Position numbers and translations under genes: made by a program
The notes under the pieces: model-generated
The model's input: only the letters and a program-made list of their open reading frames with translations
Told to the model about the DNA's origin: nothing
Database searches by the model: none
In this document: positions 1 to 50,917 of the stretch, in pieces
Numbering within the stretch: position 1 is the stretch's first letter
Layout of the letters: the number at the start of each line of letters is the position of its first letter
From: Candidatus Eisenbacteria bacterium
Lineage (GTDB): Bacteria > Orphanbacterota > Orphanbacteria > Orphanbacterales > Orphanbacteraceae
Length of the DNA stretch: 50,917 nucleotides
Direction of reading: 5' to 3'
Assembly (NCBI GenBank): GCA_016930695.1
Contig: JAFGGD010000006.1
Span: forward strand, 1-50,917

Positions 1-325
1 CCTCTCGGAGTCCGGGGCGTGCCGCCCCCTGGGTGGGTTCGTGATCGCCACGGAGTTCCCACAAGGGTGCGACCTCGCGCGGCTGTTTCTCACGCACCTC
101 GAGAGGTGGGGGCCCCCGTCCCGCCCCTTCTCCTCGAAGGATCACACCGCCCGTCCGAAGAGGAGGCGGAGGGGATGGCGGGGAGGGTGAGGGTGCCTTT
201 CCTTCCTCCACCGGTATCCCTTCGGGGCACGGTGGGAATTTTCCCCTTCGCCGCTTTCCCCCTCGTCGAGCCCGGAAAAAGATACAATCCGGAAAGGAGC
301 AGGGCGACATTCCCCCGGAGAAGAG
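1..325. other. Intergenic region with repeat copy and weak promoter
   Basis: No convincing gene is seen here. The stretch carries a copy of the dispersed G-rich repeat (about 165-236) and the 18-base string at 3-20 that recurs at 50854-50871. A TACAAT hexamer at 283-288 could be the -10 box for the following acyl-CoA synthetase gene, but no -35 is recognisable 16-18 bases upstream. A 107-codon open frame starting at position 19 has no family resemblance and runs into the next gene. Confidence 0.6.
165..236 (+). repeat. Dispersed G-rich intergenic repeat, copy 1
   Basis: This stretch matches 50749-50830 over nearly its whole length. Both contain GGATGGCGGG, then AGGGTGAGGGTGCCTTT, then a C-rich run, CACCGG or GCCGG, and CCCTTCGGGGCA. 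Copy 1 lacks about nine bases of the G-tract found in copy 2. G-runs at 171-174, 180-183, 185-187 and 191-193 fit a G-quadruplex pattern. It lies between genes in both cases. It is read directly from sequence; the function is unknown. Confidence 0.75.
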
Positions 326-2065
326 ATGGCCCGGCGCGATGAGGAGCATCCGCATTCCGGCCGCGGCGTGATCCCCCTCGCCGCGATGGCGGATCTGTGC
401 GCCCGAGAGTACGGCGCCCGCCCGGCGATGCGCGTCCGCTCCCCCTCCGGCGCCGGATACGATACGATCTCCCATGAGGCGTTCGCGGAGACGGTGCGCG
501 CCCTCTCCCGGCGGCTCGCCGCGCGCGGGCTTCCGCGGGGCGGGCGCGTGGCGGTGCTCGGTGAGAACCGGCCGGAGTGGGTCGCCGCATACCTCGCGAC
601 GATCGCCGCGGGGGGCGTGATCGTGCCGGTGGACCGTTCCATGCAGAGGAGCGCCGTCCGCCACATCCTCGCGGAATCCGAGGCGCGCATTCTCTTCGTC
701 TCCGGCCGCCACCGGTCCGTTCTCGACGAGATGGAGCCGGTCCGCTCGCTGGTGGAGATCGTCGACATGGACGACGGACCCGGCGCCGAGGCATGGTCCG
801 AGCTGGTCCGGGAGGGGATGGATTCGGGCGCGCCGCCGTTGCCGCCGACGGATCCGAACGATCCGGCGATTATCCTTTATACATCAGGCACAACGGGGCA
901 CGGCAAGGGGGTGGTGCTCAGCCAGAACAACATCGCCTCCAACGTCGCCGCCGCGGCGCGCGTCCTCGATCTGGGCGCCGCCGACGTTTTCCTCTCCGTG
1001 CTCCCCATCCACCATGCATACGAGATGATGGCGGGAATACTCCTGCCGCTCTACTGCGGAAGCTCGATCACCTTCGCCCGCAGCATGAAAAGCGCCGACC
1101 TGGTCGCCGATATGCGCGATACCGGCGTCACCGTGCTGGTCGGCGTTCCTCTCCTTTTCGAGAAGCTGCGGGACGGCGTCCGTCGCGGCGTCGCCCGCCG
1201 GGGCCGGGCGGCGCGCGCCTATTTTCGTCTGAACGCCGGGTTGTCGGCGGCGGGGGAGCGTCTCGGCCGCGACTGGGGCGCCCCTCTCTTCCGCCCTTTC
1301 CGGCGCGCCGCCGGTTTCGAGGGGACCCGCTACTTCGTAAGCGGCGGCGCCCCCCTCGACCCCACGGTCTCTCTCTTCTTCGACCGCATCGGGATCCGAC
1401 TGCTTCAGGGGTACGGTCTCACCGAGGCGAGCCCGCTCACCCACGTGAACCGCCCCGACCGGAAGGGGCGCGGCACGGTGGGACCGCCCATCGACGGCGT
1501 GGAGTGCCGGATCCTCGACATGGACGAAGAGGGCGTCGGCGAGATATGCGTCCGCGGCCCGAACGTTTTCCTCGGCTATCACGGCGATCCGGAGGGGACG
1601 GCGGCGGTGCTCGGCGCGGACGGGTGGCTCCGCACCGGCGACATGGGGCGGATCGACGCGGAACACCGATTGACCATCACCGGCCGGCGCAAGAACGTGA
1701 TCGTCACCCCCGGCGGAAAGAACGTCTATCCCGAGGAGGTGGAGATGCACCTGAATCGGAGCCCCTTGATCGCCGAGTCGCTGGTGATCGGCGTGAGGCG
1801 CGATGCCGGTTACGGCGAGGACCCGGCGGCGCTGATCCACCCGGATTACGAGAAGATCGACCTCCATTTCGAGGAAGCGGGACGCCGGGCGGACGACCGG
1901 GACGTGGCCGCCCTGCTCCGTGCGGAGATCGAGCGCCGCCAACGCGGCCTCGAGACCTTCAAACGGGTGCGGCGTTTTCGAGTCGTGGAGGAGGAGTTCG
2001 CCAAGACCACTACCCGCAAGATCAAGCGCTACCTCTACGACGGCGAGACCTTCCATACGATGTAG
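326..2065 (+). CDS. Long-chain fatty acid--CoA ligase (AMP-dependent synthetase)
   Basis: This protein of 579 residues belongs to the ANL adenylating superfamily. It would activate a fatty acid with ATP and then load it onto CoA on the cytoplasmic side. The phosphate-binding motif YTSGTTGHGKG is at residues 185-195, the adenine-binding GYGLTEASP at 362-370, the hinge-region WLRTGDMG at 434-441, and the C-terminal GRRKNVIV/GGKNVYPEE segment at 453-471. Length and motifs fit the long-chain acyl-CoA synthetase group (FadD/FAA-like) better than acetyl-CoA synthetase. The ATG at 326 is preceded by GGAG five bases upstream. It stands alone, with 115 bases to the next gene. Chain-length specificity cannot be read from the sequence; a carrier-protein ligase (AasC-like) is the main alternative. 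Confidence 0.88.
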   Translation: MARRDEEHPHSGRGVIPLAAMADLCAREYGARPAMRVRSPSGAGYDTISHEAFAETVRALSRRLAARGLPRGGRVAVLGENRPEWVAAYLATIAAGGVIVPVDRSMQRSAVRHILAESEARILFVSGRHRSVLDEMEPVRSLVEIVDMDDGPGAEAWSELVREGMDSGAPPLPPTDPNDPAIILYTSGTTGHGKGVVLSQNNIASNVAAAARVLDLGAADVFLSVLPIHHAYEMMAGILLPLYCGSSITFARSMKSADLVADMRDTGVTVLVGVPLLFEKLRDGVRRGVARRGRAARAYFRLNAGLSAAGERLGRDWGAPLFRPFRRAAGFEGTRYFVSGGAPLDPTVSLFFDRIGIRLLQGYGLTEASPLTHVNRPDRKGRGTVGPPIDGVECRILDMDEEGVGEICVRGPNVFLGYHGDPEGTAAVLGADGWLRTGDMGRIDAEHRLTITGRRKNVIVTPGGKNVYPEEVEMHLNRSPLIAESLVIGVRRDAGYGEDPAALIHPDYEKIDLHFEEAGRRADDRDVAALLRAEIERRQRGLETFKRVRRFRVVEEEFAKTTTRKIKRYLYDGETFHTM

Positions 2066-2126
2066 CACGACGGCCGGCCCGGCGGTGACGGGAGCGACCG
2101 CGGCGATTGCGGCGGCGTCGCAGGGC

Positions 2127-2135
2127 TGCTAGAAT
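2127..2135 (+). promoter_or_regulatory. Extended -10 promoter for the HAD phosphatase gene
   Basis: TGCTAGAAT is an extended -10 (TGn plus TAGAAT). Transcription would start near 2142, giving a leader of about 40 bases before the GTG start at 2181. No -35 is evident. The identical nine bases occur upstream of the ApbE gene at 40368. Confidence 0.5.
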
Positions 2136-2180
2136 CCGACGTACCGTCGGGCCCCCCGCCCGCGGCGGGAGGTTCGGAGC

Positions 2181-2930
2181 GTGAGCAAGGCGGTCCTCTG
2201 CGACATCGACGGCGTCATTCTGCAGGACAACAACCTGATCGAAGGGGCGGACCGCTTCGTTCGCGGATTGCTCGAGAAGGAAACCCCGCTCGTTTTCCTC
2301 ACGAACTATCCTTCCCAGACGCCCGAGGATCTACGCAACCGTTTCGCTTCCTCCGGGATCCACGTGCCGGCTTCCTGCTTCTACACCTCCGCCATGGCGA
2401 CCGCCGCCTTTCTGGAGAAGCAGGAGGGACGTAAGGCGTACGTCATCGGCGAGGGAGCGCTCACCCATGAACTGTACGGCATCGGCTTCACCATCACCGA
2501 CATCGACCCCGACTATGTCGTCGTCGGCGAGACGCGCGCCTTCAACTGGGACATGATCCGGAAGGCGGCGTGGTTTATCATGCAGGGGGCTCGATTCATC
2601 GCCACCAACCCGGACGTAGCGGGGCCGAAGGGACATCCGGCCTGCGGGGCGCTCTGCGCGCCCATCGAGAGGATCACGGGCAGGAAGCCCTTCTACATCG
2701 GCAAGCCGAGCGCCTGGATGCTCCGCGCCGCCCTGAACAGCGTGGACGCCCACTCCGAGAACAGCGTTATCATCGGCGACAACATGCGCACCGACATCCT
2801 CGCCGGCGTGCAGGCGGGCATCGAGACGATCCTGGTGCTGACCGGCGTGGGGCGACAGACCGATCTGGACGAGTTCCCCTTCCGCCCGAGCCGTGTCTAC
2901 GGCAGCGTCGCCGAAATCGCCGAGATCTGA
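2181..2930 (+). CDS. NagD-like HAD-superfamily (IIA) sugar/nucleotide phosphatase
   Basis: This 249-residue protein matches the usual length of NagD/AraL-type HAD IIA phosphatases, which remove phosphate from nucleoside monophosphates and sugar phosphates. Visible HAD motifs are motif I with D8 and D10 (CDIDGVI), motif II T41-N42 (FLTN), motif III K175 (IGKPS), and motif IV D200 and D205 (IIGDNMRTDI). The cap between motifs II and III is of the C2 type. The start is GTG, with purine-rich GGGAGG and GGAG upstream. Its last 34 bases overlap the 3' end of the convergent secreted-protein gene. The physiological substrate cannot be predicted. Confidence 0.85.
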   Translation: MSKAVLCDIDGVILQDNNLIEGADRFVRGLLEKETPLVFLTNYPSQTPEDLRNRFASSGIHVPASCFYTSAMATAAFLEKQEGRKAYVIGEGALTHELYGIGFTITDIDPDYVVVGETRAFNWDMIRKAAWFIMQGARFIATNPDVAGPKGHPACGALCAPIERITGRKPFYIGKPSAWMLRAALNSVDAHSENSVIIGDNMRTDILAGVQAGIETILVLTGVGRQTDLDEFPFRPSRVYGSVAEIAEI

Positions 2931-3754
2931 AGGATCTGGCCGGCCCTCTCGTCGATGTCCGCCTCGCCCTTTCCCTTCGCGTCGTTGATGCAAAACTTGA
3001 AGGGGATGAGCACCCGGGACCGGACGAAAAGGGTGCCGGCGCGGGCGGGATGGAATGCGGCCAGTTGCAGCGCAGCGAGGACCGACTGCTCGAAAATCTC
3101 CGAGGGGGTTTGGGCGATCTCCGCGTGCACTATTTCCCCGCACCGATCGATGAACACCTCGGCGACGACCGTCCCCTCGATTCCCGCCGCCTGCGCCAAC
3201 GAGGGATAGGTGGGCAGATAGAGCCGCCGAACCAGGGGTGGGTGACTGTACGTAGCGGCGCTCTCCGGCTCGGATTCGCACCCCCCGTCGCACGGACAGG
3301 CCACCCCCGCCCAGCGCAGGGAATCCGCCGCGCTCGTATCGCAGGAGACGGCCGCGCCGCCGATCGACTCTCCATCCCGCCGCGAAGAGAACCGCCACCC
3401 CGGGCAGGCCATTCCGTACCCCATGCCGGCGGGGATGCGGAAAAAGACGGAGTCCTCGCCGACGTAGAGCGACTCGAGGGCGCAGGCGTTTTCGGGAAAG
3501 GGGTGGGGCGGGATCAGATCCTGATAAAGACGGACCAAGGAATCCGGCTCGGCGCCGGAGTCGTCCCGTTCGATGACGAAGGCGACGGTCTCGAGCGCGG
3601 GGTTCTGGTTTTCCCCGACGAACACAGAGCAGTAGATGCGCTCCGGCAGGGGCGCGCTGTTTTCCTGGGGGCCGTTCGTGTCGTCGGCGCATCGGAGAGC
3701 GGCGGCGGCGGGGACAAAGAAGGCGAGCACGGCAATGAATCGGCGAATTCGCAC
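2897..3754 (-). CDS. Secreted/periplasmic protein with TonB C-terminal-like domain
   Basis: This 285-residue protein has an N-terminal hydrophobic signal (about residues 5-20) followed by a Cys-rich middle region of no recognised family (for example CPCDGGC near residue 153). The last ~90 residues resemble the TonB C-terminal domain: YPSLAQAAGIEGTVV, then FIDRCGEI, then the helix ending in AFHPA. Stand-alone TonB-C domains are common in FCB-group secreted proteins and often do not energise TonB receptors; no N-terminal TonB transmembrane/proline-rich linker is present, so a classic TonB is unlikely. The segment ALRC near residue 18 is a poor lipobox. Its 3' end overlaps that of the HAD phosphatase gene by 34 bases. 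Confidence 0.65.
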   Translation of the reverse strand: MRIRRFIAVLAFFVPAAAALRCADDTNGPQENSAPLPERIYCSVFVGENQNPALETVAFVIERDDSGAEPDSLVRLYQDLIPPHPFPENACALESLYVGEDSVFFRIPAGMGYGMACPGWRFSSRRDGESIGGAAVSCDTSAADSLRWAGVACPCDGGCESEPESAATYSHPPLVRRLYLPTYPSLAQAAGIEGTVVAEVFIDRCGEIVHAEIAQTPSEIFEQSVLAALQLAAFHPARAGTLFVRSRVLIPFKFCINDAKGKGEADIDERAGQILQISAISATLP

Positions 3755-3786
3755 GACGCACCCCCTTTCGCGAAGTACATGAAATC

Positions 3787-3816
3787 AATATAAATGAGCC
3801 GAAGGATTGTGGTCAA
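3787..3816 (-). promoter_or_regulatory. Sigma-70-type promoter for the TonB-C-domain gene
   Basis: On the minus strand TTGACC (3816-3811) is followed, 18 bases later, by TATATT (3792-3787). Each box differs from consensus at one position. Transcription would begin about 25 bases upstream of the ATG at 3754. The stretch is clearly AT-richer than its surroundings. Confidence 0.55.
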
Positions 3817-3975
3817 CATGGAAAAGAATGTTGCGTGAAGGTGTTGGGGGCGAACCGTTGCGAAAGGCGGCGTGTTCAAAGGGCGCCCGGACGGCCTTCT
3901 CGCGTCCCGATGTTCGCGCGCCGGACCCTCCCGACCCCATCCGCCGCCCCCCTCTTTTCTCCCCTTTCCGGCCCG

Positions 3976-3984
3976 TGCTATACT
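3976..3984 (+). promoter_or_regulatory. Extended -10 directly abutting the leuS start
   Basis: TGCTATACT is a strong extended -10. Only nine bases separate it from the ATG at 3994, so transcription would start within about three bases of the start codon. No Shine-Dalgarno sequence lies between, which points to a leaderless mRNA. Confidence 0.55.
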
Positions 3985-3993
3985 CGCCGGATC

Positions 3994-6795
3994 ATGAAAT
4001 ACGATTTTCGATCCATCGAGAAAAAGTGGCAGGCGTACTGGGAAGAGCGGGGCGTTTTCCGCACTCTCGGTCCGGGCGACCCCGGCTTCGACGGTTCGAA
4101 GCCGAAGTTCTACGTGCTGGATATGTTCCCCTACCCGTCCGGCGCGGGGTTGCACGTCGGCCATCCACTCGGCTACATCGGCACGGACATCGTCGCCCGG
4201 CACAAGAGGATGACCGGCCACAACGTGTTGCACCCCATGGGGTTCGACGCCTTCGGTCTCCCGGCGGAGCAGTACGCCATCGAGCACGGCGTCCACCCGC
4301 GGATCACCACCGAGAGAAACATCGCCAATATGAGGCGGCAGCTCCGCGATCTGGGTCTTTCCTATGACTGGGACCGTGAGCTGGCGACCATCCAGGAGGG
4401 CTACTACCGCTGGACGCAGTGGATCTTCCTTCGCCTTTTCGACAGCTGGTTTGATCCGGCGCGGAACAAGGCGCGGCCGATCGCCGAGCTGGAGGACGCC
4501 CTCGACAAGGGGGCGCTTCGTGTCGGGCCGGAGAACGAGACGATTCCCCCCGGCGCCGAGGGGTTCGACGGGGCGCGCCCCTGGTCCGATCTGGACGAAG
4601 CGGAGAGGCGCGCCTCCCTGGACGCGCACCGCCTCGCTTACATCGCCGAGGTCCCGGTCAACTGGTGCCCCGACTTGGGGACGGTGCTCGCCAACGAGGA
4701 GGTGACCGCCGACGGCCGGAGCGAGCGGGGGAACTTCCCGGTCTACAAGCGTCCCCTGAGGCAGTGGATGCTCCGCATCACCGCCTACGCCGAACGTCTT
4801 CTCGATGGGCTCGGCGACGTGGAGTGGCCCGAATCGATCAAGATGATGCAGAGGAACTGGATCGGCCGGAGCGAGGGAGCGATGGTCGAGTTCCCCGTCG
4901 AGGGGACGGAGGCGTCGATCCCCGTTTTCACCACCCGGCCGGACACGCTCTTCGGCGCCACTTACATGGTGCTCGCGCCGGAGCACGAGCTGGTCGACCG
5001 GATCACCGCCGGCGATCAAAAGGACGCGGTGGATGTTTATCGCCGCGAGGCGGCTTCCAAGAGCGACGTGGATCGCCAGGTGGAGGCGAAGACCAAGTCG
5101 GGCGTGCCGACCGGCGCCTTCGCCGTCAATCCGACGACGGGCGAAAGGATCCCGATCTGGATCGCCGACTACGTGCTGATGGGATACGGCACCGGCGCGA
5201 TCATGGCCGTGCCCGCCCACGACCAGCGCGACTTCGAGTTCGCCAAGCAGTTCGGCCTGCCGATCCGCCCGGTGGTGACGCCCTCGCCGGAGTGGCTCGA
5301 CGGGCGCGGGGTGACCCTGGACGCCTACCTTCGCGCCCCGGAGGCGCTCGACGACGTCTTCGCCGGTGAAGGGGCGTCGATCCATTCGGCGAATGACGAG
5401 GTTTCCCTGAACGGTCTCGACACGCCGGAGGCGAAGGGGAAGATCACGGATTGGCTGGAACGCCGCGGGATCGGCCGCGCCGAGGTGCAGTACAAACTCC
5501 GCGACTGGCTCTTCAGCCGGCAGCGCTACTGGGGGGAACCCTTCCCGGTGTTGCACGGTCCGGACGGTCGCGTGCGGGCGGTGGACGACGAGGATCTCCC
5601 CGTGGTTCTCCCGGAGATGGAGGACTTCCGGCCGCCCACCGGCGACGACCCGGGCGTTCCCCCGCGCCCCTCTCTCTCCCGCGCCCCGGAAGAGTGGCGA
5701 CTCGTCGAGATCGACGGCGAAACGTGGGAGCGGGAGCTGAACACCATGCCCCAGTGGGCCGGCTCCTGCTGGTACTACCTTCGCTTCATCGACCCGAAGA
5801 ACGACGCGCGCCCCGTCGATCCGGAGAAGGAGCGTTATTGGATGGCGCCCGGCGGAGTCGATCTCTATCTCGGCGGCGTGGAGCACGCCGTGCTCCATCT
5901 GCTCTACGCCCGTTTCTGGCACAAGCTGCTCTACGACCTCGGCCATGTCTCCACCGACGAACCCTTCGGCCGCCTCTTCAACCAGGGCTACATCATGGCT
6001 TACGCCTACCAGGACGAGCGCGGCATATACGTGAACGCCGAGGAGGTGAAGGAGCGGGGCGGCGCGTGGACCTACGAGGGCCGTCCGGCCACCCGTAGCT
6101 ACGGCAAGATGGGAAAGTCGCTCAAGAACGCGGTGACGCCGGACGAGATGGTCGAGGAATTCGGCTGCGACAGCCTGCGCCTCTACGAGATGTACATGGG
6201 GCCGCTCGAGGTCTCCAAGCCGTGGAGCACCCAGGAGGTGGTGGGCGTGCACCGTTTCCTGCAGCGGGTTTGGCGGAACTTCGTGGACGACCGGAGCGGC
6301 GGGCTTCTGGTGAGCGACGACGAGCCGGACGAGAAGACCCTCCGCCTGCTGCACAAGACGATTCACCGCGTCTCCCACGACATGGAGGGACTGCGCTTCA
6401 ACACCGCCATCGCCGCGCTGATCGAGCTGAACAACGCGATGGTGCCGCGGGAAACGATCCCCCGCGTGGTGGCGGATCCCTTCCTGCGGATGCTCTCGCC
6501 CCTGGCGCCCCACATCTGCGAAGAGCTTTGGGAGATGCTCGGCCGCGAAGAATCGATCTCACGGGCCTCCTGGCCCGCCTGCGACGAGAGCTATCTCGTC
6601 GAGGACGAGATCGAGATCGCCGTGCAGGTGATGGGAAAGCTGCGCGGGCAGATCCGCGTGTCGCCGGACGCCGACGAGGAGACGGTCCGCGCGCTGGCGC
6701 TCGCCGAAGAGAGGGTCGCCCGTCACGTCGAGGGGAAAACGATCCGCAAGGTGATCTATGTGAAGGGGCGCCTGATCAACATCGTGGCGAACTGA
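3994..6795 (+). CDS. leuS: Leucyl-tRNA synthetase
   Basis: This class Ia synthetase of 933 residues charges tRNA-Leu with leucine. The HIGH-type motif is present as HVGHP within PYPSGAGLHVGHP near residue 50. The CP1 editing domain carries TTRPDTLFGATY and GAIMAVPAHDQRD, whose Asp is the known editing residue. The KMSKS loop appears as KMGKSLKN near residue 706, and an anticodon-binding domain follows. It is longer than E. coli LeuRS (860) because of insertions, including one before VNWCPDLGTV. An upstream in-frame ATG at 3835 would add 53 residues unlike any synthetase, so I chose 3994, where MKYDFRSIEKKWQAYW matches the family start. There is no Shine-Dalgarno; see the abutting -10 element. 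Confidence 0.97.
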   Translation: MKYDFRSIEKKWQAYWEERGVFRTLGPGDPGFDGSKPKFYVLDMFPYPSGAGLHVGHPLGYIGTDIVARHKRMTGHNVLHPMGFDAFGLPAEQYAIEHGVHPRITTERNIANMRRQLRDLGLSYDWDRELATIQEGYYRWTQWIFLRLFDSWFDPARNKARPIAELEDALDKGALRVGPENETIPPGAEGFDGARPWSDLDEAERRASLDAHRLAYIAEVPVNWCPDLGTVLANEEVTADGRSERGNFPVYKRPLRQWMLRITAYAERLLDGLGDVEWPESIKMMQRNWIGRSEGAMVEFPVEGTEASIPVFTTRPDTLFGATYMVLAPEHELVDRITAGDQKDAVDVYRREAASKSDVDRQVEAKTKSGVPTGAFAVNPTTGERIPIWIADYVLMGYGTGAIMAVPAHDQRDFEFAKQFGLPIRPVVTPSPEWLDGRGVTLDAYLRAPEALDDVFAGEGASIHSANDEVSLNGLDTPEAKGKITDWLERRGIGRAEVQYKLRDWLFSRQRYWGEPFPVLHGPDGRVRAVDDEDLPVVLPEMEDFRPPTGDDPGVPPRPSLSRAPEEWRLVEIDGETWERELNTMPQWAGSCWYYLRFIDPKNDARPVDPEKERYWMAPGGVDLYLGGVEHAVLHLLYARFWHKLLYDLGHVSTDEPFGRLFNQGYIMAYAYQDERGIYVNAEEVKERGGAWTYEGRPATRSYGKMGKSLKNAVTPDEMVEEFGCDSLRLYEMYMGPLEVSKPWSTQEVVGVHRFLQRVWRNFVDDRSGGLLVSDDEPDEKTLRLLHKTIHRVSHDMEGLRFNTAIAALIELNNAMVPRETIPRVVADPFLRMLSPLAPHICEELWEMLGREESISRASWPACDESYLVEDEIEIAVQVMGKLRGQIRVSPDADEETVRALALAEERVARHVEGKTIRKVIYVKGRLINIVAN

Positions 6796-6827
6796 TCGAG
6801 CGCGGTTGAGGAGCGGGAAAAGCGATG

Positions 6828-6853
6828 CGGCGGGCCCGGCGCCCGCCGTTTTT
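6828..6853 (+). terminator. Intrinsic terminator after leuS
   Basis: CGGCGGGC, a five-base loop and GCCCGCCG form an 8-bp stem followed by TTTTT. It ends leuS transcription 33 bases past its stop. Confidence 0.8.
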
Positions 6854-6855
6854 AT

Positions 6856-6886
6856 GTATAAAAAAAACAGGCCGGACGGCCCGTTC
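6856..6886 (-). terminator. Probable terminator after the HIT gene (minus strand)
   Basis: Read on the minus strand, GGGCC-GTCC-GGCCT gives a short stem (one G-T pair) followed by a run of eight Ts. A near-identical but stronger arrangement (TATAAAAAAA next to a CGGGCCGG hairpin) ends the rnf operon at 41507-41536. Confidence 0.5.
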
Positions 6887-6911
6887 TCGGCGCGCAGGCT
6901 GTCGGCCGGGG

Positions 6912-7334
6912 CTATCTCCCTTCCAAGCGCTTCGCGATCCGCTTCGCGAGGTCCGCCCCCTTCCCGTGGTCCAGCTTCCCCTTCGGCCAACCGATACCGA
7001 GACCCTTTTCCGCCGACGGCTTGGGGATGATGTGGAAGTGCACGTGCGGCACTTCCTGGTGCGCTTCCGCGAGGTTGTTCTGCAGCACGTTGTAAGCGGA
7101 AACGCCGGTCTCGGCCATTACGGCGCGCGCGATCCGCGGAAGGACGCGGCCGATCGCGGCGGCCGATTCGTCGGAGAGGCGATCCAAGGTTTCCGCCGGC
7201 TCCTTGGGGATGACCAGAGTGTGCCCTTCGCCGAGCGGAAAGATGTCGAGGAAGGCGAGCACGAGATCGTCCTCGTACACTTTGTGACAGGGGATCTCAC
7301 CGCTCAGGATCTTGGTGAAGATCGTCTCCGCCAT
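6912..7334 (-). CDS. HIT-family (HINT-like) nucleotide hydrolase
   Basis: The 140-residue protein carries the histidine triad PHVHFHIIP, with H97, H99 and H101, preceded by the QNNLAEAHQEV segment typical of the HINT branch. HINT proteins are small cytoplasmic homodimers that hydrolyse adenosine phosphoramidates and acyl-adenylates. Length is slightly above the usual 110-120 because of a C-terminal basic extension (GKGADLAKRIAKRLEGR). The gene follows rpmG by 43 bases and is probably cotranscribed with it. It converges on leuS with terminators between. No assigned substrate. Confidence 0.88.
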   Translation of the reverse strand: MAETIFTKILSGEIPCHKVYEDDLVLAFLDIFPLGEGHTLVIPKEPAETLDRLSDESAAAIGRVLPRIARAVMAETGVSAYNVLQNNLAEAHQEVPHVHFHIIPKPSAEKGLGIGWPKGKLDHGKGADLAKRIAKRLEGR

Positions 7335-7377
7335 CGCCGCCCTCCCGCCCCGCCGCAGGGCGGGGCGCCTCGCAGGA

Positions 7378-7563
7378 TTATCGGATCTCTTTGTGGACCG
7401 TGTGCCGCTGCAAGAAGGGGTTGTACTTCTTCAGCTCCAAACGGCTGGGCGTCTTCTGCTTGTTCTTGAATGTGGTGTAGCGAGACGGGGGCTTCCCCTC
7501 CTTGCGCGCCTCGGTACACTCCAGGGTGATCATGATGCGCACCCCTTTGCTCTTCTTCGCCAT
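7378..7563 (-). CDS. rpmG: 50S ribosomal protein L33, zinc-free type
   Basis: This 61-residue protein shows the L33 core [20 protein letters not shown] followed by RHTVHKEIR. Canonical zinc-binding L33 has four cysteines in two CxxC pairs; here only one Cys remains (ECTEA) and the second pair reads NPFLQ, so this is the C-minus form that folds without zinc. A longer in-frame reading extends upstream but the ATG at 7563, giving [12 protein letters not shown], matches the family start and follows a GGAGGAAT Shine-Dalgarno. Its leader of about 100 bases contains two inverted repeats. Confidence 0.93.
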
Positions 7564-7885
7564 TCGATATTCCTCCATGCGGGTCCCGCGGGACCGAAGC
7601 GCCCGGCGATGGGCGCGGACATTCCCATGCGAAGTCCCGACCCCGGAGCCGGGACGATCACAGACCATACAGTATACACGATCGCCCCGGCGGCGCAAAT
7701 GGGAAGGTGTGGGCCGATCGGGGACGCGCGCCGGGCCCACAACCCCCTAAAAACAAAGGCGTTGGCGTTGTCTGGCGTTCGCCGGGCGGGGAGGCGTGGA
7801 AGGGGAAGAATCCGCGGCCCGCTTTTTCCTGGCCTCGGTGCTCGCCGCTCTCTTAGGCTGGGGGCGAGACGGGAAGGAGGTGGAC
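7564..7885. other. Intergenic region: rpmG leader and divergent gene upstream region
   Basis: Between the divergent rpmG and 17-residue-repeat genes. On the minus strand TATACT (7676-7671) with TTGCGC 16 bases upstream is the likely rpmG promoter. The leader holds a perfect 14-bp palindrome at 7582-7595 (GGTCCCGCGGGACC) and an inverted repeat at 7634-7655 (GTCCCG/CGGGAC). ACAACCCCCTAAAAACAA at 7739-7756 resembles 38285-38300. No convincing promoter was found for the plus-strand gene. Confidence 0.5.
7671..7698 (-). promoter_or_regulatory. Promoter for rpmG-HIT operon
   Basis: Minus-strand TTGCGC (7698-7693), a 16-base spacer, and TATACT (7676-7671). The -10 is five of six to consensus, the -35 three of six. 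Confidence 0.45.
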
Positions 7886-8959
7886 ATGCACCGTTTCATG
7901 CGAGACGCCGCGTGCTTTCTCGGTGTCGGATTGCTGGTCGCCTGTTTTGCGGGGGGCGCGGCGGCGGACACGGCGGTGGACGAGGAGTATGAGAAACTCC
8001 TGAAGGAGAATCCGGAGGAGCACGCGCGCATCGAGGAGATCAACGACGCCTTGGGCGCCGACGAAGAATTGGAGGAGGGGTTCCTCGCCCTGCAGGACTC
8101 TCTGGCCGCCGACTCGGCGCTCGCCGCGGAAGAGGAGCGTTTCCTGGGCGCGATCGAAGAGGACCCGGAGATGGAGGCGCTTCTCGGCGATGTTGAGGAA
8201 GCGGCCGCGGCCGACCCTGCCGCCGCCGTCGAACTCGCCGCCTACGACAGTCTTCTCGCGGCGGAACCGGAACTGGCGGAGAGAATCGAAGAGGCGGAAG
8301 CCGCCGCCGCCGAGGACACCGCGTTTCTGGCGAAGTACGGCGGGGCGCTCTCCAAGCTGGAGGAGGACGCGGAGGCAGAGGAGGCGTTCTACGCCGGCGA
8401 GGAGGAGCCCTCCTACGACGGCGACGATCCCGAGCTGGTCGCCCTCGTCGTCTATATGCGCGCCCACCCGCCGGTCTACCGCGCGCACTGGCGGCTGCAT
8501 CGCTGGCTCCGCCTCAACCCGCAACCGGCGTACCGCTATCGGGCGCACCGCCTCTGGCTCGCGCCCCGGCCGCGCCTTCGCTACGCGCTTCGTCGCTACA
8601 ACTTTTACGCGGCGCGTCGGCCATCGATTCATCGTCTCGTCTGGAGACACCGCATTCTCTGGGCGCGCCGTCCGGCGCTCGCGCGCCGTTACTGGGGATA
8701 CCGGACGGTTCTCGCCGCGCGTCCCGCTCTCCGGCCGGCGTTCCGGCGCCACGTGGTCTGGACGGCGAAAAGGAGGCCGCTCGCCCGGGCGATCGTGAAG
8801 CACCGGAAGTGGGTCCGGACCCGTCGCCCGCCGCCCGCGAAGGCGAAGATCCACCCCGCGCCGAAACCGGTGAAAGGGAAGGTCAAGGCGCCGCCTCCGC
8901 GGACCAAGCCGAAGCCGCCGCCGCGGGCAAAGCCGAAGCCTCCCCCCAAGAGGCGCTGA
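7886..8959 (+). CDS. Secreted 17-residue-repeat protein, acidic N half and basic C half
   Basis: No family assignment is certain. The 357-residue protein has a signal peptide (residues 1-27, ending GGAAADT). Residues 31-183 are rich in Glu, Asp and Ala; residues 190-357 are rich in Arg, His, Lys, Trp and Tyr, ending in a Pro-Lys tail. Both halves follow a 17-residue period: prolines at 43, 94, 111 and 128 are exactly in register, and prolines at 195, 212, 228, 246, 263, 280, 298 and 315 recur every 16-18. Typical units are EMEALLGDVEEAAAADP and RPALARRYWGYRTVLAA. This recalls the P-x-L tandem units (FLxxHPxL-like) in uncharacterised proteins of acidobacteria and others, a comparison from memory. 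The ATG at 7886 follows GGAAGGAGG five bases upstream; an earlier in-frame ATG at 7796 lacks both that and a proper signal peptide. It stands alone, with a terminator behind it. Confidence 0.75.
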   Translation: MHRFMRDAACFLGVGLLVACFAGGAAADTAVDEEYEKLLKENPEEHARIEEINDALGADEELEEGFLALQDSLAADSALAAEEERFLGAIEEDPEMEALLGDVEEAAAADPAAAVELAAYDSLLAAEPELAERIEEAEAAAAEDTAFLAKYGGALSKLEEDAEAEEAFYAGEEEPSYDGDDPELVALVVYMRAHPPVYRAHWRLHRWLRLNPQPAYRYRAHRLWLAPRPRLRYALRRYNFYAARRPSIHRLVWRHRILWARRPALARRYWGYRTVLAARPALRPAFRRHVVWTAKRRPLARAIVKHRKWVRTRRPPPAKAKIHPAPKPVKGKVKAPPPRTKPKPPPRAKPKPPPKRR

Positions 8960-8979
8960 CATCGCCGCGCCGAAAGAAG

Positions 8980-9010
8980 GACCCCCGTCGCGGCCCGCGC
9001 GGCGGGGGTC
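8980..9010. terminator. Bidirectional hairpin terminator
   Basis: GACCCCCGTCGCG pairs with CGCGGCGGGGGTC, with one G-T pair, closing a short loop. The downstream T-richness is modest (TCTTC on plus, CCTTCTTTC on minus). It lies between two convergent genes. Confidence 0.6.
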
Positions 9011-9033
9011 TTCATCGAACAGCGGCGCTTCCT

Positions 9034-10080
9034 TTATAGAAAGCGGTAAGTGATGCCGATCGAGAGGGTCTGCTTGAACTGCCCCCCCTTGCGGATCGCG
9101 GCGCTCACTTCGTCGGGATTCTTCAGGTCGCCGTTCTCGTCCAGCACCGGCGGCACCGAGTTGTCGTATTTGTCATATATCCAGCGGGTGTACAGATTGA
9201 CGGACAGGTAAGAGGTGATCTGGGTCGTGAAGATGTTCTCCCAGTCCACGTCGAGGGTGGTGGTGTAGTTCGCCACGTCCGTGGGCAACCCCGCCGCCTC
9301 GATCTCGGCCGCCGTCAGGTCGTCCTCGAAGGTCGGCTTGTCGGAATAGAAAACGGGCTGATAGAGGGAGAGCTTGGACGTCCAGGAGACCTTCTCCTCC
9401 AGGATCTTCGTCTTCCAGTCCGTCACCCATTCGAAGCCGCCGTCGTGGGTGGTCTCGCTCTCGGTGGCGTCGTCCGGCGCCGGATTCACGTAAAAATCGT
9501 GGAGATTCTGGCGGAAGGTGAAGCCGACGCGCGTGAGCAGCTCGCGCTCTTCCTCGGCGATGATCTTTTTCGCCAAGCCGGCCGACTCCTTGAACTTCAA
9601 GGGATTCAAGAGGAGGCTGCGTCCTTCCGGGTCCGAGGCGTCGTGGAACTGGCTCTCGAAACGGCCGGAAACGTAGGGATCGACCACCCAGCCCATGGTG
9701 AACCGGAACACCGTCTCGTAATCGATCAGGTCCGTCGACTTCTCCGGCTCCTCCCAGACTCGTTCCCCCGCGTCGTCGCGAGCCTGTTGGTGGGTCTGCC
9801 CGTAGGCGAGTTTGAGTTGGTTGGTCCAGTTGGTCCTTTCGTTCAGCTGCGATTCCAGGCCCGCGTTGGTGATGAAGCTCCAGACGATGGAGCCCTTGTC
9901 CCCTCCGTTCCAGTTGTCGCTGTAGGCGCTCTGTGTGAGGTTGACGCCCGATTCGAGCGTGGGATACCAGCGGCCGACTTCCAGTTTCTTCTCCTCCGCG
10001 CCGGCGCCGCCCGCCGTCGCGAGAAGGAGCGCCGCCACCGGGAGGATCCCGGCGCCGCGCGCGATCATCCGAGAGAACAT
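9034..10080 (-). CDS. DUF3078-family outer-membrane beta-barrel protein
   Basis: The 348-residue protein starts with a signal peptide (residues 1-28) and continues as alternating amphipathic strands with many aromatic residues. It ends in GITYRFL, an aromatic-terminated final strand as in outer-membrane proteins recognised by BamA. The opening WYPTLESGVNLTQSAYSDNW, then WSFITNAGLESQ and NQLKLAYGQT, match the DUF3078 pattern known mainly from Bacteroidetes. Function of the family is unknown. It follows the MscS-type channel gene by 26 bases on the same strand and is probably cotranscribed. The ATG at 10080 has AAGGAGG upstream. Confidence 0.75.
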   Translation of the reverse strand: MFSRMIARGAGILPVAALLLATAGGAGAEEKKLEVGRWYPTLESGVNLTQSAYSDNWNGGDKGSIVWSFITNAGLESQLNERTNWTNQLKLAYGQTHQQARDDAGERVWEEPEKSTDLIDYETVFRFTMGWVVDPYVSGRFESQFHDASDPEGRSLLLNPLKFKESAGLAKKIIAEEERELLTRVGFTFRQNLHDFYVNPAPDDATESETTHDGGFEWVTDWKTKILEEKVSWTSKLSLYQPVFYSDKPTFEDDLTAAEIEAAGLPTDVANYTTTLDVDWENIFTTQITSYLSVNLYTRWIYDKYDNSVPPVLDENGDLKNPDEVSAAIRKGGQFKQTLSIGITYRFL

Positions 10081-10106
10081 GAATCCGTCCTCCTTCCCGG
10101 CTCCGG

Positions 10107-10919
10107 TCAGCTCCGGCCGCCGATCATGTGGATCGTCCGCTGCGGGAAGGGAATCTCCACGCCGCCGGCGTCCAGCTCTTCCTTGATTTTACGGGTCAGG
10201 TCGAACTTGACGTCCCAATAGTCCGCCTTGTTCACCCAGGCTCGGGCGACCAGATTGACGCTTGAGTCGGCCAGTTCCGAGACCGCCGTCATGGGCGCGG
10301 GGTCGGCGAGCACGCGGGAATCCCCCTTCAGCACGCCGAGCACGATCTCTTTCCCTTTCGCGATGGACGAGCCGTAGCCGATGCCGATCGACCAGTCCAC
10401 GCGGCGCGTGTCGTAGGCGGAGTAGTTCTGAATCGTGTCGCCGTACACCTTGCTGTTGGGGACGAGGATCTTCACGTTGTCCGGCGTGGCGAGGGTGGTG
10501 GCGAAGAGCCCGATCTCCTTCACCGAACCGGAGACGCCCGCGGCGCTGATGTAGTCGTCGACCCGGAAGGGCCGGAAGACGAGGATCATCACGCCGGAGG
10601 CGAAGTTGGAGAGAGATCCCTGCAGGGCGAAACCGATGGCGAAACCGGCGGCGCCCAGAATGGCGACGAAGGACGTGGTCTGGATGCCGAATTCGGCGAG
10701 CGCCGCGACGATCGCGAAGACCAGAATCAGGTAGTAGACGATGTTGCCGACGAATTTCACGAGGCCGGGATCACCGTTCCCTTTTCGCATGACCTTCCGG
10801 ACGGCGCCCCGGATGATGCCGGCGGCGATCCGCCCCAGGATCAATATGCCGATGGCGCCGAGGATGTCGACGCCCCAGGTGGTGATCATATCCACCGCTT
10901 TCCGGATAAACTCTTCCAT
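10107..10919 (-). CDS. mscS: Small-conductance mechanosensitive channel (MscS family)
   Basis: This 270-residue protein is close to E. coli MscS in length (286). It has three transmembrane helices; the pore-lining TM3 is AILGAAGFAIGFALQGSLSN followed by FASGVMIL, then the FRPFRVDDYI strand that opens the cytoplasmic beta domain and the PNSKVYGDTIQNYS signature. These channels open under membrane tension to release solutes on hypo-osmotic shock. The ATG at 10919 follows GGAGGAATATC. The DUF3078 barrel gene lies 26 bases downstream, so an inner-membrane channel and an outer-membrane barrel share a transcript. Confidence 0.93.
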   Translation of the reverse strand: MEEFIRKAVDMITTWGVDILGAIGILILGRIAAGIIRGAVRKVMRKGNGDPGLVKFVGNIVYYLILVFAIVAALAEFGIQTTSFVAILGAAGFAIGFALQGSLSNFASGVMILVFRPFRVDDYISAAGVSGSVKEIGLFATTLATPDNVKILVPNSKVYGDTIQNYSAYDTRRVDWSIGIGYGSSIAKGKEIVLGVLKGDSRVLADPAPMTAVSELADSSVNLVARAWVNKADYWDVKFDLTRKIKEELDAGGVEIPFPQRTIHMIGGRS

Positions 10920-11280
10920 GATATTCCTCCTCTTCCGCCCACCGGCCGGATGGGGTCGGGCGGCCGGCGCGTTTCGAACATTTCACGGGCGCGCGCGGCC
11001 CCCCTCAGCCGCCGGCGCCTGTTAAAGTTACTGCGCCAGAAAGCGTTCTGCACCGAAAAAGGGGAAGGAGAGATTTTCGGTGATCATCGCGCCGAGCATC
11101 TTCGGGTCGGGTAATGGATTGGGGGCGGATTTTCGGATAAGGCGCGGAGTGGATCGGGGATTGTCCGGGAAGGTCCCGGGATGCGCCGGGAGAATCGGGT
11201 CGGGATCAACCGTTCTCCCCGATTCCGGGCATGGCGCGCGGTGGTGCAGGAGGTCCGCGCCTTCGGTTGCGGGTAACGTT
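10920..11280. other. Intergenic region upstream of mscS with two inverted repeats
   Basis: No gene is seen. A perfect 9-bp inverted repeat (CACCGAAAA at 11051-11059, TTTTCGGTG at 11074-11082) and an 8-bp one (GAATCGGG at 11192-11199, CCCGATTC at 11218-11225) are present. Neither has a T-tract, so neither is a clear terminator for the upstream lipoprotein gene. A possible mscS -10 (TAACTT near 11030, minus strand) is weak. Confidence 0.5.
11051..11082. repeat. Perfect 9-bp inverted repeat upstream of mscS
   Basis: CACCGAAAA and TTTTCGGTG flank 14 bases. It lies about 130 bases upstream of the mscS start. It could be an operator or a transcript hairpin; nothing in the window distinguishes these. 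Confidence 0.4.
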
Positions 11281-12300
11281 CTATTCGCTGCGGGCGATGC
11301 GGAATCCGAAGTTGTAGAACGAGTTCCACGGTTTGAACCAGTATCGACTCGCGGCCCGCATGCGGTCTTCGTAACTGAACCAGGAGCCGCTCCGCAAGAC
11401 CCGTCCCGGACAGTGGGCCCCGTCGATTCGGCCGATCGGATCGATCACCGCCGAAGTCCCCGGGGAACAGGAGTGCCAGTCGTAGCACCACTCCCACACG
11501 TTCCCCGCCATGTCGTACAACCCGAGCGAGGAAGGAGCGGCGGGATAGCTCCCCACGGGCGATGTCTTCGGGGCGTCGCCACCGATGCACTGCATGTAGT
11601 TCGCCCGGCCGTAGTCCGGCGGATCGTCTCCCCACGGGTAGAGCCTTCCGTCGTCGAAGCGTGCCGCGTACTCCCACTCCGCGTCCGTCGGGAGGCGATA
11701 CCCCGTTGCTTCGTAGGGGTCCTCGTCGCTGAAGGGCCAAAACCAGGAGGAGTGATCGTACGTCGGTTGGATTTCTTCTCGTATGCAGAGCCAATCGCAG
11801 TACGCCGCCGCGCCGTACCAGGTGACGTCGATCATCGGGTGATTCTCTTTCCCCTCGGCCACCGAGAAAACCCCCTCGTGGAAGGAGAGCTGACAGAATC
11901 GGTCGAATACCACAAGGGGAAGTGGAAGGTCGCCGACGATATTGTCGACGACCAGGCTGTCCTCCACGGCCACGTAGCTTTGGTCGTACGCCCACTGCAA
12001 CATGTCCCGGTACTCCCCGTTGGTCACCTCGTATTTTCCCAGATAGAAGCCCCTCGTCAGGGTCACTTCGCGCTCGTCCTCGCCGCAGTACGCCTCCCCG
12101 TCCCCCATCGTGAACGAACCGGGCGGCACATAGGCCATATCCCCGATGTCGGGCCGACCGGTGGAATCGACCGGGTTATCCTCTCCGCACCCGGCGAGGA
12201 GGAGGAGGAGGAAACCGACGGAGAAGAGGAGGGAAAAGAAGAGGAGGCCGCCTCTCGGACGGGGGGCCGAGCCGATGATCGCTTCGCTTCGGGGGGGCAA
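11281..12300 (-). CDS. Lipoprotein with formylglycine-generating-enzyme-like (SUMF1) domain
   Basis: I place the start at a TTG (12300) with AGGAG eight bases upstream. It gives 339 residues and a lipoprotein signal ending in LLLLLAGC (lipidated Cys38). An ATG further up at 12429 lies before the promoter and would bury the signal peptide. The domain shows the family marks: VPPGSFTMGDGE, REVTLTRGFYLGKYEVTNGEY, DVTWYGAAAYCDWL, YRLPTDAEWEYAARF, GLYDMAGNVWEWCYDW, VLRSGSWF and FGFRIARS. True formylglycine-generating enzymes oxidise a Cys in sulfatases using a pair of active-site cysteines; that C-terminal pair is not evident here, so a structural or binding role is likelier. A strong promoter is at 12391-12399. 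Confidence 0.8.
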   Translation of the reverse strand: MPPRSEAIIGSAPRPRGGLLFFSLLFSVGFLLLLLAGCGEDNPVDSTGRPDIGDMAYVPPGSFTMGDGEAYCGEDEREVTLTRGFYLGKYEVTNGEYRDMLQWAYDQSYVAVEDSLVVDNIVGDLPLPLVVFDRFCQLSFHEGVFSVAEGKENHPMIDVTWYGAAAYCDWLCIREEIQPTYDHSSWFWPFSDEDPYEATGYRLPTDAEWEYAARFDDGRLYPWGDDPPDYGRANYMQCIGGDAPKTSPVGSYPAAPSSLGLYDMAGNVWEWCYDWHSCSPGTSAVIDPIGRIDGAHCPGRVLRSGSWFSYEDRMRAASRYWFKPWNSFYNFGFRIARSE

Positions 12301-12390
12301 GGTGTTTCTCCTCGTCGACGTTTGCGCGGACGGACCCTTCCGAGCGGAACGCGCCCGAGGCCGGGGACACGTTTCTTCATGTGTGTTTCC

Positions 12391-12399
12391 ATTATACCA
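12391..12399 (-). promoter_or_regulatory. Consensus extended -10 promoter for the SUMF1-domain lipoprotein
   Basis: Minus strand TGGTATAAT is a perfect extended -10. Transcription would begin near 12384, about 85 bases upstream of the proposed TTG start, which supports that start over the ATG at 12429. Confidence 0.65.
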
Positions 12400-12424
12400 T
12401 GACGACTCGCGCGCCGCCCGGGCG

Positions 12425-12462
12425 CGCAAAAGAAACGCCCCCGCCGGATTTCGACGGGGGCG
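12425..12462 (-). terminator. Terminator after the carboxypeptidase gene
   Basis: On the minus strand CGCCCCCGTCG pairs with CCGGCGGGGGCG (one G-T pair) around a short loop. It is followed by TTTCTTTTG. It ends the peptidase transcript just before the promoter of the next gene. Confidence 0.75.
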
Positions 12463-12495
12463 CGATCGATACGGTTTTCGGGCCGCGGGGAGCGG

Positions 12496-15081
12496 TTACC
12501 GAATCAGAGCCATCTTGCGGACGAACTGCGTGTCGCCCGCGTTGAGGCGGTAGAAATACACGCCCGATGAAACGGGCCGTCCGGCGTCGCTGCGTCCATC
12601 CCAGACCACGCTGTGCGATCCGGAGTCCTCCGTCCGCGAACGAACCAGGGAGCGCACGAGCCGCCCCGAGAGGTCGAACACGTCCAGGTCGACCCGCGCC
12701 GGCGAGGCGAGGGTGTACCGGATCGTGGTGATCGGGTTGAACGGGTTCGGCGAGTTGCCCATGAGGCGGGTCGCGCCGGGCGCCGCCAGCTCGACTCCGG
12801 TGGCGACCTGCATGCCGCGCACCTGGAAGTCGTCGAAATAGAATCCGTCCTGGTGGATCGACGTGTCGCTCTTCAGGCGGAAACGGAAGAGCACGTCCGT
12901 CTCCCCATCGTAGGCGGCGAGATCGACCACGTTCTCCACCCATCCGGTATGCGTGTCCTCGAAGACCGGGATGCCCGCCGGTTTCTGCGTTCCCTGGCCG
13001 CTCGCGTCCACCGTGTAGGCGGTTTGGAGCGGCGTCCAGCCGGAGCCGCCGTCGGTGGAGATCTCCAGCACGGCGCAGTCCCAGTTCTCCTCGATGTCCC
13101 AGCGCGCCCAGAAGCTGAGCGTGCACTGTTCCGCCTCGGAGAGGTCGATGGACGAGGCTATGACGCAGATGGTGGTGTCCTTGTCGGCGTAGTCGCCGGT
13201 GGGACTGTCCGCCATGGAAGCCGTCCCGCCGTGTGCCGTGGAGGTGCAGAGCCCCCAGTCGCCGGTCCACTGCGACGAGCCGCCCTCGAAGTCGTCCTCG
13301 AAGAGGATCGCCTGCGTCACCACGCCGAGAAGGAAGTCTTCCGTCTCCGTCGCGGCGTCCACCGTCACCTGCCGGTCCGCGCTCGTGTGGCCCGGGCAGG
13401 AGACGTGGAAGGTGTATTCACCGTAGACCAGGTTCGTCGAGTAGGCGCCGCCGGAGCCGTCATCGCTCTGCGCGGTAGTGACATAGACGTCGCCCGGGTA
13501 GGTGCGGATCTCGATCTCCGCGTCCAGCCCGTCGTTGGTTCCCACCTCGCGCACGAAACCGCTCACCGCGCCGTAGGCGACCGGATCGAGATCCACGTCC
13601 AGCACCGTCGCGGATCCCCAGGTGACGGAGACGCCGTAGTGGGTCTCGTCGATGTACCCGGAGGCGCTGAAGGTGACGTCGTAGGTTCCCGTGTCGAGCA
13701 GCTTGTAGTAATCGCCGTTCTCCGGGTCGGTGTGGACCGGCATCGCGTTCCCGGAGACGGTGATCGTCGCGTCCAGCGGGAGGCCGGTGTCGGAACCGGT
13801 GACGATCCCGTTCACGCCGTACCGCGCGGCCCGGATGTAGTGCTCGTAGCTCTCCTCGTTGTCGTCCCAGAAATCCTCGAGAAGGCTCGCCGACGGTTCC
13901 TTGACGTCCGAAAGCTCCAGCGTGACGTCGATGCAGTCCGTCTCGTTGTTCGACCAGTCCTGGAGACATCCCTTGGTGATGTACCACTGCGCGCCGTTGG
14001 TGATCCCCTGCGGCCAGTCGCCGTTGTACATCGGCAGGTTGTAGGTGGAGTACTCCAGCGAGAGCTGGATCAGCGCGTCGTTGTCCGGGTGCAGCGTGTA
14101 GGTGTAGTCCCAGGGGTAGTTCACCACCAGCGCGCCGCCGTGGGAGTTGGCGCTGATCACGAAGTGCCGGCCGAACCCCCAGTTCTTGAAATGAACCGTC
14201 TCCACCTCCTCCGTCCAGGTGCCGTCGCCGCCGATGTCCCCGTCCGGCGAGGGGAAGTTCCGGTTCAGGTCGATGCCGTTGTCGTTATAGCGGGTGTTCG
14301 CCACCGTCCCGTCCGGGTTGTGGCAGGGGAGGATGAAGATGTCGTAGTTATCGACCAGATAGGTGACGTCCGGATCGGTCCCGTAGTTGTCGGTCAGATG
14401 CTCCACCAGAAAGACGAGCATCTCCTGGGAGATCGACTCGTCGCCGTGGATGTTGCCCGAAAGGCGGACCTCCGGCTCCTCTTCGTTTGTCCCCACGTTG
14501 TCGCTGATGTTGATCGCCCAGAGATCGCGGCCCTCCACGGAGGTCCCGATGCTGAACCGCTGGGCGATGGACGGATGGGCCGTCTCGACGTCGTGCAGGA
14601 TCGTCCCGATCTGCTCGGGGGTGTGGTAGGTCCCCTTGTCGCCTCTCGACAGGCGGTCGCCGCCCTCGGCGGCCTGTTCCGCCCAGAGACGCTCCGCCTC
14701 GGCGCGGACCGTGCGGTCGATGTCCGGAAGCTCCTCGTAGTCGTAGCCGGCGGCGCGGAGCGCGCGGGATTCCTCGTCGGTGATCCGCGGTTCGAACACG
14801 ATCCGCACCGATTTCTCCCCGAGCGGGAAGACGCGGACCTGCTCCTTGTTGAAGGAGGCGATTGGGACGCGTTCCAGGAGTGTTTCCAGTTCGTCGTAGG
14901 ATCCCAGCTCGATCCGGACCGGGAAGTCGTTCCATTCCCGGACCTCCCACATGGGAAGCCCGTTTGCGTCCATCGGGATCGGTTCCGCCGCCGCGGCCGG
15001 CGTAAAGGCCGCGAGGAGGAGCAGCAGCGCGGGGACCAGGAGGGCGATTGGGGGAGCCTTCCGCTTGCGGGCGCTGATCAT
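12496..15081 (-). CDS. Secreted M14 zinc carboxypeptidase with C-terminal sorting-type domain
   Basis: The 861-residue protein has a signal peptide (1-32), a propeptide-like region, and an M14 peptidase domain (about 150-420). Zinc ligands are H212 and E215 (NIHGDES) and H314 (SANSHGG); R274 (DLNRNF) binds the substrate carboxylate and E389 (TLELSD) is the catalytic Glu. Two carboxypeptidase-regulatory-like Ig domains follow (about 422-590), then a jelly-roll segment (about 595-760), and a FlgD-like C-terminal domain with NSPNPFNPITTIRYTL, GRLVRSL, VVWDGRSDAGR and SSGVYFYRLNAGD, ending RKMALIR. Such domains are attachment/secretion signals in FCB bacteria. It follows the C25 peptidase gene by 88 bases with no T-tract terminator between, so both may be one transcript. 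AAGGAGAG precedes the ATG. Confidence 0.9.
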   Translation of the reverse strand: MISARKRKAPPIALLVPALLLLLAAFTPAAAAEPIPMDANGLPMWEVREWNDFPVRIELGSYDELETLLERVPIASFNKEQVRVFPLGEKSVRIVFEPRITDEESRALRAAGYDYEELPDIDRTVRAEAERLWAEQAAEGGDRLSRGDKGTYHTPEQIGTILHDVETAHPSIAQRFSIGTSVEGRDLWAINISDNVGTNEEEPEVRLSGNIHGDESISQEMLVFLVEHLTDNYGTDPDVTYLVDNYDIFILPCHNPDGTVANTRYNDNGIDLNRNFPSPDGDIGGDGTWTEEVETVHFKNWGFGRHFVISANSHGGALVVNYPWDYTYTLHPDNDALIQLSLEYSTYNLPMYNGDWPQGITNGAQWYITKGCLQDWSNNETDCIDVTLELSDVKEPSASLLEDFWDDNEESYEHYIRAARYGVNGIVTGSDTGLPLDATITVSGNAMPVHTDPENGDYYKLLDTGTYDVTFSASGYIDETHYGVSVTWGSATVLDVDLDPVAYGAVSGFVREVGTNDGLDAEIEIRTYPGDVYVTTAQSDDGSGGAYSTNLVYGEYTFHVSCPGHTSADRQVTVDAATETEDFLLGVVTQAILFEDDFEGGSSQWTGDWGLCTSTAHGGTASMADSPTGDYADKDTTICVIASSIDLSEAEQCTLSFWARWDIEENWDCAVLEISTDGGSGWTPLQTAYTVDASGQGTQKPAGIPVFEDTHTGWVENVVDLAAYDGETDVLFRFRLKSDTSIHQDGFYFDDFQVRGMQVATGVELAAPGATRLMGNSPNPFNPITTIRYTLASPARVDLDVFDLSGRLVRSLVRSRTEDSGSHSVVWDGRSDAGRPVSSGVYFYRLNAGDTQFVRKMALIR

Positions 15082-15169
15082 GTTGTCTCTCCTTATAAGG
15101 GGCCCGGCCGCCGCGGCGCGGAGCCGCGGCGACCGAGTCCGAAAGGCTTCCTCCCGTTACCGGAGACGG

Positions 15170-19939
<4,770 letters not shown>

Positions 19940-20581
19940 TTTCTCCCTCTCCACACAGATAGGGTCGGTAGGTTGGATTGTACGGGCGGGCCAGATGGGG
20001 AGCGGATCGCCCGGAGAAGGAATTCACCCGTCGACGACCGGCCGCGCGGGGCGTCCGACCACCGAACCGAATCCAGGACCGGGTTTTCCTGGTTCTGGCC
20101 GTTAAAACAACACGAGTTTAGCATAAAGAGGATTCAATTTCTATTTAGAAAAATGGAGGTTAGCCCTCTCTTTCCCCGCGCGACAACCCCGCCGCGCCGT
20201 CCTCGGCCCGCCGGGCACGAATCAACAACATTTGTAGAAAAAAGAATCAAGATTCACCGGATCGGGCCGATTCGTGGAATGCCCCTCACTAGGATCGGGC
20301 GTGCGGTGTATCGGCGAGGAGAATGATCCGTCCCGAGGCGCCGATCCGTCCGGGGAACGTCTCGGAAACGGCCGGCTCCGCCCCGACGGCGGGAGGGTGT
20401 GGGCGCGCAACCCATTGTTTCACGGGGGATTGTGCGTGGCCGAACAGGTTTGCGCGCGGGTGTGGGACGGGGGCCTTCCCGCCCCGAACCCGCCCGGACG
20501 GAATCCAATGCGGGAACCCCCGGTCGAGCGGACCCGGGGAAGAGTCCCTTTCGCCGGCGACCGGCCGGCCGGGAGAGCGAT
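19940..20581. other. Intergenic divergent regulatory region
   Basis: 642 bases between the divergent C25 peptidase and the ASPM/BACON-type gene. An AT-rich core (20105-20160 and 20220-20255) contrasts with GC-rich flanks. The minus-strand promoter TGCTAAACT is at 20123-20115. For the plus-strand gene I see no clear promoter. A small GAATC/GATTC inverted repeat is near 20245. No gene is supported here. Confidence 0.5.
20115..20123 (-). promoter_or_regulatory. Extended -10 promoter for the C25 peptidase gene
   Basis: Minus strand TGCTAAACT has TGn plus TAAACT, in an AT-rich stretch. It implies a leader of about 170 bases before the ATG at 19939. No clear -35. Confidence 0.4.
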
Positions 20582-23455
20582 ATGACCCTTTCCAGCCGGG
20601 AAAAGATCCTCCTCATCGGAGTCGCGGCGATTCTGATCGGCGCCGGCCTGGACGGCGCGACGGATGGATTCGCCTTCCTGGGGCCGGCGGGCGGGTTCGA
20701 CTCCGCGGGAGGCCTCCTTACGGCGGGCGGACAGCGGGGATTCGCCGTCGCCGGAATCGCGGCGGCGGGGTCCGCTTCATCCGACGAATACACGCATTTA
20801 AACGGTTTTCTGGCGCTCTACGGCCGGCCGCTCCTGGTCGTCGGCGCGGAGGCGCTCGATTTCGGCGGCGTCGACACGGGCGACTCCGCGAGCCTCGATG
20901 TGGAACTCGCGAACGGCGGCGGTATGCCCCTGTTTCTCTCCTCGATCGGACCCGCTTCCGGCGGTAACTCCTCCTTCCGGGTCGAGTGGCCCGCCGCGCC
21001 CGTGGTGATCGAGCCCGGCGCTTCACAGACCCTGCGGGTTCTGTACCGGGCCTCCGCCGCGGCGGTGGATCGGGATACTATTCATGTAGAAACGAACGAC
21101 CCCTTCGTCGGTGTCTGGAAGCTCCCGCTCCTCGGTTTCGGCGTGGAACCGGGCGTCCCGGTCATCGCCGTGGACGCCGACGCGCTCCGTTTCGGCGCCG
21201 TGCCGGAGGACTCCTCGGCGGTTCTCTCCTTCACGGTCCGCAACACAGGCGGCCAGGAGCTTCTCGTCGGGCCGATCACCGCCGGCGGACCGCCCTATAC
21301 GGTCGAACCGGACAGTTTCGCCTTGAGCCCCTCCGGATCGATGGCGGTGGAGGTGACCTTCGCGCCGGCCGGGGCGGGGATCCATGTCGATACGCTTCTT
21401 ATCCCTTCGAACGATCCGTCCCGGACGGAGCCCTACCCGGTTCTCCTTCGGGGGGCGACGCCGGCGGACATGCGCCTCCTCTCGCCGGCGGGCGGCTCCT
21501 TCCTCTTCAGCGCCGTGCTGAACGGGCCCGCCCCGCCGGACCGGACCATCGTCGTCCGGAACGCCGGGGGAGACACGCTCCGCTGGAAAGCGGATGTCTC
21601 CGACATCGCACCCTGGCTCTCCGCGTCGCCAGACTCCGGGTGGACGCCGCCGGGGGACACGGCCCGGGTGACCGTATCCGCCGCGCCGGCGGGGCTGACG
21701 ACCGGCCTGTATTCGGGGGTGGTGCTGGTGCAGAACCGCAATCGCCCCATCCTCGACCTGATCTCCGTCACCACGAGCTTCCTCGTTCAACCGTTCACGG
21801 TCGACGTGAGCCATGACCCGGAGACGGCCTCGCCCGGAACGGAGGTGACCGTCACCGCCGAGGCGGGAGTCACCGTCGACTCGGGGCGTGTCTATTGGCG
21901 GTTCGGAGGCGAAGAGGACTTCCGGTCCTCCGGGATGAACCGAGGCCTCGGCGGCAAGCTCACGGCGGTCCTCTCCGACCAGATCCCCGGCATTCGCGGG
22001 ATCGAGTACTGGGTGTCGGTCCACGGCGCCGCCGGCGAGGTGCGTGTACACGATCCGGAGATCGGGCTTCCGGCGCGGATCGACGTGTGGATAGAGGACG
22101 AACTCGCCCCCGACCTGACCGGCGGCCGCCACCAGATGATCTCCGTGCCGCTCTTCACCGGCTCCGCCTCCGGGTGGGAGGTCTTCCCCGACGACCTGGG
22201 GGAACACGATCCGGCCCGCTGGAGGCTCGGCCGTTACCGGACCGACGCGGGGGACTACGCGGAGTACCCCGGTGACCTCGGCGCGCCGATCGACGCCGGC
22301 TACGGATTCTGGCTGATCACGGCGGAGGACCGGAAAGTGGACGTGGACGGCTTCGCCGTCTACCCCTCCGAGGAGGACAGCTGTTTCTCCGTTCTTCTCG
22401 AAGGGGGGAGCGGCGGCGGATGGAACCAGATCGGCGATCCTTTCGCCTACGCCGTCTCCCTGTCGGATTGCATGATCCGGGCCGACGGGGATCATCGCTA
22501 TTCACTCACTGAAGCGGCCCAGCTCGGCCTGATCGAGGACGCCTTCCATGACTGGCGCTACGACCAAGGGGGGACGGGTGGTTACGTGGAGGCGGACCAC
22601 CTGGAGCCGTGGCGCGGTTACTTCGTGAACAACACGTCGGGTTACGATCTGGAGCTTCTCGTTCCGGCGCGCGAGTCGGTTCCGTCGTTGTCGAAAAACT
22701 ACGCGCTCTCTTCCCTCGGCGAGGGGGGATGGATAGCCCGCTTCCGCGCACGCGCGGGCGGGCGCGCCGGCCAGGAGATCACCCTCGGCGCGCGGAGCGG
22801 CGCGCGGCCCGGGAGGGACCGATGGGACCGCTCCACGCCGCCGCGGCCGGACGACTCCGGCCCCGGCCTCTTCGCCGGCGGGACCATGCGCGCCGACTGG
22901 AGGCCCCCATCGACGCGCGTCGAGCGTTGGACGATCCGCGTCGCCGCCGGAGGGGACGAGGAGGTCCTTCTCTCCGCGGCGCTCCCCGTTCCGCCGCCGG
23001 CCGGGTGCGGGCTGGTCCTGATCGATCCGGTCGCCGGCGCGGCGTTGCCGGTGGAGGACGGAACGGTCTACCGCTACGTCTCCCGGCCGGGGGAGACGGA
23101 GCGAATCCTCGAGGCGGTCTGCGGACCCGCCGGGGCGCTCGCCGCCGAGGGGATCTCCCCCGGCGAGCCCGAAGCGCTCTTCCGCCTCGCCGCGCCCCGG
23201 CCCAATCCGTTCCTGCGGGGGACGGCGCTGCGGTTCTCCATACCACGGAACGGAAACGTTGATATGCGAATTTATAACCTGAGCGGCCGCCTGGTCCGGA
23301 CCCTGATCGACCGGACCGAGGAGGCGGGCGAGCATGTGGTGGATTGGGACGGGAAGGATGATCGGGGCCGTCGCTGCGCGCCCGGGATCTACTTCCTCCG
23401 ATTGAACCACGACGGCGAACGCTCCGCGACCGCCCGTTTGGTCTTGTTCCGGTAG
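20582..23455 (+). CDS. Secreted ASPM/HYDIN- and BACON-domain protein with C-terminal sorting-type domain
   Basis: The 957-residue protein starts with a hydrophobic segment (EKILLIGVAAILIGAGL) acting as signal or anchor. Two choice-of-anchor-D/ASPM-SPD-2-HYDIN Ig domains follow: LDFGGVDTGDSASLDVEL and LRFGAVPEDSSAVLSFTVRN are their repeated openings. A BACON-like domain (WLSASPDSGWTPPGDTARV) comes next, then further beta domains, and a C-terminal FlgD-like domain (PRPNPFLRGTALRFSIP, GRLVRTL, VDWDGKDDRGRR, APGIYFLRLNHDG). The sorting motif has NPFLRG where the other three proteins here have NPFNPxT. The ATG at 20582 is preceded by GGGAGAG; an upstream ATG at 20399 would add 61 Arg-rich residues without a signal. 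It begins a three-gene run with spacings of 17 and 11 bases. Adhesin or surface-coat role is inferred. Confidence 0.75.
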   Translation: MTLSSREKILLIGVAAILIGAGLDGATDGFAFLGPAGGFDSAGGLLTAGGQRGFAVAGIAAAGSASSDEYTHLNGFLALYGRPLLVVGAEALDFGGVDTGDSASLDVELANGGGMPLFLSSIGPASGGNSSFRVEWPAAPVVIEPGASQTLRVLYRASAAAVDRDTIHVETNDPFVGVWKLPLLGFGVEPGVPVIAVDADALRFGAVPEDSSAVLSFTVRNTGGQELLVGPITAGGPPYTVEPDSFALSPSGSMAVEVTFAPAGAGIHVDTLLIPSNDPSRTEPYPVLLRGATPADMRLLSPAGGSFLFSAVLNGPAPPDRTIVVRNAGGDTLRWKADVSDIAPWLSASPDSGWTPPGDTARVTVSAAPAGLTTGLYSGVVLVQNRNRPILDLISVTTSFLVQPFTVDVSHDPETASPGTEVTVTAEAGVTVDSGRVYWRFGGEEDFRSSGMNRGLGGKLTAVLSDQIPGIRGIEYWVSVHGAAGEVRVHDPEIGLPARIDVWIEDELAPDLTGGRHQMISVPLFTGSASGWEVFPDDLGEHDPARWRLGRYRTDAGDYAEYPGDLGAPIDAGYGFWLITAEDRKVDVDGFAVYPSEEDSCFSVLLEGGSGGGWNQIGDPFAYAVSLSDCMIRADGDHRYSLTEAAQLGLIEDAFHDWRYDQGGTGGYVEADHLEPWRGYFVNNTSGYDLELLVPARESVPSLSKNYALSSLGEGGWIARFRARAGGRAGQEITLGARSGARPGRDRWDRSTPPRPDDSGPGLFAGGTMRADWRPPSTRVERWTIRVAAGGDEEVLLSAALPVPPPAGCGLVLIDPVAGAALPVEDGTVYRYVSRPGETERILEAVCGPAGALAAEGISPGEPEALFRLAAPRPNPFLRGTALRFSIPRNGNVDMRIYNLSGRLVRTLIDRTEEAGEHVVDWDGKDDRGRRCAPGIYFLRLNHDGERSATARLVLFR

Positions 23456-23472
23456 GAAAGGAAGGAACCGGC

Positions 23473-26148
23473 ATGGATCGTCATGACTTCAACGCCCGGA
23501 CCGCCGGGGCCATCGTCGCCGCGGCGCTGCTGCTGGCGGCAATGGTACCCACGGCCGCTTACGGCGACATTCCGAAGAGCCTGCACTGGCAGGGCGTGTT
23601 GACGGGCGACGACGGATTGCCGCTGACCGGCGACGTCCCCATGACGTTCCGGCTCTACGCGGACACGCTCGCCGCCGCGGTCTGGGAGCAGAGCTTCCCG
23701 TCCGTGGAGCTAAGCAGCGGCTTCTACGAGGTGACCCTCGCCGTGGACGCGGTTCCCTTCGATGTCCCTTACTGGATAGGCATCGAGGTCTCCGGGTCCG
23801 CGCTGGGCCCCCTCCGACCCCTCGCCGCCGTTCCGTACAGCATGCGGAGCGCCCGCACGCGGATCACCACGGGCGACGGTCTCGCCGGAGGGGGGGACTC
23901 GTTGGAGGCCGTCCTCTCCATCGCCCCGGGCGGCGTGACCGCCGTCCTGCTCGCCGACAGCGCGGTGACGACCGACAAGATCCGCGACGGCGCGGTGACG
24001 GAGGAGAAGATCGAGGACGGCGCGGTGAAAGCGGCGAAACTCGCCGAGGGCGCCGCGGTGAAAAGCCTGAACGGCCATACGGGCGACGTGACCCTGGCCG
24101 AGGGGGCGAACATCACCCTGGCCGATCTGGGAGGCGGGGTGGTGCAGATCAGCGCCGCCGCGTCCGGCGCCACGGTGGACGACGATTGGGTAGTGGATGG
24201 CGACAACATGCGGGCGAACGTTTCCGGCAACGTCGGCATCGGCGTCGCGGCGCCCGGGGAGAAGCTGGATGTGTCGGGCGGTTCGATCCGGACCGACGGG
24301 AAACTGATCTCCACCGTCGGCGCGGGCACACCGCCCATGGAAGTGTCTTCCACCGTAAAGGTGGAGAACTTGAACGCGGACTTCTTGGACGGGCACGACT
24401 CGGCTCACTTCGCCGACACGTCCCATACCCATGATGGTTCGGACATCGTCTCCGGCACCATCGCCGCGGCCCGCCTCCCGGTCGGAACCGGCGCGGACCA
24501 GGTAGCGGCGGGGGACCATACCCACGCGGCGGGTACGTTCGACGACGGCGACTGGACCGTCGACGGCGACGACATCGTCGCCGCCCACTCCGGGAACGTG
24601 GGGATCGGCGCCGCCTCGCCCGGGCGGAAGCTGAGCATCATCGGTTCGGGGGGCGCGAACGGGATCGATATCGACAACTCTTCCGCCGACGGCGATCCGG
24701 AACTCCGGTTCCTTTTGAGCGGCACGCCCAAGTTCACCCTCGGTGTGGACGACGGCGACGCCGACAAGTTCAAGATCGGCGAAGGTTCTGTCGGCGCGGC
24801 CCCGTATCTCACCATCACCGCGGACGGCAAGGTGGGCATCGGCACCAACGACCCGATCACCACTCTCGACGTGGTGAGCGAAACCGCCGGCATCACCATC
24901 AACAACACCGGCCTGGTGAGCGATCCCCGGATCCGCTTTCAGCTCGATGCCGCCACCGCGTTTTCGATCGGCGTGGACGACAGCGACGGCGACAAGTTCA
25001 AAATCGGCACCTCCGCGGTGAGCACCAACACGCGGATGGTGATCGACGCCGACGGCGACGTCGCTTTCGGCATGGAGAATCCGGAGGCGAAGCTCCATCT
25101 CGGTGGCGAGAGCAACGTGGAGATTCTTCTCGACGCCCCCGCGGCGGACAATTACTCGGGCGTCACCCTCCGGACCACGGGCGGTATCTACGACTACCTC
25201 CAGCTCATCAAGTCGGGGCCGCTCGCCACGGGCACCACCGCCGGGATTCCGTTGACCAACCTCTCCCGCGTGGTCGCCGGAAACATGGCCGGCCCTCTCA
25301 TGTTCCAGGTGATGACCGACACCTGCATGTACTTCGTGACGGACAACACCGAACAGATGCGGCTCACCTCGAACGGCCGCCTCGGCATCGGCGACGTTTC
25401 CCCGGACGCGACCCTTCACGTCGGCGGGGACGCACTGGTCTGGGACGCCGGATCCAGCGGCCGTGCGCTGGACGTGTACAATCCGGACTACCAGCTCGGC
25501 CAGTTGGTCAATTTCGAAAGCAGCGACAGCGTCTCTTCCAACAACGACATGCTGCAGATCCTCGTCGGATCGAACTCCAGCGACAACATGCAATTCATCG
25601 AATGCGAGCGTGGTGTGAACGCCGTCTTCAAGGTGCAGGGGGACGGCGACGTGCTCGCCGACGGCTCCTTCACCGGTCCGGCGGACTTCTCCGAGATGAT
25701 CGCCGTTCGCGCCGGCGCGTCCTCCGTGGAGCCCGGCGACGTGATGGTGGTGGATCCGAGCGGATCGCGGGAGATCGCGAAGAGCGCCGAGCCGCGCTCC
25801 ACGCTGGTGGCGGGCGTCTACAGCACCCGTCCCGGTTTCGTGGGATCCGAGCGGGACTGGGACCGGATCGACCCCTCCAAGGCCGAAGGGGAGGAGTCGG
25901 GCACCTACACCAGGGCGGACATGGCCGCCGAGTTCGACGAGATCCCCCTCGCCGTGGTCGGCATCGTCCCCTGTAAGGTTTCGGCGGAGAACGGGGCGGT
26001 CCGCCCGGGCGATCTATTGGTCACGTCGGCCACGCCGGGGCACGCCATGCGGGACGACGAGCCCCGCACGGGGACCGTGCTCGGCAAGGCGCTTGAACCA
26101 CTGGCCTCCGGGACCGGCGTGATCCGGATCCTGGTGACCCTGCAATAG
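23473..26148 (+). CDS. Secreted tail-fibre-like repeat protein
   Basis: The 891-residue protein has a signal peptide (1-32) and an N-terminal Ig-like domain (SLHWQGVLTGDDGLPLTG, then PYWIGIEVSG). At least five copies of an NVGIGxxxPxxKLxxxG-type unit follow: VGIGVAAPGEKLDVSG, VGIGAASPGRKLSIIG, VGIGTNDPITTLDVVS, VAFGMENPEAKLHLGG and LGIGDVSPDATLHVGG. Between them are fibre-type segments (NADFLDGHDSAHFADTSHTH) and a paired LGVDDGDADKFKIG / IGVDDSDGDKFKIG repeat. The last ~130 residues (SVEPGDVMVVDPSG to TVLGKALEPLASGTG) resemble the C-terminal module of bacterial tail-fibre-like proteins. There is no phage gene nearby, so this is a chromosomal surface protein. AAGGAAGGAACC precedes the ATG, 17 bases after the previous gene. 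Confidence 0.75.
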   Translation: MDRHDFNARTAGAIVAAALLLAAMVPTAAYGDIPKSLHWQGVLTGDDGLPLTGDVPMTFRLYADTLAAAVWEQSFPSVELSSGFYEVTLAVDAVPFDVPYWIGIEVSGSALGPLRPLAAVPYSMRSARTRITTGDGLAGGGDSLEAVLSIAPGGVTAVLLADSAVTTDKIRDGAVTEEKIEDGAVKAAKLAEGAAVKSLNGHTGDVTLAEGANITLADLGGGVVQISAAASGATVDDDWVVDGDNMRANVSGNVGIGVAAPGEKLDVSGGSIRTDGKLISTVGAGTPPMEVSSTVKVENLNADFLDGHDSAHFADTSHTHDGSDIVSGTIAAARLPVGTGADQVAAGDHTHAAGTFDDGDWTVDGDDIVAAHSGNVGIGAASPGRKLSIIGSGGANGIDIDNSSADGDPELRFLLSGTPKFTLGVDDGDADKFKIGEGSVGAAPYLTITADGKVGIGTNDPITTLDVVSETAGITINNTGLVSDPRIRFQLDAATAFSIGVDDSDGDKFKIGTSAVSTNTRMVIDADGDVAFGMENPEAKLHLGGESNVEILLDAPAADNYSGVTLRTTGGIYDYLQLIKSGPLATGTTAGIPLTNLSRVVAGNMAGPLMFQVMTDTCMYFVTDNTEQMRLTSNGRLGIGDVSPDATLHVGGDALVWDAGSSGRALDVYNPDYQLGQLVNFESSDSVSSNNDMLQILVGSNSSDNMQFIECERGVNAVFKVQGDGDVLADGSFTGPADFSEMIAVRAGASSVEPGDVMVVDPSGSREIAKSAEPRSTLVAGVYSTRPGFVGSERDWDRIDPSKAEGEESGTYTRADMAAEFDEIPLAVVGIVPCKVSAENGAVRPGDLLVTSATPGHAMRDDEPRTGTVLGKALEPLASGTGVIRILVTLQ

Positions 26149-26159
26149 GAGGGCGCGGC

Positions 26160-26975
26160 ATGCGGGAAAAAACGGCCCTCCGGCGGCGGAAGACGCCTCT
26201 CCGGCGCACCATGGACGCGGCCCGGATTCTCGGGTGGATCGTCCTCGCGGCGGTGCTTACTTTCTGCGTCGCCCGCGCCGCCCGCGGGGAGACGCCCGCG
26301 CCGGATCCTCTCGAGGTTTGCGTCGATCTTTATTGGGAGGGGCGCTTCGACGAGGCGATCGACCGGCTCGGGACGCTCACCGAAACGCTCACCGGCGCCG
26401 AACGCCTGCGGGCCTACGAGTTCCTCGCCCGTTCGCTGGTGCGGACCGGCGCGCGGGAAGCCGCGGGCGAGGCGTTCAAGACGATCCTCCGCGCCGATCC
26501 GGAGTGGCGGCCGGACCGGCAGATGTTGGCCGAGCCGGAGTGGAGCGCCTTCGAGGATGTGCTCGAGGAATTCCGTAACGAGAACCTGGGCGGACTGAAC
26601 GTCCGGACCGAACCGTCGCGGGCGCAGATCTATTTCGACGGCGAAACGCAGGCGGGGCTTACCCCCTTCACTCTGGAGCGGCTCCCCGCCGGGGAGCACG
26701 CGATTCGTCTGGAGAAAGACGGCTACATACCGTTCGATACCACCCTCGTCGTGATCGCCGCCGAGACTTCCATGCTCGAGGTGGAGATGGAGGCCGCCGC
26801 CGAAGGGGACGGGGCGCCCGTCCCGTTCTGGAAAAACCGTTGGGTGCGGGTCACCGGCGGCGTGCTCGGCGCGGGCCTTCTCATCGCCCTCTTGGGCGGC
26901 GGGGGCGGCGATGGCGACGGCGACGGCGACGGCGCCGCCACTCTTCCCGATTTCCCCGAGCCTCCCGGCCGGTAA
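26160..26975 (+). CDS. PEGA-domain membrane protein with TPR-like N-terminus
   Basis: This 271-residue protein has an N-terminal hydrophobic signal (about 22-43), a TPR-like helical region (CVDLYWEGRFDEAIDRL and onwards, about 50-135), a PEGA domain (LNVRTEPSRAQIYFDG, then LPAGEHAIRLEKDGY, about 142-212), and a C-terminal transmembrane segment (GVLGAGLLIALLGG) followed by a Gly-Asp repeat tail. PEGA domains are surface-layer or periplasmic modules. It starts 11 bases after the tail-fibre-like gene and closes that three-gene operon, so a role in anchoring or handling those surface proteins is plausible. The start used is the ATG at 26160 behind AGGAGG; an internal ATG at 26211 is also possible. 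Confidence 0.75.
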   Translation: MREKTALRRRKTPLRRTMDAARILGWIVLAAVLTFCVARAARGETPAPDPLEVCVDLYWEGRFDEAIDRLGTLTETLTGAERLRAYEFLARSLVRTGAREAAGEAFKTILRADPEWRPDRQMLAEPEWSAFEDVLEEFRNENLGGLNVRTEPSRAQIYFDGETQAGLTPFTLERLPAGEHAIRLEKDGYIPFDTTLVVIAAETSMLEVEMEAAAEGDGAPVPFWKNRWVRVTGGVLGAGLLIALLGGGGGDGDGDGDGAATLPDFPEPPGR

Positions 26976-26982
26976 GTGGTTG

Positions 26983-26991
26983 TGGTACACT
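26983..26991 (+). promoter_or_regulatory. Extended -10 promoter for the PLP dehydratase
   Basis: TGGTACACT begins eight bases after the PEGA gene stop. It gives a leader of about 30 bases to the ATG at 27028, so the dehydratase can be transcribed separately. Confidence 0.45.
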
Positions 26992-27027
26992 GGGCTTCGC
27001 GGCGGTGGGCCGCCGTGGAGTCCCGCC

Positions 27028-27996
27028 ATGAAAGAACCGACCATTCGCGAGATCCGTGAGGCGCAGGATCGCATACGTCCTCACACGCACCGCACGCCCC
27101 TCCTGACCTGTGCCGCCCTGGATCGCGAGGGGGGCGCCCGTTTTTACTTCAAGTGTGAAAACTTTCAAAAGGTCGGCGCCTTCAAGGCGCGGGGAGCGAC
27201 GAACGCCGTTTTCCTGCTCGGCGCGGAGGAGGCGACCCGGGGCGTGGCGACGCATTCCTCGGGAAACCATGCGGCGGCGCTCGCCCTGGCCGCTCGGAGC
27301 CGCGGCGTCCCCGCCTATGTGGTGATGCCCCGCACCTCGCCGCGCGTGAAAGTGGAGGCGGTGCGGGGCTACGGCGCGGAGATCGTTTTCTGCGAGCCGA
27401 ACCTGGAGGCGCGGGAGCGCGGCCTCGCCGAGGTGGTCGCGCGGACCGGCGCCGCCTTTATCCACCCCTACGACGACCCGCGGGTGATCGCCGGCCAGGG
27501 GACGGCGGCGGCGGAGATGATCGAGGACGGACCGGAACCGATGGACGCGGTGATCGCGCCGGTCGGCGGCGGCGGTCTTCTCTCGGGCACGGCGCTCGCC
27601 TTCGCCGCCCTCTCGCCGCGCACGGCGGTGATCGGCGCCGAGCCGAAGGGGGCGGACGACGCGTACCGATCGCTCCGGGAGGGGAAGATCCTCCCCTCCG
27701 TCGAGCCGCGCACCGTGGCGGACGGTCTGCTCACGTCCCTCGGACGGCACACCTTTCCGATCCTGCGGAGGCTCGTGCGTGAGATCGTAACCGTTGAAGA
27801 AGAAACGATCCTTCGGGCCATGCGGCTCGTCTGGACGCGCATGAAGATCGTCATCGAGCCGTCGGCTGCGGTCGCCTTCGCCGCGGCGCTGGAACGACCG
27901 GATCTCTTCGTGGCGCGGTCCGTGGGCGTGATCTTCTCGGGCGGGAACGTGGATCCGGACCGTCTTCCGGAGATGGGCTTCGGCGGCGCGGACTGA
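27028..27996 (+). CDS. Threonine/serine dehydratase or serine racemase-like PLP enzyme
   Basis: This 322-residue fold-type II PLP enzyme carries the Schiff-base Lys K53 in KVGAFKARGA, the SSGNH phosphate-loop (77-81), GQGT (157-160) and the cofactor-binding GGGGLLSG (180-187). Length without a regulatory ACT domain fits catabolic threonine ammonia-lyase or serine racemase. It would deaminate L-threonine to 2-oxobutanoate or L-serine to pyruvate, or racemise serine; the motifs do not separate these. An upstream open frame adds 39 low-complexity codons overlapping the previous gene and was rejected. It converges on the kinase gene, with 43 bases between. Confidence 0.88.
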   Translation: MKEPTIREIREAQDRIRPHTHRTPLLTCAALDREGGARFYFKCENFQKVGAFKARGATNAVFLLGAEEATRGVATHSSGNHAAALALAARSRGVPAYVVMPRTSPRVKVEAVRGYGAEIVFCEPNLEARERGLAEVVARTGAAFIHPYDDPRVIAGQGTAAAEMIEDGPEPMDAVIAPVGGGGLLSGTALAFAALSPRTAVIGAEPKGADDAYRSLREGKILPSVEPRTVADGLLTSLGRHTFPILRRLVREIVTVEEETILRAMRLVWTRMKIVIEPSAAVAFAAALERPDLFVARSVGVIFSGGNVDPDRLPEMGFGGAD

Positions 27997-28039
27997 TCGG
28001 GCGCGGGAGGCTGTGGGGACGAGGGAGTCGCGCCCCGGG

Positions 28040-29890
28040 TCAGGGCTTGGCGAGCGTAAAGGCGAGCTGCGCCGTCTCCCCCTCGCGGCAGATCGTTTCC
28101 ACCACTCCTTCGGCGACGGCGAACCCCTCCTTCTTCACGGTGACGCGATGCGGCCCCGGAGGAACCGGGATGTCGCGTTGAGGCGTCCACAGGTCGACCG
28201 GAAGGCCGTCGATCCAGACGAGGGCTGGGATCCGGTTGGTGGTGACGGTGAGGTAGGCATCGCCGTGGACCGCCTGAAAATCGTGGGACAGCTCCGCCGA
28301 ACCGCCCGGCTCCACCCGCACCGAGGACCACTCGCGGGCTTTGTAGTACGGGTGTTCCACGCGGATCCGGTGTTCGCCCGGATCGATGGCGCGGTCGAGA
28401 ACGGCCAAGTCGCGCCCCGCCACGACGCCGTCGATGGTGAAAACCGCGAATGGGCGGGCGACGATCCGGATCGTTCCCTGCCGCGCCTCCGCCGGGGGCG
28501 CCGTTTCACGGGGGGCGCGTGGCTCGGGTCGTGCGGGCGCCGCCGCCGGGACCTTCTCCGTTTCGGGAAGCGGTGTTTCGGTCTCTTCACCGTCGTCGGT
28601 CGCCCCCCCGACCTCCTCGCCGGAGGTCTTTCGTGAGATGGGCGCATCGTCCGCCGCCCTCTGTTCCGCCGGGCCGCCGCCGATGGGCGTCTCTTCCGTG
28701 GGTTCCGAAACCGCGTCGTCCGTCGCCGCCTGTTTCGTAAAGGAGCGTGCTTCTCCGGGCGTCGTGGCGAGCCGTTCCCCGGTCGGCGGGGCGGTGCCGG
28801 CGCCGTCGCTCGGGCCGGTGGCGACCGCGCTCCCGCCGTCGCCCCGCCACTGGTTCCACACGAGAAGCAGCGCGACCACCGCGGCGGCGCCCGCGGCGGC
28901 GACTCCCGCCTTCCCGAGAAGGCCGCCGCGCCGGCGCGTCGCGGGAAAAGGCGAGGAGGGCGTGCGGATCGTTTCCGCGTCGCCGTTCCGGGATCGTTTC
29001 TCCCGCAGGTTCCGGCGGATCAGGCTGGGCTCGTCGAAGTAACGGGCCAGCAGATCCCGGCCGCGGGTGACGCCGAGCCGGTCGATCACCGGCTCCATGG
29101 CGCGCCTCGCCTCGCCGGCGTCGCCGTAGCGGCGGTCCCGGTCCTTTTCGAGCATGCGCGAGACAACATCTTTCAGGTCCGAAGGTATCGACGGGTTCAG
29201 CTTGTCCAGCGCCGGCGGATCCGTGGAGAGGATCGCGTGGATCACGCTCGCGGAACTCTTCCCCTCGAAGGGACGCCGCCCGCCGAACAGCTCATAGGCG
29301 ACGATACCGAGAGAGAAGATATCGGACCGTTCGTCCACCGTGTCGCCGGTGGCGCTCTCGGGAGACATGTAGGGGACGGTGCCGATCATCGCGTCGTGAA
29401 TGGTCAGCACCGTCGATTCCTGGGTCATCCGGGCGAGGCCGAAGTCGGCGATTTTGGGGACGCCGGTCGGCGACAGCATGATGTTCGCCGGCTTGAGGTC
29501 GCGGTGGACGATGTGATGGGCGTGGGCGTGTTCGAGCCCGGCGCACAGATCGTAGAGAAGGTAAGCGCCCACCTCGATCGGCGGCGGGCCGTGGCTCTCG
29601 AGCCACTTCTTCAGATCGACCCCCTCGACGAGCTCCATGGCGATGAAGCCGATCCCCTCTTCCCGCCCGTAATCGATCACCTGCACGATGTTTTCGTGGC
29701 GGAGCATGGCGGCGCTCTTCGCCTCCCGCTCGAAGCGGGCCACGAAGGTGGGGTCCTCCTGGAGATGGCCGTGCATCACCTTGAGAACCACCCGGCGCCC
29801 GAGCGACTTCTGGACCGCGGTGTACACCGTGGCCATGCCGCCGACGCCGATTTTTTCGAGGATCTCGTACTTGCCGAAGTCGCCGTTCAT
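28040..29890 (-). CDS. Transmembrane Ser/Thr protein kinase with C-terminal PEGA domains
   Basis: The 616-residue protein has an intact Hanks-type kinase domain (about 8-270): glycine-rich loop IGVGGMATVY (14-23), catalytic K37, E56, HRD at 129-131 with D131, DFG at 149-151, and the TVPYMSPE activation-segment end at 171-178. A single transmembrane helix (about 328-347) separates it from a Thr/Pro/Glu-rich linker and two PEGA-type domains (FAVFTIDGVVAGRD and PALVWIDGLPVDLW regions). The kinase faces the cytoplasm and the PEGA domains face the periplasm, so it resembles a PASTA-kinase layout with another sensor. It follows the homocysteine methyltransferase gene by 94 bases on the same strand; whether it belongs to that operon is unclear. 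Confidence 0.92.
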   Translation of the reverse strand: MNGDFGKYEILEKIGVGGMATVYTAVQKSLGRRVVLKVMHGHLQEDPTFVARFEREAKSAAMLRHENIVQVIDYGREEGIGFIAMELVEGVDLKKWLESHGPPPIEVGAYLLYDLCAGLEHAHAHHIVHRDLKPANIMLSPTGVPKIADFGLARMTQESTVLTIHDAMIGTVPYMSPESATGDTVDERSDIFSLGIVAYELFGGRRPFEGKSSASVIHAILSTDPPALDKLNPSIPSDLKDVVSRMLEKDRDRRYGDAGEARRAMEPVIDRLGVTRGRDLLARYFDEPSLIRRNLREKRSRNGDAETIRTPSSPFPATRRRGGLLGKAGVAAAGAAAVVALLLVWNQWRGDGGSAVATGPSDGAGTAPPTGERLATTPGEARSFTKQAATDDAVSEPTEETPIGGGPAEQRAADDAPISRKTSGEEVGGATDDGEETETPLPETEKVPAAAPARPEPRAPRETAPPAEARQGTIRIVARPFAVFTIDGVVAGRDLAVLDRAIDPGEHRIRVEHPYYKAREWSSVRVEPGGSAELSHDFQAVHGDAYLTVTTNRIPALVWIDGLPVDLWTPQRDIPVPPGPHRVTVKKEGFAVAEGVVETICREGETAQLAFTLAKP

Positions 29891-29984
29891 CGGTTTCCCT
29901 CGGGGGTCCCGGCGCGGGTTTCCCCATCGATCGGCTTTTCGGCAGATTCGGGTGAGGGCTGGAGTGTGGGGGGAGCGGACGCGC

Positions 29985-30887
29985 TTAGGCGCCCGGGGAG
30001 GATGCCCGGGCGTCCACCGCCCGCCGGATCGCCCGGACGTGGTCCGGCGTCGTGCCGCAGCAGCCGCCGATGATCGACACGCCCGCGTCGAGCAGGTCCC
30101 GGGTCTTTTCTCCGAAGAAGGCGGGGGATTCGGAGTAGACGAGGCGGTCCTCCTCGGTGACGGGGAGGCCGGCGTTGGACTGGATCAGGAGGGGCCGGTC
30201 GGTGTGGTGGCGGAAATCGCGGGCGATGCGGATCATGTTCAAGAGCCCGTTGCCGCAGTTGGAGCCGAGGATGTCCGCGCCCGCCTCCTCGAGGCCGCGG
30301 CAGACCTGCTCGATCCCCTGGCCCATGATGGTGAAGAAACCCTTCGGCGTCGGATCGAAGGTAAGGGTGGCCGCCGTCGGGATGCCGGGGGCGACCTTCT
30401 TGGCCGCCCGCACCGCCAGCCGCGCCTCGGCGAGATCGGTCATCGTTTCGATGACGACGAGGTCGATCCCCGCGTCCGCCAGCGCCCCGATCTGCCGCTC
30501 GAAGGCGGCGGAGATCCGGTCCGGGTCGGCGTCGCCGTAGGGCTGAAGCATCAGGCCGGTGGGGCCGCAGCTGGCGGCCACGTAAACCTTCTCGCCGGCG
30601 CCTCGCCTCGCCGCGCGCACCGCCGCCCGGGCGATCTCCTCGGTCTTCTCCTCCAGGCCGTGCCGGGCGAGCGCGAGGGGCGAGCCGCCGAGGGTGTTGG
30701 TGAGGACGATGTCGGCGCCCGCTTCGGCGTAGAGGCGCGCGATCTTCTCGGGCAGCTCCGGCCGCTCCAGGTTGACCGCCTCGGAGCAGGCGCCCGGCTC
30801 GAGCCCTTCCGCCATCAGGAGCGTGCCGGTGGCGCCGTCGCCGACCAGAACCTCCCCCGCTTCGAGTCTCTCCAAAAGGGCCCGCAT
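29985..30887 (-). CDS. Homocysteine S-methyltransferase (MetH N-terminal-type domain)
   Basis: The 300-residue TIM barrel matches the homocysteine-binding module of cobalamin-dependent methionine synthase. Zinc-ligand cysteines are C211 (GSNCGNG) and C276-C277 (GGCCGTT). Their 65-residue spacing equals that of Thermotoga MetH (C207, C272, C273 as I recall). It would transfer a methyl group from a methylcorrinoid to homocysteine, giving methionine. The ATG at 30887 overlaps the corrinoid gene stop in a TGATG junction, so the two are translationally coupled; a GTG one codon earlier is less natural. A stand-alone betaine- or S-methylmethionine-using enzyme is possible in principle, but the tight link to a corrinoid protein argues for methylcobamide as donor. 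Confidence 0.88.
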   Translation of the reverse strand: MRALLERLEAGEVLVGDGATGTLLMAEGLEPGACSEAVNLERPELPEKIARLYAEAGADIVLTNTLGGSPLALARHGLEEKTEEIARAAVRAARRGAGEKVYVAASCGPTGLMLQPYGDADPDRISAAFERQIGALADAGIDLVVIETMTDLAEARLAVRAAKKVAPGIPTAATLTFDPTPKGFFTIMGQGIEQVCRGLEEAGADILGSNCGNGLLNMIRIARDFRHHTDRPLLIQSNAGLPVTEEDRLVYSESPAFFGEKTRDLLDAGVSIIGGCCGTTPDHVRAIRRAVDARASSPGA

Positions 30888-31528
30888 CACCCCTCCGATT
30901 CGATGAGCAGCTTGACCCGGTCCACGGCGCTCGCCGCGTCGTAGGCGTAGGCGTCGGCGCCGATTCGCCGGGCGAACTCCTCCGACACCGGCGCGCCGCC
31001 CACGATCACGCGGGCGCGCCCGCGGAGCCCCTTCTCCTCGAGATGATCCACCGTCTTCTTCATGTTCGTCATGGTGGTGGTGAGGAGCGCGGACATGCCG
31101 ATCACGCGCGCCCCTTCCCGCTCCACCGCCTCGGCGAAGCGCTCCGGAGACACGTCGTTCCCGAGGTCGATCACGTCGAAGCCGGCGCCGCGCAGCATGA
31201 TACCCACCAGGTTCTTGCCGATGTCGTGCAGGTCTCCCTTCACCGAGCCGATCGCCACGCGCCCCCGCGGAGGCGCCCCCTCGGAGAGAAGGAGCGGCTT
31301 CAGCTCGTCCATGCCGGCGTACATCGCCTTGGCCGCCATCAGCACGTCGGGGAGAAAGATTTCGTGACGTTTGAACTTTTCTCCGACGACCGCCATGCCG
31401 GCGATCAGGCCTTCGTCGAGGATCTCTTTCGCCGGGAGCCCGTCCTCGACGGCGCGCCGGGTCAGCTCCAACACGCGCTCCGGTTCTCCGCGCTCCAGCG
31501 TTTCCGCGATCTCTTGCAGCAGTTCCAT
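30887..31528 (-). CDS. MetH/MttC-type corrinoid (B12-binding) methyl carrier protein
   Basis: The 213-residue protein has a helical cap domain (1-85) and a Rossmann cobalamin domain (86-213). The base-off motif is GDLHDIG with H101 as the lower cobalt ligand, plus SALLTTTM (146-153) and VGGAPV (177-182), all standard for MtgC/MttC/MtaC and the MetH B12 module. It shuttles a methyl group between two partner enzymes. The long open frame continues upstream, but MELLQEIAETLERGE at the ATG (31528) is the family start, with AGGAGA just upstream. It lies 59 bases after the activation-domain gene and overlaps the homocysteine methyltransferase gene. Confidence 0.93.
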   Translation of the reverse strand: MELLQEIAETLERGEPERVLELTRRAVEDGLPAKEILDEGLIAGMAVVGEKFKRHEIFLPDVLMAAKAMYAGMDELKPLLLSEGAPPRGRVAIGSVKGDLHDIGKNLVGIMLRGAGFDVIDLGNDVSPERFAEAVEREGARVIGMSALLTTTMTNMKKTVDHLEEKGLRGRARVIVGGAPVSEEFARRIGADAYAYDAASAVDRVKLLIESEG

Positions 31529-31587
31529 GCTCCGGTCTCCTCTTCCCGATGATCGGCCCGGACGACGTTCCGCCCGAGCCGGGCGGT

Positions 31588-32301
31588 TCAGTCGTCGCCG
31601 AGCGCGGCGATCCGGTCCCGGCAGGTGCGGTCCCGGCAGCCCCGGCAGAAGGGATAGCGCGCCTCGAACCGGTGGATCCGGGCGGGTCCGGAGAGGAGCG
31701 CGCCCGACACCGATTTGAGGGGGTCCATGAGAAAACTTTCCCGGAGGCGGATCCCGATCTCCTCCGGCCGCAGCCGCGTGAAGAGGCGGCGTTGGGCGCT
31801 CACGTGCCACCCGCAGTAGCCGGGGGAATAGGCGAGCACGTGCCGGGCGGGATCTTCGCCCCGTTCCCGGTCCAATCGTTCCCGGAAGCGAGCCTCCACC
31901 GCGGTGACGGCGCGATCCGCCGCTTCGGAGGCGGCGGCGTCGAGCATCGCGCCGAGCGCCGGATCGCCGCCGTCGAAGAGCGCCGCGATCCGGTCGCACA
32001 CCGCCTGCCCGAGGGTGAGCGCGAAGAGCGCCCGGTCCTCGGCGACCGGCTCGATCCGGTCCAGGGGGGTTTCCGGTTCGTTCATCCCCTCGCCGGCGTA
32101 GGCGGCGGCGAAATCGGCGCGGGTCACCTCCTCGAAGAGGGCGACGGGGCGCCCTTCGTCGTCCATCATCCGGATCGCCTCGACGGCCATCCGTTCGGTG
32201 CGCGCGGAGAGGGGCGCGTCCGGAGGCACGCCCTGCGCGCGGAGCACCGCGCCGATGTCCGGCCGGATCGCCTCCGGGGGAATGGAAAAGATTTCACGCA
32301 T
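31588..32301 (-). CDS. MetH-activation-domain-like protein with Cys-rich tail
   Basis: The 237-residue protein resembles the AdoMet-binding reactivation domain of MetH as a free-standing protein. SPGY (159-162) parallels the RxxPGY AdoMet loop, IGIRLRESFLMDP (182-194) and KSVSG (196-200) parallel the GIxLTESxAMxP..SVSG region. The C-terminus adds a CxxCxxxxC motif (C219, C222, C227) absent from MetH, perhaps for an Fe-S cluster or metal. In MetH this domain rescues oxidised cob(II)alamin by reductive methylation with AdoMet; methylamine systems normally use RamA-type Fe-S ATPases instead, and none is present here. It sits six bases after the MttB-family gene, with no obvious Shine-Dalgarno, so translation is probably coupled. 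Confidence 0.8.
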   Translation of the reverse strand: MREIFSIPPEAIRPDIGAVLRAQGVPPDAPLSARTERMAVEAIRMMDDEGRPVALFEEVTRADFAAAYAGEGMNEPETPLDRIEPVAEDRALFALTLGQAVCDRIAALFDGGDPALGAMLDAAASEAADRAVTAVEARFRERLDRERGEDPARHVLAYSPGYCGWHVSAQRRLFTRLRPEEIGIRLRESFLMDPLKSVSGALLSGPARIHRFEARYPFCRGCRDRTCRDRIAALGDD

Positions 32302-32307
32302 AAAAGA

Positions 32308-33768
32308 TTAGGCGTCCCGCGGCGGCAGGCGGTCCATGCCGGCGCGACGCGCTTCCCCCTCCATCAGGCGAACCAGTTCGCGGCGGACGTCGTCGCCCAG
32401 CGCCGGCGGCTCCCAGGCGGCGACCAGGCGTTCCACCTCGTCGTGGGCGCGCTCCCGGATCGTGCGTCCCCCCTCTTCCAACCAGCGGGGACGGTTCGCC
32501 CTGTCGATCGCCGGCCCCGGGAACGTAATCTCGTCGCGCAGGTGCTTCCGGGTGTGGTCGCTGATGAGCAGGTGCTTCTCCCGGAGCAGCTCCTCGAAGA
32601 TCGGGCGGGCGGGGAAGTCCTCCCGGGGTTCGATGCCCCGGATCATGCGGAGCGTCATGCCGCAGATCTCATTGTCCACCACGAGTTTTTCCAGGCTCTG
32701 GCAACTCTCGAAGTCGAGCATGCCCGGACCGGAAACGTTGTTGATGCCCGCGAGGGCGGCGAGGGTCGCGCCCATGGACGTCTCCAGGCCGGCCTGGGCG
32801 TCGAGGCGCTTGGCGTCGCTCAGGGCGATGTAGGCCTGGGTCGGCAGGCCGAGTTTCTTGCCGATCTCGTTGTAGGCGCAGTCGATCATCATTGTTTCGA
32901 CGGCGCCCATCGGCGTGGTTTCATAGCGCAGGTCGAAGACCGCCGGCGATCCGCCGTAGAGGACCGGCGCGCCGGGACGGGCGAGTTGGGAAAGCACCAA
33001 CCCGGAGAGGGTCTCGGCGGTGTGCTCCACCAACGAGCCGACCAACGTGACCGGCGCCATGAAGCCGGAGAGAGGCATGCTGATGAACTCGACGGGGATC
33101 ATCGCGCGGGCGCAGTCCATCACGTTCTGGGATGTGACGTCGCTCCATTTGAGGGGGGATGTGGGGCAGCAGGAGAAAATAGTGAGCGGTTCGGCGGCCA
33201 GATCCTCGGCGGAGCCGCGCACCGCCACCTGCATGTCGCGCATTACACCGAAGGCGTCGATGGTGAAGGCGCCGGTCACCACCGGTTTCACGCCGTGCAG
33301 AAGACCGAGGAAGAGGCGGTAGCTGTCGCTCACGTTCTCATCCACGTCCGCCGGGATGAAAGCGGTGCTTTGGGAGGCGATGTTCGCGAGGCCGTCGACG
33401 AGTTTCGCGTAGCGGATATAGTCGGCCGTGTCGGGACGGCGGATGCGGCCCGTCTCGTGGTCGAGCACGTTGAGCGCCGCCGAGCCGGGGGTGAAGTGCA
33501 CCCTGTCTCCGGAGAGGTCGAGCGCCTCCCGGCCGAGAGTATCGAACAGACGGAACCCGGAGGGGGCGGACTTCACCGCGCGATCCACCAGCTCGTCGGG
33601 GATGTAGGCGCGTTTCGTCTTCCGGTCGATCCGGGCGCCGTGCCCGGCCAGCAGTTCGAGGGCGGCGTCGTTATGGATCTCCACGCCCAGTTCGCGCAGA
33701 ATGTCCCGCCCCTCGGCGAGGATCCGGTCGATCAACTCGTCGGTGAGAAAACGGACGGACGGCCTCAT
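32308..33768 (-). CDS. MttB-family (trimethylamine/quaternary amine) methyltransferase without pyrrolysine
   Basis: This 486-residue protein belongs to the MttB superfamily: FLTDELIDRILAEGRDIL at the N-terminus, FTPGSAALNVLDHETG, PLKWSDVTSQNV, EFISMPLSGFMAPVTLVG and SGPGMLDFESCQSLEKLV are typical stretches. True trimethylamine methyltransferases carry an in-frame amber codon for pyrrolysine around residue 330; this frame has none, so it belongs with the non-Pyl members such as MtgB, which demethylate glycine betaine, proline betaine or carnitine. It would transfer a methyl from a quaternary amine to the corrinoid protein. The ATG at 33768 follows GGGAG; an upstream frame of 66 codons is unsupported. 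It is first in a four-gene operon with a promoter near 33855-33884. Substrate unknown. Confidence 0.9.
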   Translation of the reverse strand: MRPSVRFLTDELIDRILAEGRDILRELGVEIHNDAALELLAGHGARIDRKTKRAYIPDELVDRAVKSAPSGFRLFDTLGREALDLSGDRVHFTPGSAALNVLDHETGRIRRPDTADYIRYAKLVDGLANIASQSTAFIPADVDENVSDSYRLFLGLLHGVKPVVTGAFTIDAFGVMRDMQVAVRGSAEDLAAEPLTIFSCCPTSPLKWSDVTSQNVMDCARAMIPVEFISMPLSGFMAPVTLVGSLVEHTAETLSGLVLSQLARPGAPVLYGGSPAVFDLRYETTPMGAVETMMIDCAYNEIGKKLGLPTQAYIALSDAKRLDAQAGLETSMGATLAALAGINNVSGPGMLDFESCQSLEKLVVDNEICGMTLRMIRGIEPREDFPARPIFEELLREKHLLISDHTRKHLRDEITFPGPAIDRANRPRWLEEGGRTIRERAHDEVERLVAAWEPPALGDDVRRELVRLMEGEARRAGMDRLPPRDA

Positions 33769-33854
33769 GGCGTCTCCCTTCCGGATGAGAATCCCCGCGC
33801 GGGTCGTCCCGGTCGGCGGCCCCGATCCCGCGCCCTTCGATGGTGAGGCCTTCC

Positions 33855-33884
33855 ATTGTCGCAGGGGCGCGGCGGACCGGTCAA
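33855..33884 (-). promoter_or_regulatory. Promoter for the methyltransferase operon
   Basis: Minus strand TTGACC (33884-33879), 18-base spacer, GACAAT (33860-33855). The leader of about 80 bases contains a GCGCGGG/CCCGCGC inverted repeat (33797-33803 and 33827-33833). Confidence 0.45.
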
Positions 33885-33903
33885 GCGCCGCCGCCTTGGG
33901 GCC

Positions 33904-33932
33904 TTGGGCGCATTCCTCTCCTGTATTATAAT
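33904..33932 (+). promoter_or_regulatory. Promoter for the class V PLP enzyme, back-to-back with the operon promoter
   Basis: TTGGGC (33904-33909), exactly 17 bases, then a perfect TATAAT (33927-33932). The start codon is at 33981, giving a leader of about 40 bases. The -35 boxes of this and the opposite promoter are only about 20 bases apart. Confidence 0.55.
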
Positions 33933-33980
33933 CGGCGGCGCGACCGGCAGGATCGAAACCCCGCACCCGAGGATGAACCG

Positions 33981-35714
33981 ATGAGAGAGCGCTCCATGCT
34001 TCCGCAGATCACGCTGAGCGCCCTCCACCGCGAGGTGGTGGGGTGCAATTTCCGCTACGCCACCCCCTTCGGGAAACGCCTGCTGGTTTACACCGACTAC
34101 ACCGCCTCGGGGCGAAACGTGCGTTTTCTGGAGCGTTACCTGATGAAGATTCAGGAGAGCTACGCCAACACGCACACCGAGGATGACGAGACCGGCCGGA
34201 GCACCACCGAGATGCTTCATCTGGCGGAGAAGATCATCAAGCGCGAGGTGAACGGCGACGAGAACACCTGCGTCATCGCCGTGGGAAGCGGGACCACCGG
34301 CGCGATCCAGAAGCTTCAGGAGATCCTCGGCGTCTACGCGCCGCCGGCTCTCAAGGACCGTTTGGAGAGGGGCGCGGAGGAGCACGACCGGGCGCGCGGC
34401 GGCGGCGCGGCGCGGACCTTTCTGGAAGCGTGGAAACGGCGGGCGCCGGTGGTTTTCATCGGTCCCTACGAACACCACTCCAACGACATCTCTTGGAGGG
34501 AAGCGTTCGCGGAAACGGTAATGATCGGCCTCGCGCCGGACGGTGGGATGGACCTAAAGGATCTGGAGCGCAAGGTCTCGGACCGGAGGCACGACGGTCG
34601 CCTCAAGATCGGCAGTTTCTCGGCGGCGTCCAACGTCACCGGAGTGAAGACTCCGGTTTACGAAGTCGCCCGCATCCTGCACCGCCACGGCGCTCTCGTC
34701 TGTTTCGATTTCGCCGCGAGCGCCCCCTACGTGGAGATCGACATGAACCGGGACGGCGACTCCTACTTCGACGCCGTCTTCCTCTCGCCGCACAAGTTCC
34801 TGGGCGGACCGGGGTCGAGCGGCATCCTTCTTTTCCACCGCGGGGTCTATCGGACCGACCTCCCCCCCACCTTCGGCGCCGGCGGCACGGTGGACTACGT
34901 GAGCGCCGTCGCCCACGACTACAGCGCCGACATCGAAACGCGGGAAAAATCGGGCACGCCGGGGACCCTGCAGGTGATGAAGGCGGCGCTCGCCATGGAG
35001 CTGAAGCACGCCGTCGGCGTGGACGTGATCGAGCGGCGCGAGAGGACCTACCTCGGCCGCGCCCTCGAGAGGATGAAGGCGGCGCCGAACCTGGAGATCC
35101 TCGGCGATCCCAAGCCGGAGACGCACCTCGCCATCGTCTCTTTCAACATCCGGCATGACGAGCGATACCTTCACCCCAAGCTGGTCACCCGCCTCTTCAA
35201 CGACCTCTTCGGGATCCAGTCGCGGGCGGGCTGCTCCTGTGCGGGGCCCTACGGCCACGCGCTCCTCGGCATCGACGAAACATCCTCCGAGCGGTACCGC
35301 TGCCAGATCCATGCCGGCTTTCAGGGGATCAAACCGGGCTGGGTGCGGATCGGCTTTCATTACGTCCTCGACGAGATCGATTTCGATTACATCCTGCGGG
35401 CGGTTGAATTCCTCGCCGAGAAGGGGCATCTCTTCCTGCCGCTCTATCGTTTCGAAACCGCCACGGGCACCTGGACCGCCATCGAGGAGGGGTGGGAGGA
35501 GGATGCGTCCTTCGGGATCGCCGAGGCGCTCGGCGGGGAGAACGCGCTCCGGGATTGTCTGACCGACGAAAAGAGGAAGGCGGAGTACGACCGTTACATC
35601 GAGGAGGCGAAGCGCATCGCCGCCGGGCTGGAAGAGGAAGGCCCGCCGGAATACCGCGAACTCCCCGAGGAGATTCGGGAACTCGGCTTCTTCCATGTGG
35701 TGGAGTGGGAATAG
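33981..35714 (+). CDS. Class V aminotransferase-fold (cysteine desulfurase/SufS-like) PLP enzyme
   Basis: The 577-residue protein is a fold-type I PLP enzyme with K272 in SPHKFLGGPGSSG as the Schiff-base Lys, FDFAAS upstream of it, and a Cys-containing loop SRAGCSCAGPYGH (C418, C420) where cysteine desulfurases keep the catalytic Cys. It is about 170 residues longer than IscS/SufS because of insertions and a C-terminal extension after residue 460. A desulfurase or cysteine-lyase-like reaction is likely but not proven. The ATG at 33981 fits the start MRERSMLPQITLSALHREV; the earlier ATG at 33840 precedes the promoter. It is divergent from the methyltransferase operon. A sulfur-supply link to methionine synthesis is a guess. 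Confidence 0.75.
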   Translation: MRERSMLPQITLSALHREVVGCNFRYATPFGKRLLVYTDYTASGRNVRFLERYLMKIQESYANTHTEDDETGRSTTEMLHLAEKIIKREVNGDENTCVIAVGSGTTGAIQKLQEILGVYAPPALKDRLERGAEEHDRARGGGAARTFLEAWKRRAPVVFIGPYEHHSNDISWREAFAETVMIGLAPDGGMDLKDLERKVSDRRHDGRLKIGSFSAASNVTGVKTPVYEVARILHRHGALVCFDFAASAPYVEIDMNRDGDSYFDAVFLSPHKFLGGPGSSGILLFHRGVYRTDLPPTFGAGGTVDYVSAVAHDYSADIETREKSGTPGTLQVMKAALAMELKHAVGVDVIERRERTYLGRALERMKAAPNLEILGDPKPETHLAIVSFNIRHDERYLHPKLVTRLFNDLFGIQSRAGCSCAGPYGHALLGIDETSSERYRCQIHAGFQGIKPGWVRIGFHYVLDEIDFDYILRAVEFLAEKGHLFLPLYRFETATGTWTAIEEGWEEDASFGIAEALGGENALRDCLTDEKRKAEYDRYIEEAKRIAAGLEEEGPPEYRELPEEIRELGFFHVVEWE

Positions 35715-35716
35715 GG

Positions 35717-35745
35717 TTGACAATAAGGGTAAGCGAGTCTAACTT
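35717..35745 (+). promoter_or_regulatory. Possible promoter within the 3' flank of the PLP enzyme gene
   Basis: A perfect TTGACA (35717-35722) begins two bases after the TAG stop and is spaced 17 bases from TAACTT (35740-35745). The -10 is only three of six to consensus. It has no following ORF on this strand, only hairpins and a terminator. Confidence 0.35.
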
Positions 35746-35751
35746 GAAAGC

Positions 35752-35812
35752 AATCCGGCATGACCGGAGGTGGATGGCGATGCGCCATCGGGAGCCCTTC
35801 GGGGCTCTTTTT
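35752..35812 (+). ncRNA. Candidate small structured RNA (or elaborate terminator)
   Basis: After the TTGACA promoter-like element come three successive hairpins: CCGG-CATGA-CCGG, GATGGCG-ATG-CGCCATC (35773-35789), and GAGCCC-TTCG-GGGCTC (35792-35807) with a T-run. Total length would be about 60 bases. It matches no riboswitch or sRNA class that I recognise. The alternative is that these hairpins simply end the upstream gene. Confidence 0.3.
35792..35812 (+). terminator. Intrinsic terminator with TTCG tetraloop
   Basis: GAGCCC-TTCG-GGGCTC followed by TTTTT is a near-ideal terminator. It abuts the stop codon of the convergent DUF3800 gene. Confidence 0.85.
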
Positions 35813-36595
35813 CTATGGGAGCCATTTCCTGCCCCAGCCTTCGATTCTACCTTTCGGGTCTCTATGGTATTTCTTTGATTCCAGAATTGCGGCGATCTGG
35901 CCTCCAAAGGTTTCGGGGAGTTTTTCTTTTTGCTTCTTGGTCACACAAGCCCGAAAGCTCGGATGTGCAATCATGTCGGCAAGTTGAAGACCGGCTATGT
36001 TGTTTTTCTTGTTTTTTACTTTCAATTGTCTGCTGGTCAGCCTTTCTTGAACCAGCTCAACTGGGACATACTCGGTTCCCTCAACGTGAATACGAGCAAA
36101 GGACTCCTTTAGCCTTAGGTCTTCTTTGCCCCCGCGCGATTCAGCCATTACATCGCCCAAAGCATGTTTTGAATTCAGGAATAGCACAAAACGTTCTACT
36201 AAAATTCTTAGACAATAATGATAGGGATCAAAAAGCCAGGTTGTATAGCGGCGCTGATGTTCGTGTTTGTCGATTGCCACGGTGATTACTCTATATTCCC
36301 ACTTGGCGAGCAAGGACAGGAGTGTTTTATTAAACAAGATGTTCTTGCTTGGGTCCTTCAAGACTGCGAACGGTCCACTCTTGCGGATTAAATCTTTGCG
36401 ATGAAGAACAACGGGGTCGTCGGGATGATTAAGAAAGAACTTTGATTTGAAGGATTCCAATTCCGGAAACAGTATGTCGTTCACATGCTGTAGGTCGATG
36501 ATTATCCCGGTTAGGCTGAGATGTCTGTGTAAAGGATTGGTCGAGCAAGCGATTCCGGAATTCCCGACCTCGTCGATATACATGCGGTACTTCAT
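35813..36595 (-). CDS. DUF3800-domain protein on a low-GC segment
   Basis: The 260-residue protein carries the DUF3800 marks: an acidic YIDEVGNSG at the N-terminus (D8, E9), MAESRGGKEDLRL in the middle and LQLADMIAH near the C-terminus. The acidic residues suggest an RNase H-like or nuclease-type metal site, as proposed for the family, but the function is not established; such genes often occur in defence or mobile regions. Base composition is about 40-50% G+C, well below its neighbours, and codon use includes AT-ending codons rare elsewhere, indicating horizontal acquisition. I chose ATG 36595 (MKYRMYIDEVG) as the family-consistent start; one 15 codons upstream is possible. No other mobile-element gene is visible. 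Confidence 0.8.
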   Translation of the reverse strand: MKYRMYIDEVGNSGIACSTNPLHRHLSLTGIIIDLQHVNDILFPELESFKSKFFLNHPDDPVVLHRKDLIRKSGPFAVLKDPSKNILFNKTLLSLLAKWEYRVITVAIDKHEHQRRYTTWLFDPYHYCLRILVERFVLFLNSKHALGDVMAESRGGKEDLRLKESFARIHVEGTEYVPVELVQERLTSRQLKVKNKKNNIAGLQLADMIAHPSFRACVTKKQKEKLPETFGGQIAAILESKKYHRDPKGRIEGWGRKWLP

Positions 36596-36747
36596 GATCT
36601 GTGTGGTGCCTTGGAGAAAACACGCTTTTGAAAAGCGCAAGATCCAAGAGGTCGAGCCCAGTGTATCCTAACACAGAAATCGGATTCTTCGAAATGGGTC
36701 GTTGTCTGGGTAGGTTCCGGGGTTTGCCGGCCCGCACGTTCGATCAA
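36596..36747. other. Upstream flank of DUF3800 gene
   Basis: On the minus strand, TACACT (near 36660) may be a -10 box. A CGCTTT-TCA-AAAGCG hairpin near 36625 lies in the presumed leader. Base composition returns to GC-rich by about 36710. Confidence 0.35.
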
Positions 36748-38178
36748 TTACCTGTAGTCCTCTTTTCGCAGGCCGTGGCGGCGCATCTTGTCGAAGAGGG
36801 CGCGGGGGGTGATGCCGGCCAGGCGCGCCGTCTCGCCGATCCGCCCGCGGGTTCTGTGGAGGAGCGAGTCGAGGTAGGCGCGCTCGAAGGCGTCCGCCGC
36901 TTCGCGTCTCGCCTCCCGCAAAGGCCGGTCGGTCCGGACGCCGCCCGCCGCCCCCCCCTCCTCTTCCCCGCCCGCCGCGTCGCCGGGGCTCTCTTCGCGC
37001 CGCCCCCGCGTGATCTCCTCGGGAAGGTCCTCGTTCCGAATCTCGCTCAGCGGGCAGAGAAGGACGGTCCTCTCGATCACGTTGATCAGCTCCCGCACGT
37101 TCCCCGGCCAGTCGTACCGCACCAGCGCGGCCATCGCCTCCGGCCGGATGCCGGTCAGATCCCGGCCGAGGCGGTTCCGATAAACGCCCAGGTAATTCCG
37201 TACCAGGTCGGGGATGTCCTCGCGGCGCTGCCGGAGCGGGGGGACGGTCAGGGTGACCACGCCGAGCCGGTAGTAGAGATCGGAGCGGAAGCGGCCGGCG
37301 CGCACCTCTTCCATCAGGTCGCGATTGGTGGCCGCCATGATCCGTACGTCCACCTCGATCTCCTTTTCCCCGCCGACGCGCTGAATCTTTCGCTCCTGAA
37401 GGACCCGAAGCAGCTTCACCTGAACCCGCGTGGAGAGGTCGGCGATTTCGTCGAGGAAGATGGTCCCCCGATGGGCGAGTTCGAAGTGACCCCGGCGTCC
37501 CTTGCGGGCGTCGGTGAACGCGCCCTCCTCGTGGCCGAAGAGTTCGCTCTCGATCAGCGTCTCCGGGATGGCGCCGCAGTTCACGGCGATGAAGGGACCC
37601 TCGGCGCGGTTCCCCTCCTCGTGGATCGCCCGGGCGAGCCACTCCTTGCCGACGCCGGTTTCGCCCAGAAGGAGCAGGGATGTGTTGGCGCCGGCGACCT
37701 GCCGGGCGATCGCCATCAGACGGAGCATGGCGGGGCTCAGTGTGACGAAGTCGGAAAGGCGGCTGCTCTTGCGGGGACGCTCCGCGTCCAGGCGGTTCAG
37801 GGCGTGTTCCCGCCGCCGTTCGGTGAGCGCGCGCAGTTCGTCGGCGAGCACGTTGTCCGGCAACTCCGGCAGAAGGACCGCCAGCCCGCCGGCGGCGAGC
37901 ATTCGCGCCTGCTCCTCCGCCCCACCCGTTTCACCGACGACGATCACCTCGGGACGGTCCGGCAGATTGCGGATCGCGGAGATCGACTCGTCCACCGGCT
38001 CCGGGAGAAGTGATCGGGCGATCACCACCAGGTCGTGCGGGTCCGCGGCGAGGCGGTCCCACACCACCTCGCCCCCCTCGAGGCCGGAGAGGAGGACATC
38101 CGCCTGGCGTTGAATGAGGCCGGCCAGCCGTTTCTGTTCCTCCCGCGACGGGACCGCGAGCAACACGCGAACCAACAT
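36748..38178 (-). CDS. Sigma-54-dependent activator (NtrC family) with degenerate receiver
   Basis: The 476-residue protein has a receiver-like domain (1-125), an AAA+ sigma-54 interaction domain (about 140-375) and a Fis-type HTH (about 440-468, [15 protein letters not shown]). Walker A is GETGVGKE (172-179), Walker B FLDEIA (241-246), and the sigma-54-contact loop reads GAFTDA (219-224) instead of GAFTGA. The receiver lacks the acidic pair (VLLAVPS in place of a VDD-type start), has Ala54 where the phosphorylated Asp should be ([11 protein letters not shown]) and lacks the conserved Lys. It should therefore not be phosphorylated in the usual way. The ATG at 38178 follows GGAGG 11 bases upstream. 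A sigma-54 promoter lies just across the divergent intergenic region. Confidence 0.93.
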
Positions 38179-38205
38179 AAGAACTCAAACCTCCGATTAA
38201 ATTGA

Positions 38206-38234
38206 AGTATAGATACCGACAAATCGGAAGTCAA
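38206..38234 (-). promoter_or_regulatory. Sigma-70-type promoter for the sigma-54 activator gene
   Basis: Minus strand TTGACT (38234-38229), 17 bases, TATACT (38211-38206). Both boxes are five of six to consensus. It gives a leader of about 20 bases. Confidence 0.65.
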
Positions 38235-38332
38235 GGCTCCGAACGGGGCGGTTCTTGGGGGCTTGTGCCGGTGCGCGTGCCGTAACAACCCTAAAAACAA
38301 CAAGATGGACGTTCGACATTTCGGGGGGTGAA

Positions 38333-38349
38333 CTGGCCCGCCGCTTGCG
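38333..38349 (+). promoter_or_regulatory. Sigma-54 (-24/-12) promoter
   Basis: CTGGCCCG-CCGC-TTGCG matches the sigma-54 consensus YTGGCACG-N4-TTGCW, with the invariant GG and GC at correct spacing. Transcription would start near 38360, about 70 bases upstream of the ATG at 38429. The activator gene is divergent, 155 bases away. Confidence 0.65.
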
Positions 38350-38428
38350 AAGTCTCCTTTTCACCCGCGGAGAGAATCCACGAGTCCGCCGATCCGGGGC
38401 GGCTTTCGATAAAGAATGTGGAGGAGGC

Positions 38429-38614
38429 ATGGAAAAGAAGCTGGGGGTGAAGAGCCGCGCCTCGAAGGAGGCGAAGGCGGAGACCGGGAAGACGAAGGCG
38501 AAAGCCGCGAAACCGGCCAGGAACGCGAAGATCGTACGGCCGAAGAGCCGTGGCGATAAAGCCGCCGCAGCAGGCACCATCCTGATCCCGGAGCGACCCA
38601 CGCCGAAACGCTGA
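38429..38614 (+). CDS. Small Lys/Ala-rich basic protein
   Basis: No family recognised. The predicted 61-residue product begins MEKKLGVKSRASKEAKAET and is strongly basic, with Lys-Ala-rich stretches recalling histone H1-like tails, followed by IRP/PERPTPKR-type prolines. GGAGGAGG lies just upstream of the ATG, and a sigma-54 promoter is about 80 bases upstream, which favours a real gene. The larger open frame starting at 38255 has no support. It may be nucleic-acid binding; that is only inferred from charge. The eRF1-like gene follows on the same strand after 198 bases containing two strong hairpins. Confidence 0.55.
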   Translation: MEKKLGVKSRASKEAKAETGKTKAKAAKPARNAKIVRPKSRGDKAAAAGTILIPERPTPKR

Positions 38615-38812
38615 CCCCGGGGGGTAAGGATCGGCTTTCGGCGAAGAAGAGAATCGCGGCGGCGGGTCGCGATTCCGGGATCGGGAGGCGGGCCGCTCGG
38701 GCGGCCGGTTGAAGAAGGAACGTCCGGGGACCGTCCCCGTCCGGACGCGCGAGTCCGACCGGCGTCGGCGTGGGCCGCCGCCGGACTGAAACCAGCCGCC
38801 AGGAGCGGAGCG
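38615..38812 (+). other. Spacer with two strong hairpins
   Basis: GAATCGCG/CGCGATTC (near 38652-38676) and a CGTCCGG/CCGGACG hairpin with inner GGAC/GTCC pairing (near 38727-38753) lie between the small basic protein and eRF1-like genes. Neither is followed by a T-run, so they may be processing or stability elements. Confidence 0.4.
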
Positions 38813-39244
38813 ATGATGAAACTGATGGGTTTGTGGGTGGACCTGCGGAGGGCCTACATGATCGAAATCGGCCCCGACGGGAACCCCGCTGTGAAGTGCA
38901 TCGAGGCGGATCCGGACGACGAAGGGGCGCGGGAACATTCGCGTGCCCGTGAATCCCGGATCGTGAGGCGCAAAGGGCCGGGCGGGCGCGACCTGCGCCG
39001 CGCCTTCTATCAACAGATACTCGCCGCCGTCTCCGGCGCGGACCGCATCGTCCTCTTCGGACCGGACGACGCCAAACACGAACTGGATCTGGAAATACGG
39101 AAACGGCCCCACCTTCTTGAGCGGATGGTGGACGTGCTCCAGCTGGACAAGTTCGAGGAAGCGGATTTCGCGGCCCGCCTGAGGGCCTACTATCGTTTGG
39201 AGACGAAACAAAATCCGCCGAGCAGACGGGTGCCGGCGGCCTGA
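38813..39244 (+). CDS. eRF1-domain-like protein (translational-machinery/host-attachment-type)
   Basis: The 143-residue protein opens with GLWVDLRRAYMIEI, has a middle helix DLRRAFYQQILAAVSGADR, the strand-turn IVLFGPDDAKHELDLEI, and a C-terminal helix. This follows the pattern GLWIDxxKAxIV ... LFGPGxAKxEL seen in small bacterial proteins related to eRF1 domain 2. Members usually show ADKMTDRQ near the C-terminus, replaced here by LDKFEEADFAARL. Their role is not established; ribosome or RNA handling is assumed from the fold. Two tandem ATGs open the frame, with AGGAGCGGAG upstream. A terminator follows. Cotranscription with the small basic protein under the sigma-54 promoter is plausible. 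Confidence 0.65.
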   Translation: MMKLMGLWVDLRRAYMIEIGPDGNPAVKCIEADPDDEGAREHSRARESRIVRRKGPGGRDLRRAFYQQILAAVSGADRIVLFGPDDAKHELDLEIRKRPHLLERMVDVLQLDKFEEADFAARLRAYYRLETKQNPPSRRVPAA

Positions 39245-39363
39245 GAAGGCGGCGGAAAAAACGCGTTCGCGCGGGGTTTTTCTTCCACGGATGCCCCACG
39301 TCCGGTTTCCGCGCGACGAGGTCCGGATCGCGTTCCGACCGGTCCCTCCGGGGCCGGGCCCGA

Positions 39364-39386
39364 CGGACGCGGTCCGGCTTTTTTTT
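39364..39386 (+). terminator. Terminator after the eRF1-like gene
   Basis: CGGAC-GCG-GTCCG followed by GC and a run of eight Ts. It lies against the stop of the convergent EamA gene. Confidence 0.6.
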
Positions 39387-40266
39387 AGCCCCACTGTTTT
39401 TGCGCGGCGATTCCCAGAACGATGACCACGAGTCCGAGTACCGATGAGGGGAGGATCTCCTCGCCCACGACGTAATGGATCGGGACGAGGGAGAGGAAGG
39501 GGGAGAGATAGACGAGGTTGCTCACGCGCGCCGAGGTCTCGGAGAGGGAGAGTGCGCGGAGCCAGAGGAGAAAGGCGAGGCCCATCTCGAAGAGGCCGAT
39601 GTAGAGCGATCCGAGGAGCGCCGGGCCGGAGGGGAGGGCGGCGCGGCCGGCGGCGAAGAGAGCGATGCCGACATAGAGGGTTCCGAAGAGGAAACCGAGG
39701 GAGAGCTTGGCGGTGGCGTCGCGCCGGTCCCGTACGTTCCGTATCCAATAGAGCGCCCAGACGAGGCTGCTCCCGACGGCGAGCAGCGCACCCGGCCCAT
39801 GAGTGAAACGGAAGCCGAGGGGATCGCCGTGGGTAGAGATGATGAGCACGCCGAGAAAGCCGAGAAACACCGCGAGGAGCGACGCCGGGCGGAGGCGCTG
39901 GCCGAGCATCGGCGCGGAGAGAAGGGTGACCACGATCGGCCACGTATAGTTGAGGGGCTGCGCCTCCTGCGCCGGGAGGAGATCGTAGGCGGTGAAGAGG
40001 ACCGTGTAATAGAGGAAAGGGTTGAGAAGGCCGTTCAGCGCGGAGGCGCGCCACTCTCGGCCGCGGTCCGGGCCGGCGGGGAATCCGAATCCTCCCTCGC
40101 GCGCGCGGCGGTAGGCGAAGAGGAAGATCGTCGAAGCGAGGCTCGACCAGAAAAGCATGGTGAGCGGGTCGGCGCGGCGTAGCGTGAGTTCGAATGCGGT
40201 CGCCACGGTGGACCAGCAGAGCACGGCGGCGAGGGCGAGAAGGTAAGCGCGGGTCTGGTTCCTCAT
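39385..40266 (-). CDS. EamA/RhaT-family (DMT) inner-membrane transporter
   Basis: The 293-residue protein is a typical ten-helix drug/metabolite transporter made of two EamA repeats: YLLALAAVLCWSTVATAFEL opens the first and ALLAVGSSLVWALYW the second. The conserved PLNYTWPIVVTLLSA and SNLVYLSPFLSLV segments precede the fourth helices of the repeats. Substrate (metabolite, amino acid or drug) cannot be predicted. The start is ATG 40266, MRNQTRAYLLAL; the longer frame to 40473 adds a Pro/Ser-rich stretch with no membrane character. There is no Shine-Dalgarno, and a TACACT box sits nine bases before the ATG, so the mRNA may be leaderless. Confidence 0.88.
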   Translation of the reverse strand: MRNQTRAYLLALAAVLCWSTVATAFELTLRRADPLTMLFWSSLASTIFLFAYRRAREGGFGFPAGPDRGREWRASALNGLLNPFLYYTVLFTAYDLLPAQEAQPLNYTWPIVVTLLSAPMLGQRLRPASLLAVFLGFLGVLIISTHGDPLGFRFTHGPGALLAVGSSLVWALYWIRNVRDRRDATAKLSLGFLFGTLYVGIALFAAGRAALPSGPALLGSLYIGLFEMGLAFLLWLRALSLSETSARVSNLVYLSPFLSLVPIHYVVGEEILPSSVLGLVVIVLGIAAQKQWG

Positions 40267-40275
40267 GGCGAGACG

Positions 40276-40281
40276 AGTGTA
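40276..40281 (-). promoter_or_regulatory. -10 element abutting the EamA start codon
   Basis: Minus strand TACACT lies nine bases before the ATG, the same spacing as TATACT before leuS. There is no ribosome-binding site between box and start. Confidence 0.4.
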
Positions 40282-40367
40282 CACGAGATGGGGGGGCGGG
40301 GCACCGGATTGCGCCGGCGGGCGTCGCCGCAATCGCCGCGCCGCCGGTGAATCCCCCCAACGCGTCG

Positions 40368-40376
40368 TGCTAGAAT
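40368..40376 (+). promoter_or_regulatory. Extended -10 promoter for the apbE gene
   Basis: TGCTAGAAT is identical to the element upstream of the HAD phosphatase gene. It implies a leader of about 58 bases. Confidence 0.5.
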
Positions 40377-40441
40377 CGCGGGACGGTTTTCCCTCCGGCG
40401 CAAAGGGAAAACCGGACGGGGACGACGACGGAGGAGAGCCC

Positions 40442-41494
40442 ATGAACGTTCGATTCGCCGGGAACGCCGCCATGCACGCGCTCTTCGCCGCGCTCCTCGC
40501 CGCCGGTTGCGGCGGCCGGGAGGCGGTTCGGGAAGAGTGGGAGACGATGGGAACCTGGGCGCGGGTGGAGATTCACGGCGTCGATGCCGAGCGCGGCCGG
40601 GAGGGCGTGGCCGCGGTCCGCGCCGTCTTCGACTCCGTGACGGCGTTGATGAACGCCTGGGATCCGTCGTCGGAGATCGGCCGCTTGAACGATGCGCCGG
40701 CGGGCGTTCCCTTCCCCCTCTCTCCCTGGCTCGACGAGTGCCTCGCCCGAGCGGAGGATGTCGGCGCGGCGAGCGGCGGCGCCTTCGATCCCACCGCCGA
40801 TCCCCTCATGCGACTCTGGGGTTTCTACCGGCGAGAGGGGCGGCTCCCGTCTCAGGCTGAGATCGATTCCGCGCGCGCCCTCCTCGGCGGTTACCGGCAC
40901 GACCGCGCGGGGCGCGCGGTGATCAAGGAGAGAGAAGGCGTCCGCTTCGATCTCGGCGGGATCGCCAAGGGATTCGCCGTCGACCGGGCGTCGGAGCGGC
41001 TCCGGGCGCTCGGCGTCCCGGGCGCGCTCATCGACCTCGGCGGCAACCTCTATTGCCTCGGCGCGCCGCCCGGCAAGGATCGCTGGCGGGTGGGGATCCG
41101 GAACCCGCTCGATCCCGGCGCGCTCTTCGCGGCGGTGGAGACGGCGGAGGGGGCGGTCGCCACGAGCGGCTCCTACGAGCGCTTCGTGACGATCGACGGC
41201 CGCCGCTACGGCCACATCATGAACCCGGCCACCGGCCGCCCGGCGGAGGGATCCCTCAGCGCCACCGTGCTCACGCCCGACGCCACCCTCGGCGACGCGC
41301 TCTCCACCGCCCTCTTCGTTCTCGGCCCGGCGCGCGCCAAGGAAGTTCTCGCCGAGAGCTACCCCGGCGTGGACGCCATTCTCGTCCTCCCCGCCGATTC
41401 CGACGGGGAGCCGCACCGGGTTTTCCTGACCGGCCGGCTGAAGGGGCGCGTCACCCTCCTCCCCGGCATGGAGACGCTCTTCGTCCTTCTCTGA
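40442..41494 (+). CDS. apbE: FAD:protein FMN transferase (ApbE family), lipoprotein
   Basis: The 350-residue protein has a lipoprotein signal (lipobox LLAAGC) and the ApbE fold: METMGTWARVEI-type opening (WETMGTWARVEI), FDPTADPLMRLWGFY, FDLGGIAKGFAVDRA, LIDLGGNLYCLG, and HIMNPATGRPAEG. ApbE attaches FMN covalently to Thr in (S/T)GAT motifs of exported or membrane subunits, using FAD and Mg2+. The rnf operon directly downstream on the opposite strand encodes RnfG (SGAT, T165) and RnfD (TGAT, T199), the expected substrates. The start ATG 40442 follows GGAGAG; the signal peptide would be lost or buried with the earlier in-frame ATG at 40265. Confidence 0.93.
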   Translation: MNVRFAGNAAMHALFAALLAAGCGGREAVREEWETMGTWARVEIHGVDAERGREGVAAVRAVFDSVTALMNAWDPSSEIGRLNDAPAGVPFPLSPWLDECLARAEDVGAASGGAFDPTADPLMRLWGFYRREGRLPSQAEIDSARALLGGYRHDRAGRAVIKEREGVRFDLGGIAKGFAVDRASERLRALGVPGALIDLGGNLYCLGAPPGKDRWRVGIRNPLDPGALFAAVETAEGAVATSGSYERFVTIDGRRYGHIMNPATGRPAEGSLSATVLTPDATLGDALSTALFVLGPARAKEVLAESYPGVDAILVLPADSDGEPHRVFLTGRLKGRVTLLPGMETLFVLL

Positions 41495-41506
41495 TCTTCT
41501 TTGGAT

Positions 41507-41536
41507 ATAAAAAAACGGGCCGGATGGTCCGGCCCG
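41507..41536 (-). terminator. Terminator of the rnf operon
   Basis: Read on the minus strand, CGGGCCGG-ACCAT-CCGGCCCG forms an 8-bp perfect stem followed by TTTTTTTAT. It lies between the converging rnfE and apbE genes. Confidence 0.85.
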
Positions 41537-41565
41537 CGAAGGAATAATCCGCCTTGTCGGAAGGC

Positions 41566-42240
41566 TCAGTCGCAGCCGTCCAGCTTGCAGAGGGCGCAGT
41601 TGCCGCAGTCCTGTTCCCGCGGCGGTTCGTAGACCTCGCCGGCCCGAATCGCCCGCCGTTCCTCCAGCTTGTTCATCAGGGCCAACAGGAAACCGAGGGA
41701 GAGGAACGCGCCCGGAGGCAGGATCATGACCAGCATGGGGAGAAAGCGGTCGCCGAAAACGGAGAAGCCGAGAACGGTCCCGTTGCCGAAGATCTCCCGC
41801 ACGCCGCCGAGCACCATCAGCCCGATCGTGAAGCCGAGCCCCATCCCGATCCCGTCCAGGAGGGAGTCGAGAACCCCGTTTCGGCTGGCGAACGCCTCGG
41901 CCCGGCCGAGGATGATGCAGTTCACCACGATGAGGGGGATGAAGAGCCCGAGGCTTTTGTGGAGGTCGTAGAAGTACCCGTGCATCACCAGGTCCACGAC
42001 GGTCACGAAGGTGGCGATCACCACGATGAAGGCGGGGATCCGCACCTTCTTGGGGATGAAGCCGCGGAGCAGCGAGATGATCCCGTTGCTGCAGATGAGC
42101 ACGAAGGTGGTGGCGAGCCCCATGCCGAGACCGTTCACCACGGAAGTGGTCACCGCCAGCGTGGGGCACATGCCGAGCACGAGCCGGAAGATCGGGTGGT
42201 CCTTCCAGAGACCGCGCAGCAGAATGTCCGTTCTACTCAT
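41566..42240 (-). CDS. rnfE: Ion-translocating electron transport complex subunit RnfE
   Basis: The 224-residue protein has six transmembrane helices and the half-channel sequence shared with RnfA/NqrD. Conserved membrane cysteines C25 (GMCPTLAV) and C108 (VNCIILG) would hold the intramembrane Fe-S cluster together with RnfA. The C-terminus is unusual in ending with four cysteines (C212, C215, C218, C223, spaced CxxCxxCxxxxC) after the last helix. The ATG at 42240 (MSRTDILLRGLWKDHPIF) overlaps the end of rnfG by eight bases; a frame starting at 42291 adds an Arg-rich leader without support. It is the last gene of the operon. Confidence 0.93.
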   Translation of the reverse strand: MSRTDILLRGLWKDHPIFRLVLGMCPTLAVTTSVVNGLGMGLATTFVLICSNGIISLLRGFIPKKVRIPAFIVVIATFVTVVDLVMHGYFYDLHKSLGLFIPLIVVNCIILGRAEAFASRNGVLDSLLDGIGMGLGFTIGLMVLGGVREIFGNGTVLGFSVFGDRFLPMLVMILPPGAFLSLGFLLALMNKLEERRAIRAGEVYEPPREQDCGNCALCKLDGCD

Positions 42241-42898
42241 CGCCCACCCTTTCCTCGGCCGTCGCCGTTGCCGCGTCCTCCGTTCCGTCACCGCCGGGCG
42301 CCGCGCCGCCGTAACCGGCGGAGGCCTCGAGAATCGCCGGCAGGTCCTCCCGGAAGCGGTTCATCGCCGCCGCGAGCGCGCCGCAGACCGCCCGCCCCGT
42401 CACGGTGGCGCCGCTGATCGCGTCGATCGGACCGCCGTCCTTCTTCACCCGCCAGTCCGTTCCGACCAACGGTCGGCCGACGTAAAACTCGTTCAGCAAA
42501 GCCGCGTCGGCGTACTTGGCCCCCAGGCCGGGCGTTTCGGCGTGGCGGAGGATCCGCATCCCCGTAAGGTTTCCCTCCGCGCCCACGCCGATCATGCTCA
42601 CGATCTCGCCCGAGTAGCCGTCGTAGGTGACCGCCTTGAAGGCGGCGCCGGCGTACCGTCCGTCCTTGATGCCGATGTGATAAGTGGCTTCCTCGGCCGT
42701 CCCCTCGCGGGTCACCGCCGTGTCCTCCACAGGCTTGTTGTCGAAGGCGGGAAGGACCGCCTCGATGGCCGCCACCTCCGCCGCGTTCTCCGCCAGAAGG
42801 ATCGGTTCCCGCGTTATGCCGTTCACCTGGGTCAGCAGGAGGGCGGCGACCGCGCAGATCAGCGCGAGCCGGAGCGAGAGATTCAACATGTCCTTCAT
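42233..42898 (-). CDS. rnfG: Rnf complex flavoprotein subunit RnfG
   Basis: The 221-residue protein has one N-terminal transmembrane helix (about 8-24) and a periplasmic FMN-binding domain. AISGATVT (160-167) holds T165, the expected covalent FMN site. GLGAKYAD and FYVGRPL are standard family blocks. The C-terminal ~20 residues are an acidic, Gly/Ala-rich extension (GGDGTEDAATATAEERVGDE). Start and rnfD stop overlap as ATGA. RnfG relays electrons between the membrane Fe-S centre and RnfD/RnfE. Confidence 0.93.
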   Translation of the reverse strand: MKDMLNLSLRLALICAVAALLLTQVNGITREPILLAENAAEVAAIEAVLPAFDNKPVEDTAVTREGTAEEATYHIGIKDGRYAGAAFKAVTYDGYSGEIVSMIGVGAEGNLTGMRILRHAETPGLGAKYADAALLNEFYVGRPLVGTDWRVKKDGGPIDAISGATVTGRAVCGALAAAMNRFREDLPAILEASAGYGGAAPGGDGTEDAATATAEERVGDE

Positions 42899-44019
42899 GC
42901 CGCCTTCGCCTCCTCATAAGTCTTGCGCGTCCCGAAGACACGCGGCTTGGTGTATCGGTCGATCAGCGGAACCGCCGCGTTCATCAGCAGGATGGCGAAA
43001 CTCACCCCCTCCGGGTAACCGCCCCAGAGGCGGATGACGGCCGTCAGCAGGCCGCAGCCGAAACCGAAGATGAGCATCCCCTTCTTGGTTACCGGCGACG
43101 ACACCCAGTCGGTGGCCATGAACACCGCGCCGATCCAGAGGCCGCCGGTCAGCACGTGGAACATCGGGGGGGCGTAACGTTCCGGCGAGGCCCAGTGGGC
43201 GATCCCGGTGAAGACGAAAACGGTCAGGATGAAACTGGCCGGGATGTGCCAGCTGATGATCTTGCGCCAAACGAGATAGAGCCCGCCGAGGGCGAGAAAG
43301 AGGACGCTCACCTCGCCGAGGCTTCCGGAGCGGTTTCCGATGAACAGATCCGTGAGGGGCGCCAGGTTCAGTTCGCTGAGAGGCGTGCCGAGGGAGATCG
43401 CCTCCTTGATCGCGCCGAGGGGGGTCGCGCCCGTCGCGGCGTCCACGGTGAACCAGCCGCTCGCGCCGCCCGGCAGCGCCCAGTTGGTGAGCTGCACCGG
43501 GAAACTGATCAGCAGGAAAACCCGCGCCACCAGCGCTGGATTGAAGGGATTGTATCCCAGGCCGCCGTAGATCTGCTTCGCCAGCACGATGGCGACGAGC
43601 GCGCCGAGCAGCACCATCCAGGAAGGCGTCGTGGCGGGCAGGTTCATGGCGAGGAGCAGGCCGGTCACCAGGGCGCTCCAGTCGCCCACGGAGCTCGGTT
43701 TCTTCAGCAGCCGCTGCCATCCCCACTCGAAAAAAGCGCAGCCGATCATCGAGAGGGCGATCACGCGCACCCCGTTGATGCCGAAAAACCAGATCCCCGC
43801 CAGGGCGGCCGGGATCAAAGCGTAGACCACGGCGCGCATCGCCCCCGGCACCTCTTCGGGGGAGTGCACGTGAGGCGAGCTGCTCATCAGGAAAAGGGGC
43901 GCCTTGGGCGGCGTCTTCTTCTCCGGTTTCTGCGGTTTCGGGCTCTCCGCCGGTTTCCCCTCGTTCGGGGCGGGCCTCGGGGCGCCTCCCTGTTCTTCCG
44001 TCAAAACCGATTCCTCCAT
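42895..44019 (-). CDS. rnfD: Rnf complex membrane flavoprotein subunit RnfD
   Basis: The 374-residue protein has an N-terminal Pro/Lys-rich cytoplasmic extension of about 45 residues and then nine to ten transmembrane helices. DAATGATPLGA (193-203) contains T199, the covalent FMN site in RnfD/NqrB. GYNPFNPALVARVFLLISFP and MATDWVSSPVTKKG match the family. The N-terminal extension is longer than in E. coli RsxD and is not explained. It begins 31 bases after rnfC. Confidence 0.95.
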   Translation of the reverse strand: MEESVLTEEQGGAPRPAPNEGKPAESPKPQKPEKKTPPKAPLFLMSSSPHVHSPEEVPGAMRAVVYALIPAALAGIWFFGINGVRVIALSMIGCAFFEWGWQRLLKKPSSVGDWSALVTGLLLAMNLPATTPSWMVLLGALVAIVLAKQIYGGLGYNPFNPALVARVFLLISFPVQLTNWALPGGASGWFTVDAATGATPLGAIKEAISLGTPLSELNLAPLTDLFIGNRSGSLGEVSVLFLALGGLYLVWRKIISWHIPASFILTVFVFTGIAHWASPERYAPPMFHVLTGGLWIGAVFMATDWVSSPVTKKGMLIFGFGCGLLTAVIRLWGGYPEGVSFAILLMNAAVPLIDRYTKPRVFGTRKTYEEAKAA

Positions 44020-44050
44020 GCCCGCCCGAAGCGGAACCGAGGATAATGGA

Positions 44051-45376
44051 TTACGACGCGGCTTCTTTCCGCCGCTTCAGAATCTCCCGCACCTCCACCT
44101 TGCCCCGCCGGATGAACTGGACCAGCGGCCGCGAGGAAGGGCACGTCCAGGCGCAACTCCCGCACTCCATGCAGTCGGCGAGATTGTACGCGCAAAGCTC
44201 TTCCCAGCGTTCCCGTTCCGCCAACAGCCCCATGACGCTCGGCGTGAGCCCCATCGGGCAGACGTCGATGCACCGGCCGCAGCGGACGCACGCCTTGGTC
44301 GTGTACTGATAAATCTCCGCCCGGGGGAAGCAGAGCACGCCGCTCGTCCCCTTGATGGCGGGCGCCTCCAGCGAATGTTGGGCCACGCCCATCATCGGGC
44401 CTCCCAGGATCACCTTCGTCGCGTCGTCGTTCAGGCCGCCGCAGAACTCGAGGATGTCCGCCAGGGGCGCGCCGACCCGGAAGAGCACGTTCTTCGGCTG
44501 CCGGATTCCGTTGCCGGTGACGGTGGCGACCCGCTCGATCAGCGGAATCCCCTTTTCGACGGCGTCGAAAGCCGCTTTGGCGGTCCCCACGTTCTGCACC
44601 AGGCAGCCCACGTCCATCGGCAGGCCGCCGGAAGGGACCTCCCGCCCGGTGAGCGCGCGGATCAGGTGCTTCTCGGAGCCCTGCGGATACTTCGTCTCTA
44701 AAAAGACCAGCTCTGTCTTCACGTCCGCCGGGCACGCCTTCTCGAGCGACTCGTAGGCGTCGGGCTTGTTGTTTTCCACTCCGATAAAGGCGCGTTCCAC
44801 GCCCAGAGTCTTCATGAACAGGCCGACCCCCTCCATCACCTCCCCGGCGTGTTCCAGCATCACCCGGTGGTCGCTGGTCAGGAAAGGCTCGCACTCGGCG
44901 GCGTTCAGGATGAAGGTGCGGATCGGCTTGTCTTTCGGCGGACTCAGTTTGACGTGCGTCGGGAAGGTGGCGCCCCCCATTCCGACGAGGCCGGCGTCGC
45001 AGAGGATCTTCTTGACCGCGTCCGCGTCCAGCCCGCGCCACTCGCCGCGGGGCTTTACCCCTTCCCACCACTCGTCCGCGCCGTCCGACTCGATCTCCAC
45101 CGCCGGCATCGTCCGCCCCATCGGGTGCGGGAACTCGCCGACGGATTTCACCTTGCCGCTGGTCGGCGCATGCACCGGCACGGAAACGAAACCGGCGGCC
45201 TTGGAGAGCGGTTCCCCCCGCTTCACCTCCTGCCCCTTTTCGACGATCGCCTCGCCGGGCGCGCCGAGGTGCTGCGACAGAGGGACCACGTACCGTCCGA
45301 GAAGGGGCATCTCCTCGATCGGGGCGCCGGCGGTGTCCTTGTTGTACTTGGGATGAATCCCCCCGTGGAACTTCAT
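44051..45376 (-). CDS. rnfC: Rnf complex NADH-interacting subunit RnfC
   Basis: The 441-residue peripheral subunit has FHGGIHP at the N-terminus, the nucleotide-binding GMGGATFPTHVK, NAAECEPFLTSDHR, and two 4Fe-4S motifs, CVRCGRCIDVCP and CMECGSCAWTCP. It is the site of NAD+ reduction or NADH oxidation. Length matches the shorter anaerobe type, without the long repetitive C-terminus of some proteobacterial RnfC. The ATG start overlaps the rnfB stop in TGATG. Confidence 0.96.
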   Translation of the reverse strand: MKFHGGIHPKYNKDTAGAPIEEMPLLGRYVVPLSQHLGAPGEAIVEKGQEVKRGEPLSKAAGFVSVPVHAPTSGKVKSVGEFPHPMGRTMPAVEIESDGADEWWEGVKPRGEWRGLDADAVKKILCDAGLVGMGGATFPTHVKLSPPKDKPIRTFILNAAECEPFLTSDHRVMLEHAGEVMEGVGLFMKTLGVERAFIGVENNKPDAYESLEKACPADVKTELVFLETKYPQGSEKHLIRALTGREVPSGGLPMDVGCLVQNVGTAKAAFDAVEKGIPLIERVATVTGNGIRQPKNVLFRVGAPLADILEFCGGLNDDATKVILGGPMMGVAQHSLEAPAIKGTSGVLCFPRAEIYQYTTKACVRCGRCIDVCPMGLTPSVMGLLAERERWEELCAYNLADCMECGSCAWTCPSSRPLVQFIRRGKVEVREILKRRKEAAS

Positions 45377-46239
45377 CACTCACCTCCGCCGGAAGCCGAA
45401 GCCGCGGCATCTTCCTTCGTCGCCGGGATCGGGATCGGGCTTCCGTCCAGGCTGATCGCCCGGATCGCGCCCGTGGGGCACTCACCGGCGAGGGCCGGAT
45501 CGGACGGCGGGTCGTCGTACTTGATGCGGGCGAGGAAACCGTCCATTTCGATGTGTTCCTCGCCGGCGACCTTCTGGCACTTTCGGCACGCGATGCACGC
45601 CACTTGGCACGCCTTGCGCGCCGCCGCCCCCTTGTCCTTGTTGCTGCAGAGAATGTGGACGCGCGCCGTCACCGGCACGAGCCGGATCAGGTTCTTGGGA
45701 CAGGCTTCGACGCAGTTGCCGCAGCCGGTGCACCGCTGCCGGATCACTCGGGCGACTCCACCCTCGGTGATCTCGATCGCCCCGAAGGGGCAGGCGCGCT
45801 GGCAGTCGCCGAAGCCGAGGCAGCCGTAGGAGCAGAGCTTTTGTCCTCCGGCGAGCTGGGCCGCCGAGGCGCAGGTGGCGCTTCCGTTGTAGAGGAACTT
45901 GACCGGCGCGACGTCGTCCGTTCCCTGGCAGAGCACCAGCGCCATCTTCGCCACGTGGGCGGAGGCGTCGGCGGACATCCCCATGATCTCGGCGATCTTG
46001 AAAGTCGTCTCCATGCCCCCGACCGGGCAACCGTTCGGCGGGGCGAGCCCTTTCACGACGGCGGCGGCGAAGTCGCTGCATCCGGCGAAGCCGCAGCCGC
46101 CGCAATTGGCGCCGGGAAGAGCGTCGAGGACCTTTTCCTGGCGCGGGTCCGTCTCGACCGCGAAGAACCGGGCGGCCAGGGCGAGGCCGAAGCCGGCGAC
46201 CAATCCGAGACCCGCGAGAACCGAAACCGCAATGATCAC
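45376..46239 (-). CDS. rnfB: Rnf complex ferredoxin-type subunit RnfB
   Basis: The 287-residue protein has an N-terminal transmembrane helix (about 1-24), the RnfB-type cluster motif NCGGCGFAGCSDF with a later NGCPVGG, and several ferredoxin motifs: CSYGCLGFGDCQRACP, CTGCGNCVEACP and CIACRKCQ with a downstream CPTGAI. It accepts electrons from reduced ferredoxin. The start appears to be GTG at 46239; no ATG gives the full helix. The C-terminal tail (ATKEDAAASASGGGE) is extra. It starts 34 bases after rnfA. Confidence 0.95.
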   Translation of the reverse strand: MIIAVSVLAGLGLVAGFGLALAARFFAVETDPRQEKVLDALPGANCGGCGFAGCSDFAAAVVKGLAPPNGCPVGGMETTFKIAEIMGMSADASAHVAKMALVLCQGTDDVAPVKFLYNGSATCASAAQLAGGQKLCSYGCLGFGDCQRACPFGAIEITEGGVARVIRQRCTGCGNCVEACPKNLIRLVPVTARVHILCSNKDKGAAARKACQVACIACRKCQKVAGEEHIEMDGFLARIKYDDPPSDPALAGECPTGAIRAISLDGSPIPIPATKEDAAASASGGGE

Positions 46240-46273
46240 TTGAGGGCCCCTCTCGCGAAAACCGTGAACGTGT

Positions 46274-46852
46274 TTAACCCTTCACCAAGCCGCTGAAACC
46301 CTGGAACGCCAAGGACAGAATGCCCGCCGTCACGAGGGCGATGGCGGTTCCCCGGAAAACCTTGGGCGTGTCCGCAAGATCCAACACCTCCCGGATGCCG
46401 GAGAAGAGAATCAGGGCGAGGCCGAAGCCGCCCGCGCCGGCGACGGAAAAGACCAGCGTTTCCAGGAGGGAGTGCTCGAGCTGGATGTTCATCATCGCCA
46501 CGCCGAGCACCGCGCAGTTGGTGGTGATCAGGGGGAGGAAAATCCCCAGCGTCTTGTGGAGCGTCGGGCTGAGCTTCTGCAGCGCCAGCTCCACGAGCTG
46601 AACCATCGCCGCGATGATGAGAATGAACGCCAGGGTTTGCAGGAAAAGCAGATCGAAGGGCTTGAGCAGATAGTGAAACACCAGCCAGCTGACCACGCTG
46701 GCCAGGCCCATCACGAAGAGCACCGCGCCGCTCATGCCGAGCGCCGTGGAGAGTTTCTTGGAAACGCCCAGGAAGGGACAGATCCCCAGAAACCGCACCA
46801 GGACCAAGTTGTTGACGAACAGGGCGCTGATGACGAGAACGAGATAACTCAT
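46274..46852 (-). CDS. rnfA: Ion-translocating electron transport complex subunit RnfA
   Basis: The 192-residue protein has six transmembrane helices and matches RnfA/RsxA/NqrE in length. C25 in LGICPFLGVS and the later TTNCAVLG Cys are the conserved intramembrane cluster ligands. GAGGFGLALILFSGIRE is typical of the second half. It is the first gene of an rnfABCDGE operon, the gene order of gamma-proteobacterial rsx/rnf rather than the clostridial CDGEAB order. A weak promoter is at 46904-46933. Confidence 0.96.
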   Translation of the reverse strand: MSYLVLVISALFVNNLVLVRFLGICPFLGVSKKLSTALGMSGAVLFVMGLASVVSWLVFHYLLKPFDLLFLQTLAFILIIAAMVQLVELALQKLSPTLHKTLGIFLPLITTNCAVLGVAMMNIQLEHSLLETLVFSVAGAGGFGLALILFSGIREVLDLADTPKVFRGTAIALVTAGILSLAFQGFSGLVKG

Positions 46853-46903
46853 GTCGTTTACGCCGTCCTTTTATAAAAACCTCTCCCGTGAACCCGAGGC
46901 ACT

Positions 46904-46933
46904 ATTTTATCGAGGGACCGCGCGGAAATGCAA
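46904..46933 (-). promoter_or_regulatory. Possible promoter of the rnf operon
   Basis: Minus strand TTGCAT (46933-46928), 18 bases, TAAAAT (46909-46904). The leader of about 45 bases includes GGTTTTTATAAAAGG. The match to consensus is moderate. No terminator is clear between the MFS gene and this box. Confidence 0.4.
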
Positions 46934-46998
46934 GGGCTCCTTCCGGGGAGCGTGAGCGGGGCATGGGCGGGACTCCGGGGCGAGGACGGGCGGCTGGC

Positions 46999-48198
46999 TC
47001 AGGGGGTGCTCTCCGGGGGCGCGAGGGGATCGGGCGCGCCGGGGACTCGGCGCGGCAGAAGCCGGACGACCGGGATGCAGAGGAGCGCGAGCGCCGCGCT
47101 CACCGGGAATGTGACGCCCAGCGTCCAGAGATCGCTGAAGACCCCCATCCCGAAGACGCCGATCATGTTCACCGCCGTGCTGAGCGCCATGTACACGCTG
47201 TTCGCCAGCGCCCGATTGCCGGGGAAGCTCTCGTGGACCAGCGCCAGGAGGATCGGGTTCACGGCGAGGGAGGTGAAGCCGAGGAGGAGAAGAAGCGCGA
47301 AACGGAACGGGCCGCCGGCGACCAGGAAGAGGAAGAGGAGGAACGGCGTGCTCGCCAAGGAGATCGTGAGCGTGCGCCTGCGGCCGATTCGGTCGCTGAT
47401 GCCGCCGCCGAGGAGGGCGCCCGCCACGCCCGCCCCTTCGAGGCAGGCGAGGGAGACGCCGGCGAGCCAGAGGGAATCCCCTCCCTCGCGCAGAAAGGTG
47501 GGGAGATAGAAGGTGAGCCCCCGCACCAGAAAGGAGCGGAGGAAGAAGATCGCCGTGATCGGCGCGAGAAGCGGGCCCATGCGGCGGACCGCGTTCCGCC
47601 AGGGGAGAGGGTCGTGGATGGTGTCCAAGTGCGGCGCCTCCGATCCCCTCAGCCACCGCCAGAGGAGCGCCGATCCGAGGATGCCGCCGATCATCAGCCA
47701 CGGAAGCCCTCCCGGGCCGAGCAGGGCGAGGGCGGGGGGAAAAACGATCGGGCCGATGGTGCGGCCCAGCTCGCCGCCGACCATCCAGAGTCCCATGCCG
47801 AGGCCGATCCGGGAGCCGGAAGCGGCGCTGCTGAGCGCGGGGGCGACGCCGTGGAACGCGGAGGAGCTGATTCCCACCACGAGGAGAAGAAGCGCCATGG
47901 CGCCGAAACCGGGGGCGACGCCGAGGAGGGTCATCGCGGCGCCGGTCACCGCGGGGGCGAGAATCACGAGCGCGTGCGATCGGAAGCGGTCCGCCATGTG
48001 CCCGACGAAAGGCATGAGAAGCCAGGGGGCTTGGCGGACGACGTCCAGGAGACCCGCTTCGGTTTTGCTCATCGCCAGGGTGGCGACGAAGAGGGGGAGG
48101 AAGGCGGTGTAGGTGTCGTGCATCGCGTGCGCCGCCGAGACGGTCAACACGCGGCGGGCGCGGAACGCCCCGCGCCCCTTCACCGTTCTTCCGTCCAT
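46999..48198 (-). CDS. MFS transporter
   Basis: The 399-residue protein has about twelve transmembrane helices. HAMHDTYTAFLPLFVATLA in helix 1 and GHMADRFRSHAL as the loop 2-3 motif resemble the fosmidomycin-resistance (Fsr)-like branch; GGGISDRIGRRRTLT marks the second repeat. Substrate unknown. The ATG at 48198 follows GGAGGAG; an earlier in-frame start would add 55 Arg-rich residues. It lies between the terminator of the transglutaminase-like gene and the rnf promoter. Confidence 0.88.
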   Translation of the reverse strand: MDGRTVKGRGAFRARRVLTVSAAHAMHDTYTAFLPLFVATLAMSKTEAGLLDVVRQAPWLLMPFVGHMADRFRSHALVILAPAVTGAAMTLLGVAPGFGAMALLLLVVGISSSAFHGVAPALSSAASGSRIGLGMGLWMVGGELGRTIGPIVFPPALALLGPGGLPWLMIGGILGSALLWRWLRGSEAPHLDTIHDPLPWRNAVRRMGPLLAPITAIFFLRSFLVRGLTFYLPTFLREGGDSLWLAGVSLACLEGAGVAGALLGGGISDRIGRRRTLTISLASTPFLLFLFLVAGGPFRFALLLLLGFTSLAVNPILLALVHESFPGNRALANSVYMALSTAVNMIGVFGMGVFSDLWTLGVTFPVSAALALLCIPVVRLLPRRVPGAPDPLAPPESTP

Positions 48199-48316
48199 CG
48201 AACTCCTCCGGGGCGCAGAGGCCGCCCCCTCTTTTCTCCGGGTTCTCCCGTTCGCGCTCGGAGGGAGAAGGATACCGCAAACCGCCTTTTCCGGCGACCG
48301 TCGCCGGGGGGCCGCG

Positions 48317-48344
48317 AAAAGGCGGCGGGGTTCCCCCCGCCGCC
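48317..48344 (-). terminator. Terminator after the transglutaminase-like gene
   Basis: GGCGGCGGGG-TTCC-CCCCGCCGCC is a perfect 10-bp stem. On the minus strand it is followed by TTTT. Confidence 0.75.
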
Positions 48345-48369
48345 CGCCGGATCGATCGAGCAAATTCGT

Positions 48370-50610
48370 TTATCGGAGAAGCACCATCTTGCGGCTCATC
48401 CGGGCGTCCCCGGCGTCGAGGCGGCAGAAGTAAACGCCCGCGGCGACATCCCGGCCGCGGTCGTCCCGGCCGTCCCAGACCGCTTCGTGATCGCCCGCCG
48501 GGAGAGCGCCGGAGAGGAGCGTTCGGACACGGCGCCCCGCGGGGTCGTAGATCGTTACGGACGCGCGGCCCTCTCGGGCGAGGGTGAAGCGGATCGCGGT
48601 CAGCGGGTTGAAGGGATTGGGACGGTTCTCCCCGAGGGCCGTGCGCGGCGCCGGGAGATTCTCCCCGCCGGCGACGCCGGTGGCGAAGCGGCAGTACAGT
48701 TCCGCCCGGCCGCTCAGCACCTGGGTGTTCACCAGATGTTCCTCGTTGGAGAGGACGGCGTACCAGTCCCCGTCGGTGGGCAGGGTGAAGACCACCGTCG
48801 CCGAGTCCTCGTCCTCGAGGATCTCGTAGGCGGTGAAGCTGTCCGGCGCCTGATAGGCGGCGTAATTCGCCTCGTCGCAGAGGAAAAACTCGACCGCGCC
48901 GCTCGGCCGCCGGTCCGAGAAGGTCTTGCCGCCGATCGAGTTCTGGCCGTAAACGTACTCTTCGCCGACGGCGAAGGTGATCCGGAGCTGGAACTCGGCG
49001 GCGCGGTCCTTCGGGAGCGGCGCCGGCCCCATGGGCAGGCGCGGTCGCTCGGCCGCGATGCTTCGCGCATAAACGTAATGCGAGTCGGCCATGCTGCTGT
49101 CGCACGCCATGCGGTAAAGCGGCCCGGTCGGGTAGGAGCCGATCTCGCTGTCGAAACGGACCCGTAGCTCCTGGCTGTCGCCGACGATGAAGCGGGCCAT
49201 GCCGCGGCTGTCGGTGTAGTCCCAGGCGCTCGCGATGTAGTAGGTGCCGTCGATCCGTTTCGCGTTGGTCACCTTCGCCCCGTCCACCGGGTAGCCGAGC
49301 GAGTCGGCCACGAAGACGGTGAGCGTGCAGGAGGGGGTGTACCTTTCGGTCACGGTCCATGTCCAGTCGTCGCCGCGCCAATCGAAGATGGCGTTGAACG
49401 ATTTCCCCCAGCCCTCGTAATGCCAGCCCGAGTCGACGTAGTTGTTCACCGGCTCCCATGGGACCCACCGTTGGTCCCAGAACTCGTTCCAGGTATGGTC
49501 GCTGGCGACCGCCGAGGCGGAGTTGGTCGGGATGAGCGCCGCCCGCGACGCCGCGGCGGTGATGTCCGCGTGTTCGCCGCACCGGCCGAGGTGGATCGCC
49601 AGGATGCGGACCGGCTGGATCGGTCGCTCCGCGCCGGAACCGAAGTCGAGCGCGTCCTGGATCCACTGGGTGATCGCGCCGACGGCGCCGTTGGTCTTGC
49701 TGTCCACGTTCCCTTCCCACAGGACCTGGATCCCGGCGAGGGCGTCGCGGAGGATGGGGAAGCCGGAGTCGGCGTGGGTGAAAACGTACTCGCGCCAGAA
49801 ACGGCCCGCCGGCGGCGACGCGGGGTCACCCGTGTCCGGGTCGATGTAAAGGGGCATCTCGTCGGTGATCTTGGGGTGGACGATGTCCCAGTAATAACGC
49901 TCTCGCGGAAGTTCGACGGTGGTGGTGCCTCGCTCGGCGGCGGTCTGATAGGAAACGGTGGAGTAATAGTCTCCCCCCGTCGAGGCGCTTCCGTAGTCGA
50001 CAATCTCCACGTAATCCAAATAGGGGTCGTGGGCGTATACGTCCTCGGCGTTTTCCTGGAGGATGTCGGTCGGGAAGCTGCCGGAAGTGAGCACCTCCGG
50101 GGCGGTGTGGGCGACCACGAAAGCGACCTCGTCCACGTAGGGATCGACGGCGCTTAGGATGAGTCCGGCGTAGAAATCCTGGGTCGTTGGGTCGAGGCGG
50201 GAGAAGGCGTCCCGCAGGTCGAGGCCCATCCAATCCGGGGCGTAGTCGATCGCCTCGTAGGCGCGGGCGATCACCGGGTCTTCGGGAAAGATCATCGCGA
50301 AGGCGCAGGCGTTTCGGTCGAAATGGATCACCTGAGTCTCGCCGGCGCGCAGGCAGGTGAAAAAGCTGTCCGACTGGACGAGGGCCCAATCCGAATCGTC
50401 CCGGGCGTGGAGCGACGGGTAGCTCGCCAGTGGTTCTCGGGAGGGGACGGGAACGACGGCGCGATCGAGATCGTCGCCCGCCGCGCCTCCTACGCCAGGA
50501 AGAACCGGAGTCGTGAGGCCCCGTTCGGGGTCGCCATCGGCGAGAGCCGTGCCGGCGAAGGCGATGAGGGTGAACAACAAGATCGTTCGGAGCAAGCGGC
50601 GGCTGGTCAT
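48370..50610 (-). CDS. Secreted transglutaminase-like protein with C-terminal sorting-type domain
   Basis: The 746-residue protein has a signal peptide (1-24), a long N-terminal domain of unknown type, a transglutaminase-like core (about 335-395) and a C-terminal FlgD-like domain. The core shows GRCGEHADI (C344), SDHTWNEFW (H372) and VPWEPVNN, so the third triad position, usually Asp, is probably E386. An Ig/carboxypeptidase-regulatory segment follows (TLTVFVADSLGYPVDGAKV). The C-terminus reads NRPNPFNPLTAIRFTLA, GRRVRTL, AVWDGRDDRGRD, AAGVYFCRLDAGD, ending RKMVLLR. The fold includes proteases and cross-linkers; a papain-like peptidase is likelier than a cross-linker but unproven. The ATG 50610 has GGAGAGGAG upstream. 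Confidence 0.82.
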   Translation of the reverse strand: MTSRRLLRTILLFTLIAFAGTALADGDPERGLTTPVLPGVGGAAGDDLDRAVVPVPSREPLASYPSLHARDDSDWALVQSDSFFTCLRAGETQVIHFDRNACAFAMIFPEDPVIARAYEAIDYAPDWMGLDLRDAFSRLDPTTQDFYAGLILSAVDPYVDEVAFVVAHTAPEVLTSGSFPTDILQENAEDVYAHDPYLDYVEIVDYGSASTGGDYYSTVSYQTAAERGTTTVELPRERYYWDIVHPKITDEMPLYIDPDTGDPASPPAGRFWREYVFTHADSGFPILRDALAGIQVLWEGNVDSKTNGAVGAITQWIQDALDFGSGAERPIQPVRILAIHLGRCGEHADITAAASRAALIPTNSASAVASDHTWNEFWDQRWVPWEPVNNYVDSGWHYEGWGKSFNAIFDWRGDDWTWTVTERYTPSCTLTVFVADSLGYPVDGAKVTNAKRIDGTYYIASAWDYTDSRGMARFIVGDSQELRVRFDSEIGSYPTGPLYRMACDSSMADSHYVYARSIAAERPRLPMGPAPLPKDRAAEFQLRITFAVGEEYVYGQNSIGGKTFSDRRPSGAVEFFLCDEANYAAYQAPDSFTAYEILEDEDSATVVFTLPTDGDWYAVLSNEEHLVNTQVLSGRAELYCRFATGVAGGENLPAPRTALGENRPNPFNPLTAIRFTLAREGRASVTIYDPAGRRVRTLLSGALPAGDHEAVWDGRDDRGRDVAAGVYFCRLDAGDARMSRKMVLLR

Positions 50611-50725
50611 ACGGAACTCCTCTCCGGGGGGCGGGTTCCGTGACGGAGAAGGGAATAGGCGGAACCGCGCCCGGCGTCCGGTCGTTATCGGCGGATCGGC
50701 TCGTTCATCGGGGGAACGCACCTGC

Positions 50726-50734
50726 ATTATATCA
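50726..50734 (-). promoter_or_regulatory. Consensus extended -10 promoter for the transglutaminase-like gene
   Basis: Minus strand TGATATAAT is a perfect extended -10. The leader would be about 110 bases. No -35 match. Confidence 0.6.
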
Positions 50735-50748
50735 CGGGCCGACCCGGC

Positions 50749-50830
50749 GGCGGAAGGGATGGCGGGTGAGGGTTAGGGTGAGGGTGCCTTTTCTTCCCCC
50801 GCCGGCTCTCCCTTCGGGGCATGGTGTGGG
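50749..50830 (+). repeat. Dispersed G-rich intergenic repeat, copy 2, with G-quadruplex motif
   Basis: It matches copy 1 at 165-236. It contains GGGTGAGGGTTAGGGTGAGGG (50764-50784 in four G3 runs with three-base loops), a canonical G-quadruplex pattern, then TGCCTTTTCTTCCCCCGCCGG and CCCTTCGGGGCATGGTG. Confidence 0.8.
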
Positions 50831-50895
50831 AAGGAGGACGGACGGGTAATCCTTCTCGGAGTCCGGGGCGTTTGGAATCGGTATCGATTCATTCT

Positions 50896-50917
50896 CTTCC
50901 CCCACCGGTCTCCCTTC
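50896..50917 (+). repeat. Dispersed intergenic repeat, copy 3 (cut by window end)
   Basis: TCTTCCCCCACCGGTCTCCC corresponds to the middle of copies 1 and 2. The G-tract part is missing and the rest lies beyond the window. Confidence 0.6.

Follow-up and report, generated by a model that had tools for sequence, protein, structure and literature searches.

A conserved four-gene unit as a candidate corrinoid-dependent methionine synthase with an MttB-family methyltransferase

Methionine supplies AdoMet, and every cell needs a methyl source to make it. What source might serve a set of four adjacent genes that encode three MetH-like parts as separate proteins, together with an MttB homologue and no pterin-binding partner? 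These genes lie on the minus strand of the window, the whole stretch of 50,917 nucleotides of Candidatus Eisenbacteria DNA that was analysed. Pfam and NCBIfam scans identified all four, in the order given by the original prediction, which had read them as a MetH taken apart and fed by an MttB-type enzyme instead of folate.

32308 to 33768, minus strand: MttB-superfamily methyltransferase without pyrrolysine, 486 aa, the proposed methyl donor:corrinoid methyltransferase (PF06253, 257.6 bits)
31588 to 32301, minus strand: stand-alone MetH-type activation (AdoMet-binding) protein, 237 aa, with SPGYCGW and a C-terminal CxxCxxxxCxxR (PF02965, 29.7 bits)
30887 to 31528, minus strand: corrinoid (cobalamin) methyl carrier, 213 aa, with a base-off DxHxxG motif that includes H101 (PF02607 and PF02310)
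29985 to 30887, minus strand: zinc-type homocysteine S-methyltransferase, 300 aa, with its ATG at 30887 (PF02574, 207.6 bits)

The carrier and homocysteine methyltransferase genes share a TGATG at 30889-30885, with the ATG of the latter inside it, and the translational overlap described earlier is therefore real. Judged from sequence, the explanation that best fits the whole, with a probability of about 0.72, is that the four genes form one operon and would encode a corrinoid-dependent methyl donor:homocysteine methyltransferase, which is a methionine synthase.

The identity of the genes, the conservation of the unit and the gene content of the genomes can be read from the sequences themselves. 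A search of 84,980 species genomes with an MttB alignment found 80 loci at 64-74% identity. By the lineage labels in the MAG records these came from Planctomycetota/Phycisphaerae, Aminicenantes, Acidobacteria, WOR-3/Stahlbacteria, Zixibacteria, Fermentibacteria/Aegiribacteria, Cloacimonadota, Neomarinimicrobiota, Eisenbacteria, Gemmatimonadota, KSB1, Bacteroidetes and others. The four genes were in the same order and on the same strand in 45 of the 56 loci that could be tested, those whose sequence extends 2.6 kb or more beyond MttB on its downstream side, and these covered a dozen or more phylum-level lineages. Gene order is kept far beyond chance. The presence of the unit in independent genomes rules out an assembly artefact. 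Median intergenic gaps were -4, 21 and 1 nt in the 46 complete clusters, and clustering of the flanking ORFs found only the four genes to be widely shared among loci. A MetH-type pterin query had no match in any of 84 loci, so the expected co-occurrence of the four families with no pterin partner beside them was borne out. The four proteins give correlated pairwise distances (Spearman 0.40-0.56, against a permutation maximum of 0.28), a result that shared genome ancestry would also produce.

Some loci vary. The activase gene was upstream of MttB in two (L101 and L123) and was not found in three (L107, L115 and L117), while the homocysteine gene was missing from the unit in L060, L092, L099, L108, L122, L125 and L133, with L108 and L133 holding MttB alone. 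Units without the homocysteine gene occurred in 7/34 genomes with another MetH/MeTr-type pterin protein and in 0/18 without one (one-sided p 0.04, two-sided 0.08, uncorrected for relatedness).

The MttB homologue scored 257.6 bits against PF06253, where the cut-off is 25, and 364.9 bits against TIGR02369, which is under that model's cut-off of 525 and sets it apart from the pyrrolysine TMA enzymes. Its frame is open throughout, as had been claimed, and the lack of an in-frame amber codon rules out a pyrrolysine enzyme. In alignment, the pyrrolysine position of M. barkeri MttB is Leu316 here, and is leucine in 80/81 homologues and methionine in 1/81. Foldseek matched the model of the protein to 7XCL (MttB), 9YCE (MtgB) and 2QNE with a TM of ~0.87, giving the MttB TIM-barrel fold. 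The protein belongs to the non-pyrrolysine branch of the MttB superfamily (PF06253/COG5598).

The methyl donor would be a small methylated compound, most likely a methylated amine; the quaternary amine of the original prediction may be the donor, but only by inference. Substrates have been identified for six members of the superfamily, and each is a methylated amine (PMC12155760). A docking model of MtgB proposed Y94, N199, R309 and H345 as its glycine betaine residues (PMC6855144), and in the window's MttB subfamily these align with invariant S96, C201 and Q311 and a gap. The subfamily thus lacks the betaine residues, as defined by that docking model only. This replacement is one of three observations that favour a reading we think doubtful, in which the MttB homologue takes its methyl group from a donor that the cell possibly makes itself, not from an environmental amine, and the unit would serve as a general methionine synthase that draws its one-carbon units from elsewhere. 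The others are the conservation of the protein (60-98% identity across the 46 complete clusters, with 186 positions conserved at ≥95%), which a catabolic enzyme would not usually show across lineages of phylum rank, and the flanking-ORF clustering, which found no betaine or transport genes conserved beside the unit. Against it stand the six characterised amine-using relatives and the dependence of the residue argument on docking.

The corrinoid carrier has both PF02607 and PF02310 and the motif D99-x-H101-x-x-G104, with the histidine where it was predicted. Its best NCBIfam match was MtgC (NF047996, 216 bits, below the cut-off), it fell short of the cut-offs of all the several MtgC/MttC-type models that it matched, and among solved structures a predicted cobalamin-binding protein, 1Y80, is closest. 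The homocysteine methyltransferase matched PF02574, and its predicted zinc ligands C211, C276 and C277 were invariant in 50/50 homologues. There was no PF01717 match, which rules out a MetE-derived core synthase (MesA-D). The nearest solved structure is the MetH N-half of T. maritima TM0268 (1Q7M, 8e-51). The original prediction had the parts arising by dissection of MetH, and this is not supported: the homocysteine protein shares only 29-36% identity with its MetH and fusion homologues in the phylum, and the carrier is closest to the MtgC/MttC-type models.

Could the homocysteine enzyme instead use betaine (or DMSP) directly, with the MttB-corrinoid pair a separate system next to it by chance? 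P. inhibens Bmt, from the same broad family, does accept both betaine and DMSP as direct donors in vitro (PMC12366255), and the window enzyme reached 210.7 bits against the best BHMT-type model, PRK07534. However, that model's cut-off is 338, leaving the protein short of a BHMT equivalog score; the MetH half (176 bits) is nearer than the human BHMT structure (64 bits), and the adjacency of the carrier has been kept over many lineages with near-zero gaps. We regard direct methylation by this enzyme as very improbable.

The third MetH-like part, the activase, scored only marginally above the PF02965 cut-off (29.7 bits against 25). Its AlphaFold2 model (pLDDT 95.9) agrees with its assignment as a MetH-activation-domain protein, matching the stand-alone TM0269 (1J6R, E 1.8e-11) and also the MetH activation domains of E. 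coli, human and Thermus. Both the fold and the SPGY motif of the predicted AdoMet site are kept, which places it among the MetH activation domains. C163, within SPGYCGW, is present in 68/68 homologues, and C219, C222 and C227 (CxxCxxxxCxxR) in 67/68. These four near-invariant cysteines possibly form a redox or metal site, perhaps Fe-S, to judge from their pattern. T. maritima TM0268 and TM0269 likewise have the activation domain separate from MetH, and the activase is closest to TM0269 in both sequence and fold. In contrast, TM0269 works with a MetH that uses folate, and where the activase has its SPGY cysteine the aligned TM0269 sequence has none. Elsewhere in the window, 42233-46852 on the minus strand holds an Rnf-type operon encoding RnfC-, RnfD-, RnfB- and RnfA/E-like proteins and an FMN-binding RnfG-like protein. 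It is a possible supplier of low-potential electrons.

Taken as a methionine synthase, the unit would work around its carrier; we infer the reactions, their direction and the donor. The MttB homologue would take the methyl group of a small methylated compound and load it onto the carrier's Co(I), and the zinc homocysteine enzyme would take it from methyl-Co(III) to give methionine. A carrier that had slipped to Co(II) would be re-methylated or reduced by the activase with the help of AdoMet and perhaps of a metal site of its own.

Whether folate is excluded depends on the genome. The window's own genome has two PF00809 proteins, a probable dihydropteroate synthase on contig C33 and a MetH-type pterin protein on contig C30. 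The latter, of 302 aa, adjoins a 622-aa homocysteine methyltransferase::MTHFR fusion (L008, 9117-10025 and 9997-11865). It shares 46-49% identity with the pterin domain within the full-length MetH of relatives, which adjoins the same fusion at the matching place. On this sequence evidence, the folate module is apparently all that the genome retains of MetH. The claim that there is no pterin-binding partner is thus true of the window, but not of the genome. Similarly, three MetH modules plus MttB do make one conserved unit, with no MetH-type pterin gene in it, but the pterin module is encoded elsewhere in the same genome. As for metH and metE themselves, the unit consists of separate proteins, full-length MetH was seen only in relatives, and MetH is apparently reduced here to the module on C30; no MetE (PF01717) match was found in this genome or in G003, G005 and G006.

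The window's activase is the only PF02965 protein found in its genome, and the carrier is the sole PF02607 match and the only methyl-carrier corrinoid protein detected there. With a MetH-type pterin protein and an MTHFR fusion on C30, methyl-THF can plausibly feed the window carrier. As no other methyl-carrier corrinoid protein was detected, this carrier probably serves both methyl-THF and the MttB donor, by analogy with the MtgBCDE system of Ruegeria. The reduced MetH would then probably act as a second entry for methyl groups, from methyl-THF, alongside the MttB homologue.

A series of seven genomes from the phylum shows a range of combinations. Full MetH and the fusion, with no MttB homologue or unit, were found in G001, G002 and G004. 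G003 has MetH, the fusion and the unit, while G000 has the unit, the fusion and the bare pterin module. G005, listed as 100% complete, has the unit alone, with no MTHFR, MetH or MetE found, and G006 is similar except that the contig ends within its unit. Next to the unit, a divergent class-V aminotransferase gene (SufS-like) is present both in the window (33840-35714, plus strand) and in G003 (L012, 5392-7179, minus strand). Two further genes of the window are a DUF3800 gene (35813-36640, minus strand), which is likely a recent acquisition because its GC3 of 0.52 is far below the ~0.85 of its neighbours, and a plus-strand gene (26911-27996) for a PLP enzyme that matches beta-hydroxyaspartate dehydratase BhcB best (453 bits, below the cut-off of 550).

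The wider set of 50 genomes, reached through the loci, was searched for PF00809, PF02219 and PF01717. PF00809 matches were present in 46/50. Six full-unit genomes of this set that carry dihydropteroate synthase had no MTHFR (PF02219), no MetE-type protein (PF01717) and no MetH/MeTr-type pterin domain: G007 (L079), G028, G030, G039, G040 and G054. With G005 from the phylum series they make seven. These absences were called at family level in draft genomes, with G007 a closed chromosome. In these seven the unit is the only methionine synthase that the searches for these families could find, which supports the folate-free reading. Without MTHFR, the known route between methyl groups and the methylene-THF pool is closed in both directions; the homocysteine enzyme is then the one outlet found, and the unit would be biosynthetic there. 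In lineages that have lost MTHFR and MetH, the unit is probably the only methionine synthase and would have no need of methylfolate. Folate-independent synthesis, as originally proposed, therefore agrees with the gene content of these seven genomes, but is unsupported for the window's own, with its pterin protein and MTHFR fusion.

The other genomes of the set differ. G010 (L114, closed chromosome) and G019 have no MetH or MetE but do have an MTHFR match, and MetE-family proteins are present in G011, G015, G016, G041, G044, G046, G047 and G050. Pterin matches beyond dihydropteroate synthase in the remaining genomes were mostly frames of MetH length. Most unit genomes have PLP enzymes of Cys/Met metabolism, none of which passed the O-acetylhomoserine sulfhydrylase cut-off (TIGR01326); the paralogues under it resemble cystathionine gamma-synthase/lyase or methionine gamma-lyase. 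Even if a genome had an MtgA like that of D. hafniense, which we take to be of the MtrH family, that enzyme could not make methyl-THF out of methylene-THF where MTHFR is lacking, and in G005 no homocysteine enzyme other than that of the unit was found. The D. hafniense protein has no sequence identity to solved structures (PMC7154762).

The closest known system is MtgBCDE, in which a carrier common to MtgB and a homocysteine module has a precedent (PMC12478193). There too a stand-alone MttB homologue and a homocysteine enzyme are arranged around one carrier, the genes are colocalised in S. meliloti, and MtgB-, MtgC- and MtgE-type proteins are all present at the window locus. The unit might then be of the same kind, the MttB homologue mainly feeding THF through a remote pterin module, the homocysteine enzyme mainly using methyl-THF in reverse, and folate central. 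Ruegeria needs its pterin module, MtgD, for both functions (PMC12478193), and the pterin module and MTHFR fusion on C30 could provide this in the window's genome. Yet the unit itself has no pterin gene and none was ever near it in the 84 loci. A counterpart of MtgD (PF00809 beyond dihydropteroate synthase) was not found in G005 and other genomes, while the window's genome has a MetH-derived pterin module outside the unit. In the seven genomes lacking both MTHFR and a MetH-type pterin domain, neither a supply of methyl-THF nor oxidation through methylene-THF is expected. We consider such a folate-centred role unlikely. Reactivation also differs, MtgBCDE using RamA-like DUF4445 and DUF1638 proteins with no PF02965 protein in P. 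inhibens, whereas the window unit has a PF02965-type activase. The lack of a pterin gene, the activase of its own and the occurrence in genomes without MTHFR, unlike MtgBCDE, set the unit apart as a variant of that system.

Other systems share single features with the proposed methionine synthase. The anaerobic MtgABC, MtqABC (with MtpB/MtcB/MtyB) and MthABC systems also pair a non-pyrrolysine MttB homologue with a carrier (PMC7154762, PMC12155760, PMC6855144), but pass the methyl group to THF or coenzyme M for energy, and no homocysteine enzyme is part of the system described. The core synthases MesA-MesD make methionine without a folate-binding module, and MesA and MesB probably rely on corrinoid proteins (PMC7857596, PMC7005905). 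They derive, however, from the MetE catalytic domain (PF01717), whereas the window enzyme is of the MetH/BHMT type (PF02574). No description of the four-gene unit was found in the open-licence literature.

We put forward only tentatively, as a combination that may well not hold in full, a folate-free MetH-type synthase with an MttB donor enzyme acting on a non-betaine substrate and a Cys-ligated (perhaps Fe-S) activase, spread through at least a dozen mostly uncultured lineages and replacing MetF, MetH and MetE entirely in several. A methionine synthase that bypasses MTHFR and methylfolate would explain how several uncultured lineages without metF, metH and metE make methionine, and predictions of auxotrophy would change for many metagenome-assembled genomes. 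An enzyme of the MttB family would also have a role in biosynthesis rather than in catabolism.
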